NCBI GenBank assembly: GCA_017450205.1
Contig: JAFSVF010000022.1
Coordinates: 1-55,837 of the forward strand
DNA from: Bacilli bacterium
GTDB lineage: Bacteria > Bacillota_I > Bacilli_A > RF39 > UBA660
Direction of reading: 5' to 3'
DNA: 55,837 bases
Position numbers and translations under genes: made by a program
Notes under the pieces: model-generated
Told to the model about the DNA's origin: nothing
What the model saw: only the letters and a program-made list of their open reading frames with translations
Database searches by the model: none
Part shown: one piece after another, positions 1-55,837 of the stretch
How the letters are laid out: every line of letters starts with the position of its first letter
Numbering within the stretch: the first letter of the stretch is position 1

Positions 1-250
1 TATTTATTCATTATTCTTTGTACTTTTTTATGATTAAATATTACACCATATTTGATCATAAACCTTCACAAACCCTACGATAACCATATGTGCCTTTTGA
101 TTCATCAAATATTTCTTTTATCAATAAATAATCATAATAATCTTTATCCTCATTGTTACGATATTTATAATATGTTCTTTGGCTTATATCTAATGCGGCA
201 CACATGTTTGAAAGTTTGTATTTATTAATATATAAATTAATAAATGTTAC
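1..250 (-). pseudogene. IS3-family transposase OrfB, N-terminal fragment with a frameshift
   Basis: In the -1 frame relative to orfA, the minus strand encodes VTFINLYINKYKLSN and later SKGTYGYRRVCEGL, the typical HTH_21-type N-terminus of IS3 OrfB. That frame hits TGA at 58-56. The adjacent frame continues with MIKYGVIFNHKKVQRIMNK to the window edge, which is the expected continuation of the family. One base therefore appears to have been lost around 59-62, so this copy of orfB is probably inactive. The rest of the gene, including the DDE domain, is not in the window. A sequencing error could mimic this. Confidence 0.7.
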
Positions 251-522
251 TTTTTCTCTCGTTGTGCCTTTATAAAGGCTTGGTATTTTTTTAATATTTC
301 ATATCTCTCTTTATAGTCAATATCTTTTTCCTTTAATCTACCTCTTTTGTGATGAATATCATTATCTAAATTGCCTTGTTTTTTATCTTTTCTAATCCAA
401 ACACATAAAGTTCCTTCTTGTATATTAAAGTGTTCTGCAGTACACTTTCTTCCACCGAATAATCCTTTTTTGTATGCATCCAATACTTCATACTTAATTT
501 TATCGTCATAATGTATTCCCAT
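247..522 (-). CDS. IS3-family transposase OrfA (HTH protein)
   Basis: A 91-residue basic protein with a helix-turn-helix at about residues 14-45 (LDAYKKGLFGGRKCTAEHFN), typical of IS3 OrfA, the DNA-binding part made before the frameshift into OrfB. I chose the ATG at 522 because GAGGTG sits about 10 nt upstream; the GTG at 540 lies inside the hairpin stem. The gene ends GAG AAA AAG TAA. AAAAAG is the kind of A-site slippery run these elements use for -1 frameshifting, and OrfB does continue in the -1 frame. The run has one A fewer than the classical A-AAA-AAG. Confidence 0.8.
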   Translation of the reverse strand: MGIHYDDKIKYEVLDAYKKGLFGGRKCTAEHFNIQEGTLCVWIRKDKKQGNLDNDIHHKRGRLKEKDIDYKERYEILKKYQAFIKAQREKK

Positions 523-530
523 AATAAAAT

Positions 531-554
531 AACACCTCACTTTCTTGAGGTGTT
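531..554 (-). promoter_or_regulatory. Hairpin that hides the orfA ribosome binding site
   Basis: AACACCTCA (531-539) and TGAGGTGTT (546-554) form a perfect 9-bp stem with a 6-nt loop. In the minus-strand mRNA the 3' arm contains the GAGGTG Shine-Dalgarno of orfA. Such hairpins in other insertion sequences limit translation from transcripts that enter from outside. The element at 55757 has the same design. Confidence 0.6.
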
Positions 555-646
555 ATTCTATAGCAAATAGATGTTTTTTTAAAGTACCCAATTTGGGGTT
601 CACTTCAAAAATCTAGATTTTTATTATATATTTTTTTAAAATAAAC

Positions 647-838
647 TTATCCAAGTACACTCGCATCAATAATAGCTAATAAAAAACTACTACTACAATA
701 TGCTAAGGATAATGCTAAAATTATTTGTAAAAATACAGCTTGCCATTTGTAATTAGTTTTAATAATACCATTAAAATTAATTCCAGAAACAGCATAAATA
801 CTTAAAGCAAGCATAAGAGTATATAGTGCTAATTTCAT
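647..838 (-). CDS. DUF1146 small membrane protein (YwzB-like)
   Basis: A 63-residue protein with two predicted membrane helices (about residues 3-20 and 33-57) joined by a short segment, SGINFNGIIKTNYKWQA, that resembles the DUF1146 pattern (LNF..ii......QA). In Bacillus the homologue YwzB lies between the ATP synthase genes and murAA; murA is also nearby here (4454). Function is unknown in the family. Its ATG overlaps the rpiB stop, so it is the last gene of a three-gene operon. No strong terminator follows; 603-646 holds only a weak palindrome (AAAATCTAGATTTT) and then the IS boundary. Confidence 0.65.
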   Translation of the reverse strand: MKLALYTLMLALSIYAVSGINFNGIIKTNYKWQAVFLQIILALSLAYCSSSFLLAIIDASVLG

Positions 839-1272
839 CTTTCTAGCATTCCTATCTTTTCTACTCTTCTAACATGTCTTTCTTCATTAGAAAACTCTGT
901 TGACAAGAATTTTGAAATCATGATTTTTAAATTCTCAATTGATTCTTTATAACTTAAAGCAATAATATTAGCATTATTATGTTGTCTTGCTAAAAATGCT
1001 TCTTCTTCACTAGATACTTTAGCACATCTAATACCCTTAATTTTATTAGCTGCAATAGACATACCTATTCCTGTACCACACATTAATACTCCAAGATCTG
1101 CACTTTTTTCATTAATTGCATTTGCTACTCTTACTGCAAAATCAGGATAATCATCAGTTGGATTATTATCTTTACTTAAATCTAATACTTCATATCCTAA
1201 ATCATTTAAAAAATATATTAACTCTATTTTTTGTTCTACTCCATTATGATCAGTTGCTATAGCTACCTTCAT
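835..1272 (-). CDS. rpiB: Ribose-5-phosphate isomerase B / LacAB family
   Basis: 145 residues, the usual RpiB length. It interconverts ribose 5-phosphate and ribulose 5-phosphate in the cytoplasm (pentose phosphate pathway). Visible family marks are the DH pair near residues 8-9 and MCGTGIGMS at 64-72 with the catalytic Cys65, followed by ANKIKGIRCA. The start codon overlaps the stop of the upstream ATP-grasp gene (ATGA), and its own stop overlaps the DUF1146 start, so the three genes are translationally coupled. LacA/B-type isomerases share the fold, but the absence of a partner subunit favours RpiB. Confidence 0.92.
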   Translation of the reverse strand: MKVAIATDHNGVEQKIELIYFLNDLGYEVLDLSKDNNPTDDYPDFAVRVANAINEKSADLGVLMCGTGIGMSIAANKIKGIRCAKVSSEEEAFLARQHNNANIIALSYKESIENLKIMISKFLSTEFSNEERHVRRVEKIGMLER

Positions 1273-2273
1273 TTCTTTTCACCCATCGCTTTCTTAAATA
1301 CAGGAAGTAATCCTATATTACCTTTTCTATGTACTGGTAATTGATATAAATCGTGACCAGGAAAATCATTACCTTCAATTAAACAAGGTTTCTTTTCTCC
1401 TAAACAAACATCCCAAGCAACATATCCTACTTTAGGAACTACTTTAGATGCTTCAATGCAAAGTTTTTTAACATCATCCCACATTGGAATTTGAGTTCCC
1501 ACTATTTTTTTATTTGTATAAGGATGAATTTCATAAATTTTAGTTGCTTTATCAATAGCAGGAAATTCAATCATACCATTATCTATATTAACAGCAGTAA
1601 CCATTCCACCATGATTAAAGTTATCAACAACATTTCCATCATTACCAATTCTTAAATAAGCAGTTACAACCTTTTTATTTAAGGTAACTACTCTCAAAGT
1701 ATTAACTGATAAAGGATATATTTCATTTAATACATGATTTTGATCAGCTACTTCTTCAATTAATGTTTGTTTATTTCTAATAAGTTTATGATATAAACTC
1801 TTTATATCCATATTCTTAGTATCAAGTTTTTCTACACCTTTACCACATGAAGCATCAAGCGGTTTAACAATAATAATTGGATGTTTCTTACAAAACTTAA
1901 TAAAGAAATCTAAGTTTTCTTCTTCTCCATCAAGTTTTAACCAATCTCTATTTAAATATTTATCAAATATTTTATTAAATATAGCTTTATCCTCAAATTT
2001 ATATATTTCAGTTTTATCATTATATTTTTTACAAATTGAATTATTAATACCTCTAGTAATTATCGTTTTCTTTTCAGAATTTTTCATATTATACATTTGA
2101 AATTGATAATAATCTACATAACCAGCTCCAAATCTTAATCCACAATAAACCATGTCACAAAATATTACAAACTTTGGTTTATTACATTTCTTTTTTACTA
2201 AATCAATAGTTTTAAACATATTGCCATAATTCATTGAAGTAATTCTTTTAATCATATAAGAAACTTTACCCAT
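1269..2273 (-). CDS. ATP-grasp protein (sugar-transfer-associated ATP-grasp type)
   Basis: 334 residues. The ATP-grasp core is visible: HPIIIVKPLDASCGKGVEKL (nucleotide-binding lysine and glycine loop), LIEEV, SVNTLRVVTL, NHGGMVTAVN and, near the end, CLIEGNDFPG with the metal-binding E-x-N. This matches the ATP-grasp family found with capsule and glycan genes, where it probably couples a carboxylate to an amine on a sugar precursor; the true substrate is unknown. I place the start at ATG 2273, after GGTGAT; the in-frame TTG at 2285 is less likely. It heads the operon with rpiB. A TATAAT lies just upstream on the minus strand. Confidence 0.75.
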   Translation of the reverse strand: MGKVSYMIKRITSMNYGNMFKTIDLVKKKCNKPKFVIFCDMVYCGLRFGAGYVDYYQFQMYNMKNSEKKTIITRGINNSICKKYNDKTEIYKFEDKAIFNKIFDKYLNRDWLKLDGEEENLDFFIKFCKKHPIIIVKPLDASCGKGVEKLDTKNMDIKSLYHKLIRNKQTLIEEVADQNHVLNEIYPLSVNTLRVVTLNKKVVTAYLRIGNDGNVVDNFNHGGMVTAVNIDNGMIEFPAIDKATKIYEIHPYTNKKIVGTQIPMWDDVKKLCIEASKVVPKVGYVAWDVCLGEKKPCLIEGNDFPGHDLYQLPVHRKGNIGLLPVFKKAMGEKK

Positions 2274-2324
2274 ATAAATCACCAATTAAATTATATCATT
2301 TTTTTATTTACAATAATAATTTAT

Positions 2325-2349
2325 TGTTAACTATGACATATAGTTAACA
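2325..2349. promoter_or_regulatory. Perfect inverted repeat between divergent genes (possible operator)
   Basis: TGTTAACTAT (2325-2334) and ATAGTTAACA (2340-2349) are exact inverted copies separated by GACAT. The repeat sits between the minus-strand ATP-grasp/rpiB operon and the plus-strand gene at 2405, upstream of both -10 elements. It has no T-tract, so it is more like a dimeric repressor site than a terminator. The regulator is unknown. Confidence 0.45.
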
Positions 2350-2404
2350 TTTAAAGAATTTAAAATTATTATAATAATGTTATAATTATACTAGGTGAAT
2401 ATAT

Positions 2405-4114
2405 ATGAATGTAGAATTAAATACACCATCTTTTATAGAAGAATGGAAGAAAACTTTAAAAGCATCAAAAGAAGATATTATTAATGCAATTATTAATCAA
2501 ACTGAGATAAAAATTGTATTAGAACATAGTACCATCAAAGATGAAATTAATTATAGAAAAAATAATTCATATATACCTCCATTAATCCAAATTGAAGGAA
2601 ATACAATAAAAACAAAATATATATCACCAGAACTAATAAGAATAGTATTAGAAAATTTAAGTGAATCAATTGAAACTTTAAATGTACCTGGTGAATTCTT
2701 AAACTTTAGTGACTTATTAAAGTTATATCCTAAACTTACAACAATTAATGTTACAAATAACTATGAAATTAGTGAAAAAAATATAATAGATATTAAAAAT
2801 AATACAAAAATAGAAAATATAGAGGCAATAAATTTTGAAGGATTAACTACTGATTATAATTTAAATGCTTTATATTATAATGGCGATTTTGAGGAAATAA
2901 AACTTTTAGATTCTAGTTTAACTATTAGAAATCCTAATAAAAAATTAACTGCAAAAGTAAATTATTTCAATGTTCCAGATCTTTATGAAAACATAAATGA
3001 TGTTGTTAACTATATAAAAGAACATAATATAGACCCTAATTCATATAATTATTTTAATATCATTTCAAAAACATTAAATACAAACTATATATGCTATTCA
3101 AAAGAAGATAATGAATTAGAGTATGATGGAGATCTAACGAAGATAAATGAAATTATCAGTATAATAGAACAACTAGGAATCCATCCCAAAAATATATATT
3201 TAAGATTGGATAATAAAGATTATGACTATAAACAATTTAAAGGAATAAAATATCCAATTATTATAGATTACGGTGATGAATATTCTAATGCCACATTAGA
3301 AGAATTTATAGCAATGAGGGAAACTATTAATTATTATAAAGAACTAATTACAAGTTCAAATCTTTCTCCACTAGAACAAATAACATATGCTTATGATATT
3401 ATTAAATCTTTTGATTATAACGAAGGAATATATACAAGTGATTCAAGATCAATGCATAAAATAATAAACACAGGAAACATCGTTTGTGTAGGTTATTCAC
3501 AATTCTTAAAACAAGTATTACAAGAATTAGGATACAAAATTGAAACTTTTGATCTTAATTCTCCAGATATATATGGTAAATATCCTGATAATTATAATAA
3601 CCATGAAAGAAATATCATTAGAATAGATGATGATAAATATAATATACATATGGTTGCAGCTATGGATTCAACGTGGGACTCAGGAACAAATGAAATTAAT
3701 ACATATAAATTTAATGACAAAAACACTACTACGTTTGCTAATGTTAATAATCTAATTTCATATATACATTTTCTAATTCCAAAGAATGAATATATGTATC
3801 TATTTAAAGATAAATATTTACCACCATTTTTTACAATAAACCCATTAGATTTAAAAGAAAATTTCGATGAAATCCCAAATATAAGAATACCAGAAACAGA
3901 AAAAGAAGAAGGATTAAAAACACTTCAAAAGTTATTTGATAAAGGTGAAGGTAAAATTATAGATTACTATTTAAATTCAAAAAGACCATCTTTTGAGATA
4001 TTTAAAGAAGTAATTAATAATGTAAAAATGGCTGAAGGATATAATCTAAAAGAATCTCAAGATATTTCTAATAATATAGTATTAGAAGAAGAACCAATAA
4101 AAACACGTTTATAA
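2405..4114 (+). CDS. Large protein with a transglutaminase-like domain, function unknown
   Basis: 569 residues, transcribed towards the origin against its neighbours. The C-terminal third looks like a transglutaminase/protease-like fold: NIVCVGYSQFLKQVL (Cys361), NNHERNIIRI (His400) and AAMDSTWDSG (Asp421) are spaced as a Cys-His-Asp triad. The N-terminal part has leucine/asparagine-rich repeats (LLKLYPKLTTINVTNN) that resemble irregular leucine-rich repeats. There is no signal peptide or membrane helix, so it is probably cytoplasmic unless exported by another route. It has its own promoter (TATAAT near 2380) and a strong terminator. Whether it acts as protease, transglutaminase or binding protein cannot be told. 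Confidence 0.6.
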   Translation: MNVELNTPSFIEEWKKTLKASKEDIINAIINQTEIKIVLEHSTIKDEINYRKNNSYIPPLIQIEGNTIKTKYISPELIRIVLENLSESIETLNVPGEFLNFSDLLKLYPKLTTINVTNNYEISEKNIIDIKNNTKIENIEAINFEGLTTDYNLNALYYNGDFEEIKLLDSSLTIRNPNKKLTAKVNYFNVPDLYENINDVVNYIKEHNIDPNSYNYFNIISKTLNTNYICYSKEDNELEYDGDLTKINEIISIIEQLGIHPKNIYLRLDNKDYDYKQFKGIKYPIIIDYGDEYSNATLEEFIAMRETINYYKELITSSNLSPLEQITYAYDIIKSFDYNEGIYTSDSRSMHKIINTGNIVCVGYSQFLKQVLQELGYKIETFDLNSPDIYGKYPDNYNNHERNIIRIDDDKYNIHMVAAMDSTWDSGTNEINTYKFNDKNTTTFANVNNLISYIHFLIPKNEYMYLFKDKYLPPFFTINPLDLKENFDEIPNIRIPETEKEEGLKTLQKLFDKGEGKIIDYYLNSKRPSFEIFKEVINNVKMAEGYNLKESQDISNNIVLEEEPIKTRL

Positions 4115-4127
4115 CGTGTTTTTTATA
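4101..4127 (+). terminator. Terminator of the transglutaminase-like gene
   Basis: AAACACGTT (4101-4109) pairs with AACGTGTTT (4113-4121), followed by a T-run. The stem overlaps the end of the gene. Confidence 0.85.
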
Positions 4128-4131
4128 TAAC

Positions 4132-4156
4132 AAAAAAAGGAATATTAAATTCCTTC
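4132..4156 (-). terminator. Terminator of rpmE
   Basis: On the minus strand AAGGAAT and ATTCCTT form a stem followed by seven T, directly after the rpmE stop codon. Confidence 0.8.
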
Positions 4157-4357
4157 TTAGTCAAGATTATATTTTTTGTTAAACTTTTCAATGTTACCTG
4201 TTTTCTTTTTGTTTCCTTGAGCTCCAGTATAGAATGGATGACATTTAGAACAAACTTCGATATGTTGTTCTTCTTTATCACTCATAGCTTGGAAAGTAGC
4301 TCCACAAGAACATTTAAATGTACACATAACTTGATTTGGATGTAAATTCTTTTTCAT
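4157..4357 (-). CDS. rpmE: Ribosomal protein bL31 (zinc-binding form)
   Basis: 66 residues, a complete L31. The 'C+' form is shown by Cys16 and Cys18 (FKCSCGATF) and Cys36-x2-Cys39 (EVCSKCHPFYTG), the zinc ligands. It is a late-binding 50S protein that bridges the subunits. The ATG follows GGAGGATTTAG, a strong ribosome binding site. It is a single-gene transcript with its own promoter and terminator. Confidence 0.97.
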   Translation of the reverse strand: MKKNLHPNQVMCTFKCSCGATFQAMSDKEEQHIEVCSKCHPFYTGAQGNKKKTGNIEKFNKKYNLD

Positions 4358-4405
4358 CTAAATCCTCCTTCCGCCATGACCTAGGTAAGTCATAGAAATT
4401 CATTA
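4358..4405 (-). promoter_or_regulatory. rpmE 5' leader with a small hairpin (possible L31 leader)
   Basis: The minus-strand leader contains ATGAC and GTCAT arms (within 4376-4393) around TTACCTAG, just upstream of the Shine-Dalgarno. L31 leaders in Bacillota often bind L31 to control their own translation. The resemblance here is only positional and structural, so this is tentative. Confidence 0.35.
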
Positions 4406-4412
4406 CTGGTTT

Positions 4413-4442
4413 AGTATATAACAAAACACATATAAAAAGCAA
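4413..4442 (-). promoter_or_regulatory. Promoter of rpmE
   Basis: On the minus strand: -35 TTGCTT (4442-4437), 18-bp spacer, -10 TATACT (4418-4413). Confidence 0.65.
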
Positions 4443-4453
4443 GTTTTTTATTA

Positions 4454-5707
4454 CTATTCATCTAATAATTTAATATTTCCTCCTACATCATTTAATTTAT
4501 CAACAATTCTTTCATATCCTCTAAGTAAATGTTCAACATTAGTAACGGTAGTATTACCTTTAGCAATCATTCCTGCAACTAACATTGATGCTCCAGCTCT
4601 AAGATCAGTAGCTTTAACTTTTCTACCTCTTAATTGAGATGGACCAAATACCACAGCCTTTTTATCTAATGCATTAATATTAGCTCCCATAGCATTTAAA
4701 TATGGAATATGTCTTAATCTATTTTCATATATTGTTTCTTCAAAAACACATTCTCCACTACATTGTGTTAATAATGTAGACATTGGTTGTCCTAAATCTG
4801 TAGGAAATCCTGGGTAAACAGTAGTTTTAATATTTACAGGTTTAAAGGATTTACATTTTGAAATCACAATTGTATCTCCATTAATTTTAAAAGAAACACC
4901 CATTTCTTTTAACTTATATAAAAGTGAATCAATATGTTCAGAGATTACACCTTTAATTTTTAACTTTTTACCTAAAAGAGCACCAATAATAACATAAGTT
5001 CCGGCTTCTATTCTATCAGGAATTACAGTTATTTCACCATCACCTAAGGTATTTACTCCTTCAATTTCTATTGTTCCACTTCCTGCACCTTTAATATGAG
5101 CTCCCATAGAAATCAAGAAATTAGCTATATTTTCAATTTCTGGTTCTCTAGCTGCATTTAATATTCTTGTTACACCTTTAGCTCTTACTGCAGCTATCAT
5201 AACATTAATAGTTGCTCCTACTGATGGAAAATCAAAGAAAACTTCAGTTGCTTTCAATCCATTAGAAGTAATATTAAATGAATTATCAACTTCTTTAACT
5301 TTTGCACCCATCTTTTCAAATGATTTTAAATGAAAATCAATAGGTCTTGATCCTATTACACATCCACCTGGAGAAGCAATATTAACTTTTCCATACACTC
5401 CAAGTAAAGAACCCATAAAATAATAAGAAGCTCTTAACTTACTAGCATACTTATCTGGAATGTTTTTATTTTCTACATTTTTATTATCAATATATAAAGT
5501 TTCATTTTCATACTTAATATCTGAACCTAAAAATTTCATAATATCCATTAATGCATCTACATCACTAATAGCAGGAACATTATGAATAACGCACTTCCCC
5601 TTTGTTAATATTGAAGCGGGAATTAAAGCAACAACAGAGTTTTTAGCACCACTAATATTAATAGTACCACTTAACTCCCTTCCACCTTCAATTACTAATT
5701 TTTTCAT
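4454..5707 (-). CDS. murA: UDP-N-acetylglucosamine 1-carboxyvinyltransferase
   Basis: 417 residues, the normal length. It transfers enolpyruvate from PEP to UDP-GlcNAc, the first committed step of peptidoglycan synthesis, in the cytoplasm. Lys22-Asn23 (SGAKNSVV) and the PEP-binding Cys116 in SPGGCVIGSRP are visible; Cys at this place means fosfomycin-sensitive chemistry. The presence of murA shows that the organism makes a cell wall, unlike true Mollicutes. An extended -10 (TGCTATAAT) lies upstream. Which of the two Bacillus paralogues it corresponds to cannot be decided from this window. Confidence 0.96.
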   Translation of the reverse strand: MKKLVIEGGRELSGTINISGAKNSVVALIPASILTKGKCVIHNVPAISDVDALMDIMKFLGSDIKYENETLYIDNKNVENKNIPDKYASKLRASYYFMGSLLGVYGKVNIASPGGCVIGSRPIDFHLKSFEKMGAKVKEVDNSFNITSNGLKATEVFFDFPSVGATINVMIAAVRAKGVTRILNAAREPEIENIANFLISMGAHIKGAGSGTIEIEGVNTLGDGEITVIPDRIEAGTYVIIGALLGKKLKIKGVISEHIDSLLYKLKEMGVSFKINGDTIVISKCKSFKPVNIKTTVYPGFPTDLGQPMSTLLTQCSGECVFEETIYENRLRHIPYLNAMGANINALDKKAVVFGPSQLRGRKVKATDLRAGASMLVAGMIAKGNTTVTNVEHLLRGYERIVDKLNDVGGNIKLLDE

Positions 5708-5763
5708 ATAATCACCTTCGTAAAATTATTATAGCATAATAAACAAATATCAATTTAAAATAA

Positions 5764-5793
5764 AAAAATAATAGACAACAAATGTGTCTATTA
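5764..5793 (-). terminator. Terminator of the alpha/beta-hydrolase gene
   Basis: AATAGACA and TGTCTATT arms flank ACAAA; on the minus strand the stem is followed by a T-run (A-run at 5762-5768). Confidence 0.75.
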
Positions 5794-6492
5794 CTTTCTC
5801 ATAATTTTTAATATATCTTTAAAGTTTGTATTAGCAATATCATGTCCACCATCAAGAATAACAAATACCCTACTTTGATATTCCTTAGGTAAAAAATCAA
5901 TTACCTTTTGTGGATTAACCATATTATCATTTTCTCCATATATTATCTTCAAATTATATGGTTTTATATTTAAAAGTTCTTCTGTTAAATCTACTCTAAC
6001 TATATTTTGATAAGAATCATTTAAAAACTTAGTACCATTAATCATATATTCATTTTTAACTACATATTTCAAATATAAATCTTTAACTACTTTTCTAAGT
6101 GGTTTTAATATTTTTGGTGTAGGAATAAATTTAATTGATTTACTACTATTTCTTGTGATAGCAGGAGAAACAAGTATTAACTTTTGAAAATTATTAAATA
6201 ATAAATTATACTTAAGAGCAACTGCTCCACCAAAAGAATAACCTAATATATAATCAAATTTTATATTATGAGTTCTTATATAACTATTAACATATAAAGC
6301 ATAATCATCTAAAGTCCATTCATTTTTAGGTTCTTTTTCTCCACAAAAACCCGGAAAATTTAACATATATACTTCATATTCTTTTTTTAACGCATTAACA
6401 AATTTTAATCTATTATGCCAAGCATTCTTAGATGTTGTTAATTCTGTATAATTTCTCCAATCCCATCCATGCAATAATAATATTTTCTTCAT
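5791..6492 (-). CDS. Alpha/beta-hydrolase fold protein
   Basis: 233 residues. The N-terminal strand and oxyanion loop LLLHGWDW, the nucleophile elbow GYSFGG (Ser86), an acid residue in YGENDNMVNP and the histidine in DGGHDIANT make a full catalytic triad, so it is probably an active serine hydrolase. Substrate is unknown; candidates in this fold are esterases and lysophospholipases. I use ATG 6492 as the start (MKKILLLHG) rather than GTG 6501. It has its own -10 (TATAAT) and terminator, so it is probably monocistronic. Confidence 0.85.
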   Translation of the reverse strand: MKKILLLHGWDWRNYTELTTSKNAWHNRLKFVNALKKEYEVYMLNFPGFCGEKEPKNEWTLDDYALYVNSYIRTHNIKFDYILGYSFGGAVALKYNLLFNNFQKLILVSPAITRNSSKSIKFIPTPKILKPLRKVVKDLYLKYVVKNEYMINGTKFLNDSYQNIVRVDLTEELLNIKPYNLKIIYGENDNMVNPQKVIDFLPKEYQSRVFVILDGGHDIANTNFKDILKIMRK

Positions 6493-6523
6493 ATACACCA
6501 CTTCTTTCTATATTATATCACAA

Positions 6524-6553
6524 ACAAAAATAGTCGTTCTTAACGACTATTTA
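6524..6553 (-). terminator. Terminator of prfA-prmC
   Basis: AAATAGTCGTT and AACGACTATTT arms around CTT; on the minus strand the stem runs into a T-rich tract. The prmC stop codon lies in the loop. Confidence 0.85.
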
Positions 6554-7277
6554 TAATGAATAAATATCTATCAAAACCTGCTAAATCTTTTTCTACCTTT
6601 ACAGTAGCATCATTAAACTCTTCTTTAGCTAGTTTTTTTAGAACATCACCTTGTTTATAACCAATCTCAAATGCCATTATAAAGTCGTCATCTAAATATT
6701 TTTTCATATTTGTAATTATATATTTATAAAACTTTAATCCATTATCTTCTGCAAATATAGCATTACTAGGTTCATACTTTATCTCAGGACCTACTTCTTC
6801 ATTTATATCTACATAAGGTGGATTAGAAACAATAACATTGTATTTATTTATTGGTCTATATTTAAAAACATTAGCTTTAATAAATGTAATATCTGCTCCA
6901 TTAACTTTAGCATTCTTTTTTGCTAATCTAATAGCCTTACCAGATATATCAATAGATGTAATTATTAAAGAATTCATTTCTTTCTTTAATGTAATTGGTA
7001 TACATCCAGTACCTGTTCCAATATCTAAAACATTACCTTTTTCAAGATTATTTTCTTTAATAAGTTTTAATGTTCTAGATACTAATTCCTCAGTTTCAAA
7101 CCTTGGAATTAAAACTCCTTCTTTAACTATCATAGGATATCCATAAAAATCTACATTACCTATCAAATATTGAATTGGATAATCTTCTTCAATAAGTTTA
7201 AAAATAGGTTCTAGATTATCATATTTATCCTTTAATAATTTATAATCTCTATCATTTAATTTAGATGGCTTCTTCAT
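6540..7277 (-). CDS. prmC: Release factor glutamine methyltransferase
   Basis: 245 residues, about 30-40 shorter than most PrmC because the N-terminal helical domain is reduced. It methylates the glutamine of the GGQ motif in release factors using S-adenosylmethionine. The SAM-binding loop VLDIGTGTGCIPI and the catalytic NPPY (IVSNPPYVD) are present. The start overlaps the end of prfA by 17 bp, so substrate and modifier genes are translationally coupled, the usual arrangement in Bacillota. Confidence 0.94.
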   Translation of the reverse strand: MKKPSKLNDRDYKLLKDKYDNLEPIFKLIEEDYPIQYLIGNVDFYGYPMIVKEGVLIPRFETEELVSRTLKLIKENNLEKGNVLDIGTGTGCIPITLKKEMNSLIITSIDISGKAIRLAKKNAKVNGADITFIKANVFKYRPINKYNVIVSNPPYVDINEEVGPEIKYEPSNAIFAEDNGLKFYKYIITNMKKYLDDDFIMAFEIGYKQGDVLKKLAKEEFNDATVKVEKDLAGFDRYLFIINSR

Positions 7278-8325
7278 CTGCTAACTTTCTTCTTTGATCT
7301 TCAGTAATTAAAGCATCAATAATAGGATCTAAATCACCATTCATAACTCTATCAAGTTGCATAATAGTAAATCCAATTCTATGATCAGTTACTCTACTTT
7401 GTGGATAATTATAAGTTCTAATCTTTTCAGATCTATCTCCAGTACCAATCATACTTCTTCTTAAATTACCTTCCTTTTCAGCTTGTTCTTTTAGTTGTAA
7501 ATCATAAAGTCTTGCTGCCATAATCTTCATAGCTATCTCTTTATTCTTAATTTGGCTTCTTTCAGTTTGAGCATAAACAATTATTCCAGTAGGAATATGA
7601 GTAAGTCTAACAGCTGAGTCAGTTGTATTAACCCCTTGTCCACCATGTCCTGATGCACGTGTAATATCTACTCTAATTTCATCCATATTAAGTTTAAAAT
7701 CAATTTCTTCAGCTTCAGGCATTACAGCAACAGTAGCAGTAGAAGTTTGAATTCTACCATTAGATTCAGTAACTGGAATTCTTTGAACTCTATGAGCTCC
7801 TGATTCATATTTTAATTTTGAATAAACTGAATCACCTTTAATCATAAATTCAATTTGAGAATATCCTCCAGCAGCACCTGGTTCTTCATCTAATACTTCA
7901 ATTTTCCATCCATTTTTAAGAGCATATTGAGAATACATTCTAAATAAATCACCAGCAAAAATGTTAGCTTCATCTCCACCAGCTGCTCCTCTAATTTCCA
8001 TAATGATATTCTTATCATCATTTTCATCTCTTGGAATTAATAGAATTTGTAATTCATCTTCAATCTTTTTTAAATTTTCTTGAGCTTCTTCTAATTCAGC
8101 TCTAGCCATTTCTCCCATTTCAGGATCATTAATCATTTCTTTTAAACCAGTAATTTCTTCTTGAGTATCCTTTAATTTTTTATACTTACTAACAGTATTT
8201 TCTAGTCTACCCTTTTCTTTAGATAATTCCATAGTTTTAGTATAATCAGCTAAGATTTCTGGCTTAGCAAGTTCTTCTACTAATTCATCATATCTTTTTT
8301 GTATAATTTCCAATCTTTCTATCAT
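7261..8325 (-). CDS. prfA: Peptide chain release factor 1
   Basis: 354 residues, full length. It reads UAA and UAG stop codons and triggers peptide release. The stop-codon-reading tripeptide PVT (RVQRIPVTESNGR) and the hydrolytic GGQ (SGHGGQGVNTTDS) are intact. The N-terminal third is the usual long helical domain. Upstream (8326-8369) a 9-bp inverted repeat CTTTTAATT/AATTAAAAG could be a weak terminator after rpoE. Confidence 0.97.
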   Translation of the reverse strand: MIERLEIIQKRYDELVEELAKPEILADYTKTMELSKEKGRLENTVSKYKKLKDTQEEITGLKEMINDPEMGEMARAELEEAQENLKKIEDELQILLIPRDENDDKNIIMEIRGAAGGDEANIFAGDLFRMYSQYALKNGWKIEVLDEEPGAAGGYSQIEFMIKGDSVYSKLKYESGAHRVQRIPVTESNGRIQTSTATVAVMPEAEEIDFKLNMDEIRVDITRASGHGGQGVNTTDSAVRLTHIPTGIIVYAQTERSQIKNKEIAMKIMAARLYDLQLKEQAEKEGNLRRSMIGTGDRSEKIRTYNYPQSRVTDHRIGFTIMQLDRVMNGDLDPIIDALITEDQRRKLADEEAI

Positions 8326-8369
8326 ATTCTTAACCTCTTTCTTTTAATTATTTTAAATTAAAAGTTACG

Positions 8370-8807
8370 CTAAGATTCTTGATCTAATTCATCATCATTT
8401 ATAATAACTAAATCTTTAAAGTCATCTTCAACTTGATCATCATCTAATGAAGAATCATCATAATTAACTTCTGAATCATCCTCTTCAATTTCTTCATCAA
8501 GATTTTCTTCTACTTCTTCATCATCAGATTCTGTATCTTTACTAATAGAAATCTTATTTTGATGTCTAACAGTTAAATCCCACATTCCTTTATCTAACAT
8601 AATAAAATTTTTATCATTTGAAAGTAATGTAAAGAAATCAAATATATGAGTTTCAAAATCTGATTCAGGTAATCCCATTAATCTAATTACTTCTTTAAAC
8701 AAATCTTGTAAACTAATAGGTTTTGTATTGTTTTCTAAAATATATTGAGCAACATCCCCATATGACATAGACTCTAATTGTTCTTCAGTTAAAGTTAATT
8801 TTTTCAT
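8370..8807 (-). CDS. rpoE: RNA polymerase delta subunit
   Basis: 145 residues. The N-terminal globular HARE-HTH domain (about residues 1-75; MSYGDVAQYILENNTKPI, then FFTLLSNDKNFIML) binds the core polymerase, and the C-terminal half is almost all Asp/Glu, as in Bacillus delta, where it displaces nucleic acid and speeds recycling. This subunit is restricted to Bacillota and supports the taxonomic placement. It has a near-consensus promoter. Confidence 0.95.
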   Translation of the reverse strand: MKKLTLTEEQLESMSYGDVAQYILENNTKPISLQDLFKEVIRLMGLPESDFETHIFDFFTLLSNDKNFIMLDKGMWDLTVRHQNKISISKDTESDDEEVEENLDEEIEEDDSEVNYDDSSLDDDQVEDDFKDLVIINDDELDQES

Positions 8808-8850
8808 GTTTAATCCTCCAAAATATATCGATTTGTATTAAAACAAATTG

Positions 8851-8878
8851 ATTATAACATAGAATTTAGTCTTGTCAA
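8851..8878 (-). promoter_or_regulatory. Promoter of rpoE
   Basis: On the minus strand: -35 TTGACA (8878-8873), 16-bp spacer, -10 TATAAT (8856-8851). The -35 overlaps the stop codon of the upstream gene. The 5' leader carries an AATTTGT/ACAAAT hairpin. Confidence 0.8.
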
Positions 8879-9219
8879 TATAAATTAATAGTTATATCTG
8901 TTTTAAATAATGTTTCCATCTCATGCTCATAATGAATAAATATAACATTTCCATCATCTTCATAAGTCACATTACTCATATCAATAATAATAAATTCAGG
9001 CATATTATTAGGTCTAATAAGCATTCTTTTATTTTTAAAATCTAAAGTAAGAGATATATCTTTATCATGTTTTACAAGTGTTAATTTTTCGTTATCAAAA
9101 TGATATTTAGCACCATCCATAGAGAATAAATAATTACCATTTATAATTCTCATTTGTGATTCACTCTCAAATAAAACTTGTCCATCTCTAACCATTTTAA
9201 TTCTTATTCTTGAATACAT
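8875..9219 (-). CDS. Small beta-barrel protein, DUF1934/YwiB-like
   Basis: 114 residues, rich in alternating beta-strand pattern, no membrane segment. The pattern (IRIKMVRDGQ... GNYLFSMDGAKYHF... DISLTLDFKNKRMLIRP) resembles DUF1934 (YwiB), a lipocalin-like fold of unknown function that lies close to rpoE in many Bacillota. The match is by pattern and position, so it is only probable. It ends in TGA, one of the clear cases showing that TGA is a stop here. Confidence 0.5.
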   Translation of the reverse strand: MYSRIRIKMVRDGQVLFESESQMRIINGNYLFSMDGAKYHFDNEKLTLVKHDKDISLTLDFKNKRMLIRPNNMPEFIIIDMSNVTYEDDGNVIFIHYEHEMETLFKTDITINLY

Positions 9220-9249
9220 AACTCACTCCTTAAAATTATTATATATAAT

Positions 9250-9283
9250 AAACATAAAAATGCTAACAAATTGTTAGCATTAT
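9250..9283 (-). terminator. Terminator of noc/parB
   Basis: AATGCTAAC and GTTAGCATT arms around AAATT; on the minus strand followed by TTTTTAT. Confidence 0.85.
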
Positions 9284-9288
9284 TTACA

Positions 9289-10389
9289 TTATTTCTTTTT
9301 AGGAATTCTAATAACAAATTGATACATATCATCAAAAGCAAATTCTTCTTTAAGTACTTCTACCCCATTTTCATTTGCATTTTGAACCATTTCCTTTATA
9401 CCTCTCATAACATCATCAGTAGACTCATATTTAGGTTTTTCAATAATAATTTCTTTTTCTTTTGATGGTTTTACTTCTTCTTTTTCTTCTTCTACTTCAT
9501 CTTCGTCATCATCAAAATCTAATAAATCAACATCTTCATCGATATCTTTTCTAAAACCTGCACCTGCAAAAGGATTAAATCCATTTGCTCCACCATTCAT
9601 ATTAACAGAAGATGCTTCTAAATCATTAAGGAAAACATTATTATTTTTAACTGAATCATATTGATAAACATTAAAATTTTTAGGATTATCGATATTTGTA
9701 GAGTTTTCCATGATATTTTCAACATCTACATCATTTCTATTAACATTAATTCCACCAATTAAATCTTGTTTATTAGTTTGATATTCTCCTATGATAGTAG
9801 CTATCTCATCATCTAAAGTTTTTACTGTCCATCTTTCAGCAATAGTTCTATTTAACAATTCTACTTGTCTAAACTTATCTGTTAATTTTAATAAACTTCT
9901 AGCATGTCTTTCACTAATTTTTTCATTACTTAAAGCATCTTGAACAGCAGGATCAAGATTTAAAAGTCTTAATTTATTAGCAATAGCCGATTGACTCATA
10001 CCAAGTCTTGCTGCTAATTGTTCTTGAGTAACATATTTTCTATCTAAAAGTTTTTTATATGACTTAGCTTCTTCAATTGGAGTCATATCTTTTCTATGAG
10101 TATTCTCTATAATAGCAACTTCTGCTGAATCATTATCATTTAATTCAGCAATAATAACAGGTACTTGAGTTAATCCTGCAAGTTGAGCTGCTTTATATCT
10201 ACGTTCACCAGCAATAATTTCAAATTTATCTCCTATTCTTCTTACAGTTAATGGTTGAATAATACCATGACTACGAATAGATGCAGATAATTCCATTAAA
10301 GCTTGTTGATTAAATGTTAATCTAGGTTGAAATCTATTAGGAATAATTTGTTCAATATTAACTAGCCTAATTTGAGATTCCATTTTCAT
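9289..10389 (-). CDS. noc: ParB/Noc-family CTP-dependent DNA clamp, Noc-type specificity
   Basis: 366 residues. The CTPase half has GERR (61-64) and ENTHR (95-99, replacing the usual ENLQR). The HTH spans about 121-145. Residues Gln133, Lys139, Asn144 and Arg161 correspond to the four positions that separate Noc (Q/K/N/R) from ParB (R/T/A/G), so Noc specificity is predicted. Its position after rsmG is that of Bacillus noc. Unlike Bacillus Noc, it lacks the N-terminal membrane-binding amphipathic helix. The C-terminal region (about 200-366) is long, asparagine-rich, then very acidic. I chose ATG 10389 after AGGAAGGTG. No parA/soj is next to it. It could instead be the only ParB of the cell. 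Confidence 0.8.
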   Translation of the reverse strand: MKMESQIRLVNIEQIIPNRFQPRLTFNQQALMELSASIRSHGIIQPLTVRRIGDKFEIIAGERRYKAAQLAGLTQVPVIIAELNDNDSAEVAIIENTHRKDMTPIEEAKSYKKLLDRKYVTQEQLAARLGMSQSAIANKLRLLNLDPAVQDALSNEKISERHARSLLKLTDKFRQVELLNRTIAERWTVKTLDDEIATIIGEYQTNKQDLIGGINVNRNDVDVENIMENSTNIDNPKNFNVYQYDSVKNNNVFLNDLEASSVNMNGGANGFNPFAGAGFRKDIDEDVDLLDFDDDEDEVEEEKEEVKPSKEKEIIIEKPKYESTDDVMRGIKEMVQNANENGVEVLKEEFAFDDMYQFVIRIPKKK

Positions 10390-10454
10390 AGACTTCACCT
10401 TCCTATTCTATATTAATATTAGTATAAAAAACCCATTTAATCAATTGATTTGAC

Positions 10455-10484
10455 ACGAAAAAAGGAAACTATTTGTTTCCTTTC
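10455..10484 (-). terminator. Terminator of mnmE-mnmG-rsmG
   Basis: AAGGAAAC and GTTTCCTT arms around the loop TATTT; on the minus strand a T-run follows. It overlaps the end of rsmG and separates it from noc. Confidence 0.85.
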
Positions 10485-11191
10485 ATTCTTTCATAATCTT
10501 TCTTTATTTTTCCATATTCTCTAGGATAAGTATCACTAGTATGTCCTTTTTTAGATATAACAATAATAGTTCTAGGATCATCTAAATTAGGTAGTTTAAA
10601 TTCATCTATTAAATCTATATTACCATTTAATTTATTTATTATATCTTTAGATAATCTAATTTCATCCTGAGCATTTGCTTTTAAAGCAATAAATTTACCA
10701 TCAACTTTTGTTAAAGGTAATGCTAGTTCAGAAAGTATTGGAAGTGCAGCAACTGCACGTGAAGTAACTAAATCAAAAGATTCTCTATTACTTTTAGCAT
10801 ATTCTTCAGCCCTAATATGTAGCATATGAATATTATTTAATTTTAATTTTTCACTTAATTGTGTAAGAAAGTCTAGCTTTTTATTATTAGAATCCATTAA
10901 ATACATATCAATATTTGAAAATAATATCTTTATAACCATCCCAGGAAAACCAGCACCAGTTCCAATATCTAACATATTATTAACTTCATTTAGATTAATA
11001 TATTTAGCTAATGTTAAAGAATCATAAAAATGTTTTAAATAAATTTCATTATCTTCAACGATTGTTGTTAAATTAGTATGACTATTATATTCTTTTAAAA
11101 ATTCTTTATATGTATTTAAATCATCTAATTGTTTATCACTTATTTCAATTCCAATATTTTTTAATTCATTTACAAATTCATTTATATTCAT
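10469..11191 (-). CDS. rsmG: 16S rRNA (guanine-N7) methyltransferase
   Basis: 240 residues, the usual length. It methylates G527 of 16S rRNA. The SAM-binding motif NMLDIGTGAGFPGMVIK, LMDSNNKKLDFL and TSRAVAALPIL are characteristic. It lies 9 bp after mnmG with an AGG ribosome binding site and closes the mnmE-mnmG-rsmG operon, the standard order on the left side of Bacillota origins. Confidence 0.96.
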   Translation of the reverse strand: MNINEFVNELKNIGIEISDKQLDDLNTYKEFLKEYNSHTNLTTIVEDNEIYLKHFYDSLTLAKYINLNEVNNMLDIGTGAGFPGMVIKILFSNIDMYLMDSNNKKLDFLTQLSEKLKLNNIHMLHIRAEEYAKSNRESFDLVTSRAVAALPILSELALPLTKVDGKFIALKANAQDEIRLSKDIINKLNGNIDLIDEFKLPNLDDPRTIIVISKKGHTSDTYPREYGKIKKDYERMKGNK

Positions 11192-11200
11192 AAATACCTC

Positions 11201-13060
11201 TTAATCTTGATTAGCATACTCTTTCTTTAAATAAACAGTTAAAATACTAATATCTGCTGGATTAACTCCAGAAATTCTAGTAGCTTGTGCGATAGTTAAT
11301 GGTCTAACTTGTTTTAATTTTTGTCTTGCTTCACTAGCTAAATTATTAACTTTATCATAATCTATATCATCAGGTATTTTTTTATCTTCAAGTTTTAATA
11401 ACTTTTCAACTTCTTTTTCAGTCTTAGAAATATAACCTTCATATTTAACTTGAATTTCTACAATTTCTTGGATTTCTCTAGAATAATCATTTTCTAAATA
11501 TGTAATTAAGTCTCCTATTTTAATTTCAGGTCTTTTTAATAAATCATATAATGATTCACCTTTATTTAATTTACCAATAGCTTCTACTAATTCTTCTGAT
11601 TGATTTTTAGGAGTAACTCTTGTATTTTTTAATTCTTCAATTAAATCATTAATTTGTTTTCTCTTTAAATCTAATCTGCTCTTTTGTTCTTCAGAGATAA
11701 TACCAACTTTATAACCATAATCTCTTAATCTTAAATCAGCATTATCATGTCTTAAAATAAGTCTATATTCAGCTCTAGAAGTTAATAATCTGTAAGGTTC
11801 TTTTGTACCTTTTGTAGTTAAATCATCAAGTAATACACCAATATAAGATTCATTTCTCTTTAATATTAATGGTTCTTTTCCTTTAACTCTTAAACCTGCA
11901 TTAATTCCGGCAATTAATCCTTGTCCTGCAGCTTCTTCATAACCTGAAGTACCGTTAATTTGACCGGCAGTATATAGATTTTTAATTACTTTTGATTCTT
12001 CACTAGGATACATTTGTAATGGATTTATAGCATCATATTCAATTGCATAAGCATATTTTAATATTTTAGCATTCTCTAACCCATGTAATGAATGAACCAT
12101 CTTTTCTTGAACATCAATTGGCATTGAAGTAGAAAAACCTTGTAAATAAAGATCAGGATAATAATCACTTTCAGGCTCTAAGAATAATTGATGTCTTTCT
12201 TTATCTGCAAATCTTACTACTTTATCTTCAATAGATGGGCAATATCTAGGTCCAATTCCTTCAGCATATCCACCATACATTGCACTTCTATTTAAATTAT
12301 CTCTAATAATCTTATGAGTTTCTTCATTTGTATATACTAAATAACACAATTTTTGTTTATCAATTTCATATTGAGGTTCAATATCAAATGAGAAAGTCCA
12401 AGGAGTTGAATCACCGTATTCTGGAGTTAAAACAGAATAATCAACAGTATCAGGATCTATTCTTTGAGGAGTTCCTGTTTTTAATCTTTGAATTTCTATT
12501 CCTAATTCTCTTAATTTATCAGATAAATGTTTTGAACTAACTTCTCCATGAGGTCCTTCAAATTTATGTGTTTCTCCAATTAAAATTTTACTTTTTAAAT
12601 AAGTACCAGTAGTTAGAACTAAAGCTTCACACATAATTTTTTTACCTTCATCAGTAATGATACCTTTGATAGTATTATCTTCAACAATCAAATCTTCAAC
12701 CATAGCTTCCATGATATCTAATGATTCAATTGAATTAAGTTCCTTTAACATATTTTTTGGATAAACAACTTTATCACCTTGCGCTCTTAAAGACTTAACA
12801 GCAGGACCTTTACCTGAATTAAGCATTTTTATTTGTAAATGAGACATATCAGCTACTCTACCCATTAAGCCACCTAAAGCATCAATTTCTCTTACAACAA
12901 TACCTTTAGCAGTTCCACCGATAGATGGATTACATGGCATATCAGCTATATTTTTCATATTTGAAGTAACAAGTAAAGTTTTTACTCCTTGTTTAGCAGC
13001 AGCATTAGCAGCTTCACAACCAGCATGTCCACCACCAACTACAATAACATCATATTTCAT
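11201..13060 (-). CDS. mnmG: tRNA uridine-5-carboxymethylaminomethyl modification enzyme, FAD subunit
   Basis: 619 residues. With MnmE it installs the (carboxymethyl)aminomethyl group on U34 of certain tRNAs. The FAD-binding VIVVGGGHAGCEA is at the N-terminus, CNPSIGGTAKG and the C-terminal helical domain (SRAEYRLILRHDNAD) follow. I use ATG 13060 (MKYDVIV) because AGGTGAAA stands directly upstream; longer forms lack a good ribosome binding site. It starts 8 bp after mnmE. Confidence 0.97.
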   Translation of the reverse strand: MKYDVIVVGGGHAGCEAANAAAKQGVKTLLVTSNMKNIADMPCNPSIGGTAKGIVVREIDALGGLMGRVADMSHLQIKMLNSGKGPAVKSLRAQGDKVVYPKNMLKELNSIESLDIMEAMVEDLIVEDNTIKGIITDEGKKIMCEALVLTTGTYLKSKILIGETHKFEGPHGEVSSKHLSDKLRELGIEIQRLKTGTPQRIDPDTVDYSVLTPEYGDSTPWTFSFDIEPQYEIDKQKLCYLVYTNEETHKIIRDNLNRSAMYGGYAEGIGPRYCPSIEDKVVRFADKERHQLFLEPESDYYPDLYLQGFSTSMPIDVQEKMVHSLHGLENAKILKYAYAIEYDAINPLQMYPSEESKVIKNLYTAGQINGTSGYEEAAGQGLIAGINAGLRVKGKEPLILKRNESYIGVLLDDLTTKGTKEPYRLLTSRAEYRLILRHDNADLRLRDYGYKVGIISEEQKSRLDLKRKQINDLIEELKNTRVTPKNQSEELVEAIGKLNKGESLYDLLKRPEIKIGDLITYLENDYSREIQEIVEIQVKYEGYISKTEKEVEKLLKLEDKKIPDDIDYDKVNNLASEARQKLKQVRPLTIAQATRISGVNPADISILTVYLKKEYANQD

Positions 13061-13068
13061 ATTTTCAC

Positions 13069-14424
13069 CTACTTTCCTACACAAAATTTAGAAAATATTT
13101 CATCTAAAATATCTTCATTATAAGTTTCACCAATAATTTCACCTAAAGCAATATAGGAAATTCTTAAATCATCAGCTACTATTTCAAATGGAAGTGTTGC
13201 ATTTAAATTATTAATAGACTCACTAACAACACTTTCTGCTTTTTTTACTAAAGATAACTCTCTAGCATTAGATATATAATTAAAATCAGAACTATTAATT
13301 TTTTCTAAATTAAACATTTCAATAATTCTATTCTTTAATTCATCTAATCCATTAGCATCTTTAGTATTACCTTTAATATAAGGAATATTATTTAACTTTT
13401 CAAAATTAATCTTTGAATCTAAATCACATTTGTTAATAAATACAATTTTATTAACACTTGTATTATGAATTAAATCTAATTCTTCATTAGTTAACTCTTC
13501 TGAATTATTTAAAACAAAAATAACTAAATCAGAATTATTAATAATATCTAAACTCTTTTTAACACCGATAGATTCAACTAAATCATCAGTTTCTCTTATA
13601 CCAGCAGTATCGGTTAAATTAATTTTAATTCCATTTAAACTTAAAGTACCTTCAACAATATCTCTAGTAGTTCCAGCAATATCAGTAACAATTGCTTTAT
13701 CTTGATCTAATAAATGATTTAAAATTGATGATTTACCAACATTTGGTTTACCTACAATAGAAACATTAATACCATCTTTAATAATTGAAGAATCTTTATA
13801 TGAATTAACTAATTTAGTTAATTTATTCTTAATATTAATCATAGTTGTCTTTAATTCATTATAAGTTAAATCTTCATCATCTTCGATTTCATCAGGATAA
13901 TCAAAAGCTACTTCTAATTTTCCCTCAAGTTCCATAATATCTTTTCTCATATCTTTAATTAATCTAGATAAATTACCATTAAGTCTATTCATAGCAAATT
14001 TTCTTTGAGATTCAGTTTCAGATATAATTAAATCATTTATACCTTCAGCTTCTACTAAGTCTATTCTTCCATTTAAGAAAGCTTTCTTAGTAAATTCTCC
14101 TGGTTCTGCTAATCTGCAACCATTTTCTAAAAGTAATTCAAGTATTTTATTAGTAGTAGAAATACCACCATGTGAGTTAATTTCTACCATATCTTCTTTG
14201 GTAAAAGTCCTAGGAGCTCTCATGATTGAAACAAGAACTTCATCAACTTTTTCTTTACTATCAACAATAAAACCATAATTAATAGTATGACTATCAACTT
14301 TAGTTAAATCTTTACCTTTAAAAATTTTATTAACTATTTCAATAGCTTCAGGACCAGTAGCTCTTATTATAGAAATAGCCCCTACTCCTAAAGCAGTTGA
14401 TATTGCACAAATGTTTTCATTCAT
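13069..14424 (-). CDS. mnmE: tRNA modification GTPase
   Basis: 451 residues. The N-terminal folate-binding domain (about 1-115), a helical domain, and an inserted G domain are visible: G1 GKPNVGKSS, G3 DTAGI, G4 NKCD. The C-terminal CVGK supplies the conserved cysteine. It partners with MnmG. The ATG at 14424 follows AAAGGGG; upstream forms are unlikely. Confidence 0.97.
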   Translation of the reverse strand: MNENICAISTALGVGAISIIRATGPEAIEIVNKIFKGKDLTKVDSHTINYGFIVDSKEKVDEVLVSIMRAPRTFTKEDMVEINSHGGISTTNKILELLLENGCRLAEPGEFTKKAFLNGRIDLVEAEGINDLIISETESQRKFAMNRLNGNLSRLIKDMRKDIMELEGKLEVAFDYPDEIEDDEDLTYNELKTTMINIKNKLTKLVNSYKDSSIIKDGINVSIVGKPNVGKSSILNHLLDQDKAIVTDIAGTTRDIVEGTLSLNGIKINLTDTAGIRETDDLVESIGVKKSLDIINNSDLVIFVLNNSEELTNEELDLIHNTSVNKIVFINKCDLDSKINFEKLNNIPYIKGNTKDANGLDELKNRIIEMFNLEKINSSDFNYISNARELSLVKKAESVVSESINNLNATLPFEIVADDLRISYIALGEIIGETYNEDILDEIFSKFCVGK

Positions 14425-14451
14425 GATAATACCCCTTTCTTGACGCATTGT

Positions 14452-14479
14452 ATTATATCACTTTTTTATAAAAAAACAA
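14452..14479 (-). promoter_or_regulatory. Promoter of mnmE-mnmG-rsmG
   Basis: On the minus strand: -35 TTGTTT (14479-14474), 16-bp spacer, -10 TATAAT (14457-14452). Confidence 0.6.
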
Positions 14480-14553
14480 AAAGAAGATATATAATCATCT
14501 TTAGTTATAATCTAACTAATATATTAATGTCTATAGTGTTTACATAATATAAA

Positions 14554-14582
14554 TAAAAAAAGATGAAAAATTCATCTTTTTA
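14554..14582 (-). terminator. Terminator of the yidC-jag operon
   Basis: AAAAGATGAA and TTCATCTTTT form a long stem; on the minus strand a T-run follows the jag stop codon. Confidence 0.85.
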
Positions 14583-15191
14583 AGCTTCTTTTGGTTTAAT
14601 TACAATATGTCTATTAGGTTCTTCCCCAACACTTTCAGTATAAACACCTTTAAAATCAGTTAATGCATTATGAATAAGTCTTCTTTGATAACTATTCATA
14701 TTTTCAAGTTCGGCTTCAACTTTTGTTTTAGCAACTTCTTTTGCAATCTTTTTAGCAGATCTTATTAATCTTTCTTCATTTTTTTCTTTATAATTTTCAA
14801 CATCTAATAAAATATAAGGATATTCTCCAATTTTATTATATATTACTTGTTTAACTAATGTAGTTAATGCTTGTAATGTTTTTCCTTCTTTACCAATTAA
14901 AATATTATTATTGTCAGAATACATTTTAATTGTAATTTGTTCATCTCTTACTTTAGATTCAAAACTTACATCAAGTCCCATATCTTTAGTAATTCCTTTA
15001 AGGAAATCTTTAACATAATCTACTAAATCATCTCTAGTAATAACATGAAGAGTTATAACTTCTTTTTTAAGAAGTCCCCCTTTAGTCTTAGTTACATAGA
15101 AATAAACTTCACTTTCACTAACCCCTAAGCTTTTTAAAGCTTCTTCTTTTACATCTTCCAAAGTTTTTCCACTAAACACTGTTTCTTTCAT
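14580..15191 (-). CDS. jag: RNA-binding protein KhpB/Jag
   Basis: 203 residues with the family's three parts: a Jag_N domain (about 1-50, FSGKTLEDVKEEAL), a KH domain with the GxxG-like loop (NILIGKEGKTLQALT) and a C-terminal R3H domain (MNSYQRRLIHNAL). It binds RNA and influences cell-wall synthesis and division in Gram-positives. Start ATG 15191 is preceded by GGAGAAGGT; it overlaps the yidC stop by a few bases, so translation is coupled. Confidence 0.93.
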   Translation of the reverse strand: MKETVFSGKTLEDVKEEALKSLGVSESEVYFYVTKTKGGLLKKEVITLHVITRDDLVDYVKDFLKGITKDMGLDVSFESKVRDEQITIKMYSDNNNILIGKEGKTLQALTTLVKQVIYNKIGEYPYILLDVENYKEKNEERLIRSAKKIAKEVAKTKVEAELENMNSYQRRLIHNALTDFKGVYTESVGEEPNRHIVIKPKEA

Positions 15192-15192
15192 A

Positions 15193-16146
15193 TTACTTAC
15201 CTTCTCCACTTCTCTTTTTTATAATAGCTGTTTGAATTACTCCAAAAGCATTAGTGACAATCCAATATAATCCAATTGCAGCTGGTAATTGAACAGATGC
15301 AATTCCAATAAATACAATCATAAATAACATCATATATTTTTGTTGTTTTTCTTGTTCTGGATTACCAGAATTCATTGATCCCATACTTAACATAAATGTT
15401 AAAGCTGTAAATAATACTATTAATACTATCAATAAAACATACCAATAATTACCATGTGTAATACCAAACATAGGAGTAGTTCCTAATTGGAATACCCATA
15501 AATCATTTTCAAAAATTGCAGGTACTCTATTAATTGCTTCTAAGAATGCAAAGAATAAAGGTAATTGAATAAATGATACTAAACAAGAAGACATAGGATT
15601 AACATTAGCTTCTTTATAAATCATCATTGTTTCTTGACTCTTTTTCATTAATGATTCTTGATCATCTTTACCAGCATATTTCTTTTCAATTCTTTGTAAT
15701 TTTGGTTGTAATTCCTTCATTGCTTGACTTTGTTTAGCTGTTTTAGCACTAAATGGTAATAATATTAATCTTATAAGTAAACCAATTAACATTACTGATA
15801 TACCATAATTATTAACTAACTTACCTACTTTAATAATTATCCAAGCAAGAGGTCTTACAAATAATTGTACCCATAACCCATCATATGCTTTTTTTTCATA
15901 AATCTTCATTTTACTACAACTATTTAGATTTTCTAAATCAACAGTCATATGAGATTCGTTTTTTTGATATAACTCTAATAAAGATTGTTCTTCAGGCAAA
16001 CAAATTATATTAGATGTTAAGTTTTGTCCTGTTTGTTCATTTATAATCGCTTTTTTATTATCATCAACCATAGTTTTAGTACATCCAGTTAATAATAAAG
16101 ATCCCACCAAAGCAATTATAAGTGACTTTTTAATTTTATTGTTCAT
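15193..16146 (-). CDS. yidC: Membrane protein insertase YidC/SpoIIIJ (lipoprotein)
   Basis: 317 residues. The signal peptide with lipobox LLLTGC (Cys22) marks a lipoprotein. About five membrane helices follow, beginning near residue 90. The first core helix carries the conserved groove arginine (GLLIRLILLPF), then KTAKQSQAMKELQPKL (cytoplasmic coiled coil). It inserts membrane proteins alone or with Sec. The stretch between lipobox and first helix is cysteine-containing (IICLPE, NSCSK). Confidence 0.95.
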   Translation of the reverse strand: MNNKIKKSLIIALVGSLLLTGCTKTMVDDNKKAIINEQTGQNLTSNIICLPEEQSLLELYQKNESHMTVDLENLNSCSKMKIYEKKAYDGLWVQLFVRPLAWIIIKVGKLVNNYGISVMLIGLLIRLILLPFSAKTAKQSQAMKELQPKLQRIEKKYAGKDDQESLMKKSQETMMIYKEANVNPMSSCLVSFIQLPLFFAFLEAINRVPAIFENDLWVFQLGTTPMFGITHGNYWYVLLIVLIVLFTALTFMLSMGSMNSGNPEQEKQQKYMMLFMIVFIGIASVQLPAAIGLYWIVTNAFGVIQTAIIKKRSGEGK

Positions 16147-16164
16147 AATACACCTATCTTTACT

Positions 16165-16482
16165 TTATTTTATTAAACTAACTAATTCTCTAGTCATTTC
16201 ATCAAAATCCATATCTAAAACAGATTTCTTAACTATTATAATATAATCTTTATTATTTTGAAATAATTTTTTATTAGCTCTAACTATCTCTCTTACTTGT
16301 CTTTTAACTTTATTTCTAATATGAGCATCCCCTATTTTTTTACCAACAGCAAGACCCCATCTAGGAAATTCTTTTTCATTAACCTTATTATATATAATAT
16401 AAGCCTTATTTTTTTTATACTTACCATTTTGAATAATATCATCAAAATCAGAATGTTTTTTTACCATTTCAAATCTTCTCAT
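16165..16482 (-). CDS. rnpA: Ribonuclease P protein component
   Basis: 105 residues, basic. It binds the catalytic RNase P RNA for tRNA 5' maturation. The RNR signature is seen in HIRNKVKRQVREIVR, preceded by GLAVGKKIGDA. Start ATG 16482 follows TAGGAGAG. It is downstream of rpmH, as in nearly all bacteria, with a terminator-like hairpin between them. Confidence 0.95.
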   Translation of the reverse strand: MRRFEMVKKHSDFDDIIQNGKYKKNKAYIIYNKVNEKEFPRWGLAVGKKIGDAHIRNKVKRQVREIVRANKKLFQNNKDYIIIVKKSVLDMDFDEMTRELVSLIK

Positions 16483-16501
16483 ATTATCTCTCCTACATAT
16501 A

Positions 16502-16530
16502 TAAAAAAAAGTCACGTTTAGTGGCTTTAA
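16502..16530 (-). terminator. Terminator-like hairpin between rpmH and rnpA
   Basis: On the minus strand AAGCCAC and GTGACTT pair (one mismatch) around TAAAC, then eight T. It lies after the rpmH stop and before the rnpA ribosome binding site, so it would reduce rnpA transcription relative to rpmH. Confidence 0.65.
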
Positions 16531-16653
16531 TTATTTACAAAGTACCTTACGTCCTTTTGCTCTTCTAGTTTTTAAGATTTTAGAATTTTTTCTTGCAAAG
16601 AAACCATGTTTCTTAGCTTTTTTACGATTATTTGGTTGAAAAGTTCTTTTCAT
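16531..16653 (-). CDS. rpmH: Ribosomal protein bL34
   Basis: 40 residues, read directly from the sequence: starts [20 protein letters not shown] and ends [11 protein letters not shown]. It is a 50S protein near the tunnel exit region. The usual length is 44; about four residues are missing in the middle compared with GFRARM-type L34. The ATG follows AGGAGAGGAG. It is the first gene left of the origin and has a near-consensus promoter. Confidence 0.95.
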
Positions 16654-16684
16654 AGTACACTCCTCTCCTTCTGAAAGCACTTGT

Positions 16685-16714
16685 ATTATAATATATCAAC
16701 AATTTGAAAGTCAA
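16685..16714 (-). promoter_or_regulatory. Promoter of rpmH-rnpA
   Basis: On the minus strand: -35 TTGACT (16714-16709), 18-bp spacer, -10 TATAAT (16690-16685). Confidence 0.75.
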
Positions 16715-16979
16715 CTAAAATAACAAAAAAATGTATTATTTACTATTTATAAACAAAATTAACAACAATGTTTATAACTTTTTCAACGTAAAAAGTTATA
16801 AATTCTAAATAATTTGTGGAAAATGTTGAAAAGTCTAATAAAGTCCTTTATAATAGGCAATTAAATGGTGGATAACTATGTTAATAAGTCATTATTTATC
16901 CACATTGAAAAAGTATTTATTTCTTTTTAAGTACTTTTGATATAAAATTATTTTAGTGAAACAATGATAACGGGGCGAG
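16715..16979. other. oriC: Probable replication origin (oriC), dnaA-upstream part
   Basis: The rpmH-dnaA intergenic region carries a perfect DnaA box TTATCCACA at 16896-16904, one-mismatch boxes on the other strand at 16867-16875 (GGTGGATAA) and 16815-16823 (TGTGGAAAA), and a long inverted repeat at 16771-16802. Gene orientation switches here from minus to plus. The dnaA-dnaN gap (18375-18545) is nearly all A/T and may hold the unwinding region, as in the bipartite Bacillus origin; that is inference. Confidence 0.8.
16771..16802. repeat. 13-bp-arm inverted repeat in oriC
   Basis: TTTATAACTTTTT (16771-16783) and AAAAAGTTATAAA (16790-16802) are exact inverted copies around CAACGT. No gene ends near it on the plus strand, and it lies about 60 bp upstream of the minus-strand rpmH promoter, so a terminator role is doubtful. 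Confidence 0.7.
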
Positions 16980-16991
16980 GTGATAGAAAAC

Positions 16992-18374
16992 ATGGAAAAT
17001 ATGGAAGTTTCTTTCCAAAAATTTAAAGATTTAATTCAATCTGAATTAACAAATATTTCTTATAATACATGGTTTTCAAGCCTAGAATTGTATAATTATA
17101 CAGATGATACGTTATTATTTAAAACAGAGAATACTTATATAAAAGATTATTTAAAAAAAGTATATATAGATCAAATATATGACTTTGTAATAAGAGCATT
17201 TGAATTTCCTTATAATATAGAAATTCTAACAGAAGATGATATAAAAGAATTAGAACTTAATAAAGAAACTACTAATAAACAAATAGAAAAGAGTGTTGAT
17301 AAACATAAAGATATCGACACTAATATAAATAGGGTAGGAACTAATCTTAGACCTAACCTTACATTTGATAACTATGTTGTTGGTAAAACTAACCTAGAAG
17401 CTCAATTAAATGGTCTACAAGTTGCTGAACATCCTGGAACACTTTATAATCCATTGTTTATATATGGAAAGAGTGGGTTAGGAAAAACTCATTTAATGCA
17501 CGCAATAGGTAACTTTATAGTTGAAAATTCAAATAAAAAAGTACTTTATATATCATGCGAAGAGTTTACTGATGATTTTCTACAAATTTATAGAACAACA
17601 GGTAATGAATCAAATGAAATATATAATAAATTTAAAGATAAATATAGAAATGTAGATGTATTAATAATAGATGATATTCAAAGATTAGCAAAGAAAACAG
17701 CAACTCAAGATGAATTCTTTAATACATTTGAAAGTTTATATGCTACATCTAAACAAATTATTATTGCATCAGATACAAGTCCAAATGACTTAAAAGAATT
17801 TGAAGATAGACTTAAAACAAGATTTGTATGGGGATTAACAGTAACAATTAATCCACCAGATCAAGAATTAAAGAAAAAAATATTAAAAAATAAGATGGCT
17901 GGACATGAAATAGGTAAAAAAATACCTGAAAACATCTTAGATTACATAGCAGACAACTCACCAAACGATGTAAGACATCTTGAAGGTGCAATTAATAGAC
18001 TATATGCATGTATATCAATGTTTAGTCCTCAAAAAATAGATTTAGATTTTGCTAAAGAAGCACTTAAAGATTTCTTAGGAAATGATATATATGCCTATAA
18101 TTCAATAGGTAAGATACAAAAAGCAGTTGCTGATTATTACGGAATTACAGTGGAAACTCTTAAATCTAAGAAAAGAAAAGCTGAAATTAATAATCCACGA
18201 CAAATAGCAATGTACCTATGTAAAATTAAAACTGAAGAAACTTGGGAAAAAATAGGATTAGAGTTCAATAAAGATCATTCAACAGTAATATATGGATGTA
18301 ACAAAGTAGAAAATGAACTAAAAACTAACCCTCAATTAAAAAAAGAGGTACAAGAAATCTTGGAAAAAATATAA
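16992..18374 (+). CDS. dnaA: Chromosomal replication initiator protein
   Basis: 460 residues. It binds DnaA boxes, unwinds the origin and loads the helicase. Domain I is N-terminal (to about 90), linker, AAA+ domain with Walker A (GKSGLGKTH, about residue 160) and Walker B (LIIDDIQ), and the C-terminal DNA-binding domain with the signature FNKDHSTVIYGC. I chose ATG 16992 because GAGGTGAT stands 6-12 nt upstream; ATG 17001 is an alternative and GTG 16980 overlaps the ribosome binding site. Confidence 0.97.
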   Translation: MENMEVSFQKFKDLIQSELTNISYNTWFSSLELYNYTDDTLLFKTENTYIKDYLKKVYIDQIYDFVIRAFEFPYNIEILTEDDIKELELNKETTNKQIEKSVDKHKDIDTNINRVGTNLRPNLTFDNYVVGKTNLEAQLNGLQVAEHPGTLYNPLFIYGKSGLGKTHLMHAIGNFIVENSNKKVLYISCEEFTDDFLQIYRTTGNESNEIYNKFKDKYRNVDVLIIDDIQRLAKKTATQDEFFNTFESLYATSKQIIIASDTSPNDLKEFEDRLKTRFVWGLTVTINPPDQELKKKILKNKMAGHEIGKKIPENILDYIADNSPNDVRHLEGAINRLYACISMFSPQKIDLDFAKEALKDFLGNDIYAYNSIGKIQKAVADYYGITVETLKSKKRKAEINNPRQIAMYLCKIKTEETWEKIGLEFNKDHSTVIYGCNKVENELKTNPQLKKEVQEILEKI

Positions 18375-18545
18375 CAATTGTTAAAAAAATAAAAATAATT
18401 AACAATTAAAATTAAAAAATAAATAATAAAACATACGTAAAACCGTATAAATAATAAGTTTTCAACATAATAAACAAAGATAATTAATAATAAATATAAA
18501 TAAAATAATTAATATATAAACATCAATGAAGGAAGGAAGATAAAA
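18375..18545 (+). other. dnaA-dnaN gap, extremely A/T-rich
   Basis: 171 bp with hardly any G or C. It contains TTTTCAACA-like sequence near 18460 (weak DnaA-box resemblance) and the dnaN ribosome binding site (GGAAGGAAG). It is a candidate DNA unwinding element; there is no open reading frame. Confidence 0.4.
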
Positions 18546-19667
18546 ATGAAATTTTCAATCAAAAAAAATATAATATTAGAACAATTAATAAATGTTAATA
18601 GAGCAATATCTCCAAAAAACATAATTCCAATACTTAATGGTATTAAATTTGAATTAGATGAATTAGGATTACATTTAACTGCTAGTGATTCAGATTTAAC
18701 TATTAAAGCATTAATTAAACCAGAAGATATTGAATCAGTAGATAAAGAAGGATCTATAGTTATTCAAAGTAAATATATTATTGATATTGTTAAATCAATG
18801 CCAGGAGAAATTATTAACTTTGAAGTAGTAGATGGAGCAAGTATTATTATTTATAGTAACGATACTAAATATAATTTAAATTGTTTAAATAGTAATGATT
18901 ATCCACAAATTCAATTAGAAGAAGCTGAAAAATCTATTAAGATTAAAGGTGATGAGTTAAAACTAATGATTAAACAAACAATCTTTGCAGTTTCAACTCA
19001 AGAATCACGTCCATTATTAACAGGTGTTAACATTAATATTAATGGAAATGTATTAGAATTCATTACAACAGACTCTTATAGATTAGCTAAAAAAACATTA
19101 ATTTTAGAAGAAAATTTCACTGATAGTATTAATATAGTAGTACCAGGAAGAAACATGAATGAATTAGATAAAATTATTAATGATAACTCAATTGTTGAAA
19201 TAAGCGTATTTACTAACAAAATCTTATTTAAGATAGATAATATTTTATTATTCCAATCTAATTTATTAAATGGACAATATCCAAATACTTCTAACTTTAT
19301 TCCAAAAGAATTTAAATATATTATTAATACTAATTTAAATAAATTCTTTGCTTCAATTGATAGAGCAGCTTTACTAACTCAAAGTAAAGAAAGAAACATT
19401 GTTAAAATGGAAGCAATTGATAATAAATTATGTATTTCATCTATGTCATCTGAAATAGGTAAAGTAGAAGATTATGTTGACGTAGAAAGAAATAATGATG
19501 AAAAAATAGTTATTTCATTTAGTGCAAAATATATGATTGATGCTCTTAGAACAATGGAAAATGATGAAATTACAATATTTATGAATAGTGATTCCTCTCC
19601 AATTGTAATTAAATCAGATAAAGATGAGTCATTAATTCAATTAATTTTACCAATTAAAACATATTAA
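18546..19667 (+). CDS. dnaN: DNA polymerase III beta subunit (sliding clamp)
   Basis: 373 residues, full length for the clamp with its three similar domains. The N-terminus MKFSIKKNIILEQLINVNRA, the central TDSYRLAKK and the C-terminal LILPIKTY are characteristic. It encircles DNA and tethers the polymerase and other partners. It follows dnaA by 171 bp and is closed by its own terminator. Confidence 0.98.
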   Translation: MKFSIKKNIILEQLINVNRAISPKNIIPILNGIKFELDELGLHLTASDSDLTIKALIKPEDIESVDKEGSIVIQSKYIIDIVKSMPGEIINFEVVDGASIIIYSNDTKYNLNCLNSNDYPQIQLEEAEKSIKIKGDELKLMIKQTIFAVSTQESRPLLTGVNININGNVLEFITTDSYRLAKKTLILEENFTDSINIVVPGRNMNELDKIINDNSIVEISVFTNKILFKIDNILLFQSNLLNGQYPNTSNFIPKEFKYIINTNLNKFFASIDRAALLTQSKERNIVKMEAIDNKLCISSMSSEIGKVEDYVDVERNNDEKIVISFSAKYMIDALRTMENDEITIFMNSDSSPIVIKSDKDESLIQLILPIKTY

Positions 19668-19690
19668 GATAGTTTTTAAACTATCTTTTT
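19666..19690 (+). terminator. Terminator of dnaN
   Basis: AAGATAGTTT pairs with AAACTATCTT, followed by T5. It separates dnaN from the comK-like gene. Confidence 0.85.
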
Positions 19691-19758
19691 ATTTTCGACA
19701 AAAAGTCTAAAATTACCTCACTTGAAATATGTATATTTGTATTTAAGGAGGTGAGAAA

Positions 19759-20199
19759 ATGAATAATTATTTAATAAATAAGGATACTTTAGTAATACTA
19801 CCTTATAATAATCAAAGTATTGTAATAGAAAAAGATAGGAAATTTATAGTAAAAAAGAATCCTAATAATATTATTAAAGCCAATTGTAATATGTATGGAA
19901 GCAGTTATGCTGGTAGATTAGATGGTACTAAAAAACTAACTGGTTATACTTATAAAGCTCCAATAATAATTGAAGATAAGAACAATACTATATTCTTTCC
20001 AACAAGTTCACCAAGATTTAAAAATGCTTATTGGATTAATTTAGATAATGTTGAGTATGCTTTTCAAGAAAAAAATATTAATAAAATAATGTTTAATAAT
20101 GGATTTTCTATTAAAATTAATGCTTCTTTAAATATAATTAATAATCAAATTTTAAGAGCTACTAGATTATCTTCAATTTTATCTAAAAATAACGCTTAA
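19759..20199 (+). CDS. ComK-like transcription factor (competence regulator family)
   Basis: 146 residues. The ComK family core is clear: MYGSSYAGRLDGTKKLTG (residues 45-62), KAPIIIED, IFFPTSS (78-84), AYWINLDNV and, near the end, NNQILRATRLSSIL. Bacillus ComK binds AT-rich boxes and activates DNA-uptake genes. The protein stops about 30-40 residues earlier than Bacillus ComK and lacks the FMLYPK-type tail recognised by MecA. It occupies the slot where many Bacilli have the S4-domain gene yaaA. A strong ribosome binding site (AAGGAGGTGAG) precedes it. Whether the cell is competent cannot be seen here. Confidence 0.9.
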   Translation: MNNYLINKDTLVILPYNNQSIVIEKDRKFIVKKNPNNIIKANCNMYGSSYAGRLDGTKKLTGYTYKAPIIIEDKNNTIFFPTSSPRFKNAYWINLDNVEYAFQEKNINKIMFNNGFSIKINASLNIINNQILRATRLSSILSKNNA

Positions 20200-20308
20200 A
20201 TTTGTTATTTTGTTTTCTTATATACCTCATTTTATGATATAATTATATTGGTATAGGTGTACTACTTATATAATAAAACTCGTTAAAATTGATTTTAAGG
20301 GGGTTAAA

Positions 20309-21409
20309 ATGAAAATTCAAAAAATTAAACTAATGAATTTTAGAAATTATGATAAATTAGAATTATCATTTAATCCTTGTAAAAATATCATTATTGGAAG
20401 AAATGGATCTGGTAAAACTAATATTGTTGAAGCAATATATGTTTTAGCACTTACTAAGTCTTTCAGAGGAACGAGGGAAGATGTCATTATTAAACATGGT
20501 AAAGACATTACAAGAGTTGAAGGGGAAATAAAGGATAAAAGAAAAGAATCCTTTAAAGTTATTTTAGATAATAACAAGAAAATTGTTAAAAAGGGTAATA
20601 CTGTTATTAAGAGAATAAGTGATTATATTTCTAATATTAATATTGTATTATTCACATCTGAAGACTTAAAACTTATAAAGGATACGCCAAATACTAGAAG
20701 AAAGTTAATAAATGTGGAATTATCCCAATTTAGTAACGAATATTTAAAATATTTAACTTTGTATAATAAGATATTAAAGCAAAGAAATATGTATTTAAAA
20801 ACCTTATATTTAAATGGTAATGCTTCGAAGGAATATTTGGATATTATTACAAATCAATTAGTTGATTATGGTATGAAAATCTATGAATATCGTAAACAAT
20901 TTATAGATGATATATCAGAATATATTTCAAATATATATGAAAATATTACAAATAAGAGTGATTTAAAACTTCTTTATAAATCTGACTTTTTAAACAAAAC
21001 AAAAGAGGAAATTTTAAAATCATATAAAAGAAGCGTTAACTCTGATATAAGAAATGGTCAAACAAGAGAAGGAATACATCATGATGACTTTGATTTCACG
21101 TTAAATGATACAAATCTAAAAGATTTTGGATCAGAAGGCGAACAAAAGAATGCAATTATTGCACTTAAACTTGCTGAATTAGAGTTGTTTAAGAATAAGA
21201 AGGGTATTATACCAATTCTTATCTTAGATGATCTCTACAGCGAATTAGATAAGGTTAAAATTAATAATATTTTAAATTTTATAAATGAAGATATTCAAAC
21301 ATTTATTACGACAACAGAGATTACTAAACTTTCTAAAAAATTAAAAGACGGAAGTAAAGTATTTAAGGTAAAAGATGGTATTGTAGAGGAGGTAAATTAT
21401 GAAAAATGA
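20309..21409 (+). CDS. recF: DNA replication and repair protein RecF
   Basis: 366 residues, normal length. It is an SMC-like ATPase that helps load RecA at gaps. Walker A is [17 protein letters not shown], the signature is [16 protein letters not shown], and Walker B is [13 protein letters not shown]. It has an upstream -10 (TATAAT near 20238) and a strong GGGGG ribosome binding site. It ends with TGA and overlaps gyrB by 11 bp, so the two are translationally coupled. Confidence 0.97.
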
Positions 21410-23330
21410 AATTGATGCTTATGATGATAGTGAGATTCAAGTTCTTGAAGGTCTAGAAGCAGTTCGTAAAAGACCTGGTATGTATATAGGTACAACTTCA
21501 GAAAGAGGACTACACCATTTAGTATGGGAAATTGTTGATAATTCAGTAGATGAAGCTTTAGCTGGTTTTTGTACTGAAATTCAAGTAACAATTGAACCTG
21601 GAGATATTATTTCAGTAAGAGATAATGGTAGAGGTATGCCAACAGGTATAAATGAAAAAACAGGTCTTTCAACAATTGAAACAATTTTTACAGTATTACA
21701 TGCTGGTGGAAAATTTGGAGGTGGAGGATACAAAGTATCTGGTGGTCTACATGGAGTAGGTGCATCAGTTGTAAATGCGTTATCAGACTGGTTAGAAGTT
21801 AGAGTATATAGAGATTCAAAAGTATACTATGAAAAATTTGAAAAAGGTGGACATCCACTTGGGGCTTTAACTGTAATTGCTTCTTGTGATGATGATATCC
21901 ACGGAACTGAAGTAAGATTTAAAGCAGATCCAGAAATATTTAAAGAAACAACTGTTTATAAGTTTGAAACTCTAGAAAAAAGATTAAGAGAATTAGCATT
22001 TCTTAATAAAGGATTGAAGATTCATTTAATTGATAAAAGAGGAGAAGAACCTAAACAAGAAACTTTCCATTATTTAGGAGGTATTTCTGAATATGTTAAG
22101 ATGCTTAATAAAGCAAAAACACCATTACATGATGATATTATTTATTTAGAAGGTGTTAAAGATGATATTTCAATTGAAGTAGCACTTCAATATAATGATG
22201 GATATCAAGAAAACATCTATTCATTTACAAATAATATTAATACTATTGAAGGTGGAACACATGAAGATGGTGTTAAGAGTGCTTTAACAAGAGTTATTAA
22301 CAATTATGCTAAAAATAATAACATCTTAAAAGAAAAAGACGATGCATTAACTGGAGAAGATGTTAGAGAGGGTTTAACAATGATTATTTCTTGTAAACAT
22401 CCAGATCCACAATTTGAAGGACAAACTAAGACAAAACTTGGTAATTCTGAAGTAAGAAAGATTGCATCAGATATCTTTGTAGAAGGATTTGAAAGATTTT
22501 TAATGGAAAATCCTCAAGATGCAAAGACTATTATTGAAAAAGCAACTACAGCATCACGTGCTAGAATAGCTGCAAAAAAGGCTAGAGAAGCTACTCGAAG
22601 AAAAACTGGATTAGATAATATTAACTTCATGGGTAAACTTACAGATTGTAAGTCAAAAGATCCATCAGAATGCGAAATATTTATAGTCGAGGGTGATTCA
22701 GCCGGTGGATCAGCAAAAGATGGTAGAGATTATATGACTCAAGCTATCTTACCTTTAAGAGGAAAAATCTTAAATGTTGAAAAAGCAAGACTTGATAGAG
22801 CTCTTAATAATGAAGAAATTAAAAGTATGATTACAGCATTTGGTACAGGAATTGGTGAAGATTTTGATATTTCTAAACTTAGATATCATAAAATCATAAT
22901 AATGACTGATGCCGATGTAGATGGTGCTCATATTAGAACTCTTTTATTAACATTATTCTATAGATTCTTTAGACCAGTAGTTGAAGGAGGATATGTTTAT
23001 TCAGCACAACCTCCACTATATAAGGTAACTTATGGTAAAACTACTAGACTTGCTCAAACAGATGAACATTTAGCACAAATTATAGCTGAAATTCCTGAAA
23101 AATATCAAAATTCTAAAATTATTAACCGTTTCAAAGGTTTAGGAGAAATGGATGCTATCGAATTAAGAGAAACTACAATGAGTGCTAAGAATAGAGTATT
23201 AAGACAAGTTACAGTCGAAGATGCTATGGCAGCAAATGAAGTATTTGAATTATTAATGAGTGATGACGTAGAACCAAGACGTAAATTCATTGTTGAAAAC
23301 GCTGGATACGTTGAAAACTTAGACTATTAG
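21399..23330 (+). CDS. gyrB: DNA gyrase subunit B
   Basis: 643 residues. The GHKL ATPase marks are [21 protein letters not shown] and [15 protein letters not shown]; the Toprim domain has [14 protein letters not shown] and [10 protein letters not shown]. With GyrA it introduces negative supercoils. It starts inside the end of recF after GAGGTAAATT. gyrA begins 11 bp downstream. Confidence 0.98.
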
Positions 23331-23341
23331 GAGGTTAATTT

Positions 23342-25924
23342 ATGGAAGAAAATAAAGATTTAGAATTAAATGAAGAAACTGAAGTAACTGAAACTCCTGA
23401 AGAAGCTGAATTTGTTGAAGAAAACAAAATAGTATCAAAAGATATAGTATCGGAAATGAAAGATTCATTTCTTGAATACTCAATGTCAGTAATTGTAGCT
23501 CGTGCTTTACCTGATTTAAGAGACGGTTTAAAACCAGTTCACAGAAGAATTTTATATTCAATGTTTGAAAATGGTATTACACCAGATAAACCTCATAGAA
23601 AATCAGCTACAACTGTTGGTCAAGTTATGGGTACTTACCATCCACATGGTGACTCATCAATATATGATGCATTAGTAAGAATGGCTCAACCATTCTCATA
23701 TAGATGTCCGTTAATTGATGGACATGGTAACTTTGGTTCAATGGATGGTGATGGTGCTGCAGCAATGCGTTATACTGAAGCTCGTCTTGAAAAATTAACA
23801 TTAGAATTATTAAGAGATATTAGAAAAGATACAGTAGACTTCGAACCAAACTTCGATGCTACTACTAAAGAACCTTCTGTATTACCATCTAGATTCCCAA
23901 ATGTGCTTGTTAATGGAACAATGGGTATAGCAGTAGGTATGGCAACAAACATTCCTCCACACAACTTAAAAGAGGTAATAAATGGATGTTGTGCAGTTAT
24001 TGATAATCCTGAAATTACAACTATGGAATTAATGGATTACATTAAAGGACCTGATTTTCCAACAGGAGCAACTATTTTAGGTAACTCAGGTATCAAACAA
24101 GCGTACGATACAGGAAGAGGAACTATTACAATTAGAGGTAAAGTTGCTATTGAAGATAAAGGAAATCATCAACAAATTATAATTACTGAACTTCCTTACC
24201 AAGTAAATAAAAAAGAATTCCAACAAAAAATTGCGGAATTAGTTAGAGATAAAGTTATTGATGGTATTGCTGATCTTCATGAAGAAACAAACCTTGAAAA
24301 TGGTATTAGAATAGTAATTACTCTTAAAAAAGATGCAAATGCTAACGTAATATTAAATAATTTATACAAAAGTACTCAATTACAAACAACATTTGGTATT
24401 AACTTATTAATGTTAGATGAAGGAGTACCTAAAATTTTAGGATTAAGAGATATTTTAATAAAATATACAAACTTCCAAAAAGAAGTAATAATTAGAAGAA
24501 CTAGATATGATTTAGCTCGTGCAGAAGAAAGAGTTCATGTTTTAAATGGTGAAATAATCGCTATTGATAACATTGATGAAGTAGTACACATTATTAGAAA
24601 CTCTAAAAATGATGATGAAGCTAAAACTACTTTAGGAGAAAGATTTGGTTTAGATGATATTCAAACTGAAGATATCTTACAAATGAGACTTCGTAAGTTA
24701 ACTGGTCTAGAAAAAGATAAAGTAGAAGCTGAAAGAGATGAATTATTAAAGAAAATAGCAGATTATAATGATATTTTATCTAGTGATGCAAGAGTATGTT
24801 CAATCGTTAAAGATGAAATGCAAGATATAGCAAGACGTTTCGGAGATGAAAGAAGAACATATATCGATATGACAGCAATAGACTTTATTGAAGATGAATC
24901 ATTAATTCCTGAAGAAAACATAATGATTTCATTAACTGATAAAGGATATATTAAGAGAATATCAACAGACACTTATAAAACACAAAATCGTGGAGGAGTA
25001 GGTGTAAAAGGTATGTCTACTAATGAAGATGATTACGTTAAATACTTGATTAATTCTTCAACTCATGATTGGATCTTATTCTTTACTAATAAAGGTAGAG
25101 TATACAGATTAAAAGGTTATGAAATTCCAATTTATAGTAGACAAGCTAAAGGATTACCAATAATTAACTTACTACAAATCGAAAAAGATGAAAAAATAAG
25201 TTCAATTATTAGTGTTAAACGTGAAAATGATGCAAAATACTTAATTTTAGCAACAAAAAATGGTTTAATTAAGAAAACATCAATCGAAGAATTCGATAAT
25301 ATAAGAAAATCTGGAAAGATAGCAATTACATTAAAAGAAGATGATCAATTAATTGATGTAATGCTTACAGATGGAACTTATAAGATATTATTAGGATCTT
25401 CTGAAGGAAAAATGGTAATATTTGATGAAAATGAAGTAAGACCTATGGGTAGAACAGCTTCAGGAGTTAAAGGAATAAATTTAAATGAAGGTGCAACATG
25501 TATAGGTATGGATATTGGACATAATGAAGATAATATCTTAATAGTAACTAAGAATGGTTATGGTAAAAAGACATTATTAAAAGAATATAGAATCACAAAA
25601 CGTGGATCTAAAGGTGTTACAGCAGTTAATGTAACAGAAAAGAATGGCCAAATGATATCATTCCATAATGTAATTGATGGATTAGATCTATTAATTATTA
25701 CAGAAAGTGGAATGATTATAAGATTACCAATTGAACAAGTTTCACAACTAGGTCGTGTTACTCAAGGAGTTAAATTAATAAATCTTAAAGAAGAACAATA
25801 TGTTTCAACAATTAGTTTAACTATGAGAGAAGAAGAATCTAAAGAAATTAACAGTGAAAACACTCAAGAAAAAGAAAAAATTAGAGAAGAGACAAAAGAT
25901 GATAAACAAATTGAAGAGGAATAA
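23342..25924 (+). CDS. gyrA: DNA gyrase subunit A
   Basis: 860 residues. The active-site tyrosine is Tyr144 in [27 protein letters not shown] is the quinolone-resistance region with Ser and Asp at the usual positions. The GyrA box [10 protein letters not shown] in the C-terminal beta-pinwheel marks it as gyrase rather than ParC. The last about 35 residues form a charged acidic tail, and the N-terminus has an extra acidic stretch. A terminator follows. Confidence 0.98.
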
Positions 25925-25939
25925 TAATTCCTCTTTTTT
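25915..25939 (+). terminator. Terminator of recF-gyrB-gyrA
   Basis: AGAGGAAT (25915-25922) pairs with ATTCCTCT (25927-25934), then T-run; the gyrA stop lies in the hairpin. Confidence 0.85.
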
Positions 25940-25953
25940 AGTTATCAACAAAA

Positions 25954-25969
25954 TGTTTCACGTGAAACA
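25954..25969. promoter_or_regulatory. parS site 1
   Basis: TGTTTCACGTGAAACA, a perfect 16-bp palindrome that fits the Bacillus parS consensus bound by ParB/Spo0J. TTATCAACA precedes it by 3 bp, and the GACAG box begins 35 bp after it. Confidence 0.95.
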
Positions 25970-26158
25970 TTAAAAGTGAGAAAGAATGAAAAGAAAGAAA
26001 AAAGGACAGAAAAACGTCTTGTATTGAAATAAATGAATAATAAAAATATGTTAATAACTTAGATAAAATTAACAAATATAAAATATTATAAAAAAAGTAT
26101 ATTATTAAACATTATTTATAATAAGAAAAATTAAAATTATAAATTATTAACAAAAAAA

Positions 26159-26174
26159 TGTTTCACGTGAAACA
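26159..26174. promoter_or_regulatory. parS site 2
   Basis: Perfect TGTTTCACGTGAAACA. TTATTAACA precedes it by 6 bp; the downstream box is degenerate (GACAAAAGAAA, 45 bp away). Confidence 0.95.
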
Positions 26175-26316
26175 TATAAGTGAGAAAAAATGAGTGATAA
26201 ACAAAAAGAGACAAAAGAAAGAATATAAAAAACTATAGTTAAAAAATATAATAATTTAACAAAAAGAGAAATGAAAATAATAATATAAATTAATATAATT
26301 CTTTATATAAAATATT

Positions 26317-26365
26317 AGAAGTGATAAACAATGAATAAAGAAAAATAAAGACAGAAAAACGTTTT
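26317..26365 (+). repeat. Unit of the array that lacks parS
   Basis: The segment AGAAGTGATAAACAATGA followed by AAAGACAGAAAAACGTTTT matches the downstream part of the parS units, but no parS palindrome precedes it (26298-26313 is plain AT-rich sequence). Confidence 0.65.
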
Positions 26366-26458
26366 AATGTAGTGTTTTAGAAAAATGTAATTCAACTACT
26401 AAAATAATTGGTTATAAAATACAATGATTAGTTAATAAATTTGTAATTATTAACAAAA

Positions 26459-26474
26459 TGTTTCACGTGAAACA
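26459..26474. promoter_or_regulatory. parS site 3
   Basis: Perfect TGTTTCACGTGAAACA, preceded by TTATTAACA and AAA; GACAGAAAAAA begins 35 bp after it, as in site 1. Confidence 0.95.
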
Positions 26475-26623
26475 TTAAAAGTGATAAATAATGAATTATA
26501 AACAAAAAAGACAGAAAAAACACAATAATTTCAAATAAAAGAATAAAATATATAATAATTTTTAATAAAAAATAAAAGATGAAACAATAAAATAGTTAAT
26601 AAATATTAAATTATAAACAATAA

Positions 26624-26639
26624 TGTTTCACATGAAACG
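26624..26639. promoter_or_regulatory. parS site 4, degenerate
   Basis: TGTTTCACATGAAACG differs from the consensus at two positions (central G to A, last A to G). The flanks (TTATAAACA upstream, GACAGAAGAATC downstream) are still conserved. Confidence 0.75.
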
Positions 26640-26722
26640 TTAAAAAGTGATAACTAATGAACAATTAATAATAAAGACAGAAGAATCACTACTATATATT
26701 TAATCCATTAATTATATTAATA

Positions 26723-26751
26723 TTGAATAATACAAATGATAATGATATATT
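26723..26751 (+). promoter_or_regulatory. Orphan promoter inside the parS array
   Basis: -35 TTGAAT (26723-26728), 17-bp spacer, -10 TATATT (26746-26751). No gene follows; the next element is the hairpin at 26758. Confidence 0.5.
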
Positions 26752-26756
26752 ATTAA

Positions 26757-26803
26757 CGAGGACTGTTGATCTAACATATTGTTAAGTAGGTCCTCATTTT
26801 TTA
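26757..26803 (+). ncRNA. Candidate tiny RNA: hairpin plus T-tract
   Basis: GAGGAC (26758-26763) pairs with GTCCTC (26790-26795); a small inner TAAC/GTTA stem lies in the loop, and T6 follows at 26797-26802. The expected start of the upstream promoter falls at about 26757, so the whole transcript would be about 45 nt. No other transcript needs a terminator here, since gyrA is already terminated at 25934. Function unknown. Confidence 0.45.
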
Positions 26804-26841
26804 TTTAACAGAATATTGAAATAGTAAAGTTATCAACAAAA

Positions 26842-26857
26842 TGTTTCACGTGAAACA
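26842..26857. promoter_or_regulatory. parS site 5
   Basis: Perfect TGTTTCACGTGAAACA preceded by TTATCAACA and AAA. It lies 14 bp upstream of the SRP RNA promoter and has no downstream GACAG box. Confidence 0.95.
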
Positions 26858-26871
26858 TATAAAATTTTATA

Positions 26872-26901
26872 TTGTTATTATGCGATAGAATATGTTATAA
26901 T
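26872..26901 (+). promoter_or_regulatory. Promoter of the SRP RNA gene
   Basis: -35 TTGTTA (26872-26877), 18-bp spacer, -10 TATAAT (26896-26901), ending just before the RNA. Confidence 0.7.
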
Positions 26902-26906
26902 TTACT

Positions 26907-26986
26907 TGCGCAACGGTTATATTAGAACCTGGTCAGAGTGGGAACACAGCAGCCATAATAATCTCTAATCGTGTGCGCTTTTTTTA
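26907..26986 (+). ncRNA. ffs: Signal recognition particle RNA (short 4.5S type)
   Basis: About 75 nt. The 5' TGCGCA pairs with the 3' TGTGCGC, and inner ATTAGA with TCTCTAAT; the apical domain IV has GGTCAG, GGAA and AGCAGCC, the Ffh-binding loops. T7 follows as terminator. It is the short form without the Alu domain of Bacillus scRNA. Its position next to tadA and dnaX is that of scr in Bacillus. It targets membrane proteins together with Ffh. Confidence 0.93.
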
Positions 26987-27002
26987 TTTGAAGAGGTATA
27001 TG

Positions 27003-27431
27003 ATGGATAAATACTATAACGAACTAATAAAATTAATGGACAAAGCAGAAAAAAAGAATGAAATTCCAGTAGCAGCTATTATTGTTAAGGATGATAAAAT
27101 AATTGCATCTGCATATAACAAACGTCAAAAGAAAAATGATGTAATGGGCCATGCAGAAATATTAACAATAAAAAAAGCAGAAAAAAAAATAAAAGATTGG
27201 AGATTAGATGGTTGTGATATGTATGTTACATTAGAACCATGTAGTATGTGCAAAGAAGTTATTAAACAAACTAGAATCAATAATGTTTATTTTATTACTA
27301 AAAAGTTAGATTTTAAAAAGGAATACTATAAAACAAACATTTGTTCGTGCAATAATATTTTAGATAAAGAAAAAATAGAAATAATTAATAATAAACTAAC
27401 TAACTTTTTTAAACGAAAAACTAACAGGTAA
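27003..27431 (+). CDS. tadA: tRNA-specific adenosine deaminase
   Basis: 142 residues, the family size. It deaminates A34 of tRNA-Arg to inosine. The zinc site HAE (GHAEILTI) and PCSMC (EPCSMCKEVI) is intact. Of the two adjacent ATG codons (27000 and 27003), the second has the better distance to GAGG. It follows ffs by 17 bp and precedes dnaX, the common Bacillota order. The C-terminal half is lysine-rich and diverged. Guanine/cytidine deaminases share the motif, but the context favours TadA. Confidence 0.9.
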   Translation: MDKYYNELIKLMDKAEKKNEIPVAAIIVKDDKIIASAYNKRQKKNDVMGHAEILTIKKAEKKIKDWRLDGCDMYVTLEPCSMCKEVIKQTRINNVYFITKKLDFKKEYYKTNICSCNNILDKEKIEIINNKLTNFFKRKTNR

Positions 27432-27468
27432 TATGTGTTTTATGATATAATTTTATTGGTGAAATAAT

Positions 27469-29049
27469 ATGGACTATCAAGTATTATATAGAAAATATAG
27501 ACCTAAGAATTTTAACGAAGTAATTGGTCAAAATCATATTACAACAATTCTAAAAAATTCTATAGTAAATGATAAATTAGCACATACTTATATATTTACT
27601 GGACCAAGAGGAACAGGTAAAACAAGTAGTGCTAGAATCTTTGCTAAAACATTGAATTGCCAAAATTTAAAAGATGGAATTTGTTGTGACAAATGTGATA
27701 ACTGTTTAAATTTTAATAGTAGTCCAGATATTATAGAATTAGATGCAGCATCTAATAATGGTGTAGAAAATATAAGAGAGATAATTGATAACGTTAATGT
27801 TGCACCAACATATAATAAATATAAAGTATATATAATTGATGAAGCTCACATGTTATCTACAAGTGCCTGGAATGCATTTTTAAAAACTCTTGAAGAACCA
27901 CCAGAAAGTGTAATATTTATATTAGCAACTACTGAAATTAAAAAAGTACCAATAACTGTGCTTTCAAGATGTCAAAGATTTGATTTTAAGAGAATTGATG
28001 CTGAAGAAATCAAAAATAATTTAATGAATATTTGTAAAAAAGAAAAAATAAAATATGAAGAACAAGCATTGATGGAAATAGCTATTCTTGCTGATGGATG
28101 TATGAGAGATGGTTTAAGTCTTTTAGATCAAATCTCTAGAGTAAACGAAAAAGTATCTTTAAATATTATTAGAGAATATTTTGGTTTAGTAACTCAAGAA
28201 GATATTGATGAGATATATATGTCTATAATAAATAATGACATTAATACACTTGTTAAGAAAATAAATGATATAAAACAAACAGGCGTAGATGTTAAAAACT
28301 TAATTGAAAAATTAATTAAAGAATTTATTGATAAAGCAATTAGTATTAAGAAAAAAGGTATTAGTAATAATGTCTTTAAACAACTAAAAAATATGATTGA
28401 TAGAATCAATGAATTACTTGCAAAATTAAATCAAAATTCAGATGGCTATTTATTATTGGAACTTGAATTAATATCATTTATTAAAGATGATGAAATAAAA
28501 ATTTCTAAGAAAGAAGTTAATCAAATTATTTCCCAGGAAATAATTAAAGTTGACACTAAAATTGACGTCAACACTTTACTTAAACCAGAAGAAATTAATC
28601 ATTATAAATTAAATGATAAATTTATTGAAACTAGAATAAATAATACATTCGTAGGTGCAAGTAAAGAAAATAAAGTTAGTGCTTCTGAAAAATGGAATGA
28701 CTTTATAAATTATGTAAATGATAATGGTATTAATGAATATAAATTATTTAAAGATAAAGTAGTAATAGCTGCTGCAAGTGAAGATTATATTATTCTTCAA
28801 ACTGGTAGTGAATCTTTAAAAACAATAGGTAATTCAAAACTATATGATATTGAACAATTATTTAATAATAAGAATAATACAAATTATAAATTTATATTTA
28901 TTAAGGCTGATGAATGGAAAAATATAGTATCCAAATTTGATAAAAATAAAACATACAAATTAATAGATGAAAGTGAATTTATTCAAGTTAAAGATTCATC
29001 TATTGATACAGCAAAAGATTTGTTTGGAAAAAATATAGATATACAATAA
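27469..29049 (+). CDS. dnaX: DNA polymerase III gamma/tau subunit
   Basis: 526 residues. It is the ATPase motor of the clamp loader. Walker A is GPRGTGKTSSAR, four zinc cysteines lie in CQNLKDGICCDKCDNC, Walker B region is IIDEAHML, and the sensor 1 region has ILATTEIKKVPITVLSRCQRF. The C-terminal tau part is short. It has its own -10 (TATAAT near 27449). It heads a tight operon with ebfC, recR, holB, ricT and trmN6. I see no in-phase slippery site for a shorter gamma product. Confidence 0.96.
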   Translation: MDYQVLYRKYRPKNFNEVIGQNHITTILKNSIVNDKLAHTYIFTGPRGTGKTSSARIFAKTLNCQNLKDGICCDKCDNCLNFNSSPDIIELDAASNNGVENIREIIDNVNVAPTYNKYKVYIIDEAHMLSTSAWNAFLKTLEEPPESVIFILATTEIKKVPITVLSRCQRFDFKRIDAEEIKNNLMNICKKEKIKYEEQALMEIAILADGCMRDGLSLLDQISRVNEKVSLNIIREYFGLVTQEDIDEIYMSIINNDINTLVKKINDIKQTGVDVKNLIEKLIKEFIDKAISIKKKGISNNVFKQLKNMIDRINELLAKLNQNSDGYLLLELELISFIKDDEIKISKKEVNQIISQEIIKVDTKIDVNTLLKPEEINHYKLNDKFIETRINNTFVGASKENKVSASEKWNDFINYVNDNGINEYKLFKDKVVIAAASEDYIILQTGSESLKTIGNSKLYDIEQLFNNKNNTNYKFIFIKADEWKNIVSKFDKNKTYKLIDESEFIQVKDSSIDTAKDLFGKNIDIQ

Positions 29050-29065
29050 GAAAGAGGTAATTATT

Positions 29066-29365
29066 ATGAATATGCAAGCATTAATGCAACAAGCTCAAAG
29101 AATGCAAAAGGACATTCAAAAGAAACAAGAAGAAATACAAAAGAGTGAATTTACAGGAACTTCTGAATTAGTAGATGTTACTATTTATGGAAGTAAAAAA
29201 GTAAAATCAGTTAAATTTAAAAATATTACTTCATTTGATACGGAAGATATAGATATTTTAGAAGATATGATTAAATTAGCTATGAATGATGCTATCTCAA
29301 AAGTAGAAAAAGAAACTGAATCTAAATTGGGTGCTTATGGCAAACAATTAGGTGGATTAATTTAA
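29066..29365 (+). CDS. ebfC: Nucleoid-associated protein EbfC/YbaB family
   Basis: 99 residues, full length. It starts MNMQALMQQAQRMQKDIQKK, with the usual methionine- and glutamine-rich helix, and contains the conserved beta region VTIYGSKKVKSV. It is a DNA-binding dimer found between dnaX and recR in most bacteria. It starts 16 bp after dnaX and is followed by recR within 2 bp. Confidence 0.95.
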   Translation: MNMQALMQQAQRMQKDIQKKQEEIQKSEFTGTSELVDVTIYGSKKVKSVKFKNITSFDTEDIDILEDMIKLAMNDAISKVEKETESKLGAYGKQLGGLI

Positions 29366-29367
29366 TT

Positions 29368-29970
29368 ATGTTATACCCTGAATGTTTAAATGAATTAATT
29401 GAATCTTTTAAAAAAATTCCAGGTATTGGAGAAAAAAGTGCAGAAAGATATGCACTAGCTTTATCAAAATTAGATGATGATGATAAAGTATTATTTGCTG
29501 ATAGTATTAAAGATGTTAAAGATAATTTAAAAAAATGTAGAATATGTGGTAATTTAACAGATAAAGATGAATGCGCTATATGTAGTGATGAAACAAGAAA
29601 TTCAAATTTAATTTGTGTAGTTGAAGACTATAAAAGTGTAATTATGTTTGAAAAGTCAGGTACATTTAAAGGAAAATATCATATTTTAAATGGATTAATT
29701 TCACCAATTGATGGTATTTATCCAGATGATATTAATATTTCATCATTAGTTGAAAGAATTACTAATCCTGAAGAAACTGAAGTAATTATGGCAATTAAAC
29801 CTTCAGTAGAAGGAGAAGCTACATCTTTATATATTAAAAAAATATTAGAATCTAAAAAAGTAAAAGTATCTAGATTATCATATGGTATTCCGGTTGGAGT
29901 AGATATTGATTATTTAGATTCAATAACATTAGATAGAGCTCTTCTAGACAGAAAGGAAATAACTGACTAA
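29368..29970 (+). CDS. recR: Recombination protein RecR
   Basis: 200 residues. The helix-hairpin-helix (KKIPGIGEKSAERYAL), the four-cysteine zinc finger (CRICGNLTDKDECAIC) and the Toprim domain (ICVVEDYKSVIMFEKSG) are all present. It works with RecO and RecF in RecA loading. Start and stop nearly touch those of the neighbours. Confidence 0.97.
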   Translation: MLYPECLNELIESFKKIPGIGEKSAERYALALSKLDDDDKVLFADSIKDVKDNLKKCRICGNLTDKDECAICSDETRNSNLICVVEDYKSVIMFEKSGTFKGKYHILNGLISPIDGIYPDDINISSLVERITNPEETEVIMAIKPSVEGEATSLYIKKILESKKVKVSRLSYGIPVGVDIDYLDSITLDRALLDRKEITD

Positions 29971-29971
29971 T

Positions 29972-30835
29972 ATGAAAGTACATGAGGTTAAAAATTCTAT
30001 TATTGAATCATTTCATGAGAATAATAATCCTCATGCTTTTTTAGTTTATACAAATAATTTAGATCAATGTTATAAAGATATATTAGATTTAATAAGAATA
30101 GTTAATTGTAATAGAAATGGAGAAGAAGATTGTGATTGTCCAGCATGTAGATTATTCAAAACAAATAATTCTCCAGATTTTATAGATATAAAACCTGAAG
30201 GAAAAGATATAAAGGTAGGACAAGTAGAAAAAATAACATCGCAATTTATTACAAAACCATTAATTAATAAATATCAAATATATTTAATAAATGAAGCCGA
30301 AAAGCTTAATGTAGTAGCAGCTAATAAATTATTAAAGTTCCTTGAAGAACCAAGTGAAGGTATCGTAGGTATACTTATAACAGATAATATAAGAGGAATC
30401 CTTCCTACAATAAAAAGTAGATGTACAGTATTTAGTTTTAATTATGAATATTCAAATTTATTATCTTTGTTAAATATAACTGAAGATATTTTTGAAAAAT
30501 ATTATAACGATTCAATGCAAATGGTATATAACCTAGAAAATATGCCAAAATATCAACTTTTAAGATTTTTAAAAGAAGTTTCTAAAAAAGATAGAAATGA
30601 TATTCTTGAAATAATGAAATTAGTTCTAAAGATATATACTATTAAGTTTGAAAATCTATTACATAGTTGTTATAATGAACTTGAATTTACAGATCAAATA
30701 TTAAATTTAATTCAAACTAAAGATGAATATGAATTAGTTAAAAAAATTAATGATATTAACAAAATAATTAGATTAATAAGCAGTAATACAAATAGAGATT
30801 TAACTCTAACTAGATTAGCAGTAATTTGGGAGTGA
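29972..30835 (+). CDS. holB: DNA polymerase III delta-prime subunit
   Basis: 287 residues. It has the clamp-loader AAA+ arrangement with a modified P-loop, cysteines CDCPACRLF, NEAEKLNVVAANKLLKFLEEP and the arginine-finger region IKSRCTVFSF. In this operon position, two genes after dnaX and recR, it is the delta-prime subunit. It ends with TGA, 4 bp before ricT. Confidence 0.92.
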   Translation: MKVHEVKNSIIESFHENNNPHAFLVYTNNLDQCYKDILDLIRIVNCNRNGEEDCDCPACRLFKTNNSPDFIDIKPEGKDIKVGQVEKITSQFITKPLINKYQIYLINEAEKLNVVAANKLLKFLEEPSEGIVGILITDNIRGILPTIKSRCTVFSFNYEYSNLLSLLNITEDIFEKYYNDSMQMVYNLENMPKYQLLRFLKEVSKKDRNDILEIMKLVLKIYTIKFENLLHSCYNELEFTDQILNLIQTKDEYELVKKINDINKIIRLISSNTNRDLTLTRLAVIWE

Positions 30836-30839
30836 TTAT

Positions 30840-31631
30840 ATGAAAATAGTGGGTATTAAGTTTAAAGGAAATAATAAAATTTATTGCTTTAAAAATAATG
30901 ATCTAGAATTAAAATCAGATGATTTAGTAGTAGTTGATACAGAAAAAGGTAATCAATTAGGAAAAGTTGTTAATGTTGATATGAAAAATAATAATCTTGA
31001 TATTAATACAATGAAAGAAGTAATATCAATTGCAACTTCTAAAGATGTTAAACAATATGAAAATAATTTAAAAGAAGCTAAAGAAGCTTTAAAATTTGTA
31101 AAAGATAAAGTTGAAAAAGAAAAACTAGATATGACATTTTATGATGCAGCTTATACTTTAGATAAAAAACAATTAACATTTAATTTCTTAGCTGATCAAA
31201 GAGTAGATTTTAGAGATTTAGTAAAAGAAATTGCTGCTAAATATAAAACTAGAATTGAACTTCATCAAATTGGAGTAAGAGATAAAGCTAAAAATATTGG
31301 TGGACTAGGACCATGTGGAAGACCATTATGTTGTAATACTTTTCTTTCAAATATGGAAGCTATTAGTATAAATATGGCTAAAAATCAAAATTTAGTATTA
31401 AATCCAACAAAGATTAATGGATCTTGTGGAAGATTATTATGTTGTCTTGCGTATGAAGATAATGTATATACTGATCATAGATGTAAGCTACCTAAACAAG
31501 GAACTATTGTTAAAACTAAAGATGGAAAAGGTAAAGTAATATCACTTGATATATTAAATAAAAAGTTTACTGTTGAAATAGATGATAAACAATATACTTA
31601 TGATTTTACTGAATATAAAAATGAAAAATAA
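30840..31631 (+). CDS. ricT: PSP1-domain regulatory protein RicT (YaaT)
   Basis: 263 residues. The family signature is the cysteine-rich stretch GGLGPCGRPLCCNTF followed by GSCGRLLCCLAYED, which in Bacillus ligates an iron-sulfur cluster in the RicAFT complex that helps RNase Y cleave polycistronic mRNAs. It lies after holB, as in Bacillus. It is present in many non-sporulating Bacillota, so the old 'stage 0 sporulation' name says nothing about sporulation here. Confidence 0.94.
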   Translation: MKIVGIKFKGNNKIYCFKNNDLELKSDDLVVVDTEKGNQLGKVVNVDMKNNNLDINTMKEVISIATSKDVKQYENNLKEAKEALKFVKDKVEKEKLDMTFYDAAYTLDKKQLTFNFLADQRVDFRDLVKEIAAKYKTRIELHQIGVRDKAKNIGGLGPCGRPLCCNTFLSNMEAISINMAKNQNLVLNPTKINGSCGRLLCCLAYEDNVYTDHRCKLPKQGTIVKTKDGKGKVISLDILNKKFTVEIDDKQYTYDFTEYKNEK

Positions 31632-32328
31632 TATTGTACTAAATGATTTATTTGATTATGACTATAAGATTTATCAAAATGAAGATTATTTTAAATTTTC
31701 AATTGATTCAATTCTTTTAGCTGAAATAGTTAAAAAGAAGAAAAATAAGAATAAATTATTAGATATGTGTTCTGGTAATTGTGCTGTTCCAATGATTTTA
31801 CATAAAAAGTATAATGATTTAGATATTACAGCAATCGAATTACAAGAAGAAGTATATGATTTAGGTAAGAAAAGTTTAGAAGTAAACAATATCGAAGACA
31901 TTAGATTCATAAATGATGATGTTAAAAATATAACTAAATATACTGATAATATAAAATTTGATTATATTACTTGTAATCCTCCTTATTTTCAAACAAACCC
32001 TGATATAAATATTAATGAAAATAAAGTTAAAGCAATTGCAAGACATGAATTAACAATTACTCTTGAAGATATTATTAAAATAGCTTCTAAGAATATAGAA
32101 TATAATGGTTCATTTTATATAGTACATAAAGATTTTAGACTAGCAGATATTATAGTTTTATTAAATAAATATAATTTTGGAGTTAAAAAGTTAGTACCTA
32201 TATATAATGATGAAAACTCAGAATGTACATCAATATTAGTAGAATCTATTTACAATGGAAAAAATTATGTTAAAATAACTAAGCCAGTTTTTATTAATAA
32301 ATATAAAAGTTATAAGAATATTTTTTAG
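31621..32328 (+). CDS. trmN6: tRNA1(Val) (adenine37-N6)-methyltransferase family
   Basis: 235 residues. SAM-binding LLDMCSGNCAVPMIL and the catalytic NPPYF (YITCNPPYFQT) show an N6-adenine methyltransferase of the TrmN6/YabB type. The ATG at 31621 overlaps the end of ricT by 11 bp. Compared with Bacillus, the initiation-control gene yabA is missing between ricT and this gene, and the GIY-YIG gene and rsmI do not follow. Confidence 0.88.
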   Translation: MKNNIVLNDLFDYDYKIYQNEDYFKFSIDSILLAEIVKKKKNKNKLLDMCSGNCAVPMILHKKYNDLDITAIELQEEVYDLGKKSLEVNNIEDIRFINDDVKNITKYTDNIKFDYITCNPPYFQTNPDININENKVKAIARHELTITLEDIIKIASKNIEYNGSFYIVHKDFRLADIIVLLNKYNFGVKKLVPIYNDENSECTSILVESIYNGKNYVKITKPVFINKYKSYKNIF

Positions 32329-32340
32329 GAGGGGTCATGC

Positions 32341-32895
32341 ATGAAATTAATAGTAGGACTAGGTAATCCTGGCAAAGAATATGAAAAAACTAGACATAAT
32401 ATTGGTTTTATGGTATTAGATAAATATTTAGGTAACGTTAAATGGTCTAAAAAATTTAATGGTGAATATTATGAAACTAATATTAATGGAGAAAAGTATA
32501 TCTTTTTAAAACCTCAATCTTATATGAATTTATCAGGTGGAGTAGTATCTTCATTTATGAAATTTTATAAAATTGAATTTAAAGATATATTAATTATTCA
32601 AGATGACTTAGATTTAAAATTAGGACAAGTAAGACTTAAAGCTAAATCAAGTGCCGGTGGACATAATGGTATTAAAGATATTATTGCTAATATTCATACA
32701 GATGAATTTGCAAGAATAAAGGTCGGAGTGTCACACGATAGATCAGTAGATACTAAAGATTATGTTTTAGGTAAATTTGGAAAGTCTGAATTAGAACTTA
32801 TAGAAAGTAATTATAGTAAAATATTTAATTTAATAGAAAATTTTAAATATGATAATATTGAAGTTCTAATGGTAGATTTCAACAGAAGAGGATAA
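32341..32895 (+). CDS. pth: Peptidyl-tRNA hydrolase
   Basis: 184 residues. VGLGNPGKEYEKTRHNIGF carries the catalytic histidine, followed by PQSYMNLSG and SAGGHNGIKDI. It recycles peptidyl-tRNAs released from stalled ribosomes. The ATG follows AGGAGGGG. It is 4 bp upstream of mfd, as in Bacillus. Confidence 0.97.
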   Translation: MKLIVGLGNPGKEYEKTRHNIGFMVLDKYLGNVKWSKKFNGEYYETNINGEKYIFLKPQSYMNLSGGVVSSFMKFYKIEFKDILIIQDDLDLKLGQVRLKAKSSAGGHNGIKDIIANIHTDEFARIKVGVSHDRSVDTKDYVLGKFGKSELELIESNYSKIFNLIENFKYDNIEVLMVDFNRRG

Positions 32896-32899
32896 CATC

Positions 32900-35800
32900 A
32901 TGGACTTTTTGAATGAATATTTTAATTATAAAAATAAAAGTAATATAAGTGGGTTAACTGAAGAGTTAGCCGTTTTGTATTTCAATGAATATTTTAATAG
33001 ATATAAAAAGAATGTTTTAATTGTAACCAATTCATTATTTGATTCTAATATGTTATATCAAAGATTAAAAACTTATAATGAATCTGCTTGTTTATTTCCT
33101 ATGGATGACTTTTTATCAAGTGTAGCAATAGCACAATCACCTGATTTAAAAGTAAAAAGACTTGAAACTATGGAATCTTTAAAGGAAGGAAATAAAATAG
33201 TAATAACTAATTTAACTGGTTTATTACATTATCTTCCTAATAAAGATAAAAAACATGAATATCAATTAAAGTTACATATTAATGATTCTTTTGATAGAAC
33301 TACTTTTATAGAAAAATTAGAATCATTTGGATATAAAAGAGATTCAATTGTAAGTGCAACTGGTGAATATGCTGTAAGAGGATACATTATTGATATATTT
33401 CCAATTGAAAGTGAACATCCAATAAGAATAGAATTCTTTGGAGATGATATTGATTCAATAAGATTCTTTAATGAAAATACTCAATTATCTACAGGAAATT
33501 TAGATTCGTTTATTATTTTACCTTTTGAAGAGATAAATACTAATGAAAAATCATCAATATATGATTATTTAGATAATCCAATTGTTTTCTTTGTTAATAG
33601 AAATCAAATTGAATTAGGATTAAAAAAACTTAAAGATGATATTAAAGAATACAATGAATCTAAAGATTTAGATCTTAATACAAAGTACATGTATGATTTC
33701 GATGAAATAAAATTTAATGAATTTATTAATTTAGATACAGTTAATAATTTAAAGAATGATGAATCATATGAATCACAACCTATAATTAAATTTAAAGGTG
33801 ATTTTGAAGCTTTTGTAGATTATGTTAATAAACATAAAATGAATAAGACGGTAGTAATCTGTCTATCAAAAGATACTCAAATAGAAAAAATTAAATATCT
33901 ATTTGATGATGTTAATATTGGATCAATTGTTGTTAATAAAATAAATATTATTAACAAAAAAATAAATGAAGGATTCATATTTAAAGACTATTGTGTTATC
34001 TCAGAATATGATATTAGTGATGAAAAAATCTCCAGTGTTTATAAGAACAATTATAAAATGGGTACAAAAGTAAAAAGTTTTAATGATATTAAACCTGGAG
34101 ATTATGTAGTACATAGTCAACATGGTATTGGTATCTATGGTGGAATAGTACCTATTCAAAAACAAGGATTAACAAGAGATTATATTCTAATTAACTATGC
34201 AGGAAATGATAAAGTATATATTCCTGTAGAAAAGATAACTTCAATATATAAATATAATGAATCAGATGGTCATAAACCTACAATTAATAAGTTAAATTCT
34301 GCACAATGGGCTAAAACAAAAATGAAAGCTCGTAATAGAATTCATGACATTAGTGATGAATTAATTAAGTTATACGCAGCTCGTTCTCAAATTGAAGGAC
34401 CGGTATTTAAAGATTTTGCAGAAGAAGCAATTTTTGATAGTCAATTTGTATTTACTGAAACTAATGATCAAATAAAATGTATTAAAGAAATAGATAAAGA
34501 CTTAACTCTTAAACATCCAATGGATAGATTATTATGTGGAGATGTTGGATTTGGAAAAACAGAAGTTGCGTTTAGAGGTATCTTTAAAGCAGTAATGAAT
34601 GGATATCAAGTTGCATATCTTTGTCCAACAACACTTCTTTCTAGACAACAATACCTAAGTGCAGTTGAAAGATTTAAAGAATTTCCAATTAATATTGCAC
34701 TTCTTAATAGATTCACATCTGTAAAAGAAACAAATCGAATAATAAAGGGATTAAAGAGTGGAACTATTGATATTGTATTTGGAACTCATAAATTATTAAA
34801 TCCTGAAATAGAATATAAGAATCTAGGACTTCTAGTTATCGATGAAGAACAAAGATTTGGTGTTTCTCAAAAAGAAAAGATTAAAAAAATAAAAAATGAT
34901 GTTAATGTTTTAACATTAAGTGCAACACCAATACCAAGAACTTTAAAGATGGCAATGTCTGGTTTAAGAGATCTTTCAATTATTGATACACCACCAGTAA
35001 ATAGATATCCTGTTCAAACATATGTAATTGAAGAAAATGATATGATTATAAAAGATGCTATTTATAAAGAATTAACTCGTGGTGGTCAAGTATTCTTACT
35101 TTATAATAAAGTTCAAACAATCGAAGATATAAGAACAAAAATTAAACAACTAGTCCCTGAAGCTAGAGTTGTAATAGCTCATGGAAAAATGAATAAATAT
35201 GAACTTGAAGATGTTGTAAATGATTTTATTGAACAAAAATACGATATTTTGATTTGTACTACTATTATTGAAACAGGAATAGATATTCCTAATGTTAATA
35301 CTTTAATTGTATTAGATTCTGACACATTTGGTTTATCACAACTTTATCAATTAAGAGGACGTGTAGGTAGATCAAATAAAATAGCTTATGCATATCTTAT
35401 GTATAAACCATCTAAGATTTTAACTGAAACTGCAAGAAAGAGACTTGAATCAATTAAAGATTTCACTGAACTTGGTAGTGGTTATAAGATAGCTATGAGG
35501 GACTTATCTATTCGTGGAGCAGGAGATATGTTAGGTTCAGAACAAGCAGGGTTTATAGATGCAATCGGATTAGAACTTTATACTCAAATGCTTAATAATG
35601 AACTTAAGAAGCTTAATGGTGAAGAAGTAGATGAGGAAGAAGAACAAAATCCATTAATTGAAGTATCTAATCATATTAAAGACGAATATGTTAGTGATGA
35701 AAATATTAAGATTGATATTCATAAAATGATTAATGAAATAAAAGATAAAGAATCTCTTGAAGAAATAAGAAGAGAAATTGAAGATAGATTTGGTAAGATT

Positions 35801-36097
35801 GATAAAGATATGGAAGTATATATGTATGAAGAATGGTTTGAAAAACTTGCTGAAGAACTTCATATTACTAATGTAGAAAATAGAAATAATACTTTAAAAG
35901 TTGAATTACCAGAAGATGTTTCTAGTAAAATAGATGGAGAAAAACTATTCCTTATTACATATAATATTCATCCTAAATTTAGATTAAGTTATTTTAATAA
36001 AAAAATTAATATAAGTTTACCTTTATTAAATTTAGATAAACATTTCATATTCTATATTGTAGATCTATTAACTAAAATAATAGATATGATTCATTAG
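32900..36097 (+). CDS. mfd: Transcription-repair coupling factor
   Basis: 1065 residues, roughly 100 fewer than Bacillus Mfd. A UvrB-like N-terminal part is followed by the polymerase-interacting domain (GDYVVHSQHGIGIYGGI), the translocase with Walker A GDVGFGKTEVAF (about 549) and DEEQRFG (about 647), SATPIPRTLKMAMSG, and the TRCF domain at the C-terminus. It pushes stalled RNA polymerase off damaged DNA. A terminator follows. Confidence 0.97.
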   Translation: MDFLNEYFNYKNKSNISGLTEELAVLYFNEYFNRYKKNVLIVTNSLFDSNMLYQRLKTYNESACLFPMDDFLSSVAIAQSPDLKVKRLETMESLKEGNKIVITNLTGLLHYLPNKDKKHEYQLKLHINDSFDRTTFIEKLESFGYKRDSIVSATGEYAVRGYIIDIFPIESEHPIRIEFFGDDIDSIRFFNENTQLSTGNLDSFIILPFEEINTNEKSSIYDYLDNPIVFFVNRNQIELGLKKLKDDIKEYNESKDLDLNTKYMYDFDEIKFNEFINLDTVNNLKNDESYESQPIIKFKGDFEAFVDYVNKHKMNKTVVICLSKDTQIEKIKYLFDDVNIGSIVVNKINIINKKINEGFIFKDYCVISEYDISDEKISSVYKNNYKMGTKVKSFNDIKPGDYVVHSQHGIGIYGGIVPIQKQGLTRDYILINYAGNDKVYIPVEKITSIYKYNESDGHKPTINKLNSAQWAKTKMKARNRIHDISDELIKLYAARSQIEGPVFKDFAEEAIFDSQFVFTETNDQIKCIKEIDKDLTLKHPMDRLLCGDVGFGKTEVAFRGIFKAVMNGYQVAYLCPTTLLSRQQYLSAVERFKEFPINIALLNRFTSVKETNRIIKGLKSGTIDIVFGTHKLLNPEIEYKNLGLLVIDEEQRFGVSQKEKIKKIKNDVNVLTLSATPIPRTLKMAMSGLRDLSIIDTPPVNRYPVQTYVIEENDMIIKDAIYKELTRGGQVFLLYNKVQTIEDIRTKIKQLVPEARVVIAHGKMNKYELEDVVNDFIEQKYDILICTTIIETGIDIPNVNTLIVLDSDTFGLSQLYQLRGRVGRSNKIAYAYLMYKPSKILTETARKRLESIKDFTELGSGYKIAMRDLSIRGAGDMLGSEQAGFIDAIGLELYTQMLNNELKKLNGEEVDEEEEQNPLIEVSNHIKDEYVSDENIKIDIHKMINEIKDKESLEEIRREIEDRFGKIDKDMEVYMYEEWFEKLAEELHITNVENRNNTLKVELPEDVSSKIDGEKLFLITYNIHPKFRLSYFNKKINISLPLLNLDKHFIFYIVDLLTKIIDMIH

Positions 36098-36125
36098 AAA
36101 TTGGATTATTCCAATTTCTTTTTAT
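36096..36125 (+). terminator. Terminator of pth-mfd
   Basis: AGAAATTGG pairs with CCAATTTCT around ATTATT, then T-run. Confidence 0.85.
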
Positions 36126-36155
36126 TTTATATATAATTTAATTAAGGTGATGTGT

Positions 36156-36782
36156 ATGAAATTGAAGAAAATGGTTAAAGTGTTTTATATACTTGGTGTA
36201 CTATTATGTGTTTATTTAATATATAATTTTTTATTTTATAATAGTTATATAAAATATAGAACTACTGCAGTTCATTTAACTGAAAATGGTACATTATTAA
36301 CTGCACAAGTGTTTCCAAATGTAAGAGTAAGCAAAGCAATTTATATTTTAGATGATTTATTTCTTAGAAATAATTTTGAATCAATAAATAAAGAAAATGA
36401 TTCTTGGATAATAACTGATAAAGATAATATATCTTATAAATTAAAAGTAAAAGAAGTAGAAAACGATAATTATCGAATGTATCAATATACAGTTTCAAAC
36501 TTAGATAGTATTAAAGATAAAAAAATTTCAGTGTTTTCATCAACTACTAAAAAAAGAGATGCAAAAAGATTAGTAAAAAGTATAAGTAATTATGTTCCTC
36601 AATACGAAGAAATATTCTTAGTTGATGGTAATAAGAAACACGGAGTTATTTTTAAATATAATGGTGAGATAAATGCTTATATCTTTATTGGAGAAAAAAA
36701 ATATCATTTTATATTTGATAATGATTCTCTTACTTACGATTATATTATAGATTTATTAGCAACTATATCATTAGAAAAATAA
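36156..36782 (+). CDS. Membrane-anchored protein of unknown function
   Basis: 208 residues. One membrane helix near the N-terminus (about 6-27) is followed by a soluble, beta-rich part with no cysteine motif, so it is probably anchored with the bulk outside. I recognise no family. Start ATG 36156 follows AAGGTGATG. It stands alone between the mfd terminator and a bidirectional terminator. Confidence 0.7.
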   Translation: MKLKKMVKVFYILGVLLCVYLIYNFLFYNSYIKYRTTAVHLTENGTLLTAQVFPNVRVSKAIYILDDLFLRNNFESINKENDSWIITDKDNISYKLKVKEVENDNYRMYQYTVSNLDSIKDKKISVFSSTTKKRDAKRLVKSISNYVPQYEEIFLVDGNKKHGVIFKYNGEINAYIFIGEKKYHFIFDNDSLTYDYIIDLLATISLEK

Positions 36783-36805
36783 AATATATGAAGAATTCAT
36801 AATAA

Positions 36806-36838
36806 AAAAGACATTAGTAAGTATTTCTAATGTCTTTT
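36806..36838. terminator. Bidirectional terminator
   Basis: AAAAGACATTAG (36806-36817) and CTAATGTCTTTT (36827-36838) form a 12-bp stem with T-runs on both strands, between convergent genes. Confidence 0.85.
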
Positions 36839-36875
36839 GTGATTTTGTGAAATATTGTTTTTTAATTATTATTAT

Positions 36876-37559
36876 CTAATTTAAGAAAGAGTATGTAATA
36901 TATTTTGATGTTTTAATATCATACGCTGTGTTATTGTCAGGATTATATGATAACATTCCATACCCGTTTTGAAGAACATCAAATTGATTATTATTATAAG
37001 TTAATAATAATAATCTAGTTTTCCATTCGTTTAAAGGTTTATCTCCTAGTTCGCTGTCAATATTAAATTTCACTTTTAAATTTGATGTTTCATAATTTGA
37101 CATTTTGTCTAGTCCCATTTTTATAGCAAAATCCTGATCTCTTGAATCTAAAAGTTGTTTAACAGTAATTACACCGCCACTATATTTAACGTTTATAGTG
37201 TCAGTTAATTTAAAATCAATATTACTTTTTATTACCTTTTTTATTTTAAAAGAAGATATTGTTGTAGGTGTTGAATTTTTTTTGATATTTACTTCTACGT
37301 CATTTAAATATTCTCCAATAACAACTAAGTCTGCATTATCATATAGTTTGTTTATATCACCTGTTTTATATGTTGCGTTACCATTAACAACTAAATAATA
37401 ATCTTCTTCATTGTTATTATTTGATTGATTATTTATTAAATTTACATTGGTATTATAATTTAAATTATCTTTTATTATAGATTTATAATGTTTAAAAATT
37501 AATGTAAAAATACCAATAAATAATACTATTAAAATACAAAAAATTATTTTATTTTTCAT
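36876..37559 (-). CDS. Exported or membrane-anchored protein of unknown function
   Basis: 227 residues on the minus strand, against the local direction. It has an N-terminal hydrophobic segment (about 4-23), an asparagine-rich linker (NNQSNNNNEED) and a beta-rich domain with ADLVVIGEYLNDVEV and TINVKYSGG, a pattern seen in many extracellular proteins of unknown role in Bacillota. I recognise no enzyme motif. Its ribosome binding site is AAGGAG. Being opposite to its neighbours may mean later acquisition. Confidence 0.65.
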   Translation of the reverse strand: MKNKIIFCILIVLFIGIFTLIFKHYKSIIKDNLNYNTNVNLINNQSNNNNEEDYYLVVNGNATYKTGDINKLYDNADLVVIGEYLNDVEVNIKKNSTPTTISSFKIKKVIKSNIDFKLTDTINVKYSGGVITVKQLLDSRDQDFAIKMGLDKMSNYETSNLKVKFNIDSELGDKPLNEWKTRLLLLTYNNNQFDVLQNGYGMLSYNPDNNTAYDIKTSKYITYSFLN

Positions 37560-37677
37560 TATAACTCCTTCTTATTTAATTATAAATAATTATAATAAAA
37601 ATTCAATTATCATTTTTGTTATTTGATTTTAAGAATAAAAAGAGTTATTATATTTCACATTGAGGGGGTAATTGACT

Positions 37678-38022
37678 ATGAAGTTTAATCATACAACACT
37701 ACATGTATTTGAAGATGGAATAAACGATGAATTTATAATTGAATTTAGTTATAATCCTGAAGTAGATCGTGAACCAATTGCACATCTTGTAAAGGGAAGA
37801 TGGTTTATTTTACATAGTATAAATTTTGTAAGTGTATTAAATGCTGCAATTATGCAAGAAAACTATGTAAGAGCGTTAGATGGAGAATTAGAGGAAGAAG
37901 TTTCTCAAGAAGATAATCATATTTATTTTAATATTAATGATTATGCAAGTATATTATCTTTGGGAGCTAATTACTTTAAAGAACATACAATTGGAGAAAA
38001 TAAAGAATTGAAATTAAGATAA
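37678..38022 (+). CDS. Small cytoplasmic protein of unknown function
   Basis: 114 residues, no membrane segment or signal peptide; acidic, with FIIEFSYNPEVDREPIAHLV near the start. No family recognised. I use ATG 37678 after GAGGGGG. The metG T-box promoter begins inside its last codons, but there is no terminator between, so read-through into the T-box leader is possible. Confidence 0.65.
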   Translation: MKFNHTTLHVFEDGINDEFIIEFSYNPEVDREPIAHLVKGRWFILHSINFVSVLNAAIMQENYVRALDGELEEEVSQEDNHIYFNINDYASILSLGANYFKEHTIGENKELKLR

Positions 38023-38036
38023 TGTTATGTTATATT
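38008..38036 (+). promoter_or_regulatory. Promoter of the T-box / metG transcript
   Basis: -35 TTGAAA (38008-38013), 17-bp spacer, -10 TATATT (38031-38036). The -35 overlaps the end of the upstream gene. Confidence 0.7.
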
Positions 38037-38042
38037 AACAAG

Positions 38043-38250
38043 TGTTAAACGGCGAAGGAAAGAGTAGTAAATACAAGACGCGTAGAGAGTTCCTGGTTGG
38101 TGAAAAGGAATAGGGAGTATTTATGAACATGGCTCTGGAGTTTAAATCGGGTAATTTACGATATAAATTTAAAGTTGCATGATAAGTCATGAATTAAGGT
38201 GGTACCGCGGGTAATAGCTCGTCCTTAAACCTTAGTTCATGGCTTTTTTA
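38043..38250 (+). promoter_or_regulatory. T-box riboswitch controlling metG (methionine specific)
   Basis: The leader carries the conserved T-box AAGGTGGTACCGCGG (38196-38210) and stem I elements (GAGAGTTCCTGGTTGGTG and GTAAATAC/GTATTTAT). The candidate specifier is AUG at 38123 or 38129. The terminator is formed by AGTCATGAATTAAGG and CCTTAGTTCATGGCT followed by T6; the T-box region can instead form the antiterminator. Uncharged tRNA-Met should switch metG on. Confidence 0.92.
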
Positions 38251-38270
38251 TTTAGAAAGAAGGTAAAATT

Positions 38271-39815
38271 ATGGAGAAAGAAAAATATTATATTTCTACT
38301 GCAATCGCTTATACATCAGGTAAACCTCATATTGGAAACACTTATGAAATTGTACTTGCAGATGCAATTGCTAGAAATAAAAGACTTGAAGGTTATGATG
38401 TATATCTTCAAACAGGAACTGATGAACACGGAGAAAAAATTGAATTAAAAGCAAAAGAAGCAGGAGTTACACCACAAGAATATGTTGATAAAGTAGCAGG
38501 AGAAATCAAAAGTATTTGGGATTTAATGAATACTTCTTATGATAGATTTGTAAGAACTACAGATAAACATCATGAAGAAGTTGTTCAACATATCTTTAAG
38601 AAAATGTTTGATAAAGGAGATATATATCTTGGCAAATATGAAGGATGGTATTGTACTCCTTGTGAATCATTCTGGACTGAATCTCAACTTATAGATGGTA
38701 AATGTCCAGATTGTGGCAGAGAAGTTGAAAAGAAGAGTGAAGAATCATACTTCTTTAGATTATCTAAATATCAAAAACAATTAGAAGAGTTTATTGAATC
38801 ACATCCTGACTTTATTCAACCTGAAGCCAGAAAGAATGAAATGTTAAATAATTTCATTAAACCTGGTCTACAAGATTTATGTGTTTCTCGTACTGCATTT
38901 AGTTGGGGAATTCCAGTAGATTTTGATCCAAAACACGTTGTTTATGTTTGGTTAGATGCATTAACTAACTATATTACAAATATCGGATATGATGTTGATG
39001 GTAATGAAACTGAAGAATTTAGAAAGAAATGGCCAGCAGACTTACATTTAATTGGTAAAGATATAATTAGATTTCATACTATTTATTGGCCATGCTTCTT
39101 ATTTAGTTTAGATTTACCAATGCCAAAACAAGTATTTGGACATCCTTGGTTAATCATGAGTGATGGAAAGATGAGTAAATCTAAAGGTAATGTAGTATAT
39201 GCTGATGATATTGCTAATAAGTATAGTGTAGATGCACTAAGATATTTCTTCTTACATGAAATACCTTTTGCAGCTGATGGAGTTTTCTCTGAAGACTTAT
39301 TAGTTGAAAGAATTAATTCAGACTTAGCTAATATATTAGGTAATTTAGTTAATAGAACTATATCAATGTCAAATAAATACTTTGATGGTATTGTTACTAA
39401 TACTAAAGTTAAAGTTGATGAAGAAGATAATGAACTTATTACACTATGTGAAGGATTAAATGAAAAAGTTAAGAATCATATGGATAAATTAAGAATTGCT
39501 GATTCTATTGATGATATTTTTGAAGTTCTTAGAGCAGCTAATAAATACATTGATATTACTATGCCATGGGGACTTGCAAAAGATGAATCTAAGTTAGAAA
39601 GACTAAATACAGTTCTTTATAATTTAATTGAAGCCATCAGAGTAAGTGCTGTATACTTACAAGCGTTCTTACCAGAAACTTCAGAAAAGATTTTTGCTCA
39701 AATTAATACTAATATAAAAGATTATGAATCAACTAAGGAATTTGGTAAATTTGTATCAGGTACTAAATTAAATAAACCAGAAATTCTATTTGCTAGAATT
39801 GACACTACAAAATAA
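38271..39815 (+). CDS. metG: Methionyl-tRNA synthetase, short form
   Basis: 514 residues. HIGN (20-23) and KMSKSKGN (about 300) are the class I signatures, and a zinc knuckle CTPCESFW...CPDCG is present in the connective domain. It charges tRNA-Met. The protein ends after the anticodon-binding helical domain and lacks the C-terminal EMAP-type tRNA-binding/dimerisation domain found in Bacillus MetS (about 650 residues). Controlled by the T-box upstream. Confidence 0.96.
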   Translation: MEKEKYYISTAIAYTSGKPHIGNTYEIVLADAIARNKRLEGYDVYLQTGTDEHGEKIELKAKEAGVTPQEYVDKVAGEIKSIWDLMNTSYDRFVRTTDKHHEEVVQHIFKKMFDKGDIYLGKYEGWYCTPCESFWTESQLIDGKCPDCGREVEKKSEESYFFRLSKYQKQLEEFIESHPDFIQPEARKNEMLNNFIKPGLQDLCVSRTAFSWGIPVDFDPKHVVYVWLDALTNYITNIGYDVDGNETEEFRKKWPADLHLIGKDIIRFHTIYWPCFLFSLDLPMPKQVFGHPWLIMSDGKMSKSKGNVVYADDIANKYSVDALRYFFLHEIPFAADGVFSEDLLVERINSDLANILGNLVNRTISMSNKYFDGIVTNTKVKVDEEDNELITLCEGLNEKVKNHMDKLRIADSIDDIFEVLRAANKYIDITMPWGLAKDESKLERLNTVLYNLIEAIRVSAVYLQAFLPETSEKIFAQINTNIKDYESTKEFGKFVSGTKLNKPEILFARIDTTK

Positions 39816-39840
39816 CATCTCTTTTTAGAGATGTTTTTTT
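39814..39840 (+). terminator. Terminator of metG
   Basis: AACATCTC pairs with GAGATGTT around TTTTTA, followed by T. Confidence 0.85.
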
Positions 39841-39868
39841 ATGTTATACTACTTGCGAGGTGAAATAC

Positions 39869-40627
39869 ATGTTTACTGATAGTCATGCACATATATTAAA
39901 AGAGTATTATGAGTCAATTGATGATGTAATCAAAAGAGCAAAAGAAAATAAAGTAAATAGAATAATAGTAGATGCAGATTCAATAAAATCATGTTATGAA
40001 GTTCTTGAGTTATCTAGTAAATATGATAATATATATTGCTGTCTTGGAATTCATCCAGAAAATATTGATGAAGATATGGATGAATTAGATAAAATAATTG
40101 AAGAAAATAAAGATAATAGAAAGTTTATTGCTATTGGAGAAATTGGATTAGATTATTACTGGACTAAAGAAACAAAAGAAAAACAACATAAAATTTTAAG
40201 ACATCAACTTTCTTTAGCAGAAAAATATAATAAACCAGTAATAATACATTCAAGAGAAGCTACTAAAGATACAATTGATATTTTAAAAGAATTTCCTAAT
40301 GTTAAAGGAGATATTCACTGTTTTTCAGGATCATTTGAAACAGCTGAAATATATCTTAAGATGGGTTATTACATAGGTGTAGGTGGAGTATTAACTTTTA
40401 AAAATGCAAATATAAAAGACGTAATTGTTAAGTTACCTCTTGATAGATTACTTCTTGAAACTGATTCTCCATTTCTTGCACCAACTCCAAAAAGAGGAGA
40501 AACTAATGAACCAGCTAACATTCCATTAATTGCTGACTTTTTAGCAAATTTAAAAGGAATAACAATAGATGAAGTATCAAAACAAACAGAAGAAAATGTT
40601 AATAAATTATTTAATATAGGTGAATAA
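39869..40627 (+). CDS. tatD: TatD-family metal-dependent deoxyribonuclease
   Basis: 252 residues. Metal ligands and motifs are in DSHAHI (start), IAIGEIGLDYYW, IIHSREA, DIHCFSGS and LLETDSPFLAP. Members act as DNases or D-aminoacyl hydrolases. ATG 39869 follows GAGGTGA. It ends 1 bp before rsmA. The RNase M5 gene that usually stands between tatD and rsmA in Bacilli is absent. Confidence 0.94.
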   Translation: MFTDSHAHILKEYYESIDDVIKRAKENKVNRIIVDADSIKSCYEVLELSSKYDNIYCCLGIHPENIDEDMDELDKIIEENKDNRKFIAIGEIGLDYYWTKETKEKQHKILRHQLSLAEKYNKPVIIHSREATKDTIDILKEFPNVKGDIHCFSGSFETAEIYLKMGYYIGVGGVLTFKNANIKDVIVKLPLDRLLLETDSPFLAPTPKRGETNEPANIPLIADFLANLKGITIDEVSKQTEENVNKLFNIGE

Positions 40628-40628
40628 A

Positions 40629-41414
40629 ATGAATAAGAATTTTAATTTTAAAAAGAAATTTGGTCAAAATTTCTTAATTGATAAAGATAAAACGCAAAGA
40701 ATTGTTGACCTTATTAATGTATCTCCTGATGATTTAATTATCGAAATTGGTCCAGGAGCAGGTGCTTTAACTAAAAGATTAATAAAAAAGAATGCAAAAT
40801 TAATATGTTATGAAATAGATGAAGATACAAAAGAATATTTATTACCTTTAGAAAACGAAAAAACTAAAATAGTATATAAAGATTTTCTAACAGCAAATAT
40901 TCAGGAAGACATAAAAGATATTGAATACAACAATTTATATATGGTAGGTAATCTTCCATATTATATTACTACTCCTATCATTGAAAAGATTATAAAAGAA
41001 GAAGTAGATGTAAAAAAGATGGTATTTATGGTTCAAAAAGAAGTAGGAGAACGCTTCTCATCAAAACCAAATTCTAGAGAATATGGTTCAATTACTGTTT
41101 TCTTAAATTATTACTTTAATATTAAACAAGAATTTATTGTAGGAAGAAAATGTTTTAATCCAGCACCTAATGTAGATTCAATGGTTATTTCATTAAATCA
41201 AAAACCAGATAGATTAAAAGTAGATATGGTTAAGTTTGATAAACTTGTAAGAAATGCTTTTCAATTTAAAAGAAAAAATTTAAGAAATAACTTAAAATCA
41301 TATGATTTAGATAAAATTAATGAAATACTAAAAGAATATAATTTAGATATTACTCATAGAGCTGAAGAATTAGATTATAAAATATTTGTTGACATATGCA
41401 ATAAATTATTTTAA
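40629..41414 (+). CDS. rsmA: 16S rRNA (adenine1518/1519-N6,N6)-dimethyltransferase
   Basis: 261 residues. KKKFGQNFLIDKDK, IIEIGPGAGALTKRL and VGNLPYYITTPII are diagnostic (KsgA). It dimethylates two adjacent adenines late in 30S assembly. I use ATG 40629, directly after the tatD stop, with GGTGAAT as ribosome binding site. Confidence 0.96.
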   Translation: MNKNFNFKKKFGQNFLIDKDKTQRIVDLINVSPDDLIIEIGPGAGALTKRLIKKNAKLICYEIDEDTKEYLLPLENEKTKIVYKDFLTANIQEDIKDIEYNNLYMVGNLPYYITTPIIEKIIKEEVDVKKMVFMVQKEVGERFSSKPNSREYGSITVFLNYYFNIKQEFIVGRKCFNPAPNVDSMVISLNQKPDRLKVDMVKFDKLVRNAFQFKRKNLRNNLKSYDLDKINEILKEYNLDITHRAEELDYKIFVDICNKLF

Positions 41415-41443
41415 TTGCAATTTTAGCCATTATACCCTATAAT
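41415..41443 (+). promoter_or_regulatory. Promoter of spoVG
   Basis: -35 TTGCAA (41415-41420), 17-bp spacer, -10 TATAAT (41438-41443). Confidence 0.8.
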
Positions 41444-41476
41444 AAAAATATATATATATAGGAAAGGTGAGGCTCG

Positions 41477-41752
41477 ATGAAAATAACAAATGTAAGAGTG
41501 CGAGTAGTTGAGAAAGAGAATTCTAAGATGAGAGGTTTTGCATCAGTAACATTAGATGATATGTTTGCTGTTCATGACATCAGAATCCTAGAAGGAGACA
41601 ATGGTTTGTTCTTGGCAATGCCAAGCAAACAAATTGGAGAAGGAGAATATAAAGATATAGCTCATCCAATCAACCAAGAAGCTCGTCAAATGTTCAGTGA
41701 TGCTATTATCGAAGAATATAAAAAAGAATTAGCAAAAGCTGAAGAAGAATAA
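41477..41752 (+). CDS. spoVG: SpoVG regulator
   Basis: 91 residues. [42 protein letters not shown] and [11 protein letters not shown] are the family core. It binds RNA and DNA and affects septation and virulence genes in Bacillota. Its presence does not imply sporulation. It has a strong promoter and terminator of its own. Confidence 0.97.
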
Positions 41753-41777
41753 GATGGTTTTAAACCATCTTTTTTTT
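41752..41777 (+). terminator. Terminator of spoVG
   Basis: AGATGGTTT pairs with AAACCATCT, then T8. Confidence 0.85.
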
Positions 41778-41862
41778 GTAAAAATTTATGTAAAGAATAT
41801 AAAAAAATACTCTAGTTTAATGTACATTAAGAACCCTTGTATTATATTTATTATAGGTGAAT

Positions 41863-42147
41863 ATGGTGAAAAAGTATAAATTGAGAGTAGGTTTTTATCT
41901 TTTCTTAATTGCAGGTATTTTAACAATGCTTGGTTTTTCATGTTTTAATATATGGACACAAATTTACCAAAATGAAAAGAAAGTACAAGAGCTTAACGAA
42001 AAGTATGAAAGATTAGTAGATCAAGAATATGATTTATCTGGTCAAGTAAACAAACTTCAAGATCCTGAATATGTTGCTAAATATGCAAGAGAAAAGTATT
42101 TATATACATCTGAGGGAGAAAAAATAATAGATATAGAAAAGAAATAG
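41863..42147 (+). CDS. divIC: Septum formation initiator (FtsB/DivIC family)
   Basis: 94 residues. A membrane helix at about 10-30, then a coiled coil (QNEKKVQELNEKYERLVDQE) and the family end DPEYVAKYAREKYLYTSEGE. It joins FtsL and DivIB/FtsQ in the division complex. I use ATG 41863 after AGGTGAAT. Its position between spoVG and the tmRNA is unusual compared with Bacillus, where divIC is near yabQ. Confidence 0.88.
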   Translation: MVKKYKLRVGFYLFLIAGILTMLGFSCFNIWTQIYQNEKKVQELNEKYERLVDQEYDLSGQVNKLQDPEYVAKYAREKYLYTSEGEKIIDIEKK

Positions 42148-42170
42148 TCATTTGCTTAATGACTTTTTTT
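42146..42170 (+). terminator. Terminator of divIC
   Basis: AGTCATT pairs with AATGACT around TGCTT, then T7. The ssrA -35 element lies in this hairpin. Confidence 0.8.
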
Positions 42171-42180
42171 ATGTTATTAT
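42152..42180 (+). promoter_or_regulatory. Promoter of ssrA
   Basis: -35 TTGCTT (42152-42157), 17-bp spacer, -10 TATTAT (42175-42180); start expected at about 42188-42193. Confidence 0.7.
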
Positions 42181-42192
42181 TATTTCACATAT

Positions 42193-42563
42193 GGGGTCGT
42201 AATTGGTTTCGACAAATTACAGTCCTGTATTAGTTGCAAGTGGTCGGTAACCTAATTACCAACAATTAAAATTAACTGACAATAACAGTAATATGACTTT
42301 AGCTTTCGCCTAGTCGAAAGCCTTCACATACAGTTTGTGATGGAGTGCTCATAAAGTAATCGTCCGTAGTTATTTTATGGGTTCATATATACGGAATATA
42401 TTATTACTTCTCGTCCTAAGTTGTAATGAAGAATTCTATTAGGAATAGTAAATCTTAGTTTGTTAGATACTTTTGGATTTATGAAATTTTATTTCTAACT
42501 AAACTTGTAGACGCTAATATATGAGTATTTTGGACGGGAGTTCGAATCTCCCCGGCTCCACCA
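42193..42563 (+). ncRNA. ssrA: Transfer-messenger RNA
   Basis: 371 nt. The tRNA-like ends pair: 5' GGGGTCG with 3' CGGCTCC, then ACCA encoded; the T-arm is GGGAGTTCGAATCTCCC, and the 5' region GTAATTGGTTTCGAC is typical. The reading frame resumes at GAC 42278 (after ATTAACT) and ends at TAG 42311, giving the tag (A)DNNSNMTLAFA. With SmpB it rescues stalled ribosomes. A terminator follows. Confidence 0.97.
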
Positions 42564-42575
42564 TTTTGTAATAAT

Positions 42576-42599
42576 AAGAATCTTTAAGGATTCTTTTTT
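42576..42599 (+). terminator. Terminator of ssrA
   Basis: AAGAATC pairs with GATTCTT around TTTAAG, then T-run. Confidence 0.8.
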
Positions 42600-42600
42600 A

Positions 42601-42629
42601 TTGACTAAAAATTTCCTTAATGATAGTAT
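42601..42629 (+). promoter_or_regulatory. Promoter of the 42657 gene
   Basis: -35 TTGACT (42601-42606), 17-bp spacer, -10 TAGTAT (42624-42629). Confidence 0.6.
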
Positions 42630-42656
42630 ATTTAACTGTTTGAGGAGATATAAACA

Positions 42657-43382
42657 ATGGAAATTTTAAACAATTATGGAATGACAGTAAAAGAAAAGAG
42701 AGATTTAATTACTCAATTAAATCGTTATGTGAATTATACAAATAATTTAAGTTTACCTACATATGATTATCTAATGCAATTAATTAACTTAGAAAAATCT
42801 GCATTAGAAGAAACACCAAATCTTTTAGATTTAGTATCATTTAAGAATTCAGAAATCTTTAAAGATATAGTTACATACAATATATATTCTTTAGCCCAAC
42901 ATTATTGTGAAGACAAAAGTAATACTATTCTTCAAGAGGAAATGGATAATGTAAAAATTCTATCTTATGGAATTAAAGTATTTGACTACTCAAAATTATA
43001 TGGATTAGATAATGGAGAAGTAGGTTTTTATCAAAAAGTATATGATTCAGAGTATATTGATATGATGGATGAACAAATTGAAGAAAAACTAAATGAATTA
43101 TATAGAACATGTTATACATCAGGAGAATGTAATGATATTCTTAAAAAAGAAATTGAAAAACTAGAACATCAATTAAAAGATTTAAGATATAGAAATATTC
43201 CTAATAAAGAAGAACAAATAGAGTTAGATATCTATAAAACTAATTATGATTCATTAATTGATTTATATCATATTAGTGATAAAGGATTCGAAGAAGCTAA
43301 GAATTACGGAAATATAAAGAAAAAAACTTTATCTAAAGATGTTAATGGATTTAGAATATATAATTATAAAAAATATTTTTAA
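42657..43382 (+). CDS. Protein of unknown function, helical, cytoplasmic
   Basis: 241 residues, acidic, with no membrane helix or signal peptide. The middle to end (about 140-190: MDEQIEEKLNELYR and KKEIEKLEHQLKDLRYR) is likely coiled coil. No family recognised. ATG 42657 follows TGAGGAGAT. It has its own promoter and terminator. First of a run of unrecognised genes after ssrA. Confidence 0.75.
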   Translation: MEILNNYGMTVKEKRDLITQLNRYVNYTNNLSLPTYDYLMQLINLEKSALEETPNLLDLVSFKNSEIFKDIVTYNIYSLAQHYCEDKSNTILQEEMDNVKILSYGIKVFDYSKLYGLDNGEVGFYQKVYDSEYIDMMDEQIEEKLNELYRTCYTSGECNDILKKEIEKLEHQLKDLRYRNIPNKEEQIELDIYKTNYDSLIDLYHISDKGFEEAKNYGNIKKKTLSKDVNGFRIYNYKKYF

Positions 43383-43410
43383 AATACTACTTGAAGTAGT
43401 ATTTTTTATT
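43382..43410 (+). terminator. Terminator of the 42657 gene
   Basis: AAATACTAC pairs with GTAGTATTT around TTGAA, then T-run. The next promoter's -35 starts at its end. Confidence 0.85.
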
Positions 43411-43437
43411 GATTTTATTAAATTGAAAATGTATTAT
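43409..43437 (+). promoter_or_regulatory. Promoter of the 43462 gene
   Basis: -35 TTGATT (43409-43414), 17-bp spacer, -10 TATTAT (43432-43437). Confidence 0.7.
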
Positions 43438-43461
43438 ATAGACTAATTTAAAGGAGTTTAT

Positions 43462-43971
43462 ATGATTAAAGAATTAAAAGATGGAAGTATAGTTAGTTTA
43501 GATTATGGTCTTCAAGTTTCTAATTACATATCACGTGATTATCCTGGTGAATATGAAACAGATATATTTGCAAAAATATTTACTAAGATTTATACTGATG
43601 GAGAAATATATAAATATAATAAGCATAATCCATTTCCAGCAGATAGATATAAGATAGGAATAAAAGAGTATTATAATATAAACTATTTAGAAGTAGATAA
43701 TGTTTTTGTAAAAAATCATACATATTTAATAAAAGAAATATATGTTTGGGAGTGGTCTAATGCAGGTACTTCTCGTGTATTTGATCCTTATTTAAAAAAA
43801 GTAGATGTTTATGTACAAGATAAAAACAATATTCATCAAGTAATAAATGCAATTGCTATGAAAAGAAAAATAGAAATTCTTAAAGCTAATGGTGAATTAT
43901 CATTACCTGAATTTAATCATAGTGTATTAACTGAAAATAATGATGTTCATATTTTAAGAAGAAAACACTAA
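43462..43971 (+). CDS. Protein of unknown function, tyrosine-rich
   Basis: 169 residues, soluble, with many Tyr and beta-type segments (GSIVSLDYGLQVSNYI, LIKEIYVWEWSNAGT). No family recognised. Strong ribosome binding site AAAGGAG. It has its own promoter; no clear terminator, and the next promoter begins 4 bp after its stop. Confidence 0.72.
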   Translation: MIKELKDGSIVSLDYGLQVSNYISRDYPGEYETDIFAKIFTKIYTDGEIYKYNKHNPFPADRYKIGIKEYYNINYLEVDNVFVKNHTYLIKEIYVWEWSNAGTSRVFDPYLKKVDVYVQDKNNIHQVINAIAMKRKIEILKANGELSLPEFNHSVLTENNDVHILRRKH

Positions 43972-43974
43972 AAT

Positions 43975-44003
43975 TTGCATAAATTAAATTTAAATGTTAT
44001 ATT
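43975..44003 (+). promoter_or_regulatory. Promoter of the 44033 gene
   Basis: -35 TTGCAT (43975-43980), 17-bp spacer, -10 TATATT (43998-44003). Confidence 0.7.
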
Positions 44004-44028
44004 ACTGCCAAGGGAAAAAGGTAGGTAT

Positions 44029-44060
44029 AAAGATGAAAGTGTTTAAAGATGAAAGTGTTT
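44029..44060 (+). repeat. 16-bp tandem duplication over a start codon
   Basis: AAAGATGAAAGTGTTT occurs twice in direct succession (44029-44044 and 44045-44060). Each copy has an ATG; only the first is in frame with the gene. Confidence 0.9.
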
Positions 44061-44533
44061 ACGTACAAAAAAATGATTTAATTAATATACTACAATTAGG
44101 GGATTTAATACCTCACACTGTATTAAAAAAAGCATTTAATGGTAAAGAATTAGTAATAGATGATAATAATAGATATGACTTTGTTGAATTTAATTTACCT
44201 GATGAAGTATTTTTTTTCAAAAGACAAGATTGGATAATAGATTATGATAACTATAGTTATTATGATGATGAAATGTTAGAAAAGATTGCACATACTTTAT
44301 ATAAACAAAATGAAGAATTAGTTGATAATTTCAATAAATTATCTAATGAAGATCAAGAAATTCAACACCAAGAAATGATTAAAAAACATAGACAATTAAG
44401 ACATATGTTTAATGATTTAAGACATTTATCAGAATATAAAAAAGGTATAATGAATATGATTATTCCAGGTGAAGAACCAGGTGAAGTCATTAACATGACA
44501 CAAGAAGAAGCAAAAAAGGCGGTTATTAGATAA
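44033..44533 (+). CDS. Protein of unknown function, acidic and helical
   Basis: 166 residues. N-terminal compact part (LINILQLGDLIPHTVLKKAF), then a long helical region (QNEELVDNFNKLSNEDQEIQHQEM). No membrane segment; no family recognised. The start ATG 44033 lies within the first copy of a 16-bp tandem duplication; the second ATG is out of frame. Ends in a strong terminator. Confidence 0.72.
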   Translation: MKVFKDESVYVQKNDLINILQLGDLIPHTVLKKAFNGKELVIDDNNRYDFVEFNLPDEVFFFKRQDWIIDYDNYSYYDDEMLEKIAHTLYKQNEELVDNFNKLSNEDQEIQHQEMIKKHRQLRHMFNDLRHLSEYKKGIMNMIIPGEEPGEVINMTQEEAKKAVIR

Positions 44534-44546
44534 CTGCTTTTTTTTA
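44515..44546 (+). terminator. Terminator of the 44033 gene
   Basis: AGGCGGTTAT pairs with ATAACTGCTT (two G-U pairs), then T-run; it overlaps the end of the gene. Confidence 0.8.
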
Positions 44547-44595
44547 TTTAAAAAAATTTGATATAATGTAGAAAATACAAAAGAGGTAGATAAAT

Positions 44596-45237
44596 ATGAA
44601 AAAATTGTTTTTAATTAGACATGGTGAATCTATGCAAAATACAAAAGAAAATTATAAAATTAAACTTCCAGATAGTAAGGTATATCTAACAGAAAAAGGA
44701 AAAGAAGAAGCTAGAGAATGTGGAATAATACTAAATAATTATATGGAAGAAAATAATTTAGATAAGAATTCATCAATTATCTACAATAGTCCTTATGTAA
44801 GAACTAGAGAAACTAGAGATATTATTAATGAATATTTAAATATAAAAAAACTAATAGAAGATTACTTGCTTATTGAGCACCAATATGGATTATTTAGTGA
44901 TAATGAATTAAGTTATAATAAGAAAAAATATCCTGATTTTTTTGAATATTCTGAAAGATTCTTTAGAAATGAAGGAAAATTTTATGTTAAATTTCCAATG
45001 GGTGAAAGTCCAGCTGATGTTGCTTTAAGAACAAGAATATTCTTACAAGATATGTATAAAGAATGTAATGATATAGATAACATATTTATAGTTTCTCATG
45101 GTACAACAATAAAAACATTACTCATGAATATCTATAGAGAATCACCAGAATGGTATAATAAAACAAGACATTTTGGTAATTGTGAAGCTAGAGTAATTGA
45201 CGAAAATAAAAATATGAAAGTTCTAAGAAAAGGATAG
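44596..45237 (+). CDS. Histidine phosphatase superfamily protein (phosphoglycerate mutase-like)
   Basis: 213 residues. The catalytic LIRHGES motif is at residues 6-12 and the second histidine in IVSHGTTIKTLL. It is likely a small-molecule phosphatase, as Asn/Glu-type cofactor-dependent mutases need further residues not seen here. The central part (about 85-130) is longer than in PhoE-type proteins. Upstream is a TGATATAAT -10. Substrate is unknown. Confidence 0.88.
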   Translation: MKKLFLIRHGESMQNTKENYKIKLPDSKVYLTEKGKEEARECGIILNNYMEENNLDKNSSIIYNSPYVRTRETRDIINEYLNIKKLIEDYLLIEHQYGLFSDNELSYNKKKYPDFFEYSERFFRNEGKFYVKFPMGESPADVALRTRIFLQDMYKECNDIDNIFIVSHGTTIKTLLMNIYRESPEWYNKTRHFGNCEARVIDENKNMKVLRKG

Positions 45238-45263
45238 TGCTATTAATTTGAATTTGGGTTGTA

Positions 45264-45292
45264 TTGTAAATTAAAGTAAGTTTTATTATAAT
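45264..45292 (+). promoter_or_regulatory. Promoter of the DUF4176 gene
   Basis: -35 TTGTAA (45264-45269), 17-bp spacer, -10 TATAAT (45287-45292). Confidence 0.7.
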
Positions 45293-45313
45293 TAATATGA
45301 AAGAGGTGTACGT

Positions 45314-45685
45314 ATGTATAATACTTATTTATCAATTGGAACAGTTTTAATGTTAAAGGGTGAAGGTAAAAAAGTAATGGTTATTGGTTACCTAGGTTAT
45401 GATAAAACTGGTAAAGCAGCTGACTATATGGGAGTAACGTATCCAGAAGGTTATATGAGTTCGGATAGTATTATAGGATTTAATGAAACAGAAATACTTC
45501 AAGTATTACATGAAGGATATAAAGATGTTGAACAAGATAGATTCTTTAATGAAATTACAGCTTATGTACAAGGATTATCAAGTCAAAGTACACCAACTGT
45601 ACCATATGTAAATACACCAACACAACCTGTAGTTAAAGAGGAAATGCCAAAGCAAAATAATGATAATAACATTGATGTAATCTAA
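45314..45685 (+). CDS. DUF4176 family protein
   Basis: 123 residues. The first 80 match the DUF4176 pattern: SIGTVLMLKGEGKKVMVIGY, then DYMGVTYPEGYM and FNETEILQVLHEGY. The rest is a low-complexity Pro/Thr/Gln tail. The function is unknown; in other Bacillota the family often lies near type VII secretion genes, but none is seen here. It has its own promoter and terminator. Confidence 0.78.
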   Translation: MYNTYLSIGTVLMLKGEGKKVMVIGYLGYDKTGKAADYMGVTYPEGYMSSDSIIGFNETEILQVLHEGYKDVEQDRFFNEITAYVQGLSSQSTPTVPYVNTPTQPVVKEEMPKQNNDNNIDVI

Positions 45686-45691
45686 AAATAT

Positions 45692-45717
45692 AGAAAGTTT
45701 CTAACTTTCTTTTTTTT
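45692..45717 (+). terminator. Terminator of the DUF4176 gene
   Basis: AGAAAGTT pairs with AACTTTCT around TCT, then T8. Confidence 0.85.
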
Positions 45718-45761
45718 ATTTAACTTAAATTATGGTATTATATTAGATGAATGGAGGAAGT

Positions 45762-46559
45762 ATGAAAAATAATTTGTTTTATACTATAAGTGGTTTCATA
45801 GTTTTAATTCTTGTTTTCTTATGTTTATTAACAACAACACATAAAGAAATATATAAAAGTATAAGTTATGAAAATTTTGAAGATTTAAAAACTGGTTTAG
45901 TATATTTTGGTGAAGTAGACTCAGATGTAAAAAAGGTAATGAAGAAATATGATCAATCATTTACAATAGATGAGTATGTAGTAAGTGATTATGAGATTGA
46001 AAAATTGAATACTTTATTATCAAATAGCAAAGTCAATACTATAGATAATACTGGATATGTCTTTGTTAATGAAAACGTTCCTGTATGGTCAAGTAATAAA
46101 TCACTAGATGAAAAAGATTTAACTGAAGAATTAAATAAACAATTAAATGGAGTACTAAAATCTTCAGAAATTGTTTATAAACAAAATGAAAAAATTAATG
46201 ATATTATTAATTTAATTAATAGTAAAAAATATACAATATTAGTAATTGGAAAAGAAGGTTGTAGTTGGTGTACAAGATATCAACCTGTTATTAATAATGT
46301 TGTTAAAGATTATAATGTTGATATACATTATATTGATAAAACAAAATATAGTGAATCTGATTTTAAAAAATATAAAGATTTAGCTTTAGAAATTAAGGCA
46401 GAATGTACAAATGATGGAGTGGCCACAACTACAAAAACATTTGGTGAGTATCCATTAACATTAATAACAAAGAATGGTAAATCAGTAGATTGTTTAATGG
46501 GATATGAAAGTGAAGAAACTGTTATTGAGTTATTAAGAAAGTATAATATAATTAAATAA
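45762..46559 (+). CDS. Membrane-anchored thioredoxin-like protein
   Basis: 265 residues. One N-terminal membrane helix (about 4-24) and a C-terminal thioredoxin fold with the redox pair CSWC (VIGKEGCSWCTRYQPV, about residue 170), ending in a cis-proline-like GEYPLTLITKNGK. A further pair of cysteines (ECTNDG, VDCLMG) lies in the fold. The part between (about 25-150) may be a second, cysteine-free thioredoxin domain. Probably acts on disulfides outside the membrane. Start ATG 45762 follows GGAGG. First of three closely spaced genes. Confidence 0.8.
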   Translation: MKNNLFYTISGFIVLILVFLCLLTTTHKEIYKSISYENFEDLKTGLVYFGEVDSDVKKVMKKYDQSFTIDEYVVSDYEIEKLNTLLSNSKVNTIDNTGYVFVNENVPVWSSNKSLDEKDLTEELNKQLNGVLKSSEIVYKQNEKINDIINLINSKKYTILVIGKEGCSWCTRYQPVINNVVKDYNVDIHYIDKTKYSESDFKKYKDLALEIKAECTNDGVATTTKTFGEYPLTLITKNGKSVDCLMGYESEETVIELLRKYNIIK

Positions 46560-46572
46560 AGAAGGTGTAATT

Positions 46573-47022
46573 ATGTTTGAATCTTGTTTTGAAAGAGTAG
46601 AAGCTTTTAAAAAGAAATTTCCTGGAACAGTTTGTTGGAGAATTAAAAGACATTCAGAAGTAATTGAAAAACATTTGAATCCAAATGAAAAATTATTATT
46701 TGCCTTTGCTGCACAATTAAATGAAGGAAAATGGCATTTGTTTGATACTGCTATAATAGCACTTACATCAGAAAGAATAATTATTGGTCATAAAGGATTA
46801 ATATATGGTTATAATTTTATAACTGTAACACCTGATATGTATAATGATCTAACAATAAAAGCAGGACTTATTTGGGGAACAATTGTTATAGATACAGTTA
46901 AAGAACAAATAACAATATCAAATATTGACAAGAATGCTCTTCCTGAAATTGAAACTTATATAACTTCATTTATGGAAGAAGCTAAAAAACAATACGCAAG
47001 AAGAGAAAAAAAAGGAAAATAA
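46573..47022 (+). CDS. Bacterial PH-domain protein
   Basis: 149 residues. It resembles small bacterial PH-domain proteins: HLNPNEKLLFAFAAQ, DTAIIALTSERIIIGHKGL, then a beta-rich core and a C-terminal helix (PEIETYITSFMEEAKKQ). No membrane segment. Second gene of the 45762-48088 group, 13 bp after the thioredoxin-like gene, 1 bp before the next. Function unknown. Confidence 0.7.
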   Translation: MFESCFERVEAFKKKFPGTVCWRIKRHSEVIEKHLNPNEKLLFAFAAQLNEGKWHLFDTAIIALTSERIIIGHKGLIYGYNFITVTPDMYNDLTIKAGLIWGTIVIDTVKEQITISNIDKNALPEIETYITSFMEEAKKQYARREKKGK

Positions 47023-47023
47023 A

Positions 47024-48088
47024 ATGAAAAGATATATTCGAGTAATAAGTTTAATTATAATAATCGCAGGTTTATTAATTTACAATATAAATAAACCTAG
47101 GAACTATAAAGAAGAGTACTCACTTGATAACTATTCAATTACTGAAGAATATCATAAAAGTGATAAATATTATTCATTTAAACTTGTTAAAGATGAATAT
47201 ATCTTTTATTTTGCAAGAAATTACTCATTTAGTAAAAAAAGAAAACTTATTAAAAGTATAAGTGAAGAAGTAAATGATAAAACAGTGTGTATAAATGTTG
47301 ATATTTTAAAAAATTCTTCAGAAACTATTTGTAGTAATCAAGAGGAATATACATCATTAAGAGTTTTAAATGATGATAAAAAAGAAGTATTATCAACTTA
47401 TGAAGATGTTAAAGTATATGATAAATCATATAAATACTATGAATGGAATGGATACGGGTTTACAGACATTATAAATCATAAGGAATATAAAATTCTAAAG
47501 AAAGAAAATTATGATAATAATTTAAGTTATAAATTTGATGATTATATAATATTTGCTAACTATGATGATAAGAATGAATTTAAGTTATTCTACTTATTTA
47601 ATACTAAAACTAATAAATTTGAAAAAATCAAATTAAAAGATTCAATTAGTTTTGATTCTTATTTCCAAGGAATTTATAAAGATAAACTATATATCTTTGA
47701 TAAAAATAATTCAATTCAATATGGAATTGGTATAAAAAATAAAAAGGTGACTAAAACAAGTAATTCTGACGGTGCACTATATTATGATGGAAAAATAGAA
47801 ACAAAACCATTAAATACATTTAAATATAATAATTTATTATTTACAAACGATAATTTTATTAACTATTCAATAAATAATGACAGTCTATATTATTCTTATA
47901 TTGGAAGTGATTTAAAGATTAAATTATTTGATAATGTCCAATATATTATTAAAGAATCTAATAATAAAGTATTATTCTTATCAAATGGATATGTATATGA
48001 AATTGATATTTATAATAATGAAGTAAAATTACTTCTAGAATCCATGGAATGGGAATTCCATTATAATTCACAAATTTATATTTTTTAA
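47024..48088 (+). CDS. Membrane-anchored beta-rich protein of unknown function
   Basis: 354 residues. N-terminal membrane helix (about 5-22), then a long extracytoplasmic region of short beta segments with repeated patterns such as YDDKNEFKLFYLF and YKDKLYIFDKNN, suggestive of a propeller-like or repeat fold, without certainty. Two cysteines (VCINV, ETICSN) could form a disulfide, of interest because a thioredoxin-like protein is in the same operon. No family recognised. Confidence 0.7.
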   Translation: MKRYIRVISLIIIIAGLLIYNINKPRNYKEEYSLDNYSITEEYHKSDKYYSFKLVKDEYIFYFARNYSFSKKRKLIKSISEEVNDKTVCINVDILKNSSETICSNQEEYTSLRVLNDDKKEVLSTYEDVKVYDKSYKYYEWNGYGFTDIINHKEYKILKKENYDNNLSYKFDDYIIFANYDDKNEFKLFYLFNTKTNKFEKIKLKDSISFDSYFQGIYKDKLYIFDKNNSIQYGIGIKNKKVTKTSNSDGALYYDGKIETKPLNTFKYNNLLFTNDNFINYSINNDSLYYSYIGSDLKIKLFDNVQYIIKESNNKVLFLSNGYVYEIDIYNNEVKLLLESMEWEFHYNSQIYIF

Positions 48089-48097
48089 TAGATAGTT

Positions 48098-48125
48098 ATG
48101 ACATATTTAATTTAAATGTTATAAT
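48098..48125 (+). promoter_or_regulatory. Promoter of the 48155 gene
   Basis: -35 ATGACA (48098-48103), 16-bp spacer, -10 TATAAT (48120-48125). Confidence 0.65.
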
Positions 48126-48154
48126 TATATTAAGAATAAGGAGGTGGATTAGTA

Positions 48155-49747
48155 GTGGTTTTTAGAAAACCTTTTGCATTTATTATTAAACATTTTAAAG
48201 CATTCCATGTAGTAATGTTTTTAACAACATTATTTATAATGTATAATGCTAATCAAATAAGATCTTTAATAAGGAGTTTAATAAGCCAAAATGCATTTAC
48301 TTATGCTGGTGCAGAGAACTATACTAATTCACCAGTATTTATTGTATGTCTAATAGGTTTAACAGCTGTTGGTTTAATCTATTGGTTGTTTACCGTTAGA
48401 AAGAAAGACTTAAAATATTACACTTTAGTAATAGGATATTATGCTTTTTCTATGGCAGGTTTCTATTATCTATTTGATAAGATTAATATTCTAGCACAAA
48501 AAGATGTATCAATAGATGAATTAAACTTAATCAGAGATGTAAGTACATTAATATTATTAGTATCAGTTCCAATTCTTATAATGTCATTAATAAGAAGTAT
48601 TGGATTTAATATAAAACAATTTAACTTCTCAAAAGATATTAAAGAATTAGAAATAACTGATAAAGATTCAGAAGAATTTGAAATTTTAATTGGTCAAAAC
48701 AATTATAAATATCTAAGAAAAATAAGAAAGACAATCAGAGAAACAAGATATGCAATACTAGAACACTTATTTATTATAACAATTGCAGTTGCAGGAGTAA
48801 TCATAGTTGGCGCTGTATCATTTGGATACAAGTATTATCAAGATCATAAAGTAGTTGCTAATTCGGAAATTTCAACAGTAAATGGTGTTTATTATGTAGT
48901 AAATAATACTTATGTTACTGCAAGGAATTTAAATGGAAAACAAATCAAATCTAATAGTAAGTATGTTATTGTTAATATAAGTATGAAGAATATGACAAAT
49001 ACTGAAAAACTAGTTGATTTAAATGTCTTCAGTATTCAAACTGGTAGACTTATATATAGACCAATATCATTCCTACAATCTGAATTTAATGATTTAGGGG
49101 TTTATATTAAAGATAAAACAGTTATTCCAAATGATTCTTTCCTTACAGGAATAATTATATTTGAAATACCATTATCAATGAACGTTTCTAACTTCACATT
49201 AAAAGTATTCAAAGACTATAAAACATCTAAAGATGAATTTACATTTAATTTTGAAAAGTTTGCTGCAAATGGATACATCTTAGATGAAGATATAAAAGAA
49301 GAAGAAATTGAAATTGGTACAAAATATGATTCAGTATTATTTAGAGATAATAAAGTAAATTTCTTAATTAATAAAGCATATTTAGCTGATGCATTTAATG
49401 ATAAATATGTTATATGTGAAGAAGAAGATAAATGTATAACTAAAACACAATTAATTAAGCCTGAAAAACTAACTAATAATACAATGTTAGTAGTTGATTA
49501 TACTGGTTCTGTTAATAGTGATGCTTCATATTATGCTGCAATTAGCGATATGGATTCATTCTTTAATTCTTTTTCACATGTTGAATATGTAGTAGGAGTA
49601 GAGAAATTTAGTTCTAACGGCGAGGTAATAAGTACTGGTATAAATGGTAAAGCATTTATATTATTAGATAGAAAAGCTACAAAAGCTTCTAAAATAGATT
49701 TAGTATTTAGTTTCCGTAATAGTACAGTAAAAATACCTATTAAATAG
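48155..49747 (+). CDS. Multipass membrane protein with a large extracellular domain, unknown function
   Basis: 530 residues. Four membrane helices (about 17-32, 60-79, 88-107, 129-150), a charged cytoplasmic helix region, a fifth helix (about 204-228) and then about 300 extracytoplasmic residues. Part of these (KYVIVNISMKNMTNTEKLVDL) resembles the immunoglobulin-like DUF4352 type. The start is GTG 48155 after AGGAGGTGG. It has its own promoter and a strong terminator. Confidence 0.72.
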   Translation: MVFRKPFAFIIKHFKAFHVVMFLTTLFIMYNANQIRSLIRSLISQNAFTYAGAENYTNSPVFIVCLIGLTAVGLIYWLFTVRKKDLKYYTLVIGYYAFSMAGFYYLFDKINILAQKDVSIDELNLIRDVSTLILLVSVPILIMSLIRSIGFNIKQFNFSKDIKELEITDKDSEEFEILIGQNNYKYLRKIRKTIRETRYAILEHLFIITIAVAGVIIVGAVSFGYKYYQDHKVVANSEISTVNGVYYVVNNTYVTARNLNGKQIKSNSKYVIVNISMKNMTNTEKLVDLNVFSIQTGRLIYRPISFLQSEFNDLGVYIKDKTVIPNDSFLTGIIIFEIPLSMNVSNFTLKVFKDYKTSKDEFTFNFEKFAANGYILDEDIKEEEIEIGTKYDSVLFRDNKVNFLINKAYLADAFNDKYVICEEEDKCITKTQLIKPEKLTNNTMLVVDYTGSVNSDASYYAAISDMDSFFNSFSHVEYVVGVEKFSSNGEVISTGINGKAFILLDRKATKASKIDLVFSFRNSTVKIPIK

Positions 49748-49771
49748 ATGTTTAATAACATCTATTTTTTT
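49742..49771 (+). terminator. Terminator of the 48155 gene
   Basis: AAATAGATGTT pairs with AACATCTATTT around TAAT, then T-run. Confidence 0.9.
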
Positions 49772-49772
49772 G

Positions 49773-49801
49773 TTGAAAATATAAACATATAATGTTATAA
49801 T
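49773..49801 (+). promoter_or_regulatory. Promoter of tRNA-Cys
   Basis: -35 TTGAAA (49773-49778), 17-bp spacer, -10 TATAAT (49796-49801). Confidence 0.75.
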
Positions 49802-49813
49802 CAATTTATTGAT

Positions 49814-49887
49814 GGAGCTTTAGCCAAGTGGTAAGGCGTGGGACTGCAACTCCCTGATCGCAGGTTCAAATCCTGTAGGCTCCTCCA
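49814..49887 (+). tRNA. tRNA-Cys (anticodon GCA)
   Basis: 74 nt with encoded CCA. Acceptor GGAGCTT pairs with AGGCTCC (discriminator T); anticodon arm GGGA-CTGCAAC-TCCC has GCA; T-arm CAGGTTCAAATCCTG. It has its own promoter and terminator. Confidence 0.97.
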
Positions 49888-49896
49888 TAAGTATAT

Positions 49897-49924
49897 AACT
49901 CGGTATTTTACCGAGTTTTTTTTA
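49897..49924 (+). terminator. Terminator of tRNA-Cys
   Basis: AACTCGGTA pairs with TACCGAGTT around TTT, followed by T-run. Confidence 0.9.
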
Positions 49925-49964
49925 TACAAATCATGATATAATGAAATCGAAGGTTGTGATTATC

Positions 49965-50246
49965 ATGGAAGTTATTTTTCCACTACTGATTATCATTGTA
50001 TTACTATCAATGAATAACAACACGATTAAGTTAATAAAGAAACATAAAAAAGGAGTAAATATTATGCCAAAAGAAATGATTAAAAATTATATCGGTAAAA
50101 AGGTTTCAATAACATTATTTAATAATGCATTTGCATTTAACGGAGTATTAGAATCATTTGAAGCTAATTGGATTAAAGTAAGTACTAAGAAAAATATACA
50201 AATTATCAACGTAGATCACATACAATCAATAGTTATATCTAAGTAG
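49965..50246 (+). CDS. Small protein: membrane helix plus Sm-like domain, with an internal start
   Basis: 93 residues from ATG 49965. The first part is one hydrophobic helix (EVIFPLLIIIVLLSM). From Met at 50064 comes a 60-residue domain (YIGKKVSITLFNNAFAFNGV, then FEANWIKVSTKKNIQIINVD) that resembles Sm/Hfq-like beta barrels. AAAAGGAG stands 8 nt before ATG 50064, so a soluble short form (60 residues) is very likely made, perhaps as the main product. ATG 49941 is too close to the -10 (49936-49941) to be used. It is followed by dgkB within 8 bp. Confidence 0.65.
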   Translation: MEVIFPLLIIIVLLSMNNNTIKLIKKHKKGVNIMPKEMIKNYIGKKVSITLFNNAFAFNGVLESFEANWIKVSTKKNIQIINVDHIQSIVISK

Positions 50247-50253
50247 GTTTGTT

Positions 50254-51177
50254 ATGAAAACTTGTGCACTTATATATAATCCAAATAGTGGACACATTCT
50301 AAATAAAAAGAATATTAAATCATATAAAGCTTTAATTGAAACTCATGGATATAAAGTAAAAGTAATTGGGACAGAATATAGAGGACACGCAAAAGAAATA
50401 GTATCTCACTTAGGATACGTTGATTTAGTAATGTCTATGGGCGGAGATGGAACTTTTAATGAAATAGTATACGGTAATCTTCAAAGAAAAAACCAATTAT
50501 TACTTGCTCATATTCCAGTAGGTACAACAAATGATATTGGTGTAATGTTTGGGTATGGAAAAGATATAAAATTAAACATTGAACTATGTTTAAATGGAGT
50601 AGAAAAGAATATAGATATTCCAGTAGTAAACAATAGACCTTTTGTATATGTTGCAGGATTTGGAAAATTTATGAACATTCCATATGAAACATCAAGATTA
50701 GAAAAGAAAAAATTTGGTTATTTTGCTTACATATATAATGGTATTAAAGATTATTTTTCAAATACAAAATGGTATAACATTAAATGTGAAATTGATGGAA
50801 AAACAATTGAAACACCAGCATCCTTAATGTTGATATGTTCTTCAACTAGAATAGCCGGTCAAAACAATTTAGCTAAGAATGTTAAACTAGATGATGATAA
50901 ATTTGAAGTTATTCTTTGTAGTAAAAAGAAAAGACAAGAAATTATTACATCAATAGGAAAAGCTGTTATTTCTCCACATCCAGAAAATGTTGATGGCATT
51001 ATGATGTTTAAAGCATCAAAATTAATTGTTACATTCGATGAATATCAAAAGAAGCCATGGTGTATTGATGGAGAAAAACTAGAAATAAGATCAAAGAAAT
51101 ATACTATAGTTAATAAGACTAATATTAAAATTTTAATACCAAAAGTTAATGTAGATAAATTATTTATAAACAAATAA
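50254..51177 (+). CDS. Diacylglycerol kinase-family lipid kinase
   Basis: 307 residues. NPNSG (9-13) and the ATP-binding SMGGDGTFNEIV (61-72), followed by HIPVGTTND, are the DAGK catalytic-domain marks. In Bacillota DgkB-type enzymes rephosphorylate diacylglycerol from lipoteichoic acid synthesis; that fits the YfhO-like gene next door. Soluble, membrane-associated. It is the last gene before a bidirectional terminator. Confidence 0.9.
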   Translation: MKTCALIYNPNSGHILNKKNIKSYKALIETHGYKVKVIGTEYRGHAKEIVSHLGYVDLVMSMGGDGTFNEIVYGNLQRKNQLLLAHIPVGTTNDIGVMFGYGKDIKLNIELCLNGVEKNIDIPVVNNRPFVYVAGFGKFMNIPYETSRLEKKKFGYFAYIYNGIKDYFSNTKWYNIKCEIDGKTIETPASLMLICSSTRIAGQNNLAKNVKLDDDKFEVILCSKKKRQEIITSIGKAVISPHPENVDGIMMFKASKLIVTFDEYQKKPWCIDGEKLEIRSKKYTIVNKTNIKILIPKVNVDKLFINK

Positions 51178-51204
51178 AAAGTTACTTTGCAGTAACTTTT
51201 TTCT
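51176..51204. terminator. Bidirectional terminator between convergent genes
   Basis: AAAAAGTTACT (51176-51186) pairs with AGTAACTTTTT (51191-51201) around TTGC, with T-runs on both strands. The last codons of the YfhO-like gene are inside it. Confidence 0.9.
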
Positions 51205-53749
51205 TATATTCAACATATAATAAATGAAATATAATTCCAAGCGATATTGTACTTATTATTAATCCTAATTTTAATTTAGGAATTTTATATCTAAATTCAA
51301 TCTTATTTAATCCTTTATTACAATCAAATGCAAGCAAAGAATTTCCTAAACTGTATGTATCAACTTTTAAATCATTAACATATACATTCCATCCTTCATC
51401 ATAAGGAATTGATGTATAAATAGTACTAGCATCTTGTAAATAAATTTGACCAACTATCTTATCTTCCTTAAATGTAGTAAGTGTCATTGTATTATTCTTT
51501 ACTATATTATAGAACTCTTCAAACTTATTACTATCTAAATAATAAGGAGCTATTGAACCACTATCATAATAATTATATCCAATAGTTATTTCTATATATT
51601 CATCTTCTGATGTAATTCCAATAATATGTTCATCACTATAATCATTATAATAATAAGAACTTGTTTCATCATATTTATCATAGTTTTCATCTCTTGCATA
51701 TAAATCATTTCCAATTATCATAAAAGAAACTGAAGAAGAATTAGTATAAATATATGATATTTCATGCGGATTTAAATATTTATATTTAATAATTCTAAGT
51801 GAATCATTCTCAATTTCTTCTTGGTCTACTAAAGTTAGTTTATTAAATAAATTATTTATATTAGTACTTTTTTCAACAAAATCATTTTGTACAATCATTG
51901 GATTACTATTAGTATAATTCCAATTAACTATATCTTTATTAACTCCAAATGCAAGACTAGTTGAGTAATTGAATCTAGATATGTTTTGCACATCATTAAT
52001 TATAGAATATCTTATATTATCAAGTTTAGAACCAATTATATATTTAACATCAAACATAATATCATAAACAGGTGTTTGATCTATATACATATAACTATTT
52101 ATATTATTTCCTTTATTACCAAGATATCTTTGTAACTCAGCCATATTTTGATAAGCCATAGAAGAAAAAGTTGTAACCCCATTATAAAATGATTTGGAAG
52201 AATCATTTAATGTATGATTAATAGGACTATCTATTCTATAGAATAAAGAATCATCATATTTATGAATTGTATTAATACTTTCATCTATTTCAGAAGTAGA
52301 TTGATAAAAGTTCTCGGCAACTTGTGAAATTTGTAATCCATAATTTAAAGATTCAATACAATCTATACAAGTAACAAGAATTAAAGCAAAGAAGAATATA
52401 CTTCTATAGGTTTTAAAGTATTTACCAAGTATAAAGAAGAAAACAAATAAGAAAATAATGATTATATTAATTAATAAAGCTTCTTTAGAAGCACCAGCAT
52501 AAGTATCAATAATTGTACATATTACTAATCCAACAGAAAATGCAAATAAGAATAATATTTTTAATAATGATTCTTTATCTAAATTCATTAATGCATAACT
52601 AGATAGAATTATCAAAATAAATGTATATATGAATGAGTACCTATATGGTAAATCATTAGGTACATGGAATGCTTGAATTATATAATCTAATTGAGGAACA
52701 AAAATTATTGATATAAATATAAAATATAATGTTAAATAACAAATTTTATTCTTTTTATTAATATTTGTATTTAATAAATAACTAAATAATAAGAATACAC
52801 TAATTATACCTGCAGAAACATTTGGTGTAGTAATCGGATCACTCTTAAATATTACTGAATCAATACATGATAAGTGTGCTTTAATAAAATTAATAAATTT
52901 AAAATCATAATATTGAGTAGTTGGTATGGTTCCACCTGTCGCAGAAATACTAGTTAAACTAGTAGCCATTGGTAGCATTAGAAAAGCACTTAATCCACCG
53001 GCAAGTAGAGAAGTTGAAGCAAATATTAAACATTTCTTTAATAAATTTTTTTTGTTTTGTTTAAATTTCTTTTTAAAGTCAGTTTTATAAATTAAATATA
53101 TTAAGAAATATATAACACTATATATACAAAGCATATATGCTATAAAATAATTAGCTATTAACATTATAAATAACGAAAAAGTATATAATTTCCATTTATT
53201 ATCATTAACAATAGATTCAATTCCGAGTGTTATTAATGGTAACATAAACATTCCATCAATCCACATAAGGTTCCAATAATAAGCTCTATAATAAGCACTA
53301 AAAGCATATAATAAACTTAAAGGAACAATTAGGAATGAATTAGTTTTAAATTTTTTACTTAAGAATATACTACAAGTTAAAGCACTTAATACTGCTTTAA
53401 AACCAATTACTAATGATAAACCAGTTAAATGATTACTTTTATTAAAGAATAGAAGTAATATATTAACAGGACTACTTAAATAGTTTAAGAAATTTCTAAA
53501 TATTGGCAATCCTAATCCTTGATAAAAAGAATATACTATACTACCATTTCCTAGTAATCTATTAACATATTCATATGTCATAGGTCCATATTGGTGATAT
53601 AAATCAACACAAAGTAGTGAATATTTCCCAAATGGTACAACCTCATTATTAAAGAATGAATATCCTATAATAAAAGTAGAAAATAAAAATACTAGTAATA
53701 TAACTCTATATTTATCTAAAAAGTTGTAAATTCTACCAAGAAATTTCAT
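51182..53749 (-). CDS. YfhO-family membrane protein
   Basis: 855 residues with about a dozen membrane helices from residue 15 to about 480, an extracellular region (about 480-825, with many Tyr/Asn/Ser) and a last helix near 830. VVPFGKYSLLCVDLYHQYGPM and SFYQGLGLPIFRNFLNY near the start are typical of YfhO, a GT-C-like family that adds sugars to lipoteichoic acid in some Bacillota. It is on the minus strand, opposite to replication. Length and helices fit; acceptor and sugar are unknown. Confidence 0.85.
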   Translation of the reverse strand: MKFLGRIYNFLDKYRVILLVFLFSTFIIGYSFFNNEVVPFGKYSLLCVDLYHQYGPMTYEYVNRLLGNGSIVYSFYQGLGLPIFRNFLNYLSSPVNILLLFFNKSNHLTGLSLVIGFKAVLSALTCSIFLSKKFKTNSFLIVPLSLLYAFSAYYRAYYWNLMWIDGMFMLPLITLGIESIVNDNKWKLYTFSLFIMLIANYFIAYMLCIYSVIYFLIYLIYKTDFKKKFKQNKKNLLKKCLIFASTSLLAGGLSAFLMLPMATSLTSISATGGTIPTTQYYDFKFINFIKAHLSCIDSVIFKSDPITTPNVSAGIISVFLLFSYLLNTNINKKNKICYLTLYFIFISIIFVPQLDYIIQAFHVPNDLPYRYSFIYTFILIILSSYALMNLDKESLLKILFLFAFSVGLVICTIIDTYAGASKEALLINIIIIFLFVFFFILGKYFKTYRSIFFFALILVTCIDCIESLNYGLQISQVAENFYQSTSEIDESINTIHKYDDSLFYRIDSPINHTLNDSSKSFYNGVTTFSSMAYQNMAELQRYLGNKGNNINSYMYIDQTPVYDIMFDVKYIIGSKLDNIRYSIINDVQNISRFNYSTSLAFGVNKDIVNWNYTNSNPMIVQNDFVEKSTNINNLFNKLTLVDQEEIENDSLRIIKYKYLNPHEISYIYTNSSSVSFMIIGNDLYARDENYDKYDETSSYYYNDYSDEHIIGITSEDEYIEITIGYNYYDSGSIAPYYLDSNKFEEFYNIVKNNTMTLTTFKEDKIVGQIYLQDASTIYTSIPYDEGWNVYVNDLKVDTYSLGNSLLAFDCNKGLNKIEFRYKIPKLKLGLIISTISLGIIFHLLYVEYKKKVTAK

Positions 53750-53811
53750 ATTATCACCTTATTAAATTATATCTTATAAAAATAATAAATTAAACAGAAT
53801 TGCTATTTTTC

Positions 53812-53840
53812 TTGCAAAAATAAAGGTTTTGATGTATTAT
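53812..53840 (+). promoter_or_regulatory. Promoter of typA
   Basis: -35 TTGCAA (53812-53817), 17-bp spacer, -10 TATTAT (53835-53840). Confidence 0.7.
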
Positions 53841-53870
53841 TAAATAGTTTTAAAAAAGGGAGTGAGTCTC

Positions 53871-55682
53871 ATGGACAAAATTATTAACGTTGCAGTAGTT
53901 GCACACGTAGACGCTGGTAAGAGTACTTTAGTTGATGCTTTACTTAAACAAAATGGTGTTTTTAACGAACATGAAGAAGTAGTAGATCAAGTAATGGATT
54001 CAGACCAAATTGAAAGAGAAAGAGGAATCACAATTTATTCTAAAAACTGTGCTATTAGATATAAAGATCATAAGATTAATATCGTAGACACACCAGGACA
54101 CGCTGATTTCTCATCAGAAGTAGAAAGAATTATTAGAACTGTAGATACAGTTATCTTAATAGTTGACTCTGCTGAAGGACCAATGCCTCAAACTAGATTC
54201 GTATTATCTAAGGCATTAGAACAAAATTTAAAACCAATTCTATTTATTAATAAAATAGATAAGAAAGATGCTAGACCTGATGAAGTAGTTAATGAAGTAT
54301 TCGATTTATTCGTAGACTTAAATGCTAACGATGAACAATTAGATTTCCCAATTGTTTATGGTATTGCAAGAGATGGTATTGCTACTTTAGATCCAACAGA
54401 TTTATCTAGTGGATCAATCGAACCTTTATTAGATGTTTTATTAAATCAAGTAGAACCATTTAAAGGATCAGTTGAAGATAATCTTCAATTACAAGTTTCA
54501 ACACTTGCATATGATGAATATATTGGTAGACTTGGAATTGGTAGAATTACTAAAGGTAAAATTAAAACTGGTGAATTAGTTACATTATGTAAAAATGATG
54601 GTTCTTTAGAATCATTCAAAGTAACAAAATTATTTGTTAATGAAGGATTAAATAGAGTAGAAAAGAATGAAGCTTTCTATGGTGATATCGTTACTGTAGC
54701 AGGATGTTCTGATATTTCTATTGGAGATACTATTTGTACTAAAGATCAACCAGAACCATTACCTCCAATTTCTATTGAAGTTCCAACACTTTCAATGAAC
54801 TTCTTAGTAAATGATGGACCATTTGCAGGTAAGAGTGGAAAATCTTCAACTTCTAGACAAATTAAAGAAAGACTTGAAAAAGAACTTGAAACAAATGTAG
54901 GTCTATTAGTAGAAGAATTACCAGATTCTGATGGATATCAAGTATCAGGTAGAGGAGAATTACACTTATCTATTTTACTTGAAAACATGAGAAGAGAAGG
55001 ATACGAATTATGTGTATCTAAACCTCAAGTTTTAACAAAAGAAATTAATGGTGTTAAATGTGAACCATTCGAAACAGTTATTGTTAATGTTCCATCTGAA
55101 TATGCATCAACAGTAATTAGTGACTTACAAGAAAGAAAAGGTTTACTACAAAGTATGACTACAACTGATGATAATTACACTCACCTTACTTTCTCAGCAC
55201 CTACAAGAGGTCTTATTGGTTATAGATCAGCATTCATCACTAATACTAAAGGTGAAGGTGTTATGGTAAGAAGTTTTGATGAATTCAAACCATTTGTTGG
55301 TGAATTACAAACTCGTAAGAATGGTGTACTTGTTTCTATGGAAGCAGGAAAATCATTAGGTTTCTCATTATTTAACTTACAAGATAGAGGACAATTAATC
55401 GTAGGACCAGCAGTAGACATTTACGTAGGTATGATTGTTGGTATTCATAATAGAGATAATGACTTAAATGTTAACCCATGTAGAGGAAAACAATTAACAA
55501 ATACTCGTGCTTCTGGATCAGATGATGCAATTGCATTAGTTCCACCAAGAACATTTACTCTTGAAGAAGCTTTAGAATTTATTAACGATGATGAATATGT
55601 AGAAGTTACTCCAGATGACATTAGATTAAGAAAAGCAATTCTTGATCCTAATGAAAGAAATAGAGCTAATAGAAATAAATAA
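53871..55682 (+). CDS. typA: Ribosome-associated GTPase TypA/BipA
   Basis: 603 residues, full length. GTPase motifs: AHVDAGKSTL (G1), DTPGHADFSS (G3), NKIDKKDA (G4); then the beta-barrel domain II, domains III and V similar to EF-G (SAPTRGLIGYRS), and the unique C-terminal domain. It binds the ribosome like EF-G and helps 50S assembly and stress growth. Start ATG 53871 follows GGGAGTGAG. The IS3-family element begins 18 bp after its stop. Confidence 0.97.
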   Translation: MDKIINVAVVAHVDAGKSTLVDALLKQNGVFNEHEEVVDQVMDSDQIERERGITIYSKNCAIRYKDHKINIVDTPGHADFSSEVERIIRTVDTVILIVDSAEGPMPQTRFVLSKALEQNLKPILFINKIDKKDARPDEVVNEVFDLFVDLNANDEQLDFPIVYGIARDGIATLDPTDLSSGSIEPLLDVLLNQVEPFKGSVEDNLQLQVSTLAYDEYIGRLGIGRITKGKIKTGELVTLCKNDGSLESFKVTKLFVNEGLNRVEKNEAFYGDIVTVAGCSDISIGDTICTKDQPEPLPPISIEVPTLSMNFLVNDGPFAGKSGKSSTSRQIKERLEKELETNVGLLVEELPDSDGYQVSGRGELHLSILLENMRREGYELCVSKPQVLTKEINGVKCEPFETVIVNVPSEYASTVISDLQERKGLLQSMTTTDDNYTHLTFSAPTRGLIGYRSAFITNTKGEGVMVRSFDEFKPFVGELQTRKNGVLVSMEAGKSLGFSLFNLQDRGQLIVGPAVDIYVGMIVGIHNRDNDLNVNPCRGKQLTNTRASGSDDAIALVPPRTFTLEEALEFINDDEYVEVTPDDIRLRKAILDPNERNRANRNK

Positions 55683-55756
55683 AAAATGCATCTCATTGAA
55701 ATGAACCCCTTAGAGTAGACATTATAAAAAAAACACATTGTTAGTTATGTTAGAAT

Positions 55757-55776
55757 ACACTTCCGAAAGGAGGTGT
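55757..55776 (+). promoter_or_regulatory. Hairpin over the orfA ribosome binding site (second IS)
   Basis: ACACTTCC (55757-55764) pairs with GGAGGTGT (55769-55776) through one T-G wobble, capped by a GAAA tetraloop. The 3' arm is the Shine-Dalgarno GGAGG of orfA. Confidence 0.6.
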
Positions 55777-55782
55777 TTTCTA

Positions 55783-55837
55783 ATGGCGAGAAAAGGACAA
55801 ATTTTTAATCACTATTCGGATGAATTAAGAAATGAAA
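55783..55837 (+). CDS. IS3-family transposase OrfA, partial (N-terminus)
   Basis: Eighteen codons before the window ends: MARKGQIFNHYSDELRNE, the usual start of IS3-family OrfA (MAKKGQ.FN.YSEE...). It is different in sequence from the OrfA at 247-522, so the two elements are related, not copies. Ribosome binding site GGAGG 9 nt upstream. Confidence 0.75.
   Translation, partial: MARKGQIFNHYSDELRNE

What the first reader, a model, noticed from the sequence alone, without database searches (positions are those of the whole stretch)
25942..26857. parS sites arranged as a composite repeat with a conserved downstream segment
Five parS palindromes (four perfect) lie in about 900 bp. Sites 1 and 3 have the sequence GACAGAAAAA exactly 35 bp downstream; site 4 has GACAGAAGAA at 36 bp; site 2 a decayed version at 45 bp. 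Between lies GTGA(G/T)AA..AATGA at fixed distance. Isolated parS sites do not need such flanks, so the array has either spread by unit duplication or the flank binds a second factor (inference).
Basis: seen in the sequence. Interest (0 to 1): 0.75.

Follow-up and report, generated by a model that had tools for sequence, protein, structure and literature searches.

The report
Composite parS units beside the origin
In this uncultured Bacilli genome the DNA that marks the chromosome for segregation is built from repeated compound units, each a ParB-binding site with a DnaA-box-like word before it and usually a two-part conserved motif after it, and other species of the family pair the same ParB site with different partner motifs, often the Noc site.

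Summary
Five parS sites (four perfect) lie between gyrA and the SRP RNA gene, about 9 kb from oriC. Four are followed by a bipartite motif, GTGAKARANAATGA, 13-14 bp, then RRGACARARRAA. It missed a fifth motif copy that has no parS (26321-26359), and a DnaA-box-like word (TTATNAACA) directly upstream of every parS.

The consensus motif was found only in this array genome-wide, and in two sister species. The two blocks are 80% and 90% identical between copies, while the gap and the DNA beyond are at the composition baseline. Simple neutral duplication does not give that pattern. Flank copies persist at matching positions in two species where parS is gone. The other eight congeners have parS without this flank. 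Across the family, tandem duplication of parS units is plain, and several genera pair parS with the Noc site at a fixed, species-specific spacing.

Best reading: units spread by duplication, and the flank is kept as the site of an unidentified second factor, a lineage-specific composite centromere. Factor and selection are inferred; so is DnaA coupling.

The parts
25942..25950 (+). DnaA-box-like word TTATCAACA upstream of parS site 1 (TTATCCACA in sister species G007)
25954..25969 (+). parS site 1, perfect
25976..25989 (+). flank block 1, copy 1 (GTGAGAAAGAATGA)
26003..26014 (+). flank block 2, copy 1 (AGGACAGAAAAA)
26144..26152 (+). DnaA-box-like word TTATTAACA upstream of site 2
26159..26174 (+). 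parS site 2, perfect
26180..26193 (+). flank block 1, copy 2
26208..26219 (+). flank block 2, copy 2 (GAGACAAAAGAA), 35 bp to GACA, not 45
26321..26334 (+). flank block 1 of the copy without parS (x); 9 of 16 parS positions match upstream, not significant
26348..26359 (+). flank block 2 of the copy without parS
26447..26455 (+). DnaA-box-like word TTATTAACA upstream of site 3
26459..26474 (+). parS site 3, perfect
26481..26494 (+). flank block 1, copy 3
26508..26519 (+). flank block 2, copy 3
26611..26619 (+). DnaA-box-like word TTATAAACA upstream of site 4
26624..26639 (+). parS site 4, two mismatches; the matching place in G007 has lost parS
26647..26660 (+). flank block 1, copy 4
26674..26685 (+). 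flank block 2, copy 4
26830..26838 (+). DnaA-box-like word TTATCAACA upstream of site 5
26842..26857 (+). parS site 5, perfect, no flank; just upstream of the likely ffs promoter
26902..26987 (+). ffs, bacterial small SRP RNA, bounding the array
23342..25924 (+). gyrA, bounding the array
9289..10398 (-). oriC-proximal ParB-family gene of Noc type (Q173, K179, R201 pattern)
   Evidence: residues from PMC7383237
28528..28541 (+). Noc-site-like word ATTTCCCAGGAAAT inside dnaX; also present downstream of the array in sister species G004 and G007
16747..16904 (.). oriC candidate: DnaA-box cluster upstream of dnaA, with the same TTATNAACA variants as the array

Best explanation
The gyrA-ffs gap is the chromosome's centromere (parS cluster), about 9 kb from oriC. 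It is made of oriented composite units: DnaA-box-like word, parS, then a bipartite motif. The units spread by duplication. Afterwards the two blocks of the flank were kept by selection while the DNA between and around them drifted, because a second sequence-specific protein, not identified, binds the bipartite motif next to ParB loaded at parS. The motif is specific to this small clade. Other lineages of the family fill the same place with other partner motifs, most clearly the Noc site at a fixed distance. Shown here: the units, their restriction to the array and the clade, the block conservation, and the parS-Noc-site units elsewhere. Inferred: that a protein binds the flank, that selection maintains it, and that the upstream words bind DnaA.
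For: Between 11 copies in three species block 1 is 80% identical (baseline 35%), block 2 90% (53%), the gap 59% (58%) and the next 40 bp 40% (36%). The block-gap difference, 0.249, was not reached in 2000 simulations of uniform neutral decay with free gap placement (maximum 0.236). The motif is array-specific: 5 of 7 loose-pattern matches in the 1.4-Mb genome are here, and the other two do not match the full consensus. Flank copies persist without recognisable parS at matching places in G000 and G007. Several genera have parS plus Noc site at constant spacing: 21/21/20/21, 31/30/29/30/31, 43 x4, 44/45/44 bp. DnaA-box-like words in the array: 7 against 0.49 expected; the oriC gap uses the same variants.
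Against: Only three sister species carry the motif, and one array is split between contigs. Copies share some species-specific letters (GACAGAAGAA in all strong G007 copies), as gene conversion would give. Eight congeners do without it. The block borders were drawn after looking at the data, and the simulation margin is narrow. The flank of G007 'y' is decaying. No binding protein is known and no binding data exist. Position matches in the array alignment are approximate because most spacers align poorly.
Confidence: 0.5

Rival explanations
1. Passenger of duplication: parS+flank units were copied within the array and are homogenised by short gene conversion; the flank has no function of its own.
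For: Tandem duplication of parS units is plain in other genera; copies in one species share some letters, mean identity within species 0.65-0.66 against 0.63 between; flank type differs between congeners.
Against: Similarity is confined to two blocks around a baseline gap of nearly constant length; flanks persist where parS is gone; the within-species excess is small.
Confidence: 0.28
2. Extended ParB site: ParB itself (a second surface, or a second dimer) contacts the flank, as plasmid P1 ParB reads two kinds of box.
For: Fixed distance and orientation to parS; the whole unit inverts together in G004.
Against: Flank copies without parS persist; site 5 lacks the flank in all three species; the other congeners have parS without it.
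Confidence: 0.1
3. The array is an oriC-proximal DnaA-binding cluster in which parS and DnaA sites are coupled; the flank is secondary. This can be true together with the best explanation.
For: Each parS has a TTATNAACA word just upstream; 7 against 0.49 expected; same variants at oriC; words point toward parS in 11 of 42 loci against 2.3 expected.
Against: Most words have A at position 6 of the box where DnaA prefers C; the excess is concentrated in a few lineages; the pattern was chosen after viewing.
Confidence: 0.3
4. The flank is transcribed: a repeated small RNA, regulatory hairpin or small ORF.
For: Flank orientation mostly follows gyrA and ffs.
Against: No stable fold in any copy, z from -1.5 to 0.95; spacing between blocks varies 12-15 bp, so no reading frame is kept; no Rfam match.
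Confidence: 0.03

Closest known systems
Chromosomal parS/ParB (Spo0J) clusters of Firmicutes
   Same: Exact 16-bp consensus TGTTTCACGTGAAACA (PMC7383237), near oriC, with a parA-parB pair in the genome.
   Different: Five sites in 0.9 kb of one gap instead of kb-scale clusters (PMC8357415: 5-40 kb in most bacteria); each site carries companion motifs.
Noc and its sites (NBS)
   Same: A Noc-type protein is encoded near oriC, and a Noc-site-like word lies in dnaX; other genera interleave NBS with parS.
   Different: The flank motif here is not palindromic and is not an NBS.
Plasmid centromeres built from repeated or two-motif units: F sopC, P1 parS (own knowledge)
   Same: Multiple units, each with a ParB-type site; P1 adds a second motif and a host-factor site.
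   Different: Here chromosomal, the second motif is lineage-specific, and its reader is unknown.
pAMI4 3parS locus of Paracoccus (PMC9040568)
   Same: Three parS copies in one long AT-rich gap with local similarities in their immediate vicinity.
   Different: A repABC replicon with another parS sequence; in the parts I read, no cross-species test of the neighbouring sequences.
oriC-proximal DnaA-box clusters of Bacillus (own knowledge)
   Same: DnaA-box-like words clustered near oriC outside it.
   Different: Here the words abut parS; binding untested.

Membership tests
Chromosomal parS centromere | 16-bp palindrome TGTTTCACGTGAAACA in several copies near oriC | tested here: met
   GC-skew minimum at 16-18 kb with dnaA
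Chromosomal parS centromere | cognate ParA and parS-type ParB encoded | tested here: met
   parA-parB at G000:C11, HTH with KSR as in parS-reading ParB
Chromosomal parS centromere | ParB binding in the cell | not testable with these tools
   needs ChIP or in vitro binding
Noc site (NBS) | flank contains ATTTCCCGGGAAAT | tested here: not met
   no NBS in the array; one NBS-like word in dnaX
DnaA box | TTATNCACA | tested here: inconclusive
   array words are TTATNAACA, one mismatch; G007 site 1 has TTATCCACA; oriC of this genome uses the same variants
Simple tandem repeat array | uniform similarity over the whole unit | tested here: not met
   similarity confined to parS, upstream word and two flank blocks
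Second-factor binding site | a protein that binds the flank | not testable with these tools
   needs pull-down, DAP-seq or EMSA

The most novel reading that the evidence does not exclude
In this Bacilli family the chromosomal centromere is a composite of parS plus a partner site at fixed spacing whose identity turns over between lineages: the Noc site in several genera, and an unknown bipartite motif in the window's clade. A second, fast-changing factor would thus be wired to ParB loading, with DnaA-box-like words tying some arrays to replication control.
Probability: 0.35. Interest if true: 0.75.

Novelty: new variant of a known kind. Interest (0 to 1): 0.58.

Why it matters
Chromosomal parS is usually treated as a bare 16-bp site whose surroundings do not matter. 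A family in which parS sits in compound units, with Noc sites or an unknown motif at fixed distance and DnaA-box-like words abutting, would give natural constructs for asking whether segregation, division control and replication initiation are coupled at the DNA itself. It would also show how a centromere's partner sites turn over while parS stays fixed.

Tried and rejected
Coding reading of the flank: gap lengths of 12-15 bp break any frame. RNA structure: no copy folds clearly better than shuffles. Flank as a general motif of these bacteria: a scan of 84,980 genomes for parS plus GTGAKARA found only two genomes of this clade; from their record titles the other 13 look like single chance hits in other taxa. 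Flank as a Noc site: no NBS in the array. Parallel flank motifs in G001 and G009 (AATAGGG/TAGGGGA) were seen but are too few to claim. One paper search failed on a two-letter term. Literature searches for parS with adjacent DnaA boxes or interspersed Noc sites turned up no description of such arrays among the titles and abstracts listed; subscription journals are not covered.

Full report
What was checked. The five parS sites are in the window as stated and are far beyond chance. They lie in the 977-bp gap between gyrA and the SRP RNA gene ffs, to the right of oriC: the GC skew changes sign at 16-18 kb, where dnaA lies. In the whole 1.41-Mb draft genome the only other parS with at most one mismatch is a lone site at C8:73846. 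The fifth parS, next to ffs, has no flank. A fifth flank, at 26321-26359, has no parS.

What the flank is. It is a bipartite motif, GTGAKARANAATGA, a gap of 12-15 bp, then RRGACARARRAA. Five copies stand in the window array; the next best place in 55.8 kb is far weaker. Searched loosely in 11 genomes of the genus, it occurs five times in the window's array, five times in the array of G007 and once in that of G004; elsewhere only scattered matches without the full consensus appear. A sixth, weak copy is in G007. These three form a close group: relative to the window GyrA is 92-96%, DnaX 88-93% and TadA 63-71% identical, against GyrA 70-73% for the other congeners. A scan of 84,980 genomes for parS followed by GTGAKARA found these two relatives plus 13 further loci with one hit each, whose record titles name other taxa.

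Duplication or constraint. Over 11 copies the two blocks are 80% and 90% identical against 35% and 53% for shuffled letters, while the gap (59% against 58%) and the 40 bp beyond (40% against 36%) are at the composition baseline. A simulation of uniform neutral decay, allowing the gap to be placed wherever it looks best, reached at most 0.236 for the block-gap difference in 2000 runs; the observed value is 0.249. That is a modest margin, with block borders drawn by eye. In the alignment of G000 and G007, flank copy x falls between matching sites in both species, and in both no significant parS remains (9 of 16 positions in G000, P 0.07; 6 of 16 in G007). G000 site 4 matches a place in G007 where parS is gone and the flank is decaying. 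In G004 one whole unit is inverted relative to gyrA, keeping its internal geometry. Some within-species sharing of letters suggests that homogenisation also acts. I read this as spread by duplication followed by selective retention of the blocks. The selection step is an inference.

The upstream word. Directly before every parS lies TTATNAACA, a DnaA-box-like nonamer. The array holds 7 words of the form TTATNMACA against 0.49 expected from dinucleotide shuffles, and the oriC gap, which mixes the same variants with TTATCCACA, holds 4 against 0.14. At matching sites of the sister species the word varies between TTATCAACA, TTATAAACA, TTATCCACA and TTTTCCACA. Across 42 loci of the family a TTATNNACA word points toward parS in 11 loci against 2.3 expected, but most of the excess is in a few lineages. 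Binding by DnaA is not shown.

The family picture. In a sample of 58 genomes from 57 genera 39 have an exact parS. Among 32 arrays with at least three sites 23 show at least one pair of flanks more similar than shuffles at z above 5; single left-right pairs can reflect a shared short spacer, so this is a rough count. Some are plain tandem repeats: units of about 37, 39, 63, 106 and 125 bp. Several genera carry a Noc site at constant spacing from parS: 21/21/20/21 bp in L053, 31/30/29/30/31 in L055, 43 four times in L058, 44/45/44 in L063. Within the genus, G006 has another flank in all seven copies, TTGACCATTTTAGTACGTAATTACGTTA-like, plus a GC-rich hairpin in five of the seven units. So composite units are common here and the partner differs by lineage. 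That precedent is the main reason to favour a second factor for the window's flank.

Proteins. The ParB-family gene next to oriC (9289-10398, minus strand) is of Noc type. Its best solved relatives are Noc, and it has Q173, K179 and R201 by alignment of its sequence with the residues given in PMC7383237; position 184 is N instead of K. It stays below NCBI's cut-off for the Noc family. The parA-parB pair lies on another contig. One Noc-site-like word lies in dnaX at 28528 and recurs downstream of the array in G004 and G007.

Literature. Open papers describe parS clusters of 5-40 kb in most bacteria (PMC8357415) and, for a repABC replicon, three parS sites with local similarities in their vicinity (PMC9040568). 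I found no account of chromosomal parS-Noc-site composite arrays or of parS with abutting DnaA-like words in the searches made. That is a statement about this library only, and mostly about titles and abstracts.

Limits. The genomes are drafts, G004's array is broken across contigs, and only three species carry the motif. The organism's name was not established: the two sister genomes are titled 'uncultured Bacillales bacterium' and 'Bacilli bacterium'.

Noticed in passing
L053, L055, L058, L063 (also L017, L036): parS and Noc sites (ATTTCCCGGGAAAT) alternate at constant, species-specific spacing (about 21, 30, 43, 44 bp) in arrays of other genera: a composite ParB-Noc centromere.
   Followed up: partly
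L018 (G006), positions about 3090-4440: Seven parS units with their own conserved flank (TTGACCATTTTAGTACGTAATTACGTTA-like) and, in five of the seven, a GC-rich hairpin whose stems vary on both sides (GCGCAGCAA/TTGCTGCGC, GCGCAACTA/TAGTTGCGC).
   Followed up: partly
L050, L056, L064, L052, L059: Regular tandem parS repeats with units of about 63, 37, 39, 54 and 106 bp: parS array growth by unit duplication.
   Followed up: no
window 9289-10398: The ParB-family gene beside oriC is of Noc type, while parA-parB lies on another contig (G000:C11).
   Followed up: partly
window 28528-28541: Noc-site-like ATTTCCCAGGAAAT inside dnaX, also found downstream of the array in G004 and G007; several other congeners have a Noc site near the array too.
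   Followed up: partly
G000:C8:73846-73861 (not in window): A lone parS with one mismatch on another contig, away from the array.
   Followed up: no
window 26757-26796: GC-stem hairpin followed by T-rich DNA (GAGGACT...AGGTCCTC ATTTTTT) between parS sites 4 and 5, fold z -2.1; not seen in the aligned G007 array.
   Followed up: no
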